Source of the DNA: Bacillota bacterium
GTDB lineage: Bacteria > Bacillota > Clostridia > Christensenellales > CAG-138
Length of the DNA stretch: 47,750 nucleotides
Assembly: GCA_016286445.1 (NCBI GenBank)
Contig: JAEESS010000011.1
Location: forward strand, 1-47,750
Reading direction: 5' to 3'
Made by a program: the position numbers and the translations under genes
The notes under the pieces: generated by a model
The model's input: only the letters and a program-made list of their open reading frames with translations
Database searches by the model: none
What the model was told of the DNA's origin: nothing
Shown: positions 1-47,750 of the stretch, piece by piece
How positions within the stretch are numbered: position 1 is the stretch's first letter
Layout: the number at the start of each line of letters is the position of its first letter

Positions 1-2
1 AT

Positions 3-677
3 AAGTATCTGGAACGGCTGTACAACGGCCTCATTAAGGAAAACCCGACGCTCGTTCTGATGCTCGGCATGTGCCCGACGCTGGCGGTCTCCACCGCGGC
101 GATCAACGGCATCAGCATGGGTCTCTCAACACTCGCGGTTCTGATCCTTTCCAACTTCCTGATCTCCGTGATGCGCAACGTCATTCCGGACGAGGTTCGC
201 CTTCCCGCCTACATCGTCATCGTCGCGTCGCTCGTTACGGTGGTCAAGCTGCTGATCAAGGCGTACCTGCCGGACGTCGATGTGGCGCTCGGCACCTACA
301 TAGACCTGATCGTTGTCAACTGCATCATCCTGGGCCGCGCCGAAGCGTACGCAAACAAGCACACACCCGGGCTCTCCGTCATGGACGGCATTGGCATGGG
401 CCTCGGCTTCACCGTTGCTCTGACGCTTGCGGGTCTCGTGCGTGAGCTTTTAGGCGCAGGCACCGTGTTCGGCTTTACCGTATTCCCGCAGGAATATGCG
501 GTCGGCATCATGATTCAGCCGCCGGGAGCGTTCCTGGTCATTGCGGTGTTTATCATCATCATGAACGCGATCGGCATCAAGACGCGTCAGCATGAGCTGG
601 TGAACAGCGACGGCTGCAACGGCTGCTGTACAACCTGCGCCATGCGCTGTGAGGAAGCAAAGGAGGAAGCAAAATGA
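3..677 (+). CDS. rnfE: RnfE, electron transport complex membrane subunit (5' end missing)
   Basis: Integral membrane subunit of the Rnf complex, which couples ferredoxin:NAD+ electron transfer to Na+ or H+ transport. The reading frame is open from base 3, so the start lies left of the window; 224 residues are visible. The segment reading PTLAVSTAAINGISMGLSTL and the later GIGMGLGFTVALTLAGLVRE are typical of the RnfE/RnfA/NqrD/NqrE family, and about five to six hydrophobic helices are visible. The hydrophilic C-terminus carries five cysteines (pattern C-x2-CC-x2-C-x3-C, about bases 612-650) before a Glu/Lys-rich end. The stop overlaps the rnfA start by 4 bases (ATGA), indicating translational coupling. 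rnfC, rnfD and rnfG are presumably upstream, outside the window. Confidence 0.93.
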   Translation, partial: KYLERLYNGLIKENPTLVLMLGMCPTLAVSTAAINGISMGLSTLAVLILSNFLISVMRNVIPDEVRLPAYIVIVASLVTVVKLLIKAYLPDVDVALGTYIDLIVVNCIILGRAEAYANKHTPGLSVMDGIGMGLGFTVALTLAGLVRELLGAGTVFGFTVFPQEYAVGIMIQPPGAFLVIAVFIIIMNAIGIKTRQHELVNSDGCNGCCTTCAMRCEEAKEEAK

Positions 678-1288
678 TTCGTTTGGTATTGATCGTCATT
701 TTGAACGCGTTGATCAGTAACGTCGTTTTGAACCAGTTCCTCGGCATCTGCTCGTTCCTCGGCGTTTCCCGTCAAATCAAGGCATCCGCATCCTTAGGCG
801 GCGCGGTCATCTTCGTCATCACGATCGCATCGGCGGTCGCAAGCCTCCTGTACAACGGGATCCTCGTTCCGCTGCACCTGGAGTTCATGAAGATGATCGT
901 CTTCATTCTCGTCATCGCGGCGCTCGTGCAGATCGTGGAGATGTTCCTCAAAAAGAAATCTCCCTCGGTCTATAAGGCGCTCGGCATCTATCTGCCGCTG
1001 ATCACCACCAACTGCGCGGTGCTCGGTATCGCGATCGACAACATCGACAAGTTCGGCTACAACTTCATCGAAAGCGTATTCTCCGGCTTCGGCACGGCGG
1101 TCGGCTACACGATTGCGATCGTGCTGCTCGCCGGCATCCGTTCGCGCATCAGCGAGGAGGATCTTCCCCGTCCCGTGCGCGGCGCACCCGTCGTCATGCT
1201 TGCGGCGGCGCTGATGTCCATTGCATTCATGGGCTTCACGGAGCTGCAGCCCGCGATCGAAACGGTATTGAAGGGGGTCGGACAATGA
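674..1288 (+). CDS. rnfA: RnfA, electron transport complex membrane subunit
   Basis: A 204-residue, almost wholly hydrophobic protein with about six membrane helices. The N-terminus (ISNVVLNQFLGICSFLGVSR) and the internal LGIYLPLITTNCAVLGIAI segment are hallmark RnfA/NqrE sequences; the cysteines in these conserved half-helices belong to the family's intramembrane iron-sulfur site formed with RnfE. An rbs-like GGAGG lies in the end of rnfE. The gene overlaps rnfE by 4 bases and rnfB by 4 bases, so the three are translated as a coupled unit. Length agrees with the family norm of roughly 190-200 residues. Confidence 0.95.
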   Translation: MIRLVLIVILNALISNVVLNQFLGICSFLGVSRQIKASASLGGAVIFVITIASAVASLLYNGILVPLHLEFMKMIVFILVIAALVQIVEMFLKKKSPSVYKALGIYLPLITTNCAVLGIAIDNIDKFGYNFIESVFSGFGTAVGYTIAIVLLAGIRSRISEEDLPRPVRGAPVVMLAAALMSIAFMGFTELQPAIETVLKGVGQ

Positions 1289-2103
1289 GCGCACCGATTA
1301 TTATTCTGATCACCACCGGCGTCATCACCGCGATCGGCATCATCGTCGGCGCGGGACTCGTGTTCACCGGCAAGAAATTCCATGTGCCGGTCGACGAGCG
1401 TGAAACGGAGGTTCGCGAATGTCTGCCGGGAAACAACTGCGGCGCGTGCGGCTATGCAGGCTGCGACGCAATGGCTGCGGCGATCGTCGCAGGCGAAGCG
1501 CCGGTCAACGGCTGTCCCGTCGGCGGCGCGCCGGTTGCCGAAAAAATCGGCGGCATCATGGGCACCGATGCGGAATTTGTCGAGCGCAAGATTGCGTTCG
1601 TCCGCTGCAAGGGCACCTGTGAAGCGTCCGGCATACAGGGCAACTACGTCGGCATTCACGACTGCCGTTCGGCGGCGCTTGCCGGCATAAATCTCAAAAA
1701 CTGCGACTACGGCTGCATGGGTCTCGGCTCCTGCGTGAACGTGTGTCCGCAGGGCGCGATCAAGATCATCGACGGCGTTGCGGTCGTGAACCGCAAGCTG
1801 TGCGTTGCCTGCGGGCTGTGCGTCAAGGCATGTCCGAAGGGGCTCATTGAGCTCATTCCGGAAAGCAAACACGTTGCGGTGCAATGCCAAAACCGCGACA
1901 AGGGACCGCAGGTCAAAAAGGTCTGCTCCGCAGGCTGCATCGGCTGCACGCTGTGCACGCGGCAGTGCGAGCATGACGCGATCCATATGGACGGCAACCT
2001 GGCGCGGATCACCTATGAAAACTGCACCCAGTGCGGCAAGTGCGCGGAGAAGTGCCCTTCGCACGTCATCACCCCGCCCTGCCCCGTACAAAAGGAGGCA
2101 TAA
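1285..2103 (+). CDS. rnfB: RnfB, multi-cluster ferredoxin subunit of Rnf
   Basis: A 272-residue membrane-tethered iron-sulfur protein taken to be the entry point for ferredoxin electrons. One N-terminal helix spans about residues 5-27. A first 4Fe-4S domain uses C46, C52, C55 and C60 (CGACGYAGC). Further cysteine-rich ferredoxin motifs follow: C140/C144/C150/C154, C173-x2-C-x2-C-x3-C183, C218-x2-C-x2-C-x3-C228 and C247-x2-C-x2-C-x3-C257, so at least four more clusters are possible. The last codons contain the AAAGGAGG ribosome site of nrfA, which begins 3 bases after the stop. Clostridial RnfB proteins commonly carry this longer cluster set. The gene is the last canonical rnf subunit before the cytochrome gene. 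Confidence 0.95.
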   Translation: MSAPIIILITTGVITAIGIIVGAGLVFTGKKFHVPVDERETEVRECLPGNNCGACGYAGCDAMAAAIVAGEAPVNGCPVGGAPVAEKIGGIMGTDAEFVERKIAFVRCKGTCEASGIQGNYVGIHDCRSAALAGINLKNCDYGCMGLGSCVNVCPQGAIKIIDGVAVVNRKLCVACGLCVKACPKGLIELIPESKHVAVQCQNRDKGPQVKKVCSAGCIGCTLCTRQCEHDAIHMDGNLARITYENCTQCGKCAEKCPSHVITPPCPVQKEA

Positions 2104-2106
2104 GCT

Positions 2107-3423
2107 ATGGAAAAACGCAATCAGGCTGCAAAGCTCATCATCGGCGCGGTCATCGTGATCATTGCCGTGCTGTTTGTAGCGGGCATTGTCAGTCAGCACG
2201 ACATCAAGTACAAATCCGCTCCGCTTTCACGTGACGACATCGACTATCGGCAGGTCGAAGCGCCGGCGGCGACCAGCGCGGACGAAACGATCACCGCTTC
2301 CGACTGGAACGCGATCTTCCCCGACATCGTCGTTTCCTGGGGCAGGAATGCCGAGAATGAAGAGGTCGTCGACTATCTGGAGCTCGATCCGTACCTTGTG
2401 GAGATCTACGAGGGCTACGGGTTTGCAAAGGACTACGGCAGCGCGCGCGGACACAACTACACGCTCACCGACGTTGCAAAGACCAAGCGTCCGCACGGCA
2501 TGGCAAACTGCCTCACCTGCAAGACGCCGAACTTCACCAAGCTCGTAAACGACGAGGGCGTTGAGGTCTACTCGCGCCCGTTCGACGAGGTTTACGCGCA
2601 GATCACCGAAAACGGCGGCGAGACCGTCAGCTGCTATACCTGCCACGGCAACAACCCCGGCAACGGCACGCAGCCGAAGGAGAACCTCACGGTCACGCAC
2701 AGCTATATCACCAAGGCGCTCGGCGACAATCTCAGCACGATCGATCCCGGCGTCCTCGCGTGCGGACAGTGCCACATTGAGTACTACTTCAATCCGGAGA
2801 CCAAGGAAACGACCATGCCGCACGACTCCGTCGACGCCATGACGCCGGAGGCGACGTACGACTACTTCACCGAGATCGGTTTTTCCGACTGGACGCAGGA
2901 AAGCACCGGCGCAAAGATGCTGAAGGTCCAGCATCCCGAGATGGAAACGGTACTGCTCGGCAAGCATGCGGGCGTTTTGAACTGCGCCGACTGCCATATG
3001 CCGGTCGTGCAGAATCCGCAGACGCAGAACATCTACCACAGCCATACGCTCGTAAGTCCGCTGAAGGACAAGACGCTGCTCGAGACCTGCCTTGCCTGTC
3101 ATAAAGATCTCGGCGCAAAGAACGCGGATGAGATGATCACGTTCGTCCAGAACATCCAGGCGCGCATCTCCGCGGAGGAGACCCGCGTCGGCAACCTGCT
3201 CGCCGATTTCAAAAGAGCGCTTGCCGAAGCGAACCAGTCCGGTTCCGTAAGCGAAGACCGGCTGAACGAGGTCCGCGAGCTCTATCGGAAGGCGCAGTGG
3301 TTCTTTGACTACTGCTACGTTGAAAACTCCGAAGGCGCGCACAACTCCGAGCTTGCGACCCGCTGTCTCAACACGGCGGAAGAGCTCATCAATCAGGGGA
3401 TGGCGCTGCTGAAGGCGGAATAA
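2107..3423 (+). CDS. nrfA: NrfA-type pentahaem cytochrome c nitrite reductase, membrane-anchored
   Basis: Periplasm-facing ammonia-forming nitrite reductase (nitrite plus six electrons to ammonium). Five haem motifs are visible: CLTCK at 135-139, CYTCH at 176-180, CGQCH at 219-223, CADCH at 293-297 and CLACH at 328-332. The CxxCK active-site haem, whose lysine replaces the usual histidine ligand, is diagnostic of NrfA. Other family signatures: RGHNY near 114, the HIEYY tyrosines just after haem 3, and KVQHPEME near 273-280 holding the catalytic histidine. Residues 9-28 form one hydrophobic helix without a clear cleavage site, so the enzyme is probably held in the membrane by it. 438 residues is slightly short of typical NrfA. 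No NrfH quinol dehydrogenase lies next to it; the direct neighbour is rnfB, 3 bases away. Activity on nitrite, hydroxylamine or sulfite is all possible for this family. Confidence 0.93.
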   Translation: MEKRNQAAKLIIGAVIVIIAVLFVAGIVSQHDIKYKSAPLSRDDIDYRQVEAPAATSADETITASDWNAIFPDIVVSWGRNAENEEVVDYLELDPYLVEIYEGYGFAKDYGSARGHNYTLTDVAKTKRPHGMANCLTCKTPNFTKLVNDEGVEVYSRPFDEVYAQITENGGETVSCYTCHGNNPGNGTQPKENLTVTHSYITKALGDNLSTIDPGVLACGQCHIEYYFNPETKETTMPHDSVDAMTPEATYDYFTEIGFSDWTQESTGAKMLKVQHPEMETVLLGKHAGVLNCADCHMPVVQNPQTQNIYHSHTLVSPLKDKTLLETCLACHKDLGAKNADEMITFVQNIQARISAEETRVGNLLADFKRALAEANQSGSVSEDRLNEVRELYRKAQWFFDYCYVENSEGAHNSELATRCLNTAEELINQGMALLKAE

Positions 3424-3438
3424 CAACCCACAAGACTT

Positions 3439-3485
3439 GCGGCAAAGGGTCCGCCCGAAAAGCGCCTGCCCTTTGCCGCTTTCTT
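3439..3485 (+). terminator. Hairpin with T-rich tail between nrfA and resB
   Basis: GCGGCAAAGGG (3439-3449) pairs perfectly with CCCTTTGCCGC (3469-3479) across a 19-nt loop, followed by TTTCTT. It could terminate or attenuate transcription after nrfA and leave a smaller amount of message for resB-ccsA; alternatively it protects the nrfA 3' end. Confidence 0.6.
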
Positions 3486-3491
3486 ATCATC

Positions 3492-4751
3492 ATGGAGATC
3501 CTCAAAAAAGTCTACAAGTTTATCGCGTCGATGAAGTTCGCGATCATCCTGCTGATCGTCGTTGCGATCGCCTGCGTGATCGGCAGTCTCGTACCGCAGG
3601 GCGAGCAGTTCTTGCAGTATCGGGATTCATATTCCGAACGTACGGCGGCATTCATCCTTGCGTTTCATCTCGACGACGTGTTCCACAGCTGGTGGTTCAT
3701 CGCGCTTACGGCGCTGCTGTGCCTTTCCGTGCTGCTCTGCAGTCTCACACGCGTTCGTACGCTGATCCGGCAGACTAAAACTGCAAAGGATCCCGCGCAC
3801 GCGATCTCGGAAACGCCGACCGCATCCGTTTCCGGCGTTGCCGATCCTGCGCCCGTTTTCCGGCAAATGCGCTTTTATCGCCCGGTCCGATCGACCGCCG
3901 ACGGAAAGGAGCTCCTGTTCGCGTATCGCAACCGGATCGGCTACTGGGGCGCGTGGGTATGCCATATCGGGATCGTGCTGATCATTTTGGGTTATGCGCT
4001 CGGGCAGATCACGCTGTTTTCCGCCGAAGTATACGGCACGCCCGGACAGACGAAGCCGATCGATAACAAGCCCTGCGAGGTCACGATCGAGGACTTCCGG
4101 ATCGAACGCAATGAAACCGGGTTCGTCGAGCAGTACGTTTCGACGCTGACCGTCAAGAACACCGCAACCGGCGAAACGCAGCGCGGCACGTCGAGCGTCA
4201 ACCATCCCGCCGTGCTCGAAGGATACAAGTTTTATCAGACTGCAAGCGGCGATGCTGTGCGCGTCACGATCTCGGAGGACGGTGTTCCGTTTGAAAGCGC
4301 GGACCTCTGCGTCGGCGAGGAGCTGACGATCGATTTTCTGCCGGGACTCTCGCTGTTTTTGAACGCGTACGAGCCGGATCATGCCGGAACGCCCGCCTAT
4401 CAGATCCTGTTTTTCGTAAACGGACAGCATATGGACGTCGGCAGGAACTACTTTGCGCCCGGCGCCGTCATCGATCTCAGTCCCTATGCGATCACGCTGT
4501 CCGAGCCGATCGAATACACGCTGCTGCGCGTCAAGAAGGATTCCTTCGCATGGCTCGTGCTCGTCGGCGGGATCCTCACCGCGCTCGGGCTGTTCTGCGC
4601 GCTGTACGTCGTGCCGGAAACGCTTTGGGCGATCCGGGAGGAGGACGGCGCCTGGACGGTGCACGGCAAAAGCAGAAAGCTTGCGCCGCTGTTTGTTGAA
4701 CAGTTCGACCGTGCGGTCCGAAAGGCGACCGGAAAGGAGGCGGCAAAATGA
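3492..4751 (+). CDS. resB: ResB-like cytochrome c biogenesis protein (System II)
   Basis: A 419-residue ResB/Ccs1 family protein that works with CcsA to deliver haem across the membrane and attach it to apocytochrome c. Membrane helices are seen near residues 14-32 (after the ResB-typical SMKFAIILL and ahead of GSLVPQG), near 64-82, near 152-172 and near 350-372, with a large extracytoplasmic domain between the last two. The ATG at 3492 has no obvious ribosome site and follows the hairpin at 3439-3485 by a few bases, but the N-terminus matches the family, so the start is probably right. The stop overlaps ccsA by 4 bases. Its position after nrfA indicates it serves that cytochrome. Confidence 0.9.
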   Translation: MEILKKVYKFIASMKFAIILLIVVAIACVIGSLVPQGEQFLQYRDSYSERTAAFILAFHLDDVFHSWWFIALTALLCLSVLLCSLTRVRTLIRQTKTAKDPAHAISETPTASVSGVADPAPVFRQMRFYRPVRSTADGKELLFAYRNRIGYWGAWVCHIGIVLIILGYALGQITLFSAEVYGTPGQTKPIDNKPCEVTIEDFRIERNETGFVEQYVSTLTVKNTATGETQRGTSSVNHPAVLEGYKFYQTASGDAVRVTISEDGVPFESADLCVGEELTIDFLPGLSLFLNAYEPDHAGTPAYQILFFVNGQHMDVGRNYFAPGAVIDLSPYAITLSEPIEYTLLRVKKDSFAWLVLVGGILTALGLFCALYVVPETLWAIREEDGAWTVHGKSRKLAPLFVEQFDRAVRKATGKEAAK

Positions 4752-5599
4752 ACCGGGCGGAAAGCATACTCTTTCTTGTGACGCTTGCGCTGCATTTTGT
4801 CACGATGCTTCTTTCCTTCTTCTATGTCGCGGTCAAAAAGCCCGTCCTCTCAAAGCTTGCGATCCGCGTACAGCTTGCTGCGCTGCTCGTACATACGGCG
4901 GCGATCGTGCTGCGCGGGATCGTGATGGGACGGCTGCCAATGGCGAACCAGTACGAGTTTTCCACCGCGTTTTCCTGGGCGCTTGCGCTCGTCAGCCTGA
5001 TCTTTATCCTGAAATTCAACTTCCCGGTGCTCGGCGCGTTCGCCTCCCCCGTCACCCTGCTTTTGGCGGTGTATGCGGGCGTGCAGAAGCTGAATGAGCT
5101 TCGGGTCATTGAAGCAAACGGCATCGACAGCATCCGGAACCTGATGCCGGCGCTTCGAAGCAGCTGGCTCGGCATCCACGTTTCGACCGTCATCATCGCA
5201 TACGGTGCGTTCGGCGTGTCGTTCGTGCTTTCACTCATCTTCCTTCTGCGCGATAAAATGAAGGAAAACGGCTTTTGGGACACGCACATTCCGAAGAAGG
5301 AAAAGCTCGATACGATCAGCTATCGCTGCGTTTCCCTCGGCATGATGTTCCTGACCGTCACGATCGGCATCGGCGGCGTCTGGGCGGAGAACGCCTGGGG
5401 CAGCTACTGGAGCTGGGATCCGAAGGAGACGTGGGCGCTCGTGACCTGGGTGATCTACCTCGTTTACCTGCATCTGCGCATTCGCAAGGGCTGGAGCGGC
5501 AGGACCGCCGCGCTGTTCGGCGTTGCGGGCTTTGTCTGCGTACTGTTCACCTATATCGGCGTCAACACGCTTCTGCCGGGTCTGCACAGTTATAAGTAG
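4748..5599 (+). CDS. ccsA: CcsA/ResC cytochrome c synthase, WWD haem-handling protein
   Basis: Partner of ResB in System II cytochrome c maturation. A 283-residue polytopic protein with about eight helices. The tryptophan-rich haem-binding signature WGSYWSWDPKETWAL starts at W217, with conserved histidines in flanking loops (for example near residue 275, LLPGLHSYK). It overlaps resB by ATGA and ends the operon. A c-type cytochrome maturation pair is needed only if the organism makes covalent haem proteins; the only one visible here is NrfA. Confidence 0.93.
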   Translation: MNRAESILFLVTLALHFVTMLLSFFYVAVKKPVLSKLAIRVQLAALLVHTAAIVLRGIVMGRLPMANQYEFSTAFSWALALVSLIFILKFNFPVLGAFASPVTLLLAVYAGVQKLNELRVIEANGIDSIRNLMPALRSSWLGIHVSTVIIAYGAFGVSFVLSLIFLLRDKMKENGFWDTHIPKKEKLDTISYRCVSLGMMFLTVTIGIGGVWAENAWGSYWSWDPKETWALVTWVIYLVYLHLRIRKGWSGRTAALFGVAGFVCVLFTYIGVNTLLPGLHSYK

Positions 5600-5621
5600 A
5601 AATTATACTGTATAATCATAC

Positions 5622-5663
5622 AAAAATCTCGGCTGCGGCATTGACACCCGCCGCCGATTTTGT
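5622..5663 (+). terminator. Imperfect hairpin ending the rnf-nrf operon
   Basis: AAAATC..GGC..GCGGC pairs with GCCGCCGATTTT, followed by TGTTATATT. The stem contains bulges, and the same stretch contains the -35 box of the next promoter. Weak to moderate support. Confidence 0.4.
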
Positions 5664-5669
5664 TATATT
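5641..5669 (+). promoter_or_regulatory. Consensus sigma-A promoter for the PRTase-like gene
   Basis: A perfect TTGACA (5641-5646), 17-bp spacer and TATATT (5664-5669). The predicted start falls near 5676, giving a leader of about 27 nt that holds the ribosome site CAGGAGGAGG. One of the best promoters in the window. Confidence 0.75.
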
Positions 5670-5702
5670 ATAAGTTGACTGACAGGAGGAGGGAAATATC
5701 GG

Positions 5703-6347
5703 ATGTCGATTCAAATGCGTGAATACCGGAACCCGAACAACGGGAATCTTCCGCTGCGCGTGGCGAAGGGTCATTTTGCAACCAGCCACAGCCACATCAA
5801 TTACTATGTGGACCTGACCATGACCAAGTACTGCCTGCCCGAAGCGCGTGAAGCCGCGATCCATTTGGCAAATCGCTTCAAATCGACCACGATCGTCGAT
5901 ACGATCCTCTGCCTGGACGGCACCGAGGTCATCGGCGCGTGCATGGCAAGCGAGCTTTCTAAGCAGAGCTACACCAGCATGAACGCCGGACGTCCGATCT
6001 GCGTCGTTACGCCCGAGCACACGACCGGCAGTCAGCTTTTGTTCCGCGACAACACCGCGCCCATGATCCGCAGAAAGAACGTCCTCGTGCTGGCGGCGTC
6101 CGTTTCCACGGGCTATACCGCGCTCGGCGCGATCGAGGCGATCCGCTACTACGGCGGCGAAACGGTCGGCATCTGCTCGATCCTCGCCAACATCAAGGAA
6201 TGCGGCGGCTACCCCGTCACCGCGATCTGCGATACAAACCACATCTGGGAGGACTACGAAAGCTCCCCCGCGCACGAATGCCCGCTGTGCAAGGCAGGCG
6301 TCAAGCTCGACGCCATGGTCAACACCTACGGCTTTTCAAGCTTCTGA
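5703..6347 (+). CDS. Orotate phosphoribosyltransferase-like protein with altered PRPP loop
   Basis: A 214-residue type I phosphoribosyltransferase fold protein. Residues 127-140 read VLVLAASVSTGYTA, the place of the PRPP-binding loop, normally hydrophobic residues followed by two acidic residues and TTG. Here both acidic residues are alanine (131-132), so catalysis may be lost or changed; it might instead bind a nucleotide as a regulator. The N-terminal half has FKSTTIVDTILCLDGTEVIG, like the family's hood region, and the C-terminus carries CPLC (193-196) of unknown role. The gene stands alone between a strong promoter and a terminator, just upstream of oxygen-defence genes. No pyrimidine genes are nearby, so the orotate label is from fold similarity only. 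Confidence 0.65.
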   Translation: MSIQMREYRNPNNGNLPLRVAKGHFATSHSHINYYVDLTMTKYCLPEAREAAIHLANRFKSTTIVDTILCLDGTEVIGACMASELSKQSYTSMNAGRPICVVTPEHTTGSQLLFRDNTAPMIRRKNVLVLAASVSTGYTALGAIEAIRYYGGETVGICSILANIKECGGYPVTAICDTNHIWEDYESSPAHECPLCKAGVKLDAMVNTYGFSSF

Positions 6348-6351
6348 GATC

Positions 6352-6376
6352 AAAGCGCCTTTCGGTGCGCTTTTTT
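6352..6376 (+). terminator. Rho-independent terminator after the PRTase-like gene
   Basis: AAAGCGC (6352-6358) pairs with GCGCTTT (6367-6373) and the stem runs into six T residues. It lies 5 bases after the stop codon. Confidence 0.75.
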
Positions 6377-6403
6377 GCTAAAACAAAAAAGGAGGAACCC
6401 GGT

Positions 6404-6778
6404 ATGGAAATGAAATTCTATCGCTGCGAAACCTGCGGACAGATCATCGCGATCGTCAAGAAGACCCCCGTCCCCGTCATGTGCTGCGGCAAGCCCATGA
6501 AGGAGATCGTCCCCGGCACGACCGACGCGTCGCTCGAAAAGCACGTTCCCGTCGTCGAAGTCGACGGCTGCTGCGTCAAGGTAAAGATCGGCGCCGCCGC
6601 GCACCCGATGCTCCCCGAGCACTACATCGAATGGGTCAGCTTACAGACCAAATACGGCAATCAGAGAAAGGCGTTGAACCCCGGCGACGCGCCGGAGGTC
6701 TGCTTCAGGATCTGCGACGGCGACGAAGTCGAAGCGGTCTATGCCTACTGCAACCTGCACGGGCTTTGGAAAGCGTAA
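6404..6778 (+). CDS. dfx: Desulfoferrodoxin (superoxide reductase, two iron centres)
   Basis: Reduces superoxide to hydrogen peroxide without making oxygen, the usual anaerobe strategy. The 124-residue protein has the N-terminal desulforedoxin centre (C8, C11, C27, C28) and the superoxide reductase centre with EKH at 45-47, H67, H73, C116 and H119. The start was set at 6404 because a strong AAAAGGAGG lies 8 bases upstream and the N-terminus MEMKFYRCETCG is complete; in-frame upstream sequence belongs to the previous gene's terminator region. Electrons normally come from rubredoxin or NADH:rubredoxin reductase, not seen here; rubrerythrin follows 216 bases downstream and would remove the peroxide. 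Confidence 0.96.
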   Translation: MEMKFYRCETCGQIIAIVKKTPVPVMCCGKPMKEIVPGTTDASLEKHVPVVEVDGCCVKVKIGAAAHPMLPEHYIEWVSLQTKYGNQRKALNPGDAPEVCFRICDGDEVEAVYAYCNLHGLWKA

Positions 6779-6787
6779 ACGCTTCGG

Positions 6788-6811
6788 TCGGATGAAAGTA
6801 TTTTCATCCGA
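6788..6811 (+). terminator. Perfect stem-loop after desulfoferrodoxin
   Basis: TCGGATGAAA (6788-6797), loop GTAT, TTTCATCCGA (6802-6811): a perfect 10-bp stem 10 bases after the stop. The following tail is only moderately T-rich (ACGGTTTTC). Confidence 0.55.
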
Positions 6812-6831
6812 ACGGTTTTCAGCTTTTGCCT

Positions 6832-6957
6832 AAAATCCTGCGGATTTTCGGGCGGCAACATCCACTCCGCTTCGCTTCGTTACAGAGGCAGATCGCGCGC
6901 TCCCCGCGCGTACCGTCGTAAGGAGTCAGATCCGCCGCGCATGTCGCCGGATCTGAC
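6832..6957. repeat. Structured intergenic stretch with two further inverted repeats
   Basis: AAAATCC-TGC-GGATTTT near 6832-6848, and GTCAGATCCG (6925-6934) with CGGATCTGAC (6948-6957) separated by 13 nt, upstream of rubrerythrin. No coding potential is seen. The stretch may be a degenerate dispersed repeat, or the second palindrome may be an operator or leader structure for rubrerythrin. Confidence 0.45.
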
Positions 6958-6994
6958 GGATTTGCTTTATTCATGATCACGACAAGGAGGACAT

Positions 6995-7531
6995 ATGAGC
7001 AAATATACAGGTACGAAAACCGAACAGAACCTGCTCGCCGCGTTCGCGGGCGAATCGCAGGCGCGCAACAAGTACACCTATTTCGCCTCCCGCGCAAAGA
7101 AGGACGGCTATGAGCAGATCGCCGCGCTGTTTCTGAAAACCGCGGACAACGAGAAGGAACACGCCAAGATGTGGTTCAAGGAGCTCGGCGGCATCGGCAC
7201 GACCGCCGAAAACCTCAAGGCCGCCGCGGACGGCGAAAACTACGAATGGACGGACATGTACGAGGGCTTTGCAAAGACCGCCGAGGAGGAGGGCTTTGCG
7301 GAGCTTGCGGAGAAATTCCGTCTGGTCGCCGCGATCGAAAAGCACCATGAGGAACGCTATCGCGCACTGCTAAGGAATGTCGAGACCGCCGCAGTCTTCC
7401 AAAAGAGCGAGGTCAAGGTCTGGGAATGCCGCAACTGCGGGCACATCGTGATCGGCGAAAAGGCGCCGGAGATCTGCCCCACCTGCGCCCACCCGCAGGC
7501 GTATTTCGAGGTCAACGCGGAAAATTATTGA
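6995..7531 (+). CDS. rbr: Rubrerythrin
   Basis: Non-haem di-iron peroxidase that reduces hydrogen peroxide to water in anaerobes. The 178-residue protein has an N-terminal four-helix bundle with di-iron ligands (E20, E53-x2-H56, and ExxH-type residues around E94-E97 and E115-H118) and a C-terminal rubredoxin-like domain with C145, C148, C161 and C164. The ribosome site AAGGAGG lies 7 bases before the ATG. Full length for the family. Together with desulfoferrodoxin it makes a superoxide to peroxide to water route. Confidence 0.96.
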
Positions 7532-7542
7532 CGCTTTCATAA

Positions 7543-7575
7543 AAAAAACGTCGGAGGCTATCCTCCGGCGTTTTT
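7543..7575. terminator. Bidirectional terminator between rubrerythrin and the minus-strand gene
   Basis: ACGTCGGAGG pairs with CCTCCGGCGT (one G-T pair), flanked by an A-run on the left and a T-run on the right, so it can serve both convergent transcripts. Confidence 0.8.
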
Positions 7576-7588
7576 ATATTACGCGATT

Positions 7589-8086
7589 TTACATCTTATG
7601 CTTATAGGTTCTGTAATCATTGATACATGACAAAATCAGAATCGAAATCAGGATCAGGATTTCAAAATAGAACAAAACATTCAGCTTGTCAAAATACCTT
7701 GCGTGTAAGTATTTTGTAGAAAAATTGTGGAAAAAAGAATTGATACCTGCAATTGTTCCTACAACGAATGCTGCTAGCGCGATTGCGCTGCTGACAGACC
7801 CCATATATCTTATTGATTTACTGCCGATTATTTGAATCCAGGCAGTCGCCAATACAACGACCAGAGCTGTACAAATAATTATGGGATACAGTTGCCACAT
7901 TGCTGCATTTTCTATCAAATAAACAAAGCTGGTTTTGTACATTTCATAACTTATGCCGCCATAAGAAAAATCCGATAACCAATAATATGTAAAGAATCCA
8001 TTGATAAACAGAAAGATAACCCCCAAAATACATAGAATAGAAAGAATGACCGTCGTTGGTTTTATTTTGCCTATTTGTTTCTGCAT
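7589..8086 (-). CDS. Hypothetical four-helix membrane protein, AT-rich
   Basis: A 165-residue protein not recognised by family. Four hydrophobic helices are seen near residues 11-30, 58-82, 91-112 and 135-155, with short charged ends. The coding sequence is clearly richer in A and T than its neighbours, which suggests later acquisition. A good ribosome site (AAGGAGGTG) lies 9-10 bases before the ATG. It is transcribed away from the small Xre regulator at 8185, from a promoter carrying a palindrome in its spacer; an immunity or stress-type membrane protein under that regulator is a guess only. Confidence 0.7.
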   Translation of the reverse strand: MQKQIGKIKPTTVILSILCILGVIFLFINGFFTYYWLSDFSYGGISYEMYKTSFVYLIENAAMWQLYPIIICTALVVVLATAWIQIIGSKSIRYMGSVSSAIALAAFVVGTIAGINSFFHNFSTKYLHARYFDKLNVLFYFEILILISILILSCINDYRTYKHKM

Positions 8087-8110
8087 ACTTATAGCACCTC
8101 CTTATTCCAT

Positions 8111-8139
8111 ATTATAGTCTCTTTTGCGACTATGGTCAA
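8111..8139 (-). promoter_or_regulatory. Sigma-A promoter with palindromic operator candidate
   Basis: Read on the minus strand: TTGACC (8139-8134), a 17-bp spacer, then TATAAT (8116-8111). The spacer and the -10 box contain the inverted repeat ATAGTC-8 nt-GACTAT (8114-8119 and 8128-8133), an arrangement in which a bound dimeric repressor would block RNA polymerase. Confidence 0.7.
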
Positions 8140-8184
8140 GAAAAGAATCATAAAATAGAATAAAAAGTAAGGAGGTGATGCGGT

Positions 8185-8403
8185 TTGATCGTTTACGAGC
8201 CGTTCTGGAAAACGCTGAAGACGTCGGGCGAATCGACGTATACGCTGATCACGAAGCATCATCTTTCAAGTTCCACCATCGACAAGCTGCGGAAGAACAA
8301 GCCGCTGAACACGACGACCGTCAACGATCTCTGCCGGATCCTGCATTGCGACGTCGATGAGATTATGCGGTACGAGCCATCGGAAGAGGATCAGGTTTTA
8401 TAA
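8185..8403 (+). CDS. Small Xre-family helix-turn-helix regulator
   Basis: A 72-residue Cro/CI-type DNA-binding protein with no other domain. It has the pattern of an Xre helix-turn-helix: helix, LITKHHLSSSTIDKLRKNKP (turn and recognition helix), then TVNDLCRILHCDVDEIMRYE. The start is TTG at 8185, chosen because GGAGG at 8171-8175 is 9 bases upstream and the N-terminus matches small clostridial Xre proteins; an ATG at 8178 is in another frame. Its base composition is typical of the chromosome, unlike the divergent gene at 7589. It may act on the palindrome at 8114-8133. Confidence 0.8.
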   Translation: MIVYEPFWKTLKTSGESTYTLITKHHLSSSTIDKLRKNKPLNTTTVNDLCRILHCDVDEIMRYEPSEEDQVL

Positions 8404-8406
8404 CCG

Positions 8407-8435
8407 GAGAGCGAACGACGCTCTCTGTTTTTATA
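8407..8435 (+). terminator. Terminator of the Xre gene
   Basis: GAGAGCG (8407-8413), loop AACGA, CGCTCTC (8419-8425), then TGTTTTTAT. Confidence 0.75.
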
Positions 8436-8566
8436 TGGATGAATTGCGGCTGCGCAATAGTAACAAAATCATTCGGTCGTAGAATCAAAAGCAGAACCGT
8501 CGCGCGTTAATCGCACGTTGCCATCGTTTTCCCACTCCACGAGGGACTCTTTTGGTTCGCACTTGT

Positions 8567-8680
8567 CGAGCTCCCCTTGTCAGGGGAGCTGGATCGCGAA
8601 GCGAGACTGATGGGTAGTTCTTGTAAATACTACCCTCCTGTCTGCCTTCGGCATCCACCCTCCATCACAAGGGAGGGTCG
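8567..8680. repeat. Dispersed palindromic repeat, copy A
   Basis: Begins with a 25-bp block (8567-8591) that recurs exactly at 16002-16026, containing AGCTCCCC-6 nt-GGGGAGCT. It goes on to GGGTAGT/ACTACCC and ends with ACCCTCC/GGAGGGT around 8656-8678. Non-coding. The stretch 8436-8566 before it shows no gene or clear structure. Confidence 0.7.
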
Positions 8681-8727
8681 AAAAGAGCCCGGTTTGAAAA
8701 CCCCTTTCCAGAGCGTTCCTTTTTTTC

Positions 8728-8757
8728 TTTACAAGCAAAACCGCCGCGTGATACAAT
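8728..8757 (+). promoter_or_regulatory. Promoter placed for a leaderless macrodomain transcript
   Basis: TTTACA (8728-8733), 18-bp spacer, TACAAT (8752-8757). The ATG of the macrodomain gene is at 8764, about where transcription should begin, and there is no Shine-Dalgarno sequence. Confidence 0.5.
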
Positions 8758-8763
8758 AACGGC

Positions 8764-9525
8764 ATGACACAGGACGAGCGCAGAGTTTGGCTCATTCGGG
8801 CGATGCTGGATGAACAGGGATATCGGAACGAGATCCCGCGGGACGTTTTTGAACAGAAACGGCTGCTGCGGGGATTGTTCAATGTGCGCCCGCCCAAGGA
8901 GGCGAGCACGGAATTTCTTGCCGTGCAGGACGCATACCTTCGGGAGGCGGCGCGTGAAAAGGGCGTGACAACGCTTGCGGAGCTCTCCCCCATCCGTCCG
9001 CACCAATACCTTTGGCGCGGGGACATCACGACGCTCGCGGTCGACGCGATCGTGAATGCCGCAAACTCGACGCTTCTCGGCTGCTTTTCCCCGAACCACG
9101 GCTGCATCGACAACGCGATCCATACCTTTGCGGGCGTCGAGCTGCGGCTTGCGTGCAACGAAATCATGCAGCAGCAGGGACATGAGGAGCCCGCCGGCAG
9201 CGCAAAGCTGACCCCGGGGTTTAATCTTCCCGCAAAGTACGTGCTGCACACGGTCGGACCGATCGTGTCCGGCAGGCTCACGGAACAGCATTGCCAAGAG
9301 CTTGCATCCTGCTATGAAAGCTGTCTTGCGCTCGCCGAAGAAAACGGGATCGGAAGCGTCGCTTTCTGCTGCATCTCGACTGGTGTGTTCGGCTTCCCGC
9401 AAGACGCAGCCGCGCGGATCGCGGTCGAGACCGTGAAGGCGTACCGAAAGCGCTGCCCGATCGACGTCGTATTCAATGTGTTCAAGGAAGCGGACCTGCG
9501 GCTCTATCAGGCGCTTCTCAATTAG
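8764..9525 (+). CDS. Zinc-containing macrodomain protein, probable ADP-ribosyl hydrolase
   Basis: A 253-residue protein: an N-terminal helical part (about 1-80) and a macrodomain (about 85-253). The ADP-ribose loops are seen as DAIVNAANSTLLG (94-106) and STGVFGFP (205-212). C107, H112 and C114 in GCFSPNHGCIDNAIH match the zinc site of the Zn-macrodomain subgroup, which removes ADP-ribose from protein. The downstream gene, 18 bases away, is a class M sirtuin; in other Gram-positive bacteria the two act as writer and eraser of ADP-ribosylation, often on a lipoylated GcvH-like carrier. That carrier and its lipoate ligase are not present here. Confidence 0.88.
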   Translation: MTQDERRVWLIRAMLDEQGYRNEIPRDVFEQKRLLRGLFNVRPPKEASTEFLAVQDAYLREAAREKGVTTLAELSPIRPHQYLWRGDITTLAVDAIVNAANSTLLGCFSPNHGCIDNAIHTFAGVELRLACNEIMQQQGHEEPAGSAKLTPGFNLPAKYVLHTVGPIVSGRLTEQHCQELASCYESCLALAEENGIGSVAFCCISTGVFGFPQDAAARIAVETVKAYRKRCPIDVVFNVFKEADLRLYQALLN

Positions 9526-9543
9526 CCGGAAAGGAGTTTTTTC

Positions 9544-10392
9544 ATGCAGTATACCGAGATCACGCCGGGGCTTGTAAACCGGCTGAAAACCGCGATAGCG
9601 GACTCTGACGCGATCGTGATCGGCGCGGGCGCGGGGCTTTCGACCGCCGCGGGCTTTACCTATGCGGGCGATCGCTTCAAGCGGTTCTTTTCCGACTTCA
9701 TTCAAAAGTATCACTTCCGCGACATGTACACCGCGGGGTTCTATCCGTTTCCGACGCCGGAGGAATACTGGGCGTACTGGAGCCGGTACATTCTCATCAA
9801 CCGCTACGAAAACCCGCCGAAGCCGGTGTATCAGCACCTTTTGAAGCTTGTCAAAGACAAGAATTATTTCGTGATCACCACGAACGTTGACCACTGCTTC
9901 CAGAAGGCGGGATTCGACAAGGCGCAGCTCTTTTACACGCAGGGCGATTACGGGCTCTTCCAATGCTCAACGCCGTGCCACCGCCGCACCTATGACAACG
10001 AAGAGGTCATCCTCCGGATGATCGCAGAGCAGAAGGATATGCGCATCCCCTCCGCGCTCGTGCCGCGCTGTCCGAAATGCGGCGCGCCGATGGCGATGAA
10101 CCTCCGCGCGGACGAGACCTTTGTCGAGGACCTCGGCTGGAACGAGGCGGCGTCACGGTATGTGGAGTTTGTCGAAAAGCATCTCAACGAAAAGCTGCTT
10201 CTCCTGGAGCTCGGCGTGGGCGGCAACACGCCCGCGATCATCAAGTATCCGTTCTGGAAACTGACCGCGCAAAACCCGAACGCGACGTACGTCTGCGTGA
10301 ACCTCGGCGAAGCGCAGTGCCCGCCGCAAATCGAATCGCGTTCGATCGTCGTCAACGCTGACCTTGCGGACCTCATCGACGCGCTGCAGTAA
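9544..10392 (+). CDS. SirTM-like class M sirtuin, probable protein ADP-ribosyltransferase
   Basis: A 282-residue Sir2-fold protein. The NAD-binding start reads GAGAGLSTAAGFTYAGDRF (27-45) and TTNVDHCF (112-119) stands where ordinary sirtuins have TQNID. The usual catalytic histidine before G-D is Gln133 (TQGDYG), which fits the class M sirtuins that transfer ADP-ribose rather than deacylate. Zinc-ribbon cysteines are C141, C145, C176 and C179. A ribosome site AAAGGAG precedes the ATG. Cotranscribed with the macrodomain gene. The class M assignment rests on context and motifs; a conventional deacylase is the less likely alternative. Confidence 0.88.
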   Translation: MQYTEITPGLVNRLKTAIADSDAIVIGAGAGLSTAAGFTYAGDRFKRFFSDFIQKYHFRDMYTAGFYPFPTPEEYWAYWSRYILINRYENPPKPVYQHLLKLVKDKNYFVITTNVDHCFQKAGFDKAQLFYTQGDYGLFQCSTPCHRRTYDNEEVILRMIAEQKDMRIPSALVPRCPKCGAPMAMNLRADETFVEDLGWNEAASRYVEFVEKHLNEKLLLLELGVGGNTPAIIKYPFWKLTAQNPNATYVCVNLGEAQCPPQIESRSIVVNADLADLIDALQ

Positions 10393-10450
10393 ATAACGCT
10401 CCCGCCGTCCTTACACAGGGAGGGCGAGAATTGCGGCTTTGATATAATAC

Positions 10451-10480
10451 AAAAAGAGATGCGGGATCGCAGCTCTTTTT
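10451..10480. terminator. Bidirectional terminator between the sirtuin and the sigma/anti-sigma operon
   Basis: AAAAAGAG-a-TGCG pairs with CGCA-g-CTCTTTTT around loop GGAT. It ends both convergent transcripts. A short repeat remnant (CTCCCGCCGTCC..AGGGAGGG, about 10397-10425) lies between the sirtuin stop and this hairpin. Confidence 0.75.
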
Positions 10481-10489
10481 CGTTTTGGT

Positions 10490-13400
10490 TCAGTCGGCGT
10501 AGAAGATGTTGTCGAAGTATGTATCCTGCGTGATACCGTCGATCAGATAGCCGTTCAGCTCCGGATCGTTCGGGTCGGCTCTTTCCACCGTGAGCAGCGC
10601 GGTCGTTCCGTCCTCCGTCCTGATCTCCGCAAGCGTTCCGGATTCGTGCCAGCGCGTCATGTATATGTACGAACCCGCGGGGATCACCGCGTCCGCGCCG
10701 TCGATCGTGCAGGGCAGATCGCGCACAAGATGCAGCAGCTTGCCGCCTTCCATGAGACGCACGCGATCGGATGCGGATTGGATCTCATCCGGGATCACGT
10801 CGCAGTCGAACCATTCGGAATCCGGCGTCAGTTCCTCGCCGTGATAGGTCCGCCCGCCGAGTCTGGTCCCCAGAATATCGGTCTGCGTCGCAGAGCCGCG
10901 CACGGTATTACCGTCGAAGCTGCAATACGCCCAGATGACCGGTCCGCGGACAAACCGTCCGTTTTCCATGTGCAGCTCAGCCGTCTCGTAATCCTCCGAA
11001 CCGGTATTGTAGACCACGAGCAGATTCAGCCGTGTCGAATCCGGATCGAGATCGAGCAGGATCGCCTGCTCCAATCCGGCGCCGAAGCTGACCTCGACCG
11101 ACGCTTTTCCGACGGAGATCGTCAGATACTGTCCGTGTATTTCGTAGGCGACCTCATCCTCCGTCCTGTCGCCGTCAAAATCGCAGCGGAACAGGACGCC
11201 GCTCTCCGGCGCTTCGCGGTAGCCGTTTTCCTCATCGTAGTCCCAGAACCGGAACAGCCCCGGAAACGCATTCGGATCATTCCAAAGGACCTTATCGGGA
11301 TCGCCGCCCGGCTCCTCCGGCACAAACAGACGCCATGCGTTGTTGTACCACACGACCAGTCCGTCCCGCGTCACATAGAACTGCATACCGATCGAGCCGA
11401 AGTTTGCCTGTCCGTCCGTCTTCGGTATTTCGGTGATCGACACGACGGAGGTCACAGTTCCCGACGCCGCATCGGCGTCCGGCGCATCCGGGCGTATTTC
11501 GTCGTGCAAGCCGTACACCTCGCCATTATAGCAGATCATGGGAATATGCATCGGATTCGGTTCCTCTGTCGGCGTGGGCGTCGGTATGAGCGTCGTTGGG
11601 GGCGTCGTCTGCAGGGTCGATGCAGGCTTCGGCGCAGGGGTTGCCGACTGCGGCGGCGTCGGCGTTGCGCCCGGAACGGTATCTTCCCCGTATCCCTTGA
11701 AAATGATAGACATCGTCAGGGTTTCGGCGTCGCCCTTGATACTTTCCGTCGGCATGCCTAAAAGCTGAAACGCGCTGCTTGCATACTTAACGCAGACCCA
11801 AAGCTCGTTTCCGCATCGCTTGCACTTGAACGCGTCTGCGGAATCGCCCGGCATGAGCGTAAGGACATTATACCAGGACTTTTCCGGATCGAAGAGCGTG
11901 TGCGCTTTGAGATCCAGAACGAGATGCAGCGAGTCCCCTTTGCGGATCTCGACTGTATCGCCCTTGACCTCCGTTTCGCAGCCGATCGCCCGGAACACCG
12001 CGGTCATCGGGATCATGTTCATCATTTCGCCCTTTGCGGATTCCTCATAGATCGAATCGACCGGCGCGGAAATTCCGTTAACGATCAGTTGATACTGCGG
12101 CTTCGGCGCAGGCGTATCGGAAGCCGCCGCGCCGACGTGAAGACAGATCGCGATCTCGTTGCCTATGCTGTAATCTTCCGCACGGTACGAGACGATCGCG
12201 CTCACGTAGTACGTGCCCGGCGAAAGCGTTTGGAGAAGCTCCGTTACAACGCAGCCGTTCTCCCACGGAATCCCGTTGTGGGCGACGTCCATGATGCGCT
12301 CGTATGCGGCGTCAAAAACCATGATCTCGTCCAGCTTCCAGCCGTCCGCCGTCAGTACAATGAAGGGCATGCCCACATTGTATTCCGTGACGGGGATTTG
12401 GCTAAGGACCTCCTCGTCCTCAAGCTGAACGCCCACGCCATCCGCTTCCAATTCCGGTTTCGATTCCCACACGAAGCCCTCATACGGATAGACGGGCACG
12501 CTGTTCACAAGGAAATAATATGATACGTCGCTTTGCATCGTCGCGTCGTCCTGCGCAGGCGCCGCCGTTTTTTCGTCGACGTTATACATGAAGAGGAACG
12601 TGTGTCCGCTGTTTTTGACCATGATCAGCACCGTGCCGGAAAGCGTACCCGGTTCGATCTCATAAAATGCGTACTGCTCGGTCTCCGTTTCTTTCAGGCT
12701 GAAAAAGCCGCTGTCATCGATCACGCTGTACCGCGTTCCGTTGATGCAGATCTCCGGCTCGGCGTCGAACGCCCAGACCTTTGTCGCGGCAAACGCGAAA
12801 TACATTCGTCCGTCGAGATACGCGATCTCGGACAGCCGCATCCGGTCGACTTCCTGTTCGACGGAGACCGTGACCGGAAAGATACGCTGCAGCCGGACCA
12901 GGCGCTGATGCAGGAAGTTTTCCTCCCCTTCCATGATCGTATCATAATCCTGCGCATCCTCCTCGGACATGGTCTCCATCTTTGCGCGGCGCATATCGTA
13001 GGTCCTGTCGAACTCGTACTGTTCCGTAAGGACCTGCGCGTATGCAGCCTCAAACACGCCGCGGTCCGCATCCGGCAGCAGCGGCTCAAACATGCGCCAT
13101 TCATTGTCGTACAACACGACCAGTCCGTCGATCGTCATGGCGTAGGACGTCTCGCCGAAATTCGTCTGACCTTCCTCGGTCGGCCATTGTGACAGAGGGA
13201 CCGGAGAGTCCGTCGTCCTGCGGATCGCGCTTTCGTCCGGCTCGCCCGCCGTCTCGTGATCGGTGATGACGTAAACCATGCCGTGATACCGGATCGCGGG
13301 CACGGACGCATTCGACTCCAGCGACAGGTCCGTTTTCGTTTTTGCAAGCGGGGTCGGATCGTCCGATCCGAACAGCGCATGCCGTATCACGACGCCGCCG

Positions 13401-13642
13401 AGCACGAAGACCGCGACGAGCAGCACCGCGACCGCGGAATAAGCAAAGACATTGCCGAGCCTGCTGCCTGTCTTTCGGACACGGTCGGACGTCTGCGGGG
13501 TCCAGCGTTTCTCCGGCTTGTCTTCCGTGCGAGCTGTTTTTTTCTCGGTGCAGACGGCAGCGAGCGTCCGTTCCACCGTTTGTTCAAAGGAATGGGGCAT
13601 TTCCGGGATCGCATCGGAAACGCGGATCTGTATTTTACGCAT
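10490..13642 (-). CDS. Very large sigma-linked membrane protein with a duplicated surface module
   Basis: A protein of about 1050 residues encoded directly after an ECF sigma factor. Residues 1-60 are cytoplasmic, with a short motif-rich segment (SFEQTVERTLAAV); one membrane helix is at about 66-88; the rest would be outside. Two similar modules are visible, near 116-190 and 700-780: both have the order short YHG/YNG-type strand, VY, a Ser/Thr-rich stretch, TNFG or ANFG, then DGLVV-Y-N-WR-F. A copper-amine-oxidase-like stalk domain is near 515-620, a Thr/Pro linker near 650-695, and a calcium-site-like DFDGDRTEDE follows module 2. The ATG at 13642 is preferred (GGAGG 9 bases upstream); an ATG at 13648 is possible. 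It overlaps the sigma gene by 8 bases. Anti-sigma or signal sensing is an inference from position. Confidence 0.8.
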   Translation of the reverse strand: MRKIQIRVSDAIPEMPHSFEQTVERTLAAVCTEKKTARTEDKPEKRWTPQTSDRVRKTGSRLGNVFAYSAVAVLLVAVFVLGGVVIRHALFGSDDPTPLAKTKTDLSLESNASVPAIRYHGMVYVITDHETAGEPDESAIRRTTDSPVPLSQWPTEEGQTNFGETSYAMTIDGLVVLYDNEWRMFEPLLPDADRGVFEAAYAQVLTEQYEFDRTYDMRRAKMETMSEEDAQDYDTIMEGEENFLHQRLVRLQRIFPVTVSVEQEVDRMRLSEIAYLDGRMYFAFAATKVWAFDAEPEICINGTRYSVIDDSGFFSLKETETEQYAFYEIEPGTLSGTVLIMVKNSGHTFLFMYNVDEKTAAPAQDDATMQSDVSYYFLVNSVPVYPYEGFVWESKPELEADGVGVQLEDEEVLSQIPVTEYNVGMPFIVLTADGWKLDEIMVFDAAYERIMDVAHNGIPWENGCVVTELLQTLSPGTYYVSAIVSYRAEDYSIGNEIAICLHVGAAASDTPAPKPQYQLIVNGISAPVDSIYEESAKGEMMNMIPMTAVFRAIGCETEVKGDTVEIRKGDSLHLVLDLKAHTLFDPEKSWYNVLTLMPGDSADAFKCKRCGNELWVCVKYASSAFQLLGMPTESIKGDAETLTMSIIFKGYGEDTVPGATPTPPQSATPAPKPASTLQTTPPTTLIPTPTPTEEPNPMHIPMICYNGEVYGLHDEIRPDAPDADAASGTVTSVVSITEIPKTDGQANFGSIGMQFYVTRDGLVVWYNNAWRLFVPEEPGGDPDKVLWNDPNAFPGLFRFWDYDEENGYREAPESGVLFRCDFDGDRTEDEVAYEIHGQYLTISVGKASVEVSFGAGLEQAILLDLDPDSTRLNLLVVYNTGSEDYETAELHMENGRFVRGPVIWAYCSFDGNTVRGSATQTDILGTRLGGRTYHGEELTPDSEWFDCDVIPDEIQSASDRVRLMEGGKLLHLVRDLPCTIDGADAVIPAGSYIYMTRWHESGTLAEIRTEDGTTALLTVERADPNDPELNGYLIDGITQDTYFDNIFYAD

Positions 13643-14120
13643 CTTCATTTTCCTCCAGGATCGTTCGTAAAGCATCCTTTGCGCGGGATATCCGCGACTT
13701 GACTGTGCCGACGGGGACCTGCAATACAGCTGCGATCTCCTCCAAAGAATAGCCCTGTTCTTTGAGATAAAGCAGGTTCCGCTGATCCGCATTGAGCCGC
13801 ATCAACGCAGCATGCAGATCGAGCGCCTGCGCCGTATCCGGAAACGGCTGCGGGCTATCGGGGATCTCATCTGTCTCAAGGACTCTGCGGCGCTCGCGCA
13901 GGATGGTATACGCTTCATTTCGCAGAATGCGCAGAAACCACGCGCGGAAGCTGCCCCGCTTCAACAGCGAATTGCGGTGCTCGTACGCCTTTACGATCGC
14001 CGCGCTCATCGCATCCTCACAGTCGTATGTGTTTTTGAGGATCAGAAACGCCACGCCGAACGCAGTCTTTTTGACGCTTCCGATCTCCTGTATAAACACA
14101 TCGTCGTGCATCATAGCCAT
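13635..14120 (-). CDS. ECF-type RNA polymerase sigma factor
   Basis: A 161-residue sigma-70 family protein with region 2 (DCEDAMSAAIVKAYEH, then FRAWFLRILRNEAYTILRER) and region 4 (LNADQRNLLYLKEQGYSLEEIA and VPVGTVKSRISRAKDALR). The frame is open further upstream, but the ATG at 14120 has a GGAGG 6 bases before it and an ECF-type promoter sits inside the longer frame, so the shorter form is used here. The last codons overlap the start of the large membrane protein at 13642, which suggests coupled translation and a sensor or anti-sigma partnership. Confidence 0.9.
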   Translation of the reverse strand: MAMMHDDVFIQEIGSVKKTAFGVAFLILKNTYDCEDAMSAAIVKAYEHRNSLLKRGSFRAWFLRILRNEAYTILRERRRVLETDEIPDSPQPFPDTAQALDLHAALMRLNADQRNLLYLKEQGYSLEEIAAVLQVPVGTVKSRISRAKDALRTILEENEDA

Positions 14121-14174
14121 CTGTATCCTCCGTACAATTGCTTCGTTGACTGAATGATCATTCTCATAACGTAA

Positions 14175-14200
14175 GACGCAGAAACGGTTCAAAAAGTTCC
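14175..14200 (-). promoter_or_regulatory. Candidate ECF promoter, probably autoregulatory
   Basis: On the minus strand GGAAC (14200-14196), 17 nt, CGTC (14178-14175), the typical layout of ECF sigma promoters (GGAAC at -35, CGTC at -10). Transcription would start near 14168, giving a leader of about 48 nt before the sigma ATG at 14120. Confidence 0.55.
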
Positions 14201-14237
14201 ATACAATTTTCGTCGCCGACATTTGACATTTGGGGGC

Positions 14238-14266
14238 TTGTGGTTCCGGAAAATGTATGTTATGAT
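14238..14266 (+). promoter_or_regulatory. Weak candidate promoter for the lipoprotein gene
   Basis: TTGTGG (14238-14243), 17-bp spacer, TATGAT (14261-14266). The lipoprotein ATG is 28 bases further on, with AGAAGGAGA between. Confidence 0.4.
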
Positions 14267-14294
14267 AAATTGATTATCCGAGAAGGAGATTTCC

Positions 14295-14855
14295 ATGAAA
14301 AAACTGATCGCATTCTTTTTGGTGTTTGTTTTGTTGATGATCGCGGCGGCGTGCGCAGGCAATACGTCCGGCAATACGCAGACCCTCCGCGGAGAGCTTT
14401 CCGTTGCATACGACAATGCGCTGACCGGCGAGCTTTTGGTCTATTTCCAGGCGAACCAGGGCTGTTCCGTGCAGGGCGTGCTTCTGGACGCCGAGACCGA
14501 TTACGAAGATCTCCATGAGACCGCGTCCGTCGCGCTTGTGAAGGACGAAGCCGTGATCGAAGCGCTCAAGGAAGCGGGCTGGATCGAAACGGAAGACTGG
14601 TCCGACGCGCAGAAGAAGATGAACGCCGGCATGTTCGGCTTCACCGTTCTGAGCGCGCCAGTTATCACCGAGACCGCAAAAACGTCTTCCAAGCTGTTGA
14701 CCGACTGGCTCGTCGGCGACGGCACCTATGACCGGACGATCACGACCGTTTCGGGCAGCTGCGGCTGCAGCAAAAAGCAGACGAACGTCACGATCAAAAG
14801 CGACGCGCCGGAGCTTGCCAAGAGCGAGCAATTCAAAGCGCTCGTCAATCCGTAA
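14295..14855 (+). CDS. Hypothetical lipoprotein
   Basis: A 186-residue protein with a lipoprotein signal peptide: MKK, a hydrophobic run, then LMIAAAC with the lipid-modified cysteine at C20. The mature part is soluble, with a helical charged centre (about 70-120) and a CGC pair near residue 156. I do not recognise a family; a distant resemblance to a small solute-binding lobe is possible. The ribosome site AGAAGGAG is 9 bases before the ATG. It is divergent from the ECF sigma operon and may or may not belong to that regulon. Confidence 0.75.
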   Translation: MKKLIAFFLVFVLLMIAAACAGNTSGNTQTLRGELSVAYDNALTGELLVYFQANQGCSVQGVLLDAETDYEDLHETASVALVKDEAVIEALKEAGWIETEDWSDAQKKMNAGMFGFTVLSAPVITETAKTSSKLLTDWLVGDGTYDRTITTVSGSCGCSKKQTNVTIKSDAPELAKSEQFKALVNP

Positions 14856-14870
14856 TCATCCGAACACGCG

Positions 14871-14899
14871 AAAATCCCGGATCCTTCCGGGATTTTTTC
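14871..14899. terminator. Bidirectional terminator, lipoprotein and phzF-like genes
   Basis: AAAATCCCGGA (14871-14881), loop TCCT, TCCGGGATTTT (14886-14896) and further T residues. A perfect 11-bp stem between convergent genes. Confidence 0.85.
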
Positions 14900-14906
14900 G
14901 TGTCCA

Positions 14907-15692
14907 TCAAAAGAGCGGCGCAGCGATCTCGCCGATTGCAAACAGCACCGCTTTCCCGCGAAGCGCAATGCGTTCTCCGCTTAAGAGCTCGCATTCGAGC
15001 TCTCCGCCGCGGGGCGACGCCTGATACGCATGAATGATCCTTTTGCCGAGCACCTTCGCCCACCAGTCCGCGATCTGACAATGCGCCGAGCCGCAGACCG
15101 GATCCTCCGGCACCGTCGTCTCCGGCGTGAAGCTGCGCGATACGCAGTCGTATTCCCTACCCTGCGCCGTGGCGTTCCAGATGCGTCCGGGGAGCGTTTT
15201 CAGAAGCGCATAATCGGGCGCAAGGTTTCGCACGACCGCCTCATTTTGAAACACGCAGTTGAGATCGAGGCCTAAAATCGCCTTGACCGGCCGCGCGCCG
15301 TAGGCCTTCTCCATGGCGTCGGTCACCGGGATTTCCGAAAGCTCGTAGGTCGGGAAGTTCAGTTCGAAGCGATCGCCGATCCGCCTGACGGAAAGGTCTC
15401 CGCTGATACTTGTATAGCGCACCTCGTCCGCATCGGGTTCAAGGAACGACAGGATCACGAACGACGCCGCGAGCGTCGCGTGCCCGCAAAGCTCCTCCTC
15501 CGTCATGGGCGTGAACCAGCGGATGCGGTATCGCTCCCCCTCCTTGACAGCAAACGCGGTCTCGGCAAGGTTGTTCTCCATTGCGATCGCCTGCATGATT
15601 GCATCATCAGGCCAGCGGTCCATGACGCAGACCGCCGCTGAATTGCCGTGAAAGGGCTTGTCTGTAAACGCGTCGACGATGTATTGCTTCAT
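14907..15692 (-). CDS. PhzF-family isomerase/epimerase-like protein
   Basis: A 261-residue member of the PhzF fold family (diaminopimelate-epimerase-like). Family signs: HGNSAAVCV (15-23), NLAETAF with the catalytic glutamate E44, RWFTP..EE..CGHATLA (about 62-80), and EDPVCGSAHC, where many homologues have PVTGSAHC. The start at 15692 is chosen over an ATG at 15710 because GGGAGGAG sits just before it, inside the longer frame. The substrate is unknown for nearly all non-phenazine members, and no phenazine genes are near. Confidence 0.88.
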   Translation of the reverse strand: MKQYIVDAFTDKPFHGNSAAVCVMDRWPDDAIMQAIAMENNLAETAFAVKEGERYRIRWFTPMTEEELCGHATLAASFVILSFLEPDADEVRYTSISGDLSVRRIGDRFELNFPTYELSEIPVTDAMEKAYGARPVKAILGLDLNCVFQNEAVVRNLAPDYALLKTLPGRIWNATAQGREYDCVSRSFTPETTVPEDPVCGSAHCQIADWWAKVLGKRIIHAYQASPRGGELECELLSGERIALRGKAVLFAIGEIAAPLF

Positions 15693-15724
15693 GGGCTCCT
15701 CCCTTGCCATTCAAACAGATTGAC

Positions 15725-15840
15725 GATTCTCCGGCAGGAGAATCCTCCTGAACATTCCCGCGGGGCACATATCACATCCCGAAGGGATATATCACACGCC
15801 GCAGGCGTATATCACGTTCCGCGCAAGCGGAACATATCAC
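15725..15840. repeat. Array of short hairpins separated by ATATCAC
   Basis: A hairpin GATTCTCC-GGCA-GGAGAATC (15725-15744) and an imperfect CCCGCGGG palindrome lead into four exact copies of ATATCAC at 15769, 15789, 15809 and 15834. The spacers are each a perfect small hairpin with a different stem: ATCCC-GAA-GGGAT (15776-15788), ACGCC-GCA-GGCGT (15796-15808) and GTTCCGC-GCAA-GCGGAAC (15816-15833). On the other strand the separator is GTGATAT. Non-coding; function unknown. Confidence 0.85.
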
Positions 15841-15846
15841 TGCCGT

Positions 15847-15984
15847 TTTGACAACCCCTCCGGCTTTTGCTTCGCAAAACCCACCTCCCCTTGCACAGGG
15901 GAGGCAAGGCTTGTCGAAACTGAGGGACAATGGTCTCTCCCTCCGCCTCGCTGCGCTCGGCACCTCCCTCGTCAGAGGGAGGTC
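15847..15984. repeat. Dispersed palindromic repeat, copy B
   Basis: Starts TTGACAACCCCTCCGG, then a GCTTTTGC/GCAAAAC-like arm, CCTCCCC-ttgcaca-GGGGAGG, a middle part, and CCTCCCTC-gtca-GAGGGAGG at the right. It matches copy D (24029-24140) read on the opposite strand. Non-coding. Confidence 0.75.
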
Positions 15985-16001
15985 GACGTTAGTATGATTT
16001 T

Positions 16002-16047
16002 CGAGCTCCCCTTGTCAGGGGAGCTGTCAGCAAAGCTGACTAGAGGT
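16002..16047. repeat. Dispersed palindromic repeat, copy C, abutting rsmG
   Basis: 16002-16026 is identical to 8567-8591 (copy A) and contains AGCTCCCC/GGGGAGCT; it continues with TCAGC-aaa-GCTGA and CTAGAGGTAG. It lies directly downstream of the rsmG stop, in the place of a terminator. Confidence 0.7.
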
Positions 16048-16049
16048 AG

Positions 16050-16727
16050 TCAAAGCGGCTTCTTGCTCGGCAGCCCCGCCTTGCGCGGGTAGGTTGACGG
16101 AGTTGGTGCGTTTTTGGTGCATATAACCAGCGTACGCGCGCCGTAGTCCGAGGCAAGCGGGACCGTTTCCGCCGTACAATGCAGCAGATGCAGGGCGCTT
16201 TTTGCGGTCTTGAGTTCTTCACTGACGTCGCCCTTATAGCAATAGGCTTTGCCGCCGACTTTCAAAAGCGGTACGGTGAGCTCCAAAAGCACCGGCAAAG
16301 AAGCCACCGCGCGGGAAACCGTCGCATCGAACTGCCCGCGGACCTTCGGATCACGCCCAAAGTCCTCCGCCCGCGCGTGCACGCATTCCGCCGAAAGCTG
16401 CAGGGTTTTCAACACTTCCTCAAGGAACGTGATGCGCTTTTGAAGCGAATCAACAAGCGTGATCTTCAAGGTCGGGTTCATGATCAGCAGCGGGATCGCG
16501 GGAAAGCCCGCGCCCGTGCCGACGTCCGCGATCTTCGCACCGTCTTTTAGGTACTTTAGCGCCGCAAGCGAATCGTAAAAATGCTTTTTGACGACCTCTT
16601 GGGGATCTGTGATCGCGGTCAGATTCATCCGCGTGTTCCAGTCGATCAAAAGATCATAATATGCGACAAATTTGTCGCATGCTTCGTCGGTCAGGTTGGG
16701 AATTGTTTGTTTCAGAAGATCACGCAT
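16050..16727 (-). CDS. rsmG: 16S rRNA (guanine-527-N7)-methyltransferase RsmG
   Basis: Methylates G527 of 16S rRNA with S-adenosylmethionine. The 225-residue protein has the N-terminal NLTAITDPQEVVKKHFYDSL segment, the SAM motif DVGTGAGFPAIPL (68-80), LVDSLQKRITFLEEV and VSRAVASLPVLLE, all typical of RsmG/GidB. The last few residues, before the repeat C boundary, are poorly conserved in type (Lys/Pro-rich). It overlaps mnmG by 8 bases, the common mnmG-rsmG arrangement. Confidence 0.96.
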   Translation of the reverse strand: MRDLLKQTIPNLTDEACDKFVAYYDLLIDWNTRMNLTAITDPQEVVKKHFYDSLAALKYLKDGAKIADVGTGAGFPAIPLLIMNPTLKITLVDSLQKRITFLEEVLKTLQLSAECVHARAEDFGRDPKVRGQFDATVSRAVASLPVLLELTVPLLKVGGKAYCYKGDVSEELKTAKSALHLLHCTAETVPLASDYGARTLVICTKNAPTPSTYPRKAGLPSKKPL

Positions 16728-18588
16728 GGTTCGTTCCTCTCTTCAGATAGACCAGCAGGACCGCGACGTCCGCGGGCGATACGCCGGAGATGCGCGACGC
16801 CTGCCCGATATTCTGGGGACGCTGTGCGTTCAGCTTCTGCCGCGCTTCGAGCCGCAGCCCGTCAAGCGTCGAATAATCGAGGTCCTGCGGGAGCGGCAGC
16901 TCTTCCATCGCGCGGAAGCGCCGCACCTGCTCGGTCTGTTTTTCGATATAGCCGTCGTAATGCGCCATGACGTCGACCTGCTCCTCGACGGCAGGCTCGA
17001 GCGGTTCGAGGCAGTCGAAGAGGTTCAGAAGGTCCGTATAGCGCACGTTCGGACGCTTCAGAAGATCAAAGAGCTTCACGCCGGATGCCGGAACGCTTTC
17101 GCCGACGGATTCGAGATACACACGCAGCGCGTCGGAGGGCGGAACGTGCGTACCGAGACGCTCCATCGCCCTTGCGATCCCTTCTTTTTTGCGCTGCAAT
17201 ACGGCGTATCGTTCGTCTGTAATCAGTCCCAGCCGCCTTGCGCGCTCGGTGAGCCGCAGATCGGCGTTGTCCTGACGCAAAAGCAGACGGTATTCGCAGC
17301 GGCTTGTCATCATGCGGTACGGCTCGGGCGTGCCTTTGGTGGCAAGATCGTCGACGAGCACACCGATGTAGGCGTCGCTTCTGCCGAGGAAGAACGGCTC
17401 CTCGCCCTTGACGTACAGCGCGGCGTTCACGCCGGCATAAAAGCCCTGCGCGGCGGCTTCTTCATAGCCGCTCGAACCGTTCACCTGTCCCGCGGTGAAC
17501 AGCCCCGGGACGTCCTTCACCATCAGCGAAAGGTTCAGCACGTTCGGCACGAGGCAGTCGTATTCGATCGCATAGCCCAGGCGCATCACCTCGCAATGTT
17601 TGAGTCCCGGCATGGTATGCAGCATGTCGACCTGCACGTCGGCGGGCAGCGAGGTGCTCATGCCCTGCACATACATTTCCTCGGTCGTTCTGCCCTCCGG
17701 TTCAATGAAGATCTGGTGCCGGTCATGGTCCGGGAAGCGCACGATCTTGTCCTCGATCGACGGACAGTAGCGCGTGCCGGTCGCATGGATGCGTCCCGCG
17801 TACATCGGCGAGCGGTCAAGGTTTCGTAAGATGATATCGTGCGTCTGCTGATTGGTATAGGTAAGATAACACGGGTCCTGCTCGATCTGCAGCCGCCCGT
17901 TCAGAAATGAGAACGCGGGCGTCGGCTCGTCGCCGCGCTGGACCTCCATTTCGGAAAGGTCCAGGGAGCTTTTCCGCACTCTTGCGGGCGTGCCGGTCTT
18001 GAACCGCTGCAGCGGGATCCCGAGATTCCTTAATGCGTCGGAAAGCCCCTCGCTGCGCATCATGCCGCAGGGACCGGAAAGACGTGACCATTCGCCGATC
18101 AGGATCCGGCTCTTCAAATACACGCCGGAGCACAGCACGACCGCGCGGCAGGCATAGGAAAAGCCCTCGTCGGTCTTTACGCCGGAAACGCGTCCGTTTT
18201 CGATCAGAATCTCCGTGACCTCGCCCTGTACGAGCGTCAGGTTTTGCTGCTGTTCCACGGCGCGCTTCATGCGCTCATGGTAGCGGCGCTTGTCCATCTG
18301 CGCGCGTAAGGAGTGGACCGCGGGTCCCTTCGACGTGTTCAGCATGCGCATCTGGATCAGCGTATCGTCCGCGGCAAGTCCCATCTCCCCGCCCATGGCG
18401 TCGACCTCGCGCACAAGGTGTCCCTTGCCGGTGCCGCCGATCGCGGGATTGCAGGGCATCATGCCGATGCTGTCGAGATTGAGCGTCAGAAGCAGGGTCG
18501 ATAAGCCCATACGGGAACAGGCGAGCGCCGCCTCCAGCCCCGCGTGCCCCGCGCCGATGATGATGATATCAAACCGCTGCCGTTTCAT
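16720..18588 (-). CDS. mnmG: tRNA uridine-5-carboxymethylaminomethyl modification enzyme MnmG
   Basis: FAD enzyme that, with MnmE, modifies the wobble uridine (cmnm5U34) of certain tRNAs. The 622-residue protein is full length. It has the dinucleotide-binding start IIIGAGHAGLEAALACSRMG, the conserved NPAIGGTGKGHLVREVDAMG, SLRAQMDKRRYHERMK, FKTGTPAR, GYEEAAAQGFYAGVNAAL and the C-terminal SRISGVSPADVAVLLVYLK. mnmE is not in the window. A promoter is visible at 18620-18649. Confidence 0.97.
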   Translation of the reverse strand: MKRQRFDIIIIGAGHAGLEAALACSRMGLSTLLLTLNLDSIGMMPCNPAIGGTGKGHLVREVDAMGGEMGLAADDTLIQMRMLNTSKGPAVHSLRAQMDKRRYHERMKRAVEQQQNLTLVQGEVTEILIENGRVSGVKTDEGFSYACRAVVLCSGVYLKSRILIGEWSRLSGPCGMMRSEGLSDALRNLGIPLQRFKTGTPARVRKSSLDLSEMEVQRGDEPTPAFSFLNGRLQIEQDPCYLTYTNQQTHDIILRNLDRSPMYAGRIHATGTRYCPSIEDKIVRFPDHDRHQIFIEPEGRTTEEMYVQGMSTSLPADVQVDMLHTMPGLKHCEVMRLGYAIEYDCLVPNVLNLSLMVKDVPGLFTAGQVNGSSGYEEAAAQGFYAGVNAALYVKGEEPFFLGRSDAYIGVLVDDLATKGTPEPYRMMTSRCEYRLLLRQDNADLRLTERARRLGLITDERYAVLQRKKEGIARAMERLGTHVPPSDALRVYLESVGESVPASGVKLFDLLKRPNVRYTDLLNLFDCLEPLEPAVEEQVDVMAHYDGYIEKQTEQVRRFRAMEELPLPQDLDYSTLDGLRLEARQKLNAQRPQNIGQASRISGVSPADVAVLLVYLKRGTNHA

Positions 18589-18619
18589 AAAGATCCCTTT
18601 CGTGTCCTTTCGACGGTTC

Positions 18620-18649
18620 AGTATACCATATTCGTCCGTTTTTGTGCAA
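18620..18649 (-). promoter_or_regulatory. Promoter of mnmG-rsmG
   Basis: Minus strand: TTGCAC (18649-18644), 18-bp spacer, extended -10 TGgTATACT (TATACT at 18625-18620) followed by GAA. Confidence 0.6.
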
Positions 18650-18676
18650 CGGATAGTGGAAATTTCCGAAAAACTC

Positions 18677-18685
18677 TGCTATACT
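18677..18685 (+). promoter_or_regulatory. Extended -10 promoter of yhaM-tldD-tldE
   Basis: TGCTATACT (18677-18685) followed by GAAGGC; no good -35 box at 17-18 bp. The 14-base core CTGCTATACTGAAG recurs in front of citC. Confidence 0.5.
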
Positions 18686-18707
18686 GAAGGCACAGGAGGA
18701 TCGAACT

Positions 18708-19652
18708 ATGGGTAAAATGCGATTGATCAGAGATGCATACGGCACAACGGAGGGCTTTTGCCTTGTGAAAAGCGCGGCGGTGCGCACGGACGTGAAGGGA
18801 ACGGAATATCTCGACATGGTGCTTGCCGATTCGGACGGCGAGTGCGTGGCAAAGCTTTGGAACTACTCGCGCACGGGACACGGCTCCTATGACGCGAATG
18901 ACATCGTCAAGGTACGCGGCACGGTGCAGGTGTGGAAGGACACCGAGCAGTTCAAGATCGACCGGATCCGGCTCGCGACCGAAGCCGACAATGTGGACAT
19001 GGGTGGGATCATCCCGACTGCGCCGTTCGATCCGCAGACGATGTACGATGAGCTCTACAGCACGGCGGCCGGCTTTGCCGATGAGGAGCTCAAGCGCATC
19101 GTGCAGTATCTTCTGCGCGAAAACCGCGAGCAGCTTCTGATCTACCCCGCGGGCGTCAAGCTCCACCACGCGACGCGCGGCGGACTTTTGCACCACACCT
19201 GCGCGGTGCTGCATCTGGCGCAGCGCATCGCGGAGCTGTATCCGAACCTGCATAAAGACCTTTTGTTTGCGGGCGCGATCCTGCACGACATCGGAAAGCT
19301 CAAAGAGCTCGACGCGGACACGCTCGGCATCGCCGGCGCGTACACGAATGAAGGGCAGCTTTTGGGGCATATCAACATGGGCATGGCGATGATCGCCGCC
19401 GCCGCGGAGATCACGATGATTGAGCCGAAGACCGCGATGCTTTTAGAGCACATGATCCTCTCGCACCACGGAAAGCCGGAGTTCGGAAGCCCGAGATTGC
19501 CGATGTTCCCGGAAGCGGAGGTGCTCAGTATCTGCGACCTTCTGGACAGCAAGATGTATGAGATGGACGCCGCTTTGGACGGCGTTGCGAAGGACGGCTT
19601 TTCCGAGCGGCAGTGGGCGCTCGACAACCGTCAGCTCTATAAAATCGACTAA
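18708..19652 (+). CDS. yhaM: YhaM-type 3'-5' exoribonuclease (OB fold plus HD domain)
   Basis: A 314-residue protein with an N-terminal OB-fold nucleic-acid-binding domain (about 14-90: YLDMVLADSDGECVAKLWNY, then DIVKVRGTVQVWKDTEQFKI) and a C-terminal metal-dependent HD phosphohydrolase domain (H162/H163 in GGLLHHTCAVLHLA, H193-D194 in AILHDIGKL, later HMILSHHGKPEFGSPR). This order is that of Bacillus YhaM, a 3'-5' exonuclease for RNA. A ribosome site AGGAGG precedes the ATG. tldD begins 15 bases after the stop. Confidence 0.92.
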   Translation: MGKMRLIRDAYGTTEGFCLVKSAAVRTDVKGTEYLDMVLADSDGECVAKLWNYSRTGHGSYDANDIVKVRGTVQVWKDTEQFKIDRIRLATEADNVDMGGIIPTAPFDPQTMYDELYSTAAGFADEELKRIVQYLLRENREQLLIYPAGVKLHHATRGGLLHHTCAVLHLAQRIAELYPNLHKDLLFAGAILHDIGKLKELDADTLGIAGAYTNEGQLLGHINMGMAMIAAAAEITMIEPKTAMLLEHMILSHHGKPEFGSPRLPMFPEAEVLSICDLLDSKMYEMDAALDGVAKDGFSERQWALDNRQLYKID

Positions 19653-19667
19653 TGCAGGAGGGACACT

Positions 19668-21077
19668 ATGTTTGAACGGCTGGATGCGGCAAAACCCGCA
19701 TTGAAAAAACTGATCGCGGCGCTGCGCGAACGGTACGCGTACGCCTCGGTGCTTGCGACCGACGAGCGTTTCCGTTCATGGCGCGTTTCCAAGAACGGGA
19801 TCACGATCTCGTCCGAGGGCGACGGCGGCTACGGTTTTGTGATCCGTGTATTTGACAACACCGGCTGCGCGGAGTATTCGATCAACACGTTTTCCGAGGA
19901 GATGATCCCGGCGATCGTCAAAGAGATGGAGACCCGTCTCGAAGCGGAACGCGCGGCGCTGCCGGAAGGGATCACGCCGATGCCGACGGCGATCCCGAGC
20001 GATTCCCCCGCCGTGCTGAGAAAGGAAGCGAAGTATGAGATCGACCCGATGGAGCTCGGCGACGAAGCGATCCTCGACCGCATCCAAAGCATCCGCGAAA
20101 AGGGCATGCAGGCGGAGAACGTCATGGATATCTTCTGCAATATGACCTATTGCGCGGAACGCAAGCTCTTTCTTTCCGCGCACCGCGACCTCGACGAGAC
20201 GCATATGTGGACCACCGCGGGCGTCGGCGCGATCGGTTCGCGCGGCGAAGAGGTCAAAGAAAGCTATCAGGGCTATTCACTGCTCGGCGGCGCGGAGCTT
20301 CTTCGGGATGTCGAAAACGACGTCGGTCATGTGACTGCGGCGCTCAACGATCTGCTCGGATCCGAACCGATGATCCCCGGCGAGTATGAATGCGTCTGCG
20401 ATCCGAGCGTCACCGGCATGATCGTGCACGAGGCGTTCGGGCACGGCGTCGAAATGGACATGTTCGTCAAGGACCGCGCGCAGGCAAAGCAGTTTATCGG
20501 CGAATACGTTGCAAGTCCTTTGGTCACCATGCACGACGGTGCGGCGGTCGACGAATGCGCGACGTGGGCGTTCGACGATGAAGGCACGCTGACCGGCGAC
20601 ACGGTCATCATCGACAAGGGCGTTCTCAAAACCGGCATGTGCGACGCGCTTTCCGCCATGCGGCTCGGCGTACAGCCCACCGGCAACGGACGGCGCGAAA
20701 GCTATGAGCGCAAGGCGTACACCCGCATGACGAACACATACTTCGAGGGCGGCGACGCTACGAAGGAAGAGATGATCGCCTCGATCAAATACGGATTCCT
20801 GCTCGAGGAACCGACCAGCGGCATGGAGGATCCGAAGAACTGGGGCATCCAGTGCATGGTCAACATTGCGCGCGAGATCAAGGACGGAAAGCTCACCGGC
20901 AGAGTCTTCTCGCCGATCGTGCTGACCGGCTATGTCCCGGATCTTCTGAAATCCGTCACGATGATGGGCGGTCCGTTTAAGCTCGAGGGCGGCGGCTACT
21001 GCGGCAAGGGCTATAAGGAATGGGTCAAGGTCTCCGACGGCGGCGCGTACATGAAGGCGCGCATCCGCTTGGGCTGA
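19668..21077 (+). CDS. tldD: TldD metalloprotease subunit
   Basis: Catalytic subunit of the TldD/TldE heterodimeric protease, which digests unfolded peptides and trims some ribosomally made peptide products. The 469-residue protein holds the zinc motif HEAFGH (254-259) in CDPSVTGMIVHEAFGHGVE, and a second family region with GYCGKGYKEW near the C-terminus. The ATG has GGAGGG 6 bases upstream. The partner tldE follows after 12 bases. Confidence 0.95.
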   Translation: MFERLDAAKPALKKLIAALRERYAYASVLATDERFRSWRVSKNGITISSEGDGGYGFVIRVFDNTGCAEYSINTFSEEMIPAIVKEMETRLEAERAALPEGITPMPTAIPSDSPAVLRKEAKYEIDPMELGDEAILDRIQSIREKGMQAENVMDIFCNMTYCAERKLFLSAHRDLDETHMWTTAGVGAIGSRGEEVKESYQGYSLLGGAELLRDVENDVGHVTAALNDLLGSEPMIPGEYECVCDPSVTGMIVHEAFGHGVEMDMFVKDRAQAKQFIGEYVASPLVTMHDGAAVDECATWAFDDEGTLTGDTVIIDKGVLKTGMCDALSAMRLGVQPTGNGRRESYERKAYTRMTNTYFEGGDATKEEMIASIKYGFLLEEPTSGMEDPKNWGIQCMVNIAREIKDGKLTGRVFSPIVLTGYVPDLLKSVTMMGGPFKLEGGGYCGKGYKEWVKVSDGGAYMKARIRLG

Positions 21078-21089
21078 GGAGGAAACGGT

Positions 21090-22373
21090 ATGGAACGAAT
21101 CAAGAGATTGCTCAAAGAAGCCGGCGTTTCGGAATACATCGTCTACGGGTACAGAGAGCGGACTGCGGAGCTGTTCTTCGTTAAAAAGCAGCTCGACACC
21201 CGCCGTATGAAGGACGTCGAAAAGTTCGTCGTGACAGTGTTCCGCACGGGTGAGAAGGACGGCAAAAAGATGCGCGCCGCGGCGGACGCGACGGTGCTGA
21301 AAGCGATGACCGACGCGGAGATCATAAAAGCGTTTTCGGACGCCTACTATGCCGCGCAGTTTGCGATGAATCCCTATTACGAGCTGCCGGATCCGGTGCA
21401 GGCGCCGTGCAGGGAAGCGGCCGGCAAACTCGCGGAACAAGCGCCGGAGCAAAGCGCGGGCGAGATGGCGGCGGCGCTCTTTTCGGCGGACTGCGAAGGC
21501 GACGCATTTATCAACTCGGCGGAGGTCTTTGTCATTCAGAAGCGCGCGCATGTGGTCAGCTCCCGCGGCGCGGACGTTTCGTGGGACGAAGCGGAGGTCA
21601 AGGGCGAATACGTCGTACAGACAAAGGAGCCCGAGGATGTTGAAATGTACCGCGATTTCGCCTACACCGAGCTGAATACGAAAGCGCTCTCGGCGCAGGC
21701 AAAGGAAGCGCTGTCGTTTGTGCGCGATCGCGCGCGGGCGCAGAAGATCCTGAAGAGCGGCAATTACGACCTGCTGCTGACCGACGAAAACGTCATGATG
21801 ACGCTGTGGTTCTACGGCGACCGCTCCGCGGCGCATATGATCTACCCCGGCTATTCGACCTGGAAGGTCGGCGACGACGTACAGGGCGAAACGAGCGGCG
21901 AGCGGATCACGCTCACGCTGCGAGCGCTTGCGCCGTATTCCAAAGAGGGCATTCCGATGCGCGACCGCAAGCTTCTGGAAAACGGCAGGATGTGCGCAGC
22001 GCACGGATCGAACCGCTTCTGCCGCTACCTCGGCACGGAACCGACGGGCAATTACCGGAAGTTCTCCTGCGACAATCCGGGCACGATGTCCTTTGCCGAG
22101 ATGCAGAAACGTCCGTGCCTCTGGGCGGTCACGTTCTCCGGCTTTGAGATGAACGCCTTCTCCGGTCACTTCGGCGGCGAGATCCGTCTTGCGTATCTGA
22201 TCGAAGACGGAAAGATGACTCCCGTCACCGGCGGCTCGGTCAACGGTCTCATCATGGACGCGCAGAAGGACATCGTATTCTCCACGGATCGCTACGCCGA
22301 GATCGGCTATGACGGCCCGTACGCGATGCTTCTGAAGAACATCCCCGTCGCAGGCACCGACGTGGAGGAATAA
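21090..22373 (+). CDS. tldE: TldE/PmbA-like partner subunit
   Basis: A 427-residue homologue of TldD without the HExxxH zinc motif, as expected for TldE/PmbA, which completes the substrate chamber. N-terminal part (1-130) is helical; the C-terminal half has SNRFCRYLGTEPTGNYRKFS and GHFGGEIRLAYLIEDGKMTPV, typical of the family end domain. GAGGAGG precedes the ATG. It ends at a strong terminator. Confidence 0.93.
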   Translation: MERIKRLLKEAGVSEYIVYGYRERTAELFFVKKQLDTRRMKDVEKFVVTVFRTGEKDGKKMRAAADATVLKAMTDAEIIKAFSDAYYAAQFAMNPYYELPDPVQAPCREAAGKLAEQAPEQSAGEMAAALFSADCEGDAFINSAEVFVIQKRAHVVSSRGADVSWDEAEVKGEYVVQTKEPEDVEMYRDFAYTELNTKALSAQAKEALSFVRDRARAQKILKSGNYDLLLTDENVMMTLWFYGDRSAAHMIYPGYSTWKVGDDVQGETSGERITLTLRALAPYSKEGIPMRDRKLLENGRMCAAHGSNRFCRYLGTEPTGNYRKFSCDNPGTMSFAEMQKRPCLWAVTFSGFEMNAFSGHFGGEIRLAYLIEDGKMTPVTGGSVNGLIMDAQKDIVFSTDRYAEIGYDGPYAMLLKNIPVAGTDVEE

Positions 22374-22384
22374 CGCAGACATAC

Positions 22385-22421
22385 AAAAAGCGGATCCTTT
22401 CAAACGAAGGATCCGCTTTTT
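22385..22421. terminator. Strong bidirectional terminator after tldE and citD
   Basis: A perfect 15-bp stem, AAAAAGCGGATCCTT (22385-22399) with AAGGATCCGCTTTTT (22407-22421), 7-nt loop. Confidence 0.92.
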
Positions 22422-22431
22422 TCTGTATCTG

Positions 22432-22719
22432 TCAGTTCTTCCACGGATAATCCGTGCTCTCCGCGGCGCGGTATGCCGCCGCCTGCGTGCGGGCGCGGAC
22501 CGTGCAATCCAAAGCGCCCTTATCGACCGCGACCACATGCGCGGCGGTCACGCCGAGCTCGTTGAGCGTTTCGCGGATGACTTCTTCGATCCGCTTGCCG
22601 TACTGCTGTTTGACCGAGGAGGTCAGCTCGATCCCGATCCCTTCGTCCTTCGGCTCGATCTTCACGACGATATCGCTCGATTCGACCGTGCCCGCCTGCG
22701 CTGCTTTGACGATCTTCAT
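22432..22719 (-). CDS. citD: Citrate lyase acyl carrier protein (gamma subunit)
   Basis: The 95-residue carrier of citrate lyase, which bears the phosphoribosyl-dephospho-CoA arm. The motif AGTVESSDIVVKIEP contains Ser14, the known attachment residue. Full length. Its start overlaps the end of icd (ATGA). In most species citD is followed by citE and citF; here the downstream side is a terminator and convergent tldE, so the catalytic subunits must be elsewhere or absent. Maturation genes citC and citXG lie 4 kb away on the other strand. Confidence 0.93.
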   Translation of the reverse strand: MKIVKAAQAGTVESSDIVVKIEPKDEGIGIELTSSVKQQYGKRIEEVIRETLNELGVTAAHVVAVDKGALDCTVRARTQAAAYRAAESTDYPWKN

Positions 22720-23930
22720 GCGCCCAGCTTCTTTTCGAGGCGTGCGCGGATCGCGCGGATGAATTCGATCGTGTTGACCGGCGTGGGCTTCTGCCCTTCG
22801 ACGAGGTTCACGAGGTCCTTGGTCATTACGCCGTCGTTCAGCGTTTCGACGCAGGCTTCTTCGAGCTTGTTGCCGAAGTTGACGAGATCATTGAGACCGT
22901 CCATTTCGCCGCGCTTACGAAGCGCGCCGCTCCATGCGTAGATCGTCGCCATCGGGTTCGTGGAGGTCTCCTCGCCCGCAAGGTATTTATAATAGTGACG
23001 GGTGACGGTGCCGTGCGCCGCTTCGTACTCGAATTTGCCGTCCGGGCTGCAAAGCACGGAAGTCATCATCGCCAGAGAACCGAATGCGGTGGAGACCATG
23101 TCGCTCATGACGTCGCCGTCGTAGTTCTTGAGCGCCCAGATGAAGCCGCCCTTACTGCGGATGACACGCGCGACCGCGTCGTCGATCAATGTGTAGAAGT
23201 AGGTCAGACCGAGCTTTTCAAATTCTTCCTTATAGCACTCGTCGTAGATCCGCTGGAAGATGTTGCGGAAGTTCATGTCGTACTTCTTGCTGATCGTGTC
23301 CTTTGCGGAGAACCAGAGGTCCTGCTTGGTGTTCAGCGCGTACTTGAAGCACGAATGCGCGAACGATTCGATCGACGTGTCCTTGTTGTAGATGCTCTGC
23401 AAAATGCCCGGGCACTCGAAATCGTAGACCGTCTCGCGGAAGGAGGCGCCGTTCTCGCCGGTGAACACGAGCTCCGCCTTGCCCTTTTCGGGGACGCGGT
23501 ATTCGGTGCCCTTGTAGAGATCGCCGTACGCGTGACGCGCGATGGTGATCGGCAGCTCCCAGTTCTTCACGACCGGCTTGATGCTGTCGATGATGATCGG
23601 CGCGCGGAACACGGTGCCGTCAAGGATCGCGCGGATCGTGCCGTTCGGGCTCTTCCACATCTCATGCAGGTTGTACTCGGTCATGCGCTGTGCGTTCGGC
23701 GTGATCGTGGCGCACTTGACGCCGACGCCGTACTTCTTGATCGCGTTGCCCGCGTCCTTGGTGATCTGGTCGCGGGTCTCGTCGCGCTTCGGAAGTCCGA
23801 GGTCATAGTATTCGGTCTTGAGGTCGATGAACGGGAGCAGCAGCTCGTCCTTGATCATCTTCCAGATGATCCGGGTCATTTCGTCGCCGTCCATCTCAAC
23901 GAGCGGGGTGGTCATTTTGATCTTTTCCAT
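22716..23930 (-). CDS. icd: NADP-type isocitrate dehydrogenase, eukaryote-like dimeric class
   Basis: Oxidises isocitrate to 2-oxoglutarate. About 404 residues. Features of the dimeric eukaryote-like class: PLVEMDGDEMTRIIW at the start, VGVKCATITPNAQRM, SPNGTIRAILDGTVFR (substrate serine and arginines), GGFIWALKNYDGDVMSD (catalytic Lys and Asp) and EAAHGTVTRHYYKYLAGE (coenzyme loop). The start at 23930 is chosen from GGAGG 5 bases before it; an upstream ATG at 23987 gives an unlikely N-terminal extension. It lies 228 bases after the aconitase-family gene and overlaps citD. Confidence 0.95.
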   Translation of the reverse strand: MEKIKMTTPLVEMDGDEMTRIIWKMIKDELLLPFIDLKTEYYDLGLPKRDETRDQITKDAGNAIKKYGVGVKCATITPNAQRMTEYNLHEMWKSPNGTIRAILDGTVFRAPIIIDSIKPVVKNWELPITIARHAYGDLYKGTEYRVPEKGKAELVFTGENGASFRETVYDFECPGILQSIYNKDTSIESFAHSCFKYALNTKQDLWFSAKDTISKKYDMNFRNIFQRIYDECYKEEFEKLGLTYFYTLIDDAVARVIRSKGGFIWALKNYDGDVMSDMVSTAFGSLAMMTSVLCSPDGKFEYEAAHGTVTRHYYKYLAGEETSTNPMATIYAWSGALRKRGEMDGLNDLVNFGNKLEEACVETLNDGVMTKDLVNLVEGQKPTPVNTIEFIRAIRARLEKKLGA

Positions 23931-23967
23931 ATGTTCCTCCATAAAAGATTTTGACAATAACACACAG

Positions 23968-24153
23968 ATGTGAGGCAGCCGCTTCATTTTTCATGCACAA
24001 TCCCCCCTGTCGCCTTCCACTGCGTTGTCCGGCGACGTCCCCCCCTTTACACAAGGGGGGCTTTTGGATTCGCGCGTCGCCTCCCTTGTGCAAAGGGAGG
24101 TGGGTGAGCGAAGCGAACCCGGAGGGATTGTCAGCTTGACGGCAGCCTCACAT
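23968..24153. repeat. Dispersed palindromic repeat, copy D, bounded by 14-bp inverted repeats
   Basis: Core 24029-24140 has CCCCCC/GGGGGG and CCTCCCTT-gtgc-AAAGGGAGG hairpins and ends with CCGGAGGGATTGTCA, the reverse of the copy B start. Outside it, ATGTGAGGCAGCCG (23968-23981) and CGGCAGCCTCACAT (24140-24153) are inverted repeats with one mismatch. It sits between the aconitase-family gene and icd and may shape message stability. Confidence 0.7.
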
Positions 24154-24158
24154 GTTAT

Positions 24159-26402
24159 TTATTTGTTCTGCGCCGCGTAGTAGTTCATCAGGCAGCCTTC
24201 GAGGATGATCGTCTTTTCGTCCTCGGTGAGCCCCTTCACATACAGCGTGAGGTCCTCGACGGCGCCGTCCTTCCTGATCACCTTTGCGGGAATCTCCTCC
24301 ACGCCGTTTTCGATCGCCGCGCGGATGCCGGGCACGAACACGAAGTCGCCTTCCTCGTACGGGAATGCGTCGCCCTCCTTCAGCGTGAACGGCACGATGC
24401 CCCAGTTGATGCAGTTAGAACGATACCGCTTGGTCGCGTATTCATAGCAGATGTTCGCAAAGCCGCCGAGCACCTTCTGGCAGGACGCCGCCTGTTCGCG
24501 CGCGGAGCCGTCGCCCGGCTTGTTCGCAAACACGCAGGACCCGAACTGGGTGTTCAGAAGAAGCTCGTCCGCATTGCCGACCGCAGAAAGCGCTTTTTGA
24601 AGCTTTTCGGGTTTCTCGCCTGCACGGCGCGCCGCTTCATCCTTTGCGATCGCCTTACTGCGACCGACGTACTCGGGTACTCTGCGGGAGAGTGCAAACT
24701 CGGAAAGGCGGAGCGGGTTGGAGCGATAGGAAGACGTTTCACCGGAGGGAATCAGCTCGTCGGTCGTGGTGACCGGGTCGCGGATGACCGCCGCAAGCTC
24801 CAAAAGCAGGTTATCCGCAAGCGGATACATCTTCGGCCAGTCGGTGATGTTGGGCCCGAGAATGAGCTCTTCTTCGGGATGCGGATGCGCAAAGCCGTTG
24901 TAGCAGCGCTTTGCGTAGACGGAATCGTCGAACTCGTACGGGATATGCTCGGTCTCGTACTCGACGTCGGTCGCAGCGGTGATGTAGCCGCCGTTCCGGG
25001 CAGTCGCCGCGATGGAACGGGAGTCCATCAGCGCCACAACGCTGATCTGTCCTTCGCCGGGCTTGGAGCCTTCGCGGTTCGGGAAGTTACGCGTCGTATG
25101 ACGGAGCGAAAGTCCGTTGTTTGCCGGTACATCGCCCGCGCCGAAGCACGGTCCGCAGAACGACGGCTTGATGACCGCGCCCGCTTCGAGCAGCGCTTCG
25201 GTCTTGCCGTTTCTGGTGAGCGCAAGGCTCGTCGGAACGCTCGTCGGATACACAGAAAGGGAGAAGTAGCCGTTGCCGGTGCTGCCGCCCTTTAAGATGT
25301 CCGCAGCTTCGACGATGTTGTCAAAGAGACCGCCGGAGCAGCCCGCAATGACGCCCTGATTCGCCAGAACGCCCTTGTCGCTGACTTTACTCTGCAAATC
25401 GAGATGCGCCTTCGGGAACTTTTTCTTGGCTTCCTCCTCCACCTTTGCGAGGATCTCCTTCGGATTCTTGAGGAACTCGTGGATCGTGTACGCATTGGAT
25501 GGATGGAACGGCAGTGCGATCATGGACTCGACCTTGTCGAGCTCGATCGTGATCATGGAATCATAGTATGCGCCCTCCGCGGGTTCGAGCTTTTCAAACG
25601 CGTGCGGACGCTTATGGATCTCATAATACTGCTTGATCTCGTCGTCGGTCGCCCAGATCGAGGAAAGGCAGGTCGTCTCGGTCGTCATGACGTCGATGCC
25701 GCTGCGGAAATCGAACGGGAGGTTCTTGAGGCCCGGGCCGACAAATTCGAGGACCTTGTTCTTGACGAGACCTTCGCCGAACGTCGCCTTGACGAGCGCC
25801 AGCGCGACGTCGTGCGGGCCGACGCCCTTCTTCGGCGCGCCGGTGAGGTAGCACAGCACAACCTCCGGAGGCTTAACGTCGTAGGTGTTCTTCAAAAGCT
25901 GCTTGACGAGCTCCGGACCGCCTTCGCCGACGCCCATCGTGCCGAGCGCGCCGTAACGCGTGTGGCTGTCCGAACCGAGGATCATATTGCCGCAGGTGGC
26001 AAGCTCCTCACGCGCGTAGGAATGGATGACGCTCTGGTTTGCCGGAACGTAAATGCCGCCGTATTTCTTTGCCGCCGAAAGTCCGAAGACGTGGTCGTCC
26101 TCGTTGATCGTGCCGCCGACTGCGCAAAGGCTGTTGTGGCAGTTGGTCATGGCGTACGGGATCGGGAACTCCTTGAGACCGCTTGCGCGCGCCGTCTGAA
26201 TGATGCCGACGTAGGTGATGTCATGCGAAACGAGCGCATCGAACCGGATGTGCATAACGCCGCCCTCGTTTGAGAGCGAATGTGCTTCCATGATCTGATA
26301 CGCAATCGTGCCTCTGCGCATCTCCGCTTTGTCGATGCCTTCCGGCGCCGGAACCGGTACGCCGTTTTTCCACTGCATACCCTGTGCGTGATACTGGATC
26401 AT
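24159..26402 (-). CDS. Aconitase-family hydratase, likely the aconitase of this locus
   Basis: A 747-residue 4Fe-4S dehydratase. Iron-sulfur ligands are visible as the cysteine in GVIAGCSGGLFDN and the pair in KPSFCGPCFGAGDVP; GSDSHTRYGALGTMGVGEGG is the substrate/active-site loop; the swivel domain has NTQFGSCVFANKPGDGSARE and a KRYRSNCINWGIVPF segment. The overall type resembles the YbhJ-like hydratase branch rather than AcnA or AcnB. The start at 26402 (ATG ATC CAG) has GGGAGGA 10 bases upstream; upstream ATGs at 26420 and 26444 lack such a site. Position ahead of icd and citD argues for citrate to isocitrate conversion, feeding 2-oxoglutarate and glutamate synthesis. Confidence 0.85.
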   Translation of the reverse strand: MIQYHAQGMQWKNGVPVPAPEGIDKAEMRRGTIAYQIMEAHSLSNEGGVMHIRFDALVSHDITYVGIIQTARASGLKEFPIPYAMTNCHNSLCAVGGTINEDDHVFGLSAAKKYGGIYVPANQSVIHSYAREELATCGNMILGSDSHTRYGALGTMGVGEGGPELVKQLLKNTYDVKPPEVVLCYLTGAPKKGVGPHDVALALVKATFGEGLVKNKVLEFVGPGLKNLPFDFRSGIDVMTTETTCLSSIWATDDEIKQYYEIHKRPHAFEKLEPAEGAYYDSMITIELDKVESMIALPFHPSNAYTIHEFLKNPKEILAKVEEEAKKKFPKAHLDLQSKVSDKGVLANQGVIAGCSGGLFDNIVEAADILKGGSTGNGYFSLSVYPTSVPTSLALTRNGKTEALLEAGAVIKPSFCGPCFGAGDVPANNGLSLRHTTRNFPNREGSKPGEGQISVVALMDSRSIAATARNGGYITAATDVEYETEHIPYEFDDSVYAKRCYNGFAHPHPEEELILGPNITDWPKMYPLADNLLLELAAVIRDPVTTTDELIPSGETSSYRSNPLRLSEFALSRRVPEYVGRSKAIAKDEAARRAGEKPEKLQKALSAVGNADELLLNTQFGSCVFANKPGDGSAREQAASCQKVLGGFANICYEYATKRYRSNCINWGIVPFTLKEGDAFPYEEGDFVFVPGIRAAIENGVEEIPAKVIRKDGAVEDLTLYVKGLTEDEKTIILEGCLMNYYAAQNK

Positions 26403-26518
26403 CGTTTTTTGTCCTCCCATGCTTATTCTGCAAATTTGCGGCACGCGATTCCATACCGCTTCATTACTATTATAAAGACATCAATGTATAATTTCAAATA
26501 TATTTTTTATAATTTTTC

Positions 26519-26533
26519 ATAGAGATTCTCTAT
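26519..26533. promoter_or_regulatory. Palindrome in the AT-rich divergent region between acn and citC
   Basis: ATAGAG-att-CTCTAT, a perfect 6-bp inverted repeat in a very AT-rich stretch (26460-26540). The region would hold the promoter of the aconitase gene on the minus strand. A LysR-type or other operator is possible. Confidence 0.35.
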
Positions 26534-26549
26534 CATTCGCAAAATCTCC

Positions 26550-26579
26550 TTGCATTCGGACATGTGGTTCTGCTATACT
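26550..26579 (+). promoter_or_regulatory. Promoter of citC-citXG-lysR
   Basis: TTGCAT (26550-26555), 18-bp spacer, extended -10 TGcTATACT (TATACT 26574-26579) followed by GAAGGC. The leader is about 115 nt and includes a GCGGC/GCCGC pair just before the start site. Confidence 0.6.
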
Positions 26580-26701
26580 GAAGGCGGCGGAAATTTGCGC
26601 GCTGCTGTTCGGTATTTCGGCGGAAAACCAGAACCTTCGCGCCGTTTTTGCACGTTTATCAGGATTATGCGGCGTCTTTTTGCCGCATTGGGGAGGACAT
26701 C

Positions 26702-27682
26702 TTGGACGTATCGCTGTTTTACACGCCGCTTCCGAAGCGGCTCGAAGCCCGTTATAAAAACTTTCTATCCTCTGCGGATCTTAGGGACGAAGGGGACGCG
26801 GACGTCGTTGCGCTCGCAACGGACGACGATTTCAACGTCGTCGCCTGCGGTGCGCGCGCGGGACATACGCTGAAGCAATTTGCCGTTTCCCCTGATCTCG
26901 AAGGCGAGGGCGTCTTCGCAACGGTGCTCTCGGAGCTCCTGAACGAAGCGGCGCGCGCAGGACAGAAGCGGCTGTTCATCTGCACGAAGCCGAAAAACCG
27001 CGCGATGTTTCAGTCGATGGGATTTTATCCGATCGTGGAAACGCGCGACGCCGTGCTGATGGAGGATCGGAAAAACGGATTCACGGACTATCTCGCCTCT
27101 TTGCCGCGGTATGAGGGCGAATGCGGCGCGATCGTTGTGAACGGCGATCCGTTCACCCGCGGGCATCTGCATCTTTGCGAATACGCCGCGAAGCACTGCG
27201 ACGCGCTGTATGTGTTTTCCGTCTCCGAGCCGGGATCGATGTTTTCGCCGGACGAGCGGTATGAGATGCTGAAGGCGGGCACGGCGCATCTCAAAAACTG
27301 CCATGTCGAGCACACGGACGAATATCTCGTTTCGCGCGAGACCTTCCCCGCCTACTTCATCCGCGACGAGGAGCATGCCGACGCGGTCAAGGCAGACCTC
27401 GATATCGAGCTGTTCCGCAAGCGCATCGCGCCTGCACTGCACATCAAAAAACGCTTCGTCGGCGAAGAACCGTTTTCACCGACCACCCGCGCCTACAACG
27501 AGCGCATGAAGCAGCTTTTGCCCGAGAGCGGCATCGAACTGATCGAGATCCCGCGGCTTGATGCGATCAGCGCCAGCCGCGTCCGCGCTTGCATCCGCGA
27601 AGGAACCCCCGAACAGACCAAGGACCTGGTACCCGAAACGACCTATGCAGCCATCCTCCGTTACGTTGAACGAAATGCTTGA
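26702..27682 (+). CDS. citC: [Citrate (pro-3S)-lyase] ligase CitC
   Basis: Acetylates the thiol of the CitD prosthetic group with acetate and ATP, making active citrate lyase. About 326 residues: an N-terminal GNAT-like domain (to about residue 130: FAVSPDLEGEGVFATVL, NRAMFQSMGFYPI) and a nucleotidyltransferase domain beginning GAIVVNGDPFTRGHLHL, with the HxGH-like motif. The start is TTG at 26702 because GGGGAGG is 5 bases upstream and the N-terminus then matches the family; an ATG at 26648 without a ribosome site would add 18 residues. It overlaps citXG. Confidence 0.9.
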   Translation: MDVSLFYTPLPKRLEARYKNFLSSADLRDEGDADVVALATDDDFNVVACGARAGHTLKQFAVSPDLEGEGVFATVLSELLNEAARAGQKRLFICTKPKNRAMFQSMGFYPIVETRDAVLMEDRKNGFTDYLASLPRYEGECGAIVVNGDPFTRGHLHLCEYAAKHCDALYVFSVSEPGSMFSPDERYEMLKAGTAHLKNCHVEHTDEYLVSRETFPAYFIRDEEHADAVKADLDIELFRKRIAPALHIKKRFVGEEPFSPTTRAYNERMKQLLPESGIELIEIPRLDAISASRVRACIREGTPEQTKDLVPETTYAAILRYVERNA

Positions 27683-28949
27683 CGCGCGCGAACGCCGCGC
27701 AAAAGAACAGTCCGCCATGCTTGCATCGGCGGACGCTTCGTGCTGTCTCGTTTCATTTTCGCTGAACATCGCGGGCGATGTCAAGCGCACGGCGAAGACG
27801 CGGCTGCTGTTCGACGAAGGGCTTCGGGCGTTCGGCGGTCTCGGATACCCCGAACATGCGCGAAAGGTCTTTGACGGCGTGACCGGCACGGAGGCGCTGA
27901 TCCTTCTGCAAGCGGACGCAAGCGAGGTCAAAGCGACGCTCGAGCGGCTCGAAGACGCCTTCCCCGCTGCGCGGCTTTTTGACTTTGACGTGTTGAGCGC
28001 GCAGGGCGAAAAGCTTTCGCGCAGGACCGCGCGCAGATGTCTCGTCTGCGACGGACCCGCCGCGGTCTGCGCCAGGAGCCGCGCGCACGGGCTGGACGCC
28101 GTAAAGGCGGCGACCGACGCGCTTTTGAATGATTTCTGCGCCGATACGCTGGCGTTGACCGCGCATCACGCACTGGAACGCGAGCTTTTCACCACCCCGA
28201 AGCCGGGACTTGTCGACAAGCACAACACCGGTGCGCACACCGATATGGACGCTCCGCTGTTTTTGAAAAGTGCGGCGTCGCTTGTCCCCTATTTCAAAAC
28301 CGCCGTGCGGCTCGGACTTGCGGACGCAGGCATGGCGCCGCTGAAGGCAGCGGGGCTTTTCGCCGAACATGCGATGTTTGCGGCAACGAACGGCGTCAAC
28401 ACGCACAAGGGCATGATCTACTCGATGGGGCTCTTGCTGTACGGCATGGGCAGGGCGCTCAGCTTCGGCGGCGACGCAGTCATGTATGCTTCGGCACTTG
28501 CAAAGACCGACGCGGAAGAGCGTCTTTCACACGCAATGCGGGAACAGGACACGAACGGCGCGAAGGTGTATGCGGATCACGGCGCGCGCGGCGCGGTCGG
28601 CGAGGCGGCGGACGGATTCTTCCACGCGCGGTACTGCGCGGACAGGCTGATCGCGCATCGGGATTCGGACAATCCCGGCGCATTGGCGCTCATCGACGTG
28701 ATGATCGTTCTGAACGACACGAACCTGCTGCACCGCGGCGGCGAGGACGGTCTTGCCTATGTGAAAGAACACGCCGCGGCGATCGCGTTTCTTCCCGAAG
28801 CCGAACGGATTCCGGCGATCGAAGCGCTCGACCGCGAAATGATCGATCGGAACCTCTCCCCCGGCGGCGCGGCGGACATGCTGGCGCTCGGATATCTTCT
28901 TGACGCGTGGCGCGTGCTCTCGAAGAATCTTTGGGAGGTGAGCGCATGA
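27645..28949 (+). CDS. citXG: CitXG fusion: citrate lyase prosthetic-group synthesis and transfer
   Basis: Two enzymes in one chain of about 434 residues. The CitX part (1 to about 165; VTLNEMLDARERRAKEQ, then SRRTARRCLVCDGPAAVCARSRAH) transfers phosphoribosyl-dephospho-CoA to apo-CitD. The CitG part (about 165-434; TPKPGLVDKHNTGAHTDMD, GVNTHKGMIYSMG, and late LNDTNLLHRGG) makes the triphosphoribosyl-dephospho-CoA precursor. The start at 27645 aligns with the CitX N-terminus; an ATG at 27675 that overlaps the citC stop is an alternative. Fusions of these two are known in other bacteria. It overlaps the lysR start by 4 bases. Confidence 0.92.
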   Translation: MQPSSVTLNEMLDARERRAKEQSAMLASADASCCLVSFSLNIAGDVKRTAKTRLLFDEGLRAFGGLGYPEHARKVFDGVTGTEALILLQADASEVKATLERLEDAFPAARLFDFDVLSAQGEKLSRRTARRCLVCDGPAAVCARSRAHGLDAVKAATDALLNDFCADTLALTAHHALERELFTTPKPGLVDKHNTGAHTDMDAPLFLKSAASLVPYFKTAVRLGLADAGMAPLKAAGLFAEHAMFAATNGVNTHKGMIYSMGLLLYGMGRALSFGGDAVMYASALAKTDAEERLSHAMREQDTNGAKVYADHGARGAVGEAADGFFHARYCADRLIAHRDSDNPGALALIDVMIVLNDTNLLHRGGEDGLAYVKEHAAAIAFLPEAERIPAIEALDREMIDRNLSPGGAADMLALGYLLDAWRVLSKNLWEVSA

Positions 28950-29845
28950 CGCTGCAGCAGCTTCGGTATTTCTGCGTGACAGCGGAGGTTCTGCATTACA
29001 CGCGCGCGGCGGCGCTCTTGTATATCTCGCAGCCAAGCCTAAGCTACGCGCTCAGCAAGCTTGAAAAGGAGCTCGGCATGCCGCTCTTTGAACGGCAGGG
29101 CAAGCAGATCGCGCTGACGAAATACGGCGCGGAGTTTCTGCCGTACGCAAAGCGCGCGCTTTCGGAGCTCTCAAAGGGGCAGGAGCGGCTGAAGGAGCTC
29201 AAAGCGCCGGGCGCCGGGATCATCAATCTCGGCTATATCTACAGCGTCAGCTTTTCGGTCCTGCCGGCGTTCGTCGATCGGTTCTATGCGCACCTCGGCA
29301 GCCGTCAGACCGCGTTCCGCTTCCATCAGGGCATGGCGGGCGGACTGATCGAACAGCTTCTGAACGGTTCTCTGGACCTGCTCATTGCGGGCAGACCCGA
29401 GATCGATTCGGTGGAATACCTGCCTGTCGCAAAGCAGGAGCTTCTCCTTGCCGTGCCTGCGTCGCACCGGTTCGCCGAACGCGCGTCGGTTACGCTCGCA
29501 GATGTTTCCGAGGAGCAGTTTATCTCGATCTCGCATGAGGCGGTCATCTACCGCGAGCTTGCCGACAAGTTCAAAAAGGCGTCGTTTTCGCCGAACATCG
29601 TCTTTGAGGCGGACGAGTACAGCTCGATCGCCGCGTCCGTCACGACCGGCGCGGGCGTTGCGATCATGCCGCGTCTGCCGATCCTTGATACGTTCAATCT
29701 GAAGCTCATCCCGTTTTCCGACGTACCGATGACGCGCGAGATCTGTCTTTTGCGCTACCGTCTCCGCACGATGTCCCCCGCCGTACAGAGCGTCTGGGAC
29801 TTTGCAAAGCATGTTTCGGAAGGATACCTCCAACGGACGGAATGA
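28946..29845 (+). CDS. LysR-family transcription regulator
   Basis: A 299-residue LysR protein. The N-terminal winged helix-turn-helix reads MTLQQLRYFCVTAEVLHYTR, then AALLYISQPSLSYALSKLEKELGMPLF; the rest is the periplasmic-binding-protein-like effector domain. The start at 28946 has GGAGGTG 6 bases upstream and overlaps the citXG stop. As the last gene of the citC operon it is a candidate regulator of the citrate genes; the palindrome at 26519-26533 in the acn-citC divergent region could be a target, which is inference. Confidence 0.9.
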   Translation: MTLQQLRYFCVTAEVLHYTRAAALLYISQPSLSYALSKLEKELGMPLFERQGKQIALTKYGAEFLPYAKRALSELSKGQERLKELKAPGAGIINLGYIYSVSFSVLPAFVDRFYAHLGSRQTAFRFHQGMAGGLIEQLLNGSLDLLIAGRPEIDSVEYLPVAKQELLLAVPASHRFAERASVTLADVSEEQFISISHEAVIYRELADKFKKASFSPNIVFEADEYSSIAASVTTGAGVAIMPRLPILDTFNLKLIPFSDVPMTREICLLRYRLRTMSPAVQSVWDFAKHVSEGYLQRTE

Positions 29846-29984
29846 GCGTTTTGCCGCAATTCTGTCCGTTTCGATCCGCATTGCTGAAAAATCCGTTTTT
29901 ATGCTTGCAAAATACACGCCGATATTCTACAATAAAGAGGATATCAGCGAATACTTGATCCGAAACCGGATCGGAGGTGTGATT

Positions 29985-31082
29985 ATGAAAAAAATGCTGA
30001 CCCTTCTCGCCGCCGTGCTGCTGCTTTTTGCCGCCGCATGCGGAGACTCGGTCGTTTCGCCGCACACCGATGCGACGACGCCGACAACCGTGCCTGCCGT
30101 CCCCGCAGAGGATTCTGTTGCCGTATTGACGGTGACCGCCGCGCCGACGCCCGCGCCGACGCCGGAGCCCACGCCCGAGCCGACGGAGGAACCGACGCCG
30201 GAGCCAACGCCCACGCCGGAACCCACGCGTGTGCCGCGGGAGGGCGATTTCAACATCAATTTCCCGGATTATGACACCGGCGTCGACGCCGATTACAGCT
30301 ATCAAAGCGACGACCTTCGCATCGCGATCACGGTGCATCAGGGAACCTTGCGCGATGAAGCACAAAACCGGGATCTGAATGAAACCTATTATATCATGGA
30401 TATCTGGGTCCGGAATATCAACTCGATCCGCACGGCGTTCGGAAAAGGCGATTTCATGACGCATTCCGAACACGGGTACGACTTGGCTGTCCGTGAAAAT
30501 GCGATCCTTGCCGTGAACGGCAGTCAGAGTCAGGGACTCGTTCTGCATCGCGGCGAGCTCTTACAACCGCTCCGCTCGACCGGCAATTGGAATCGTGATT
30601 CCGTCGGTCTGATCTATCGAGATGGTTCCTTCAAGACCTTTTATCTGAGAAAAGAGAGTTTAGACATCGACCAGGAGATTGAAAACGGCGCGCTTTACGG
30701 ATGGCAGTTCGGTCCGATCGTCATCCGCAATTACGAGGCAGGTCCCAACGCGACCAAGTATCACGGCATGGGCTATAAGGCGCGGAATATCCTCGGCTAC
30801 TACGAGCCGGGTCATTATGTATTCTTTACCTGCGACGCAGGTCAAAAATCACAAGGCATGAACGAATTCATGATGCTCGATATGATGAAATCGCTCGGTG
30901 TTAAAGAGGCGTTTAACCTTGACGGAGGAAACAGCACGGTTGTGGTTTTCATGGGCAAGGTCATCAATCAGACGCGTGACAGACCGCTTTTGGATATGCT
31001 CATATTCGGCGAGCACAACGATGACGGCTCGTTCGTCGATCTTTCCACGCTGACGGCGTCGAAATTCCTCGGCAAAGAATAA
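29985..31082 (+). CDS. Phosphodiester glycosidase-family (NAGPA-like) lipoprotein
   Basis: A 365-residue surface lipoprotein. Signal peptide with LLFAAAC, lipid cysteine at about residue 19. A Thr/Pro/Glu linker (about 50-85, repeats of T-P-E-P) precedes a C-terminal phosphodiester glycosidase domain (about 90-365), marked by NAILAVNGSQSQG, the GPIVIRNYEAG strand, and NLDGGNSTVVVFMGKVIN, the most conserved block. Such domains cleave or handle sugar-phosphodiester links in the envelope or in polysaccharides. Start at 29985 with GGAGGTG upstream; the frame is open earlier but without a site. Confidence 0.88.
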   Translation: MKKMLTLLAAVLLLFAAACGDSVVSPHTDATTPTTVPAVPAEDSVAVLTVTAAPTPAPTPEPTPEPTEEPTPEPTPTPEPTRVPREGDFNINFPDYDTGVDADYSYQSDDLRIAITVHQGTLRDEAQNRDLNETYYIMDIWVRNINSIRTAFGKGDFMTHSEHGYDLAVRENAILAVNGSQSQGLVLHRGELLQPLRSTGNWNRDSVGLIYRDGSFKTFYLRKESLDIDQEIENGALYGWQFGPIVIRNYEAGPNATKYHGMGYKARNILGYYEPGHYVFFTCDAGQKSQGMNEFMMLDMMKSLGVKEAFNLDGGNSTVVVFMGKVINQTRDRPLLDMLIFGEHNDDGSFVDLSTLTASKFLGKE

Positions 31083-31095
31083 CATCCCGCAACGT

Positions 31096-31123
31096 AAAAC
31101 GGCAGCGCGCGCTGCCGTTTTTT
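31096..31123. terminator. Bidirectional terminator between the glycosidase and the pepT operon end
   Basis: AAAACGGCAGC (31096-31106), loop GCGC, GCTGCCGTTTT (31111-31121), plus more T residues; perfect 11-bp stem between convergent genes. Confidence 0.9.
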
Positions 31124-31132
31124 ACTGTTCTG

Positions 31133-31320
31133 TCAGACGTCCAGGGTATAAGAAATGCCCGTGATCCTTTCCGTTGCGGTGTCGACGAGAAACTCGATGC
31201 AATACCGTTCATCGACGCGCAGCTTCCCGTCGTCCGTATTCCGGATCTTTGCCGATCCCGTTCCGCACCCAAACAACAGCGCAAGTAAACCGGGAGAAAT
31301 ATCAGCCAACGCTTTTTCAT
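31133..31320 (-). pseudogene. Small lipoprotein gene disrupted by a one-base frameshift
   Basis: From the ATG at 31320 (GGAGG 5 bases upstream) the frame reads MKKRWLIFLPVYL, then leaves sense. Moving by one base near 31280 continues as ALLFGCGTGSAKIRN and runs to a stop at 31133, ending in RITGISYTLDV. Joined, this gives a normal lipoprotein signal peptide with LLFGC and a small mature domain of about 40 residues. Either a real inactivating single-base deletion or a sequence error. Family unknown. Confidence 0.6.
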
Positions 31321-31337
31321 GCAGACCTCCGCCGCTT

Positions 31338-31841
31338 TCATTCACCCTTGCGCTGTTCCGCAAGATGGAAATACCGCGTCGGGATGTGGCAGTAGCCGCC
31401 CGGATTCTTGTCGAGATACTTTTGGTGGTAGAGCTCCGCGGAGAAGTAGTTTTCAAGCGGCTTCACCTCGACCGCAAGCGGCTTACCCTCCTTTTCCTCG
31501 ACCTCCCGGTACACCGTCTCGATCTCCGGAAGCTGACTTTCGTCGGTATAGTAGATGCCGCTGCGGTACTGAATGCCCGCGTCCATGCCCTGCCGGTTCA
31601 CCGAAACGGGGTCGATGACCTGAAAATAGAAGCGTAAAAGCTCCGAAAGCGAAAGCGCGGTCTCGTCGTATGCGACGCGTACGGTCTCCGCGTGCCCGGA
31701 ATTGTCGCATACGTCGCGATAGCTCGGCGCGTGATCCGGACCGTTTGCGTAGCCGACCTCGGTCTCTATGACGCCCTCGAATTGATCGAGGAATTTCTGC
31801 ATGCCCCAGAAGCATCCGCCCGCCAGATAGATCGTTTTCAT
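31338..31841 (-). CDS. msrA: Peptide methionine sulfoxide reductase MsrA
   Basis: Repairs methionine-S-sulfoxide in proteins. The 167-residue protein has the catalytic GGCFWGMQKF with C10 and the conserved TEVGYANG, YRDVC..SGHAETVRV, YYTDESQ, and LENYFSAELYHQKYLDKNPGGYC. The start at 31841 fits the family; it is 2 bases after the preceding stop, so translation is coupled. No MsrB domain follows. Confidence 0.95.
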   Translation of the reverse strand: MKTIYLAGGCFWGMQKFLDQFEGVIETEVGYANGPDHAPSYRDVCDNSGHAETVRVAYDETALSLSELLRFYFQVIDPVSVNRQGMDAGIQYRSGIYYTDESQLPEIETVYREVEEKEGKPLAVEVKPLENYFSAELYHQKYLDKNPGGYCHIPTRYFHLAEQRKGE

Positions 31842-31843
31842 AC

Positions 31844-32431
31844 TTAATCCGCCTTCTTCCATTTCCGCTTCGCGGTCGGACATTTTTCGTCCATAAAGGC
31901 GCGGAAACCCGGAATGTCCATATTTTCAAAGCCGAGCTTACCGAGCACAACGATCTGCCTCTGTCCCGTCCAGAGAAGGAACAGGTTTTCCGTCTCCGTG
32001 ACCTTTTTGAATGAGGGATACAGGAAGCGCAGCTCACTTTTCGACGTCCTGTTGTGCAACTCGATCGCGTCGTCGAAAAAAGCCATTTCGAGCTCCATCT
32101 GCTCCGTTCCGTACGATTCCTGATTCATCCGCATCTGCCGCTTGACGGCCCGTTTCGGCGTAAGCAGCACCCGGACAAGGAGGATCACCCACAGCGCAAT
32201 ACTTCCGGTCAACATCCAAAATGCGGGCTCGGAAGCGAATGATTCGCCGTAATATGTGAATGAACGGATCAGCTGTACCAGATGATAGCACGCATACACA
32301 AAAAAGCATGCGCCTATCACGCAGATCACAATATTCGCAGTTTTGCGCATTGCGCGGAACAGCTCCAGATAGATCTCGCGGCTTGTGTGCAGCGTGTTGG
32401 TAAAGATCGGTTTGCGTTCGTTTTCTTCCAT
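31844..32431 (-). CDS. YcxB-like membrane protein
   Basis: A 195-residue protein with two membrane helices (about 31-53 and 66-86) and a C-terminal domain of the YcxB type (FFDDAIELHNRTSKSELRF, then SFKKVTETENLFLLWTGQRQIVVL). Function of the family is unknown. The ATG at 32431 has AAGGAGG 6 bases upstream; earlier in-frame ATGs lie inside pepT. It sits 10 bases after pepT and 2 bases before msrA. Confidence 0.8.
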   Translation of the reverse strand: MEENERKPIFTNTLHTSREIYLELFRAMRKTANIVICVIGACFFVYACYHLVQLIRSFTYYGESFASEPAFWMLTGSIALWVILLVRVLLTPKRAVKRQMRMNQESYGTEQMELEMAFFDDAIELHNRTSKSELRFLYPSFKKVTETENLFLLWTGQRQIVVLGKLGFENMDIPGFRAFMDEKCPTAKRKWKKAD

Positions 32432-32441
32432 ATGTTCCTCC

Positions 32442-33704
32442 TTATTCTTCCTGCATGCTGCCGAACAGCGCGGCAAGATGCAGCAAAATCTCCACATTCT
32501 TTTCCATCGACGGGATCGGGACGTACTCGAACCGCCCGTGCGCGTTCTCATAGCCTGCCGACAGATTCGGGCACGGCAGCCCGCGTTCCGAAAGCGCCGA
32601 TCCGTCCGTGCCGCCGCGGAACGGCTCCGTTTTCGGCTCAAGTCCCGCCATGCGGATCGCCTCGGTGAGGTTTTCGATCAGATACGGACAGCGGTCGACG
32701 TACTCCTTCATATTGCGGTAGGACTGTTCGATCGAAAGCGAAATGCGGTCCGCGCCGTATTCCGCCCGCAGCGCGTCCGCGCACTTCTCCAGATACGCCT
32801 CGCGCTGTTCAAACTGTGTGCGGTCGTGGTCCCGGATGATCAACACGACCTTTGCATGCTCCACGTCGGCGTTCACCGCGATCACATGGAAGAAGCCCTC
32901 GCGTCCCGCCGTATACCGCGGCTTTTCAAAGCGCGGCAGCATGGCAAGGAACTCGCCCGCGACGTCCGCGGCGTTGACCATGATACCCTTCGCGGTGGCG
33001 GGATGCACGCTGAGCCCTTTGACTTCGAGCGTCGCCTCAGACGCGTTAAACGTCTCGTCCATGTAATAGCCCAAATGATCGCCGTCGAGCGTGTATGCGA
33101 CCTTTGCGCCGAAACGGTCGAGATCCAGATCCTTCGCAAGTCCTCCGACCTCCTCGTCCGGCGTGAACGCGAGCGAGATCGGTCCGTGCGGGATCTCCGG
33201 ATGCGCAAGGCAATGCTCCGCGAACGTCATGACCGATGCGATCGCCGCCTTGTCGTCGCCGCCCAAAAGCGTCGTGCCGTCGGTGAGGATCAGGTCCTGT
33301 CCGATGTAGTTCAAAAGATTCGGAAACGCCTTCGGTGACATCACGATGCCCTGTTCGACGTTCAGCAGGATATCGCCGCCGTCGTAGGCTTCGAGCACCC
33401 ACGGGCGCACGTTTGCGCCCGGCGCGTCGGGCGCGGTGTCCATGTGCGTGACCAGACCGAAGGGCTTTCCACCGCCGTCCGGCATCGTCGATCCAAGCTT
33501 TGCCGTGACAACGCAGGTGATCTCGTCGAGGCGGACCTCGTCTGCGCCGATCGCTTTGAGCTCGTCGAAGAGCATTCTTGCAAGGTCAAACTGCTTCTGT
33601 GTCGTGGGCGTTTCCGTTCCGTAATGATCGGACTGCGTATCAACCTTCGCGTAGCGGATCAGGCGTTCCCTGACCTGTTCATAAAACGGCGTTCGTTCGT
33701 ACAT
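32442..33704 (-). CDS. pepT: Peptidase T (tripeptide aminopeptidase)
   Basis: Zinc-dependent aminopeptidase of the M20B family that releases N-terminal residues from tripeptides in the cytoplasm. The 420-residue protein has the family features GLVTHMDTAPDAPG (zinc His and Asp), TLLGGDDKAAIA (bridging Asp), AFTPDEEVGG (catalytic Glu and zinc Glu), YTLDGDHLGY and PFRGGTDGSALSERG near the end. First gene of an operon with the YcxB-like gene, msrA and the broken lipoprotein. Confidence 0.95.
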   Translation of the reverse strand: MYERTPFYEQVRERLIRYAKVDTQSDHYGTETPTTQKQFDLARMLFDELKAIGADEVRLDEITCVVTAKLGSTMPDGGGKPFGLVTHMDTAPDAPGANVRPWVLEAYDGGDILLNVEQGIVMSPKAFPNLLNYIGQDLILTDGTTLLGGDDKAAIASVMTFAEHCLAHPEIPHGPISLAFTPDEEVGGLAKDLDLDRFGAKVAYTLDGDHLGYYMDETFNASEATLEVKGLSVHPATAKGIMVNAADVAGEFLAMLPRFEKPRYTAGREGFFHVIAVNADVEHAKVVLIIRDHDRTQFEQREAYLEKCADALRAEYGADRISLSIEQSYRNMKEYVDRCPYLIENLTEAIRMAGLEPKTEPFRGGTDGSALSERGLPCPNLSAGYENAHGRFEYVPIPSMEKNVEILLHLAALFGSMQEE

Positions 33705-33766
33705 GGCTTTCCCTCCGTCGCATTTGTGGCTTTTTTCTGTTATTAAGACGTTTGACCGTCAAAATC

Positions 33767-33829
33767 TGACAAGCTTTCCGAAAAGCTTCCTGTCATTTTC
33801 AGTATAGCACATTCCGCCGTGCGGCGCAA
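33767..33829 (-). promoter_or_regulatory. Promoter and downstream hairpin of the pepT operon
   Basis: Minus strand: TTGCGC (33829-33824), 17-bp spacer, extended -10 TGcTATACT (TATACT 33806-33801) followed by GAA. In the leader lies an imperfect hairpin, TGACAGGAAGCTTTT with AAAGCTTGTCA (33795-33767). Confidence 0.55.
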
Positions 33830-33888
33830 TTCCGTTCCCCGCTCTTTCTAAAGACGTGCGGCGCAGCATATATCTGTCGCTGCGTATG

Positions 33889-33918
33889 AAAAAAGGACCT
33901 TTCGTTTCCGAAAAGTCC
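33889..33918 (-). terminator. Terminator of the metallophosphoesterase gene
   Basis: Minus strand GGACTTTTCG (33918-33909), loop GAAA, CGAAAGGTCC (33904-33895), then TTTTTT. The 10-bp stem contains one G-T pair. Confidence 0.85.
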
Positions 33919-33925
33919 CGGATGC

Positions 33926-35044
33926 TCAGAACGCATTCTCCAATGTGAAGGTCTCATTCTTGGAAAACGGATAAAAATCATAATCGTCAAAGAACGGTGA
34001 ATAGCTTGTGAAGCCGATCGAACGCGTCACGGGATCGAACGTCACAAGCATGCAGTAGCCGGTCGTTGCGTAAAGGCTTTCCGCCTGCAGATTGACCATG
34101 ACCGCCGTAAATGTTCTGCCGTTCTCAAAGGTCTTCTGCATGTGATACGCCTTTCGGTGATGTCCGCAAAGCAGCAGACGAACGTTCGAGTGGCGCGAAA
34201 CGATTTCCTCTTCCATATACTCGCCGATCTCGTTCAGCACGTCGGTGCTGTACAGATAGCCGTGCGTCAGAATGACTGCCGGGTATTCGCTGTACGCATC
34301 CAGGACGGAATGGATCCATTCATCCCGTTCCGCGGTGCTTTCCTACAGATTCCAGCCGATCCCTAAAAGAAGCAGCTGCTGTTCTTCCAAAAGCTGATAC
34401 CAGCATTCGCCGCCGCGGTACAGCTGTTCCTCCTCATGCACGTCGCAGAGATCATATTTCTTGTATTGCTCGTAGCCGCGCTTGAAAACCATCACGATGC
34501 TGCGCAGATCGCCGACGTCGTGGTTGCCGCTGACGCAGTAGAACGGGATCTTGCCCCGGAGCGGCTGAAGATCGTCCCGAAGCTTTTCCCATTCGGCGTC
34601 GACCGCATTGTTCTCGACGAGATCGCCGGTCTGCACGACCGCAACGATGTTCTGCGTTTCCTTCTCCCTGAGCGCATAGTCGACGATCGATTTAAGCCCT
34701 TGGTCATTGGAAAACGCATAGTTCTGCGTATCGGAGATCCACAAAATCTTGAACGGCGTCGGTTCCGGCGTCGGCGTCGGCTCGGGCGTTGGCGTGGGGG
34801 TCGGTTCCGGGGTGGGTTCCGGCGTCGGCGTAGGCTCCGGCGTCGGTTCGGGCGTAGGCTCCGGCGTCGGTTCGGGCGTAGGCTCCGGCGTCAGCGTTTC
34901 CGCCTCGACGACAGAGGCGGTCGGGGCAGCCGTTTCGAGAACCGGTTCCGCCGTCTGAGACATTGTTTTCGTACTGCATGCGGCGGCACAGAGCAGCAGC
35001 AATACCATGCTGACGGCAACGGCGCATTTGCCCCAACGATTCAT
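33926..35044 (-). pseudogene. Metallophosphoesterase lipoprotein gene interrupted by an in-frame TAG
   Basis: From ATG 35044 (AAGGAGG upstream) to 33926 one frame encodes a 372-codon calcineurin-like phosphoesterase, broken only by TAG at 34345-34343. Before the stop: lipoprotein signal (LLLLCAAAC), a Thr/Pro/Glu linker of about 40 residues (34750-34895), then [18 protein letters not shown] and CVSGNHD, the first metal motifs. After the stop the frame continues with ESTAERDEWI, AVILTHGYLYS and LLLCGHHRKAY, the remaining metal ligands, to the natural end. The product truncated at TAG lacks two ligand motifs and should be inactive. A CAG to TAG change is the simplest cause; read-through cannot be excluded. 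Confidence 0.85.
34749..34895. repeat. Short tandem repeats encoding the Thr-Pro-Glu-Pro linker
   Basis: Tandem 6- and 12-base units of the kind GGCGTCGGTTCC/GGCGTAGGCTCC on the plus strand; on the coding minus strand they give T-P-E-P repeats. Prone to length change by slippage. Confidence 0.8.
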
Positions 35045-35130
35045 ATCCTGCCTCCTTTCGATTTTTCGGTTCTGTATGGAATCCCGCCGCTGCTTGTCTG
35101 TTTTTTGACTGCAGCAGCTCGGCATGCTTT

Positions 35131-35160
35131 CAAAAACGCTCTGCCGCACGGCAGAGCGTT
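35131..35160 (-). terminator. Terminator of the former tRNA-Arg gene
   Basis: Minus strand AACGCTCTGCCG (35160-35149) pairs with CGGCAGAGCGTT (35146-35135), followed by TTTG. It lies 5 bases after the CCA end of the tRNA fragment. Confidence 0.85.
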
Positions 35161-35164
35161 GACG

Positions 35165-35211
35165 TGGCGTGCCCGACACGATTTGAACGTGCGGCCTTCA
35201 GAGTCGGAGTC
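35165..35211 (-). tRNA. 3' fragment of tRNA-Arg(CCG), probable attachment-site scar
   Basis: On the minus strand, 47 nt fold as the 3' part of a tRNA: anticodon loop CTCCGAC (anticodon CCG, 35209-35203), stem strand TCTGA, variable AGGCC, T-stem GCACG with loop TTCAAAT and CGTGT, acceptor strand CGGGCAC, discriminator G, and encoded CCA (35167-35165). The 5' half is absent: beyond 35211 the bases no longer pair with the anticodon stem and no D-arm or 5' acceptor strand is found. Fragments ending in the anticodon region are typical of displaced 3' halves left by tyrosine-recombinase integration into tRNA genes. Confidence 0.85.
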
Positions 35212-35877
35212 GCCAAAATACAAAGCTCAAAAAAAGCCCTGATTATCTAAAAAAACGCCTATTTTAGGGAATTTCCGCCATTCCGCGTCAGTCCGTATAA
35301 GTCCAATATGCACCCCATATTCCGATTGTTGTGTGCCACTGGTGTGCTGCTGGACAGACCCGCTAATAAACGATACCCTTCAAATGCTCACGCCTGCCGG
35401 GATTGCCCGATTTGCTCTCGGGCCCTGTTTCCCGCATTGCAAAACACCAATCCGGTACCCTCCACATAATCGGTATAGCCATTATAACAGGTGCTGCAAC
35501 AAAAATCAACCGATATGGTTGGTCTATTATGCCGGTTTTGAACCGTTAAGCGTTGATCTCTCGTGCCAGCAATTGCCCGTTTCCTGATTGCAAATTATGA
35601 ACCAGTAAGCATGTTTCCTCTTTCGCTGTTAAACAAAGAACTGCAAGACTGTATGGAGCAAATTGAGTACTTTGGTCTCTTGAACTTGTTTATTCACAGA
35701 CGGGAGAACCGTCGTGTCGAATAATATATTATTATGCTGATGGACAATATCAATAGTCCTGGCGTTTTTATGTGTAAAACTAAAATGAAAACTCTATATA
35801 CTTAACGTACATGGAAGCATCTTCTTTCCGGCTTCAGAATTCCAGGTGTTCGGCTATCACTTTAAAAGGAGATACAC
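35212..35877. other. Non-coding, AT-richer remnant region
   Basis: About 670 bases with lower GC than the flanks. I find no gene that starts, runs and stops convincingly on either strand. Small open stretches occur but match nothing I recognise. AAGTCCAATA occurs here (about 35302) and again near 36595. Best read as degraded mobile-element DNA next to the tRNA scar. Confidence 0.6.
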
Positions 35878-35925
35878 ATGACGGATCACAGCATAAAGTA
35901 CATCTATTGGGAATTAAGCAACTAC
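35878..35925 (+). pseudogene. Start of an unknown gene cut off near the parA remnant
   Basis: AAAAGGAG followed 6 bases later by ATG and the codons for [16 protein letters not shown] give a convincing gene start. The frame then runs antisense through the parA remnant (to 36156) with hydrophobic, arginine-rich nonsense. The gene looks truncated near 35925, the same place where parA loses its end. Confidence 0.4.
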
Positions 35926-36278
35926 CTTTTCCTTTCTTTGGTTATAAAAAACTTCCGACGTAGAGCCGGAAGCTTGTTTCTCGTGTTGGCATTCGCAGAA
36001 TCTGCATTTGCCGTTTCGTTTGTTAAATCCCGGACAATGATCCCTTTTTTCGGATCAATGAGGACACCGTTAGCAGATTGCATCATGGCATCTCTTACGG
36101 TGAACTTCTCCCGTGTCTCAGGGACACAATGCAACCCGGTGCTGAGATTGTTCTGACCATCAAGGTCAATGAGGAGAACTTTCCTGCCGTGCTTTGCAAG
36201 ACCTGCTCCGACGTTAATCGCTGTGGTCGTTTTGCCGACGCCACCCTTCTGGTTTACAACTGCGATGACTTTTGTCAT
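35922..36278 (-). pseudogene. Truncated ParA/Soj-type partition ATPase
   Basis: 118 codons starting [20 protein letters not shown], which holds the deviant Walker A motif KGGVGKTT, then [20 protein letters not shown] (A' motif region). ParA proteins usually have about 250 residues; after roughly residue 85 the sequence ([16 protein letters not shown]) no longer resembles the family and the Walker B and later motifs are missing. A ribosome-site-like AGGAAGTG lies before the ATG. Such parA genes are common in integrative elements and plasmids, which fits the nearby tRNA scar. Confidence 0.8.
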
Positions 36279-36600
36279 TTATCTACACTTCCTATTCTTG
36301 CTTTGTTATGAGTAAGAGTGCCGTCTCGAGCCGCCGTTCTCGCGCATATTCTCTCGAATCCCCGTATCCCGCCGGACCGCGCAATGCTGTGAAGCGTTCA
36401 ACGCGGAAGTATCATTCTGCTGTTACCCGAAACTGGCTATTCGGTTGTCAAGGAGAGGGATTGTGAATTTTTGCCCCTCACCTATAACCGTGCCGAGATT
36501 CTGATTTTTGCAAAGAATTCCGAAAATATATTATTCCACGTGACTGAACGATAGCTCCCTATCCGATTCAGAAAACATGAGCTGTAAGTCCAATAAGTCC
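36279..36600. other. Intergenic remnant upstream of the polysaccharide promoter
   Basis: No convincing gene. On the minus strand a short arginine-rich frame (around 36295-36400) ends just before parA and could be a leader peptide or the tail of a lost gene. Base composition becomes AT-rich towards 36480-36600. Confidence 0.45.
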
Positions 36601-36666
36601 GTGTGAAAGCGCAACAGTCCAATGATTTTTTATAATAATGTGCTAAAATGTGTTAAAAGCGCAACA
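36601..36666 (+). promoter_or_regulatory. Repeated motifs upstream of the polysaccharide promoter
   Basis: Two copies of a 16-17 bp element, GTGTGAAAGCGCAACA (36601-36616) and GTGTTAAAAGCGCAACA (36650-36666), 50 bp apart. In addition TGTGCTAAAA and TGTGTTAAAA stand in tandem (36639-36658). The second copy abuts the -35 box. These are candidate binding sites for a regulator. Confidence 0.55.
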
Positions 36667-36696
36667 TTGACAAGTTATACGATTTCGATGTATTAT
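36667..36696 (+). promoter_or_regulatory. Sigma-A promoter of the exopolysaccharide operon
   Basis: Perfect TTGACA (36667-36672), 18-bp spacer, TATTAT (36691-36696). The leader of about 100 nt contains GTACGAA (36722-36728) and TTCGTAC (36751-36757), which could form a stem with a 22-nt loop. Confidence 0.7.
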
Positions 36697-36802
36697 ATAT
36701 GGAAATGTTTTCTGTCATAAAGTACGAAGAGAATCGATATTTGCAGTGTTTTCGTACGGAGCGGACATAATTGTTTGAAACAGAGAGAAAATGAGGTTCA
36801 GG

Positions 36803-38323
36803 ATGAATGGAATGACGCCGAACGGCAATCAAAATCAGGGCAGCACGTATTCGGAACAGGGTGAACTGCGCAGCGATTCTTCGCGGTACAGCAGCGGGAT
36901 CGACTGGAAATCGCTGTTCTATTTTCTGCTTGGCAAGATCTACTGGGTTCTGATCGCAGCCGTTCTTTGCGCAGGGCTTGCGGGCGGCTATACGAAGCTG
37001 TTTGTAAAACCCGTATATGAAGCCACATCCAAGCTGTATATTGCGGGATCAGAGAATACCATCTCCATGTCGGATCTGCAGCTCGGCTCCGTATTGACCG
37101 TGGATTATCAGGAAGTTTTCAAGATCGCAGAGATCCATAAAACCGTGAAGGAGAAGATGCTTTCGGAATACGGCGTGGACAAGCCGGACTATTCGGTGTC
37201 CGTCAGCAATCCGAAGGGGTCGCACTTGCTCTATATCACGGTGAGCTCCGGCAATCCGGAAGAAGCGAAACTGATTGCGGACGCATACTCCGAAGTCGTG
37301 CAGACGTATATCGAAAAACAGATGGAGCTTCGGAAACCGCAGATCCTTGAGAGCGCGCAGATCCCGTCGAGCCCGGTCACGCCGAAGCTCAGAAGCATCA
37401 TTTTGAAGGCTGCCGGCATCGGTGCATTGGCGGCGATCGCCGTGCTGGTGTTTCTGTTTTTGCTCGACAACAAGATCCGGACCGGCGAGGATGTGGAAAA
37501 AGCGACCGGACTGGCAACATTGGGCATGCTGCCCAAACAAAGCGAGAATGCGGAGTATTATGAGAAGAGGCATCGCGGTGAAACGAACAACTCAGGACCC
37601 GTTGCGGAGATCAGACAGACTTTGGCATTGGATTACGCAGGGGACGAAGTGATCAACGCAATTTGTTCCAACATCGCATTCGCGGGGAAGAAGATCAAGC
37701 GAATTGCAATCACGAGTCACGATGCAAATAACGGCAAAACGTTTTTGGCAACCCGAATTGCTTATGGGATGACAAAGCGGGGGAAGACCGTTCTTTTGAT
37801 CGACGGAGACCTTAGAAAATCGACCCTGATCAACCGGTACGGTATCACGCACACCAAGAACGGGCTTTCTCATTATCTGTCGGGACAGGCTGAACTTGAC
37901 GGCGTCATTTATCAGACCGATATCCCGAATCTGTATCTGCTGCCGGCGGGTAAGCTGGTGCAGTCGCCGCTGTCTCTTCTGACGTCGGAAGAATTTGACC
38001 GACTCATGGAGGACACGGGAAGAGAGTTTGATGCGGTGATCGTCGATACGCCGCCTATCGGCGCAGTGATCGACGCTGCGGAGATCGCGAAACGCTGTGA
38101 CGGGAGCATCCTGGTCCTTGCGTATAACAAGATCACAAAAGACGGTTTGCAAAGGCTTGTGCGAACGATGGAGCAGACACAGACGCCGGTGATCGGCTGC
38201 ATCATAAACAATGTGACCATGAGCAAGCTGGATCGGAAACGGTACGATTACGGGTACGGTTACGGGTATTACTACGGGAATGCTAAGAAGAAAAACAGAA
38301 AGAGAAGCGGGACACGGCGCTGA
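36803..38323 (+). CDS. Wzz-type chain-length regulator fused to a BY-family tyrosine kinase
   Basis: About 506 residues. The N-terminal part has two membrane helices (about 43-65 and 200-224) flanking a Wzz-type external domain (VKPVYEATSKLYI; PSSPVTPKLR before helix 2). The C-terminal kinase has Walker A SHDANNGKTF (about 304-313), Walker A' VLLIDGDLRKST (about 330-341), Walker B VIVDTPPIGAV, and a tyrosine cluster YDYGYGYGYYYGN near the end for autophosphorylation. It controls polysaccharide length and export. In most Gram-positive bacteria these halves are separate proteins. The ATG at 36803 has GAGG 6 bases before it; ATG at 36791 is an alternative. First gene of the locus. Confidence 0.92.
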   Translation: MNGMTPNGNQNQGSTYSEQGELRSDSSRYSSGIDWKSLFYFLLGKIYWVLIAAVLCAGLAGGYTKLFVKPVYEATSKLYIAGSENTISMSDLQLGSVLTVDYQEVFKIAEIHKTVKEKMLSEYGVDKPDYSVSVSNPKGSHLLYITVSSGNPEEAKLIADAYSEVVQTYIEKQMELRKPQILESAQIPSSPVTPKLRSIILKAAGIGALAAIAVLVFLFLLDNKIRTGEDVEKATGLATLGMLPKQSENAEYYEKRHRGETNNSGPVAEIRQTLALDYAGDEVINAICSNIAFAGKKIKRIAITSHDANNGKTFLATRIAYGMTKRGKTVLLIDGDLRKSTLINRYGITHTKNGLSHYLSGQAELDGVIYQTDIPNLYLLPAGKLVQSPLSLLTSEEFDRLMEDTGREFDAVIVDTPPIGAVIDAAEIAKRCDGSILVLAYNKITKDGLQRLVRTMEQTQTPVIGCIINNVTMSKLDRKRYDYGYGYGYYYGNAKKKNRKRSGTRR

Positions 38324-38340
38324 AGCATAGGCTCAGGAAA

Positions 38341-38940
38341 ATGTATCAGGCATTTGTAAAACGAATCTCGGATATCGTGTTTTCGGTTTTGGGACTTCTT
38401 GTACTGTCCCCGCTGTTTCTTTTGATCGCGATTCTCGTGCGTTGCACCTCAAAAGGGCCTGCTGTCTTCCGGCAGGAGCGGCTGGGGCGCGATGCGAAGA
38501 TTTTCCGGATCTGCAAGTTCCGCACCATGGCGGAGAATTCGGAACACACCGGATCCGGCGTTTACAGCGATCGGAACGACAGCCGGGTCACGAAGGTCGG
38601 CAGGTTCCTGCGGGCGACCTCGCTCGATGAGCTTCCGCAGCTGTGGAACATCCTGCGCGGCGATATGAGCTTCATCGGACCGCGTCCGCCGTTGACCTAC
38701 CATCCGTGGACGATCGACCGATATTCGGAGGAGCAGCTTCGGATGTTTCGGGTGCGTCCGGGGATCACCGGGTGGGCGCAGGTCCACGGCAGACGGGAAC
38801 TCGAATGGCACGAACGGCTGCGTCTGAATGTGTGGTACGCAGATCACGTTTCGTTTGCTCTGGATCTGAAGATCGTTTTTCTGACCGTCGGCGTCATGCT
38901 TTCCGGAAAGGGCAACGAAAACAAGGGCGCGACGGTTTGA
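38341..38940 (+). CDS. Initiating sugar-phosphate transferase (polyprenyl-phosphate)
   Basis: A 199-residue short-form (PglC/CpsE catalytic domain) phosphoglycosyl transferase that puts the first sugar phosphate on undecaprenyl phosphate. One N-terminal hydrophobic segment (about 8-30), then [45 protein letters not shown] and [13 protein letters not shown], all standard. It starts 17 bases after the kinase gene without a strong ribosome site. The sugar cannot be told from sequence. Confidence 0.93.
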
Positions 38941-38964
38941 TCGCAAAACAGGGGGAGAGAATCA

Positions 38965-39822
38965 TTGAAATATATATACATTACAAATCGACCGGAAATT
39001 GCCGCAATCGCCCAAGGCACGGGCGTCGATCGCATCTGCGTGGATATGGAGTATATCGGCAAGGCGCAGCGGCAGAACGGCATGAACACTGCGCTGAACC
39101 GGCATTCCTTCGGGGACGTCGCTTCGATCCGTCGCGTGATCGACCGCTCCGAACTGCTGGTTCGGGTCAATCCGATCCACGACACGCAGGAGGATGGGTA
39201 TCCGGCCTCCGAAGAGGAGATCGACCGTGTGATCGCAGCGGGCGCCGATATCGTCATGCTGCCGTACTATAAAACGGAAGCGGAGGTAAGCCGCTTTCTG
39301 GAGGCGGTCGACGGACGGGTGAAAACGATGCTTCTCCTGGAAACCGCAGAGGCAGCGGAGCTGATCGACACAGCCGGCGTAACGGATGCGGCGGATGAGA
39401 TCCATATCGGGCTCAACGATCTGTCGCTGTCGTATCATGAACGGTTTTTGTTTCAGCCGATGAGCGACGACACGGTCGAGAAAATCTGCAAAAAGCTCCG
39501 TTGCCATGGGAAAACCTACGGGATCGGCGGGATCGCCTCGCCCGGGCGCGGGCTCATTCCGGCGGAGATCGTGCTTCGGGAGCACTATCGGCTCGGCTCG
39601 ACCGGCGCGATCCTTTCGAGAAGCTTCTGCAATATTCAGACGATCGGGGATCTCGCTGTCATCGAGGAGCTGTTCTCGCGGGCGATGCGAGGGCTTCGCG
39701 CGCTTGAAGCGGAATGTGAACAACGTCTTCGGGAGCAGGGTCCCGAGGGCAGTTACTTTATGAAAAACAAAGAAGCGCTTGCCCTTGCGGTGCGGCAGGT
39801 GCTTTCCGAGATGGACCGGTGA
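38965..39822 (+). CDS. HpcH/HpaI aldolase-family protein in a polysaccharide locus
   Basis: A 285-residue TIM-barrel lyase of the HpcH/HpaI/CitE superfamily. R67 in LLVRVNP, E126 in LLLETAEAAELID and N151-D152 in IHIGLNDLSLS match the substrate arginine and metal ligands of class II pyruvate aldolases. Such enzymes join or split pyruvate and an aldehyde. The start is TTG at 38965 (GGGGGAGA upstream; MKYIYIT start). It lies between the initiating transferase and a 2-hydroxyacid dehydrogenase and may make an acyl or sugar-acid precursor. It is not CitE: no CitF neighbour, and the N-terminus differs. Confidence 0.82.
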   Translation: MKYIYITNRPEIAAIAQGTGVDRICVDMEYIGKAQRQNGMNTALNRHSFGDVASIRRVIDRSELLVRVNPIHDTQEDGYPASEEEIDRVIAAGADIVMLPYYKTEAEVSRFLEAVDGRVKTMLLLETAEAAELIDTAGVTDAADEIHIGLNDLSLSYHERFLFQPMSDDTVEKICKKLRCHGKTYGIGGIASPGRGLIPAEIVLREHYRLGSTGAILSRSFCNIQTIGDLAVIEELFSRAMRGLRALEAECEQRLREQGPEGSYFMKNKEALALAVRQVLSEMDR

Positions 39823-39832
39823 GGAGAAATCG

Positions 39833-40729
39833 GTGAATATTCTGATCACAGGCGCATGGCAATATGCCGAAGAAGCCCTTCCCGCGATACGGGCTATGGG
39901 ACATGAGATCGCCTTCCTGAAACGGGAAGACGACGCGTTGCCATGCCCCGCGGCATGGGTCGAAGGGGTCATCGGCAATCACCTGTTTTCCCATCACCCC
40001 ATCGAAAGTTTCCCGAAACTCCGGTATGTGCAGATCACGTCTGCAGGCTTCGACCATGTACCGACGGCATATATGCGCGCGCGCGGCATTGCGTTTCGCA
40101 CAGCGAAGGACGTATACAGCATCCCGATGGCGGAGTATGCCGTGGGCGGAGTGCTTTGGCTGTATAAACGGATGCGCGCATTTGATGCGAAACAAAGAAG
40201 CGCGATCTGGGAAAAGGATCGCTCGCTTATAGAGCTTTGCGGAAAGACCGTACTGATACTCGGCTGCGGAAGCGTCGGCACGGCGTGCGCAGAGCGGTTC
40301 AGAGCCTTCGGCTGCCGCGTGATCGGGCTTGCGACAAAGGCGCGGGAACACAAAGCTTTTGATGCGATCCGCCCGATCGGTGAGCTCGACGGGTTGCTGC
40401 CGAATGCGGACGTCGCGGTCCTTGCGCTGCCTCTGACCGAAGAGACGCGCGGGATTATGGACGCAAGACGGCTTGATCTGATGAATCGGCACGCGATTCT
40501 GGTCAACATTTCCCGCGGAGGGATCGTGGATCAGAACGCGCTGGAAGAACGGATCGACAACATCGGCGGCGCGGTTCTTGACGTATTCGAGCCGGAGCCG
40601 CTTCCGGAAAGCAGCCCGCTTTGGACACGGGAAAACGTCATCGTCACCCCGCACAACAGCTTTGCGGGCGACGGAAACCGGGAACGTCTGAACGGCGTGA
40701 TCCTGAGAAACCTGAAAGAGATCGGATGA
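39833..40729 (+). CDS. D-2-hydroxyacid dehydrogenase
   Basis: A 298-residue NAD-dependent dehydrogenase that interconverts 2-oxo acids and D-2-hydroxy acids. Rossmann motif LILGCGSVGTACAERF, conserved NISRGGIVD (catalytic Arg region), DVFEPEPLP (Glu) and VTPHNSF (His). The start is GTG at 39833, with GAGGAG 7 bases upstream and N-terminus VNILITGAW. Together with the preceding aldolase it could reduce an aldol product. Overlaps the next gene by ATGA. Confidence 0.9.
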   Translation: MNILITGAWQYAEEALPAIRAMGHEIAFLKREDDALPCPAAWVEGVIGNHLFSHHPIESFPKLRYVQITSAGFDHVPTAYMRARGIAFRTAKDVYSIPMAEYAVGGVLWLYKRMRAFDAKQRSAIWEKDRSLIELCGKTVLILGCGSVGTACAERFRAFGCRVIGLATKAREHKAFDAIRPIGELDGLLPNADVAVLALPLTEETRGIMDARRLDLMNRHAILVNISRGGIVDQNALEERIDNIGGAVLDVFEPEPLPESSPLWTRENVIVTPHNSFAGDGNRERLNGVILRNLKEIG

Positions 40730-41844
40730 AACGAGTACTTTTGATTGCAACGGTACAAAGCCATATCGGGCAGTTTCATAAACCGCTGATGAAGCTGCTG
40801 AAGGAGCGCGGCTGGGAGATCCATGTTGCCGCGCGGAACAATCTCGACGAGAAGGACGGACTGGAACTGATCTATCCGGACGCCGTGTTCGACGTACCGT
40901 TTTCGCGCTCGCCGTTCAGCCGGAGCAATCTGAGGGCTTACAAAAAGCTCAAAGCCATCCTGCGGGAGAATCGCTATGACGTGGTGCATTGCAATACGCC
41001 CGTCGGCGGCATGCTCGGAAGACTTGCGGCAAAAAAATACAGAAAGTCCGGCACAAAGATCTACTATACGGCGCACGGGTTTCATTTTTATCGCGGGTCT
41101 TCGCGCCTGAGCTGGCTTACGGCCTATCCGCTTGAAAAGCATTTCTCGCGCTGCACGGACAAGCTGTTCACGGTCAATGCGGAGGATGATGCGCTTGCAA
41201 AGTCGAAATTCCGCTGCCCGGTATACCGGCTGCACAGCATCGGCGCGAACAGCGAAAAATACCGTCCTGCGGACGAACAAACGCAGACGGAGCTCAAACG
41301 GGAGCTCGGACTTTCGGGACACATTCTGCTGAACGTCGGCGAGCTGCTGCCCAACAAGAATCAGAAAACGGCGATCGCCGTTTTGAAGGAAGTCTTGAAA
41401 ACGCATCCGGACACAACGCTGCTGATCGCCGGGAACGGTCCCGAAAAAAGCGTGCTTGAGGCGCTCGCAAGACAGGAAGGCGTGGAATCGCATGTGCGGT
41501 TTCTCGGCTATACCACAAAGCTGAACCGGTATATGAAGATCTGCGACGCCGAGCTCGCCCTCAGCTTTCGCGAGGGAATGCCGCTGAACGTCATCGAAGC
41601 GCTGCTTTGCGGCAAGCCGGTCGTCGCTTCGCGCAACAGAGCGCACTGCGAGCTGATCAGCGACGGCGTAAACGGATATCTGGCTGACGCGAACGACGTA
41701 ACCGGGCTTGCGCAGCGGATCCGGTTGATTTTCGACGGGGAGAAGGATTACACGGCGGACGCGATCCGTTCCGCCGAACCCTACAAGGATGTGAACGTTC
41801 AAAAGGAACTGGCTGAAGCCTATTTCGACGGAGAAGCGGAATGA
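40726..41844 (+). CDS. Glycosyltransferase family 4 (GT-B fold)
   Basis: A 372-residue retaining glycosyltransferase, cytoplasmic side. N-terminal domain starts MKRVLLIATVQSHIGQFHKP; the C-terminal nucleotide-sugar domain has LLIAGNGPEKSVLEAL and the family signature SFREGMPLNVIEALLCGKPV with the E-x7-E arrangement. Overlaps both neighbours by 4 bases. Sugar specificity unknown. Confidence 0.93.
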   Translation: MKRVLLIATVQSHIGQFHKPLMKLLKERGWEIHVAARNNLDEKDGLELIYPDAVFDVPFSRSPFSRSNLRAYKKLKAILRENRYDVVHCNTPVGGMLGRLAAKKYRKSGTKIYYTAHGFHFYRGSSRLSWLTAYPLEKHFSRCTDKLFTVNAEDDALAKSKFRCPVYRLHSIGANSEKYRPADEQTQTELKRELGLSGHILLNVGELLPNKNQKTAIAVLKEVLKTHPDTTLLIAGNGPEKSVLEALARQEGVESHVRFLGYTTKLNRYMKICDAELALSFREGMPLNVIEALLCGKPVVASRNRAHCELISDGVNGYLADANDVTGLAQRIRLIFDGEKDYTADAIRSAEPYKDVNVQKELAEAYFDGEAE

Positions 41845-42659
41845 CGGAGTGTCCCAAGGTGTCCGTAATCATGGGCGTCTACAATTGTGAAAAGACGCTG
41901 CCGGAAGCGATCGAATCGATCCTAAGGCAGACGTACCCGAACTGGGAGCTGATCCTATGCGACGACGGCTCCTCGGACGGAACGTACGCAATTGCGGATT
42001 CCTATGCAAAGCGGGACCCGCAGCGGATCGTTCTTATCCGGAACGAAACGAACAAGAAGCTCGCCTATACGCTGAACCGCTGTCTTTCGGTTGCATCGGG
42101 CGAGCTGATCGCGCGTATGGACGGTGACGACATCTCGCATCCGGACCGGTTTTTGCGGCAGACGGAATACCTTCTTGCGCATCCGGACATACAGCTTGTC
42201 GGCACGGATATGCGTTGCTTTGACGAGACGGGCACATACGGCATCCGGCATGCAGCCGAGCATCCGGACAAGCTGACGCTGAAAACACGCAGTCCGTTTT
42301 TCCATGCAACCGTGATGACCTATAAGAGCGTCTATGACGCACTCGGCGGGTATTCCGTTTCCGAGCGCGCCGAACGCGCGGAGGATCTGGAGCTGTGGTT
42401 CCGGTTCTTCCATGCTGGGTTCCGGGGCGAGAATATCCCGGAGGCGCTGTACAATGTGCGGGAAAACCGGGAAACGCTGCAGCGCAGGACGGCGAAGGAC
42501 CGGATGAACGTCGTGCGGCTGAAGGCGCAGGGCTTCCGGCTTCTGGGATTTCCGAAGCGCTGGATCGTGAAGCCTGCGGTTACGGCGGTGCTGAAGTCGT
42601 GCACACCCATGTTTGCGGTCAGGTTCCTGCACCGGCGCCGCGGGTTCGGAGGGTCCTGA
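41841..42659 (+). CDS. Glycosyltransferase family 2
   Basis: A 272-residue GT-A enzyme. Starts KVSVIMGVYNCEKTLPEAIE, with ILCDDGSSDGT (nucleotide site) and the metal-binding DGDD in ARMDGDDISHPDR, and a later ERAEDLELWFRFF (ED acceptor/base motif). It adds one sugar to the lipid-linked repeat unit. The ATG overlaps the preceding stop. Confidence 0.93.
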   Translation: MTECPKVSVIMGVYNCEKTLPEAIESILRQTYPNWELILCDDGSSDGTYAIADSYAKRDPQRIVLIRNETNKKLAYTLNRCLSVASGELIARMDGDDISHPDRFLRQTEYLLAHPDIQLVGTDMRCFDETGTYGIRHAAEHPDKLTLKTRSPFFHATVMTYKSVYDALGGYSVSERAERAEDLELWFRFFHAGFRGENIPEALYNVRENRETLQRRTAKDRMNVVRLKAQGFRLLGFPKRWIVKPAVTAVLKSCTPMFAVRFLHRRRGFGGS

Positions 42660-42660
42660 G

Positions 42661-43740
42661 ATGTCGATCGTTTATTGGGCGGTTTTTGCAGCTACGGTCG
42701 TATTCGGCGGCATGGCGGACGCGTTTCCGAAGACGCGGAACGGAAGAAACGGGCGGGTTTATCTGCGCCCGGAGCCGGTTTCGGTGCTGTTGCTTGCGCT
42801 GATCCTGATATCGGTTTCCGGGTTCCGGTATCAGGTCGGCACGGATTTCATGGCGTATTACCATTGGACTGTCGATGACTGGAGCGAGATATTCAAAAGC
42901 ATCGTTTCGCTCCAGAACGGCGGCTTTGAGCTGCTCGCAAAGCTTTGTCGTCTTGTCTTCGATCACGATCAGACGCTGATCTTTGTCTCCGCGTGCATCA
43001 CGATCGGACTGTACGTGCTGACGATCTACCGGATAAGCCCGTCGTTTCTGCTGAGCATGCTGTTCTATCTGTTCCTCGGACAGTGGCAGGGCGGCTTCAA
43101 CGGCATCCGGCAGTATATCGCTGCGGCAATCCTGTTCGCGGGACACCGGCTGGTCCTTGAAAAAAAACTGTGGCAGTACATTCTGGTCGTTGTCGCGGCG
43201 ACAATGTTCCATTTTTCGGCGGCGGTCATGATCATCCCGTATTTCCTGCTCAACCGGAAGGCGGACGTGACACAGCTTGTGCTGCTGGCGATCGGCGCGA
43301 TCGTGATCCGCTTTTCCTATGATTTCATTTTCTCGGTCATCGGGAGCGTCAAGGATAAGACGATGGACCTTGACAGAGTGTATCTCTCCGCAAGCGTCAG
43401 CATATTCCGCATCCTCGTTGCGTTTGTTCCGGTGATCCTGTACCTTGTTTTGTGCCGGAAGGACAATCTCAACCGGGAACAAAACTTTTATATGAATACG
43501 CTGTTCTTCCATGCGTTCTCGATGCTGGCGGGCATGGGAAGCACCTATTTCGGCAGGATCGGTATCTATACCGGCGCGGCTGTGACCGTCGGCTATGTGC
43601 ATCTGTTCCGTCTGATCGAGGATGAGCGCTCCCGAAACATCACGGTCTACGCGGTGCTTGTCGGTCTGTTTCTTTACTGGATCTATTCCGTCTATGCGGG
43701 AGGGATCGGCAATTTCCAGTGGATCTTCGACAATCTGTGA
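42661..43740 (+). CDS. EpsG-like polysaccharide polymerase (membrane)
   Basis: A 359-residue protein with about ten membrane helices, the size and pattern of EpsG/Wzy-like polymerases. Early GFRYQVGTDFMAYY, and QGGFNGIRQYIAAAILFAG, in which the FNGxRQxIA-type block is characteristic of EpsG. It polymerises the flipped repeat unit outside the membrane. Start at 42661 with GGAGGG upstream, 1 base after the GT2 stop. No Wzx flippase has been seen yet in the locus. Confidence 0.85.
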   Translation: MSIVYWAVFAATVVFGGMADAFPKTRNGRNGRVYLRPEPVSVLLLALILISVSGFRYQVGTDFMAYYHWTVDDWSEIFKSIVSLQNGGFELLAKLCRLVFDHDQTLIFVSACITIGLYVLTIYRISPSFLLSMLFYLFLGQWQGGFNGIRQYIAAAILFAGHRLVLEKKLWQYILVVVAATMFHFSAAVMIIPYFLLNRKADVTQLVLLAIGAIVIRFSYDFIFSVIGSVKDKTMDLDRVYLSASVSIFRILVAFVPVILYLVLCRKDNLNREQNFYMNTLFFHAFSMLAGMGSTYFGRIGIYTGAAVTVGYVHLFRLIEDERSRNITVYAVLVGLFLYWIYSVYAGGIGNFQWIFDNL

Positions 43741-43753
43741 GGTGCGTTCGGCG

Positions 43754-44758
43754 ATGACGGAACAGAAAAGCAGCAAGCATCTGATCTCTGTGATCATCCC
43801 GGTGTTCAACGGGGAACGGACCGTTGAACGCGTAGTGCGGTCCGTCCTTGCAAACAGGACCGACGAGATCGGAATCGAGACGATCGTCGTGGACGACGGA
43901 TCGACGGACGCAACGCCTGAGATTCTCGATCGCCTTGCGCGGGAAACGGACATTCGTTTGATCCGTACGGAAAACCGCGGCGCGGCGGCGGCACGGAATG
44001 CGGGATTGAGAACGGCAAAGGGCGCATTCATCGGCTTTGTCGACAGCGACGATCGGATCCAGCCGGATATGTACCGGAAGCTTCTCCTTGCCCTTTCGGA
44101 GCATGACGCTGATCTTGCCGGATGCGGCGTGATCCACGAAACGGAATACGGCGCGATCCCGGAGAAGGGCGACGGCGGGACCGCGGTCTTTGAAGGCGAA
44201 ACGATTTACCGCGAGATTCTCGGTTCACAGGGCATGCGCGGCTATCTTTGGAACAAGCTTTTTAAGCGGGAACGGATCCGCGTGCCGCTGGACGAATCGC
44301 TGCTGCAATGCGAGGATCTGCTGTTCTGTGCACAAAATCTCGAAGGCGTGCGGCGCGCGGCGTATCTTTCCGAACCGCTGTACCGCTATACCAGAAAAAC
44401 GGACGGGGAGGAGCTTTCGATCAAACGCGGGCTTTCGCTTGCGGACGCGCAGGAAAAGCTGCTTGCGGTCTATCGGGAGAAGGCGCCCGGATCGGCATAT
44501 ATCCCGGAACGGAATCTTTTAAAGACCTTCCTGTATCTTCGCGCAAAGGCAAAGCAGGAACACGAGCGGGACGAAGCGGTCCTTTCGCGGATCCGGAGCG
44601 GGATCAAGGCGCATTTTTGCCGCGTGATGCGGGAAAAGGACGTGTCCGTGAAGACAAAGGGGAATATTGTTTTGACATATCTGTTTCCGTGCATAAGCCT
44701 TCGGATCAAGCAAAGGGTCCTGAAGAAACGGCATCAAAACGGGATATGGGAATCATAA
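43754..44758 (+). CDS. Glycosyltransferase family 2
   Basis: A 334-residue GT-A enzyme: ISVIIPVFNGERTVERVV, IVVDDGSTDATPEIL, ENRGAAAARNAGL and DSDD in FVDSDDRIQP. A C-terminal helical, basic extension (about 230-334) follows the catalytic domain. Start at 43754, GAGGTG 9 bases before it. Its order of motifs resembles the GT2 enzymes at 45908 and 46872. Confidence 0.92.
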   Translation: MTEQKSSKHLISVIIPVFNGERTVERVVRSVLANRTDEIGIETIVVDDGSTDATPEILDRLARETDIRLIRTENRGAAAARNAGLRTAKGAFIGFVDSDDRIQPDMYRKLLLALSEHDADLAGCGVIHETEYGAIPEKGDGGTAVFEGETIYREILGSQGMRGYLWNKLFKRERIRVPLDESLLQCEDLLFCAQNLEGVRRAAYLSEPLYRYTRKTDGEELSIKRGLSLADAQEKLLAVYREKAPGSAYIPERNLLKTFLYLRAKAKQEHERDEAVLSRIRSGIKAHFCRVMREKDVSVKTKGNIVLTYLFPCISLRIKQRVLKKRHQNGIWES

Positions 44759-44777
44759 AGGAGGAGCAAGGGAAACG

Positions 44778-45911
44778 GTGAAGATCGGCACAATGACGTT
44801 TTTCGGTTCGCATAATTACGGATCCGTACTGCAGGCGTATGCGCTGCAGCAGTTCATCGTCGACCTTTTCCAACAGCATCGCATCCCCTGTGAATACCGG
44901 ATCATCGGCTTCCGCAGCGCACAACAGCAGGCGCTGTACCTGCCGCCGAAAGCGGATTCCCCCAAGAATGTCGTGAAGCGGCTGATGTATCTTCCGTACA
45001 AAAGGAAAATCGACCGGCAGCACGACAAATTCGAACGGTTTATCGCGGAGCGGCTTTTTGTGACGGAGCCGTTTTCCGACCCTTCCGCTTTGCCGGAACG
45101 GGCGGCGGACTTCGACGTGCTGCTCTCCGGCAGCGATCAGGTCTGGAACGTCCGGGCAAAGGATTTCAGTTACGCGTATCTGTTCGATGGCTGCGGCGGA
45201 AAAAAGATCTCGTACGCCGCGAGTCTCGGTCCCCTGCCGATCGACCGGAGCCGGTTCGACGCGGAACGGTATGCGGGTCTGCTCAGAGCGTTTGCGTCCG
45301 TCTCGGTCCGGGAAACGCAGAGCCGCGACGCGCTCGGCGCGTTCACGGATGCCGATCGCATCGCGCTGATGCCCGATCCGGTGTTTCTGCTTTCCGCGGA
45401 AGAATGGCGGAAGCTCGAAAGCGAGCCTTATCCGCACCGCTATATCCTGTTTTACTGCCTGGAGCCTTCGAAGGCGCAGATCCGGCTTGCAAAGCGGGCG
45501 GCAAAACAGCTCGGTCTTCCGGTCGTGATCACAGGATATCGGAACAAAAACGATTGGATGAATCCGTTTGTGAAGCTTTATGACGCCGGTCCGTGCGATT
45601 TCCTGTCGCTTATCGACCGGGCGGCGCTGGTGCTGACCTCGTCGTTTCACGGGACGGCGTTTTCGCTGATTTTCGGCAAGCCGTTCCTTGCGATCGACGG
45701 AATGGCGGACGCGCGTATCCGGGACCTTCTGACCCGGTTCGGCGCGGAACGGAACGGCATTGCGGCGGATGCGCGGGAGATTTCCGTGCCGCCCGTGATG
45801 AAAGACGCGGAGACGGTGATCTGCGGGGAACGGGCAAAGGCGCGGGCGTATCTCGAGGAAGCGTTCGGTCTTCGGGAGCCGGATCGAAAGCAGAAGGAGG
45901 CGTCGATATGA
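44778..45911 (+). CDS. Polysaccharide pyruvyltransferase-family protein
   Basis: A 377-residue member of the PssK/CsaB/WcaK type family. It opens KIGTMTFFGSHNYGSVLQAY, has SGSDQVWN (about 117-124), the family hallmark, and TSSFHGTAFSLIFGKPF, the donor-site block. It probably puts a ketal-linked pyruvate from phosphoenolpyruvate on a sugar, which adds negative charge. GTG start at 44778; GGAGG is 12-15 bases upstream. Overlaps the next gene by 4 bases. Confidence 0.88.
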   Translation: MKIGTMTFFGSHNYGSVLQAYALQQFIVDLFQQHRIPCEYRIIGFRSAQQQALYLPPKADSPKNVVKRLMYLPYKRKIDRQHDKFERFIAERLFVTEPFSDPSALPERAADFDVLLSGSDQVWNVRAKDFSYAYLFDGCGGKKISYAASLGPLPIDRSRFDAERYAGLLRAFASVSVRETQSRDALGAFTDADRIALMPDPVFLLSAEEWRKLESEPYPHRYILFYCLEPSKAQIRLAKRAAKQLGLPVVITGYRNKNDWMNPFVKLYDAGPCDFLSLIDRAALVLTSSFHGTAFSLIFGKPFLAIDGMADARIRDLLTRFGAERNGIAADAREISVPPVMKDAETVICGERAKARAYLEEAFGLREPDRKQKEASI

Positions 45912-46915
45912 TCAGCGTGATCGTCCCGGTCTATCGGGTGGAGGCGTATCTTGACCGGTGCGTCGAGAGCATCCGGTCGCAAACGGTCACCGATTTCGAG
46001 ATCATTCTCGTCGACGACGGTTCGCCCGACCGATGCGGGGAGATCTGCGATCGCTATGCGGCGATCGACGACAGAATCAGGGTCGTTCATCAGGAGAACC
46101 GCGGGCTGTCCGACGCGAGAAACGCAGGGCTGGAAACCGCGCGCGGCGAATACCTTTGCTTTGTCGACGGGGACGATGAGATCGACCCCGGGATGCTGAA
46201 AAGCATGGAGCATGCGATCTGTTCGGACGCATACGATCTTGCGATCTGCGGGTACCGGCGGTTTGCAGGAGACGAAGCGATTCCAAAAACGGAAACGGAG
46301 AGCAGGGGCGAGCTCCTGACCGAAAAAGCGCTGTGGGAGGAAGTATTCGGCAGGCTCAGCAACGCCGCGTGGGGCAAGCTCTACCGGCGGGAACGGATCG
46401 GAGAACTGCGCTTTCCGGAAGGGATGATCCACGGCGAGGATCTGATCTTCAATCTTCAATATCTGACGCGCTGCAAAAAAGGCGTAATCCTGAACGCGCC
46501 GTATTATCATTACCGTATCCGCGAAGATTCCATCACAGGATCGGCCTTCCGCGAGAGCCGGTTTGACGAAATCGCAGCAAAGGACGCCGCGCTGAAGCTG
46601 ATCGAAGCGCATCGTCCGGAGCTTCTTGAGACAGCAAAGGTTTACTGCTTCCGGGCACGGATGAACGTGCTGCGCGCACTGTATGCCGGCGGCGAGGAAA
46701 AAAACTATGCCGAGAAGACGCGGGAATGCACGGCCTACGTACGGGAGCGTTATGCCGGGGTCTCCGGATGGCTCAGGCGAAAGGAGCGGATCGAGTTCCG
46801 GCTGTTCCGCGTTGCAAAGCCGCTGTATCGGCTTTTGGTCCGGCGGTACGCGATCGGAAAGGAGGCGGGCGATGAAGGAGCGCGGCAAGCTGAGCATCAT
46901 TGTACCCGTCTGTAA
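45908..46915 (+). CDS. Glycosyltransferase family 2
   Basis: A 335-residue GT-A enzyme: MISVIVPVYRVEAYLDRCVE, ILVDDGSPDRCGEICD, ENRGLSDARNAGLETARGEY, and DGDDEIDPGM. ED motif near GMIHGEDLIFNLQY. The start at 45908 has AGGAGG upstream. The final residues overlap the start of the next gene by 44 bases. Confidence 0.93.
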   Translation: MISVIVPVYRVEAYLDRCVESIRSQTVTDFEIILVDDGSPDRCGEICDRYAAIDDRIRVVHQENRGLSDARNAGLETARGEYLCFVDGDDEIDPGMLKSMEHAICSDAYDLAICGYRRFAGDEAIPKTETESRGELLTEKALWEEVFGRLSNAAWGKLYRRERIGELRFPEGMIHGEDLIFNLQYLTRCKKGVILNAPYYHYRIREDSITGSAFRESRFDEIAAKDAALKLIEAHRPELLETAKVYCFRARMNVLRALYAGGEEKNYAEKTRECTAYVRERYAGVSGWLRRKERIEFRLFRVAKPLYRLLVRRYAIGKEAGDEGARQAEHHCTRL

Positions 46916-47750
46916 TCTGGAACAGTATCTGCCCGCCTGCATCGAGTCCGTTTTACGGCAGACCTATGCGGATTTTGAGCTGATTCTTGTGGATGACGGA
47001 TCGACCGACGGCAGCCTGGACGTCTGTCAGAAATATGCGCGGCAGGACAGCCGCATTCGAGTATTGCACAAGGAAAACGGCGGCGTGTCCTCGGCGAGAA
47101 ACCTCGGACTCGAGCATGCGACCGGCGCGTATATCTCCTTTGTCGACGGCGACGATTGGATCGAGCCGGACCTGTATGAACGTTTGACGGACGATCTCGG
47201 CCGGTCCGGCGCCGGGATCGCCGCGTGCCAGCTGGACCGGATTGCGCCGGACGGGACCCGCACCGTGATCGAACGGCTGGAAGCCGCGGCTTACAGCACG
47301 GAGGACGTCGTTTCCCGCTTCTTTGAAAACGGGTTTGTCAAGGATTGTATGTACGGTCCGTACAACAAGATCTTCCGGCGGGAATGCATCGGCGATATCC
47401 GCTTCAAACCCTATGCTTACGGGGAAGACGTCCTGTTTGTGTTCGAAACGCTTTCCGAAGCGGAAACCGTCTTTATCGACGATTTCGTCGGTTATCATTA
47501 CCGGCAGCACGGCGGCTCCGCGATGAAGAGCGGATTCTCTCTGAAACGGCTGGATTACGTGAAGGCAGCGCGCGAGGTCGAGCAATGCTGTGCGCGGCAG
47601 TTTCCGCGGCATGCGGCGCTTGTGCACAGATGGGTGTACGGTCACGCGCTGGTCACGGTGCGGCAGCTTCTTCGGAACGGAATGCGCAAGTCGCAGAAGG
47701 GGTACATCGCCGAGGAGAAACGGTACTTCAAAGCGAACAAGAAGTATCTT
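46872..47750 (+). CDS. Glycosyltransferase family 2 (3' end outside window)
   Basis: Open from ATG 46872 (GGAGG 6 bases upstream) to the last base, 293 codons, no stop. It reads KLSIIVPVCNLEQYLPACIE, ILVDDGSTDGSLDVC, ENGGVSSARNLGLEHATGAY, and DGDDWIEPDLYE, with a later YGEDVLFVFETL. Close in layout to the GT2 at 45908, suggesting duplication. The locus continues to the right. Confidence 0.92.
   Translation, partial: MKERGKLSIIVPVCNLEQYLPACIESVLRQTYADFELILVDDGSTDGSLDVCQKYARQDSRIRVLHKENGGVSSARNLGLEHATGAYISFVDGDDWIEPDLYERLTDDLGRSGAGIAACQLDRIAPDGTRTVIERLEAAAYSTEDVVSRFFENGFVKDCMYGPYNKIFRRECIGDIRFKPYAYGEDVLFVFETLSEAETVFIDDFVGYHYRQHGGSAMKSGFSLKRLDYVKAAREVEQCCARQFPRHAALVHRWVYGHALVTVRQLLRNGMRKSQKGYIAEEKRYFKANKKYL

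Follow-up and report, generated by a model that had tools for sequence, protein, structure and literature searches.

The cytochrome c nitrite reductase NrfA normally acts as the last enzyme of an electron chain that runs through quinone; in the NrfHA and NrfABCD systems, electrons pass to it from quinol via NrfH or via NrfB-NrfCD. The Rnf complex passes electrons from ferredoxin to NAD+. In Acetobacterium woodii, whose Rnf is the canonical clostridial form, the available text of PMC11889175 places the coupling to ion pumping at the RnfA/RnfE [2Fe-2S] step, before RnfG, and not in RnfD. The nearest precedents for a link between Rnf and a multihaem cytochrome are Rnf-MmcA of Methanosarcina and the multi-flavin/multi-haem RnfG proteins. 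MmcA of Methanosarcina acetivorans is described, in the available text of PMC11024163, as a conduit with seven haems that leads to methanophenazine or to external acceptors, is related to octahaem tetrathionate reductase, is encoded in the rnf operon and is held to accept Rnf electrons; the same text states that it is absent from bacteria whose Rnf joins the ferredoxin and NAD pools. In Christensenellales, Rnf clusters are joined to FMN-binding and multihaem domains in multi-flavinylated/multi-haem RnfG proteins, for which a second, outward electron path has been proposed (Meheust et al., 2021; PMC8238504, available text).

The DNA analysed here (the window) is a stretch of 47,750 nucleotides from a Bacillota bacterium of the order Christensenellales (contig JAEESS010000011.1, assembly GCA_016286445.1). 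Its positions 1–5599 encode rnfE, rnfA, rnfB, nrfA, resB and ccsA, all on the forward strand (Table 1). Coordinates and profile matches confirmed the layout given in the original prediction: rnfE/rnfA and rnfA/rnfB overlap by 4 bases, 3 bases separate rnfB from nrfA, and the nrfA ribosome-binding site lies within rnfB. The resB and ccsA genes also overlap by 4 bases. The five haem motifs, including CxxCK, and the N-terminal helix of NrfA were likewise found as described, and nrfH, nrfB, nrfC and nrfD were absent from the neighbouring genes scanned to position 7531. The window NrfA passes the Pfam PF02335 cut-off and scores below the NCBIfam cut-offs for ammonia-forming nitrite reductase (NF008339, 222.6 vs 595 bits; TIGR03152, 181 vs 692.5 bits). 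The 5' end of rnfE is missing because the contig begins there; rnfC and rnfDG, which would lie beyond the contig end, were not seen in the window's own genome assembly (81.7% complete), in which a profile search found a single rnfA above cut-off. The locus resembles Rnf-MmcA in having a multihaem cytochrome c gene in an rnf operon, and differs in that MmcA, in the available text of PMC11024163, is the first gene of its operon, whereas here the gene of a five-haem nitrite reductase follows rnfB, in bacteria.

Table 1. Positions of features in the rnf-nrfA region of the window.
Feature	Positions	Strand	Evidence
rnfE	3..677	+	TIGR01948 231 bits, above cut-off; LGMCPTLA and VNCIILG [2Fe-2S] cysteine motifs
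rnfA	674..1288	+	TIGR01943 236.6 bits, above cut-off; cysteine motifs
rnfB, ferredoxin-side subunit	1285..2103	+	PF04060 and Fer4 domains; TIGR01944 96.4 bits, above cut-off; three CxxCxxCxxxC motifs
nrfA ribosome-binding site AAAGGAGG	2091..2098	+	inside rnfB; read from sequence
nrfA, five-haem cytochrome c nitrite reductase, predicted to be membrane anchored	2107..3423	+	PF02335 257.9 bits
NrfA N-terminal transmembrane helix, residues 2-28	2110..2190	+	hydropathy; helix 2-28 in structure model
Active-site haem motif CLTCK	2509..2523	+	sequence, alignment
Haem motif CYTCH	2632..2646	+	sequence, alignment
Haem motif CGQCH, then active-site Tyr	2761..2775	+	sequence, alignment
Haem motif CADCH	2983..2997	+	sequence, alignment
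Haem motif CLACH	3088..3102	+	sequence, alignment
Hairpin with T-rich tail 3' of nrfA (predicted terminator or attenuator)	3439..3486	+	fold z -4.98 vs shuffles
resB, cytochrome c maturation System II	3492..4751	+	PF05140 200.7 bits
ccsA/ccsB, cytochrome c maturation System II	4748..5599	+	TIGR03144 244 bits, above cut-off

We next consider how widely this arrangement occurs. Among close NrfA relatives, rnfB lies upstream of nrfA within ~3.5 kb in 74 of 78 informative loci, and directly upstream in 69, indicating that the adjacency is not due to chance. The same linkage was present in all eight NrfA-bearing genomes, the window's own included, of an even sample of 200 genomes of the order. In relatives the operon reads rnfC-rnfDG(fused)-rnfE-rnfA-rnfB-nrfA-resB-ccsA, and in most cases nrfA is immediately followed by a hairpin that resembles a terminator; this gene order is kept at NrfA identities down to 55%, in several families and in two phyla as labelled in the database. 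The four informative loci with no rnfB near nrfA (L040, L067, L071 and L075) come from genomes that each carry Rnf on another contig. At a further locus, L077, the contig ends upstream of nrfA and the genome gave no Rnf match. The operon was not described in any title or abstract opening found in a literature search that covered few subscription-only papers, nor in the available text of PMC12780646, PMC8238504, PMC11334425, PMC10811737, PMC12918512, PMC12578642, PMC3534657, PMC11024163, PMC12174285 or PMC11889175. In particular, the available text of PMC8238504 names neither an NrfA or nitrite tied to Rnf, nor the stand-alone nrfA that most of the rumen species carry, nor an absence of quinone or NrfH.

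The Rnf complexes encoded with nrfA retain the six functions and the cofactor motifs of the canonical clostridial complex (PMC11889175, available text), and differ from it in that RnfD and RnfG form one polypeptide and that the operon continues into nrfA. With incomplete sequences excluded and the window included, the [2Fe-2S] cysteine motifs were present in 73/73 RnfA and 70/70 RnfE sequences. Three CxxCxxCxxxC motifs were found in 73/73 RnfB; this count was used in place of narrower Fe-S patterns that matched 43/73 and, in a wider form, 48/75, and that missed many sequences owing to variation at the first Cys of the CLPGNNCGACG motif. The relative L093 has the RnfC, RnfD and RnfG domains (PF01512 with PF13375, and PF03116 with PF04205), and RnfD and RnfG are fused in 69/69 loci having both, compared with separate genes in G771, G866 and G535. 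The strict flavinylation motif of RnfG was found in 63/69 sequences with a widened pattern, and variants of it in the five inspected of the remaining six; narrower first patterns had matched 16/69 RnfG and 33/66 RnfD, and a widened RnfD pattern (55/69) was set aside as evidence. ApbE was not found in one of the eight order-sample genomes (G096). The FMN/NADH motif of RnfC is kept in 59/60 sequences, suggesting that ordinary NAD+ reduction is probably retained. Rnf was present in 8/8 order-sample NrfA genomes and in 50/50 further genomes (one just below cut-off), with a single Rnf in 53/58; NrfA is therefore better regarded as a side outlet of a general Rnf complex than as part of a dedicated one.

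Searches for the usual electron donors of NrfA gave a consistent picture. NrfH/NapC (PF03264) was not matched in any of the 58 genomes with such an NrfA (0/8 in the order sample and 0/50 in the further set), which sets these systems apart from NrfHA and NrfABCD; the same profile matched 4/4 control genomes picked for NrfH beside NrfA. UbiA prenyltransferase, which is needed for quinones, menaquinone included, was above cut-off in 0/8 and 2/50 genomes, and thus in 2/58 in a genome profile search that was positive in 14/14 control genomes and in 4/4 genomes with NrfH beside NrfA. Judging from the near-absence of UbiA, the species concerned would be quinone-free. The proposal of the original prediction that Rnf may feed NrfA with neither quinone nor NrfH is supported by this genome evidence: three of the checks named with it, on rnfB-nrfA adjacency in other genomes, on NrfH and on menaquinone genes, gave results in its favour.

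We consider it probable that the outer flavin subunit RnfG feeds NrfA, in a quinone-free and probably ion-pumping nitrite ammonification or electron sink. The operon would encode an Rnf complex whose outer face carries a nitrite reductase as terminal enzyme. Reduced ferredoxin would hand its electrons to RnfB, and the RnfA/RnfE [2Fe-2S] cluster would take them across the membrane to the covalently bound FMN of RnfG on the outside. Two exits would then be open to them: the ordinary one to NAD+, by way of RnfD and RnfC, and one to the membrane-anchored NrfA, which would reduce nitrite to ammonium, requiring neither quinone nor NrfH. NADH could be the electron source just as well as ferredoxin, with electrons entering in reverse by way of RnfC and RnfD and leaving by the same NrfA exit. 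ResB-CcsA would attach haem to NrfA. From the gene content we infer the electron step from RnfG to NrfA; ion pumping would accompany nitrite reduction, and nitrite would be the substrate in the cell, used for respiration and not for detoxification.

The hairpin in the nrfA-resB gap of the window was missed by a simple terminator scan, whose loop limit was shorter. A terminator-like hairpin was found in this gap in 53/68 loci, compared with 8–10/68 in five dinucleotide-shuffled sets, suggesting that resB-ccsA may depend on read-through or on separate expression. The maturation pair had been described as NrfA's own: both System II components are present in the window, and each of 8/8 genomes has one ResB gene, although this gene lies beside nrfA in only six. 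Further downstream, a sequence scan found a promoter-like site at 5641–5669, which probably opens a separate unit encoding a PRTase-like protein, desulfoferrodoxin and rubrerythrin. The last two of these genes, together with the ability of NrfA enzymes to reduce NO and hydroxylamine, would fit an NrfA that runs on Rnf electrons and detoxifies nitrite, NO, hydroxylamine or peroxide, conserving no energy. We regard that alternative as less likely than not: desulfoferrodoxin and rubrerythrin both lie 3' of nrfA in 15/79 loci, namely the window and its close kin, but were not found in the other 64, of which some are cut off shortly past nrfA; in the window they have their own promoter-like site; and a transcription unit shared with the cell's ion pump would suit energy metabolism better.

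A second and improbable alternative is that nrfA sits in the rnf operon for regulation alone, with electrons arriving from free flavins or from another flavinylated lipoprotein. The four unlinked loci are consistent with it, as are four other genomes (G771, G703, G866 and G451) that have an NrfH-less NrfA with no adjacent rnf. G703 and G866 have UbiA and G703 lacks any Rnf match, indicating that loss of NrfH does not always accompany Rnf. Gene histories also fail to single out RnfG. Its correlation with NrfA was 0.71 over 50 loci (partial 0.61–0.67), but a specific co-evolution was rejected, because the value is driven by the window-like clade: with this clade removed (38 loci), NrfA correlated with RnfG at 0.62, RnfC at 0.66 and RnfD at 0.62, and inside it (12 loci) NrfA was discordant with every Rnf subunit (0.30–0.46). 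We also rejected, as not general, an nrfA-resB-ccsA cassette with a history separate from that of rnf. The first correlations of NrfA were 0.80 with ResB, 0.83 with CcsA, 0.38 with RnfB and 0.32 with RnfC; clear discordance was confined to NrfA of the window-like clade, and outside it the nrfA and rnfC histories agree.

Against regulation alone, and in favour of an Rnf-fed NrfA, stand the missing NrfH/NapC, the near-absence of UbiA, and the proteins encoded at the same rnf site in other genomes. At L088, rnfB is followed by a 1143-residue protein with three FMN_bind domains N-terminal to NrfA and flavinylation motifs on both sides of NrfA; at L089, it is followed by a protein with four FMN_bind domains and then by an FMN_bind-FAD-NrfA protein. 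These fusions come from two genomes of one genus only. The L088 protein is quite possibly a member of the RnfG set of Meheust et al. (2021; PMC8238504, available text). Other kinds of reductase occupy the site too: FMN_bind/FAD reductases lie between rnfB and nrfA at L041, L058 and L073, and beside rnf at L155 and L156, where nrfA is elsewhere. G451, from a distant family, combines its NrfH-less NrfA with no UbiA and a protein of four FMN_bind domains at the rnfG position. The odds seem to us about even that, in gut Clostridia and their relatives, Rnf is a modular respiratory hub, with outer reductases (NrfA, FMN/FAD reductases and fusions) plugging into the RnfG flavin for quinone-less respiration of nitrite and organic acceptors from ferredoxin or NADH while ions are pumped.

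It is very unlikely that the main substrate is something other than nitrite, such as sulfite, nitro compounds or another oxidised nitrogen or sulfur species present in the rumen. Some multihaem relatives do reduce other substrates, and the Rnf-linked NrfA proteins form one clade, with five unlinked kin, well apart from NrfH-linked NrfA (stem 1.86). Set against a different substrate, the active-site residues R114, K139, Y226 and Q275-H276 (aligned to E. coli NrfA) are invariant in 34 aligned sequences, the window included, and a motif count found five haem motifs in 79/80 NrfA and both CxxCK and QHP in 80/80. The fold and active site of the catalytic subunit are thus common to the window NrfA and to NrfHA/NrfABCD: the best matches to its predicted structure were nitrite-reducing NrfA proteins (TM 0.71 to E. 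coli NrfA), whereas the sulfite reductase MccA matched weakly. Least likely of all is an inherited neighbourhood lacking functional meaning, which the single clade (implying that adjacency may have arisen once) and the agreement of the nrfA and rnfC histories outside the window-like clade would allow, but which fits poorly with an order kept down to 55% identity across families and phyla, and with a position kept where nrfA is far more divergent than rnf (L012–L014 vs L005: 70–73% identity for NrfA, 84–87% for RnfG and 91–98% for the other Rnf subunits).

If RnfG does feed NrfA, fermenting gut bacteria would have a quinone-free way of linking nitrite ammonification with ion pumping at the level of ferredoxin, and a little-noticed nitrite respiration would exist in the gut, the operon being found in many rumen bacteria. 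The question raised, whether the outer flavin of RnfG serves as the feeder of a terminal reductase, is testable. Nitrite reduction in the rumen competes with methane formation for reductant. In one survey, rumen nrfA is ascribed chiefly to Prevotella and Bacteroides (PMC12918512, available text); the present nrfA clade, from Clostridia and their relatives, would add a further group to these.

The FMN-NrfA fusions behind rnfB are a link to Rnf that was absent from the original prediction. At L061, an open frame spans rnfB and nrfA; we discounted this apparent RnfB-NrfA fusion as a possible sequence error, since the rnfB stop codon is where this locus departs from the species next to it, and since its nrfA retains its own ribosome site and ATG. 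A plasmid search for close NrfA relatives returned 18 records, all below 60% identity.

We examined the association of nrfA with rnf in the 79 loci that a contig scan, biased to close kin, retained for the closest relatives of the window NrfA. Record titles, the sole source of these labels, gave ruminant gut sites for many loci and assigned them to Clostridia, Clostridiales, Lachnospiraceae, members of Erysipelotrichaceae and two Spirochaetales. rnfB lay within 300 bases upstream of nrfA in 69/79 loci (median gap 17) and 1–3.5 kb upstream, with other genes intervening, in 5/79. No rnfB was found near nrfA in 4/79 loci, although 1.5 kb or more of sequence was available 5' of the gene, and one locus was cut by a contig end; nrfA thus stood apart from rnf in 4 of 78 informative loci, each from a genome with Rnf on another contig.

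Because the contig scan favours close relatives, we additionally drew genomes evenly from the order, class and phylum, requesting completeness of at least 80%. The NrfA profile PF02335 matched 8/200 order genomes, including the window's own, where its single match is this NrfA. In all eight, rnfB preceded nrfA or a fusion containing it: seven had the two genes directly adjacent, and in the eighth a four-FMN_bind protein was encoded between them. The class sample gave matches in 4/391 genomes (the window's own and three others); in the three others NrfA was accompanied by resB, and the short loci examined held neither a gene for a small multihaem protein nor an rnf match. In the phylum sample, 93/398 genomes matched (87 over the cut-off). 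Of the 30 short loci listed from these matches, 28 had nrfA next to a gene for a small NrfH-like protein with three or four haems; among 20 longer stretches, hand-picked from the matches and overlapping the short loci, 13 had such a neighbour, two were eight-haem proteins and five had neither. No rnf cluster occurred in either set, and RnfB-profile matches there were all weak (at most 36 bits), to ferredoxin-like frames.

We next consider the usual electron partners of NrfA. NrfH/NapC (PF03264) was not detected in the eight order genomes or in 50 further carrier genomes; the same profile matched all four genomes picked for NrfH adjoining NrfA. A UbiA prenyltransferase is required for menaquinone or ubiquinone. 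UbiA was found in 0/8 order genomes and in 2/50 further genomes, plus one sub-threshold broken fragment, with 14/14 control genomes and 4/4 NrfH genomes positive. Rnf was present in 8/8 and 50/50 genomes (one of the 50 just below the cut-off) and in 1/4 NrfH genomes. The rnfA/rnfE pair of a single Rnf only was seen in 8/8 and 45/50 genomes; of the other five, one had a weak extra match and four a second, RnfB-less cluster. Since there is mostly one Rnf per genome, gene content indicates that the Rnf of NrfA is the cell's general Rnf rather than a spare copy. ResB was a single gene in all eight order genomes, adjoining nrfA in six. The second clusters (L159, L160, L161 and L162, from genomes G969, G982, G985 and G973) had the order multi-FMN_bind protein, rnfC, rnfD, rnfE, rnfA, with no rnfB match, and may carry electrons solely from NADH to the outside.

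Four genomes are counter-cases, with an NrfH-less NrfA and no adjoining rnf (G771, G703, G866 and G451). Genome searches found no UbiA in G771 and G451 and no Rnf match in G703; UbiA was present in G703 and G866.

In the window, partial rnfE, rnfA, rnfB, nrfA, resB and ccsA are co-directional, with genes up to nrfA joined by overlaps or a 3-base gap. The left end is a contig end (C39 of the window genome), and the 5' end of rnfE is therefore missing; this assembly has 2.65 Mb in 109 contigs, is 81.7% complete and is 5.6% contaminated. Relatives show the order rnfC, rnfD-rnfG, rnfE, rnfA, rnfB, nrfA, resB, ccsA, with rnfD and rnfG encoding one polypeptide in 69/69 loci having both. Cysteines were intact in RnfA (73/73) and RnfE (70/70), and the cluster motifs of RnfB (73/73) and the FMN/NADH motif of RnfC (59/60) were kept. 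The RnfG flavinylation motif was present in 63/69, with variants in the five listed of the remaining six; ApbE, the flavin transferase, was found in 7/8 order genomes.

A promoter scan of the window listed no plus-strand promoter upstream of nrfA. The hairpin after nrfA has a minimum free energy of -28.1 kcal/mol (z -4.98; 0/200 shuffles equally stable), and terminator-like hairpins occurred in this gap in 53/68 loci tested, as compared with 8–10/68 in each of five dinucleotide-shuffled sets. Because the hairpin is kept in most loci, nrfA is probably the last gene of the main transcription unit, and resB-ccsA would be transcribed by read-through. Such a layout favours rnf through nrfA as one unit. 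The PRTase-like protein beyond ccsA, named from sequence inspection, had no Pfam match; together with desulfoferrodoxin and rubrerythrin it also lies 3' of ccsA in 15/79 relatives.

Positions of features in the window and in related loci
Feature	Record	Position	Strand	Remark
nrfA ribosome site	window	2091-2098	+	AAAGGAGG; ahead of rnfB stop
Hairpin with T-rich tail, 3' of nrfA	window	3439-3486	+	fold analysis
Promoter-like site, then PRTase-like protein, desulfoferrodoxin, rubrerythrin	window	5641-7531
Macro-domain protein adjoining Sir2-like protein	window	8764-10392
1100-aa reading frame	window	10490-13792	-	no Pfam match at 1e-5
Tandem NrfA-NrfA protein	L036	8001-10433		after rnfB; 810 aa, ten haem motifs
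NrfA with C-terminal tail	L039	7881-9872		~200 residues, repeats of type 'PETMMRxRP'
FMN/FAD-reductase-like frame	L039	14289-16892		4.4 kb beyond tailed NrfA
TatA-like and TatC-like genes, twin-arginine-start FMN_bind/FAD reductase	L041	4513-7979		between rnfB and nrfA
Single open frame spanning rnfB and nrfA	L061	7182-9296

The Arg, CxxCK lysine, Tyr and Gln-His that we take to be the catalytic residues of E. coli NrfA are all retained in the window NrfA and invariant across 34 aligned sequences. The predicted structure (mean pLDDT 74.4) matched E. coli NrfA 2rdz best (TM 0.71, 28% identity); the protein scored under the cut-offs of narrower NCBIfam models. The N-terminal helix, which is a membrane anchor, was present in 73/76 NrfA scanned.

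In an NrfA tree of 109 rows, built by a quick method and with some long branches, 82 Rnf-linked NrfA grouped with five unlinked close kin in a single clade of 87 rows (support 100, stem 1.86), and a supported branch separated them from the 13 NrfH-linked NrfA. For the 38 loci outside the window-like clade, quartet agreement of NrfA was 0.79 with RnfC and 0.79 with ResB; inside it (12 loci), NrfA history was discordant. Between loci L012–L014 and L005, the Rnf subunits except RnfG are 91–98% identical and RnfG 84–87%, whereas NrfA is just 70–73% identical, suggesting that nrfA was swapped in place.

Flavin domains adjoin NrfA in several relatives. In L088 (genome G090), a 1143-residue protein encoded just after rnfB has three FMN_bind domains (Pfam) followed by NrfA, with flavinylation motifs flanking NrfA on both sides; in L089 (G166), rnfB is followed by a four-FMN_bind protein and then FMN_bind-FAD-NrfA. 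Both fusions lie well within the Rnf-linked clade, a placement indicating that they are derived. FMN_bind/FAD reductases lie between rnfB and nrfA in L041, L058 and L073, and adjoin rnf where nrfA sits elsewhere in L155 (Tat signal over the cut-off) and L156 (under it). The distant genome G451 has a four-FMN_bind protein in the rnfG position. We read these fusions and neighbours as a putative extramembrane flavin relay from RnfG to a reductase. The TatA and TatC names come from sequence inspection, without a library match, and the shared frame in L061 could reflect either a genuine fusion or an error in the sequence.

Passages on the Acetobacterium woodii Rnf describe Na+ transport coupled to reduction and reoxidation of a membrane [2Fe-2S] cluster, from which electrons pass to the outer RnfG flavin, with no part for RnfD in pumping (PMC11889175). 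If NrfA drew electrons at RnfG, the pumping step would be retained. Either ferredoxin or NADH could be the dominant cytosolic donor, and the role of NrfA may lie in respiration, in an electron sink or in defence. Excerpts on related systems describe a Methanosarcina Rnf with the multihaem MmcA encoded in its operon (PMC11024163), and, by Meheust et al., multi-flavinylated Christensenellales RnfG proteins with a multihaem domain, for which a second outward path was suggested (PMC8238504). The portions of the literature searched for an rnf-nrfA link, MmcA and multihaem RnfG held no description of an rnf-nrfA operon.

Elsewhere in the window, the macro-domain and Sir2-like pair resembles known macro/SirTM pairs.
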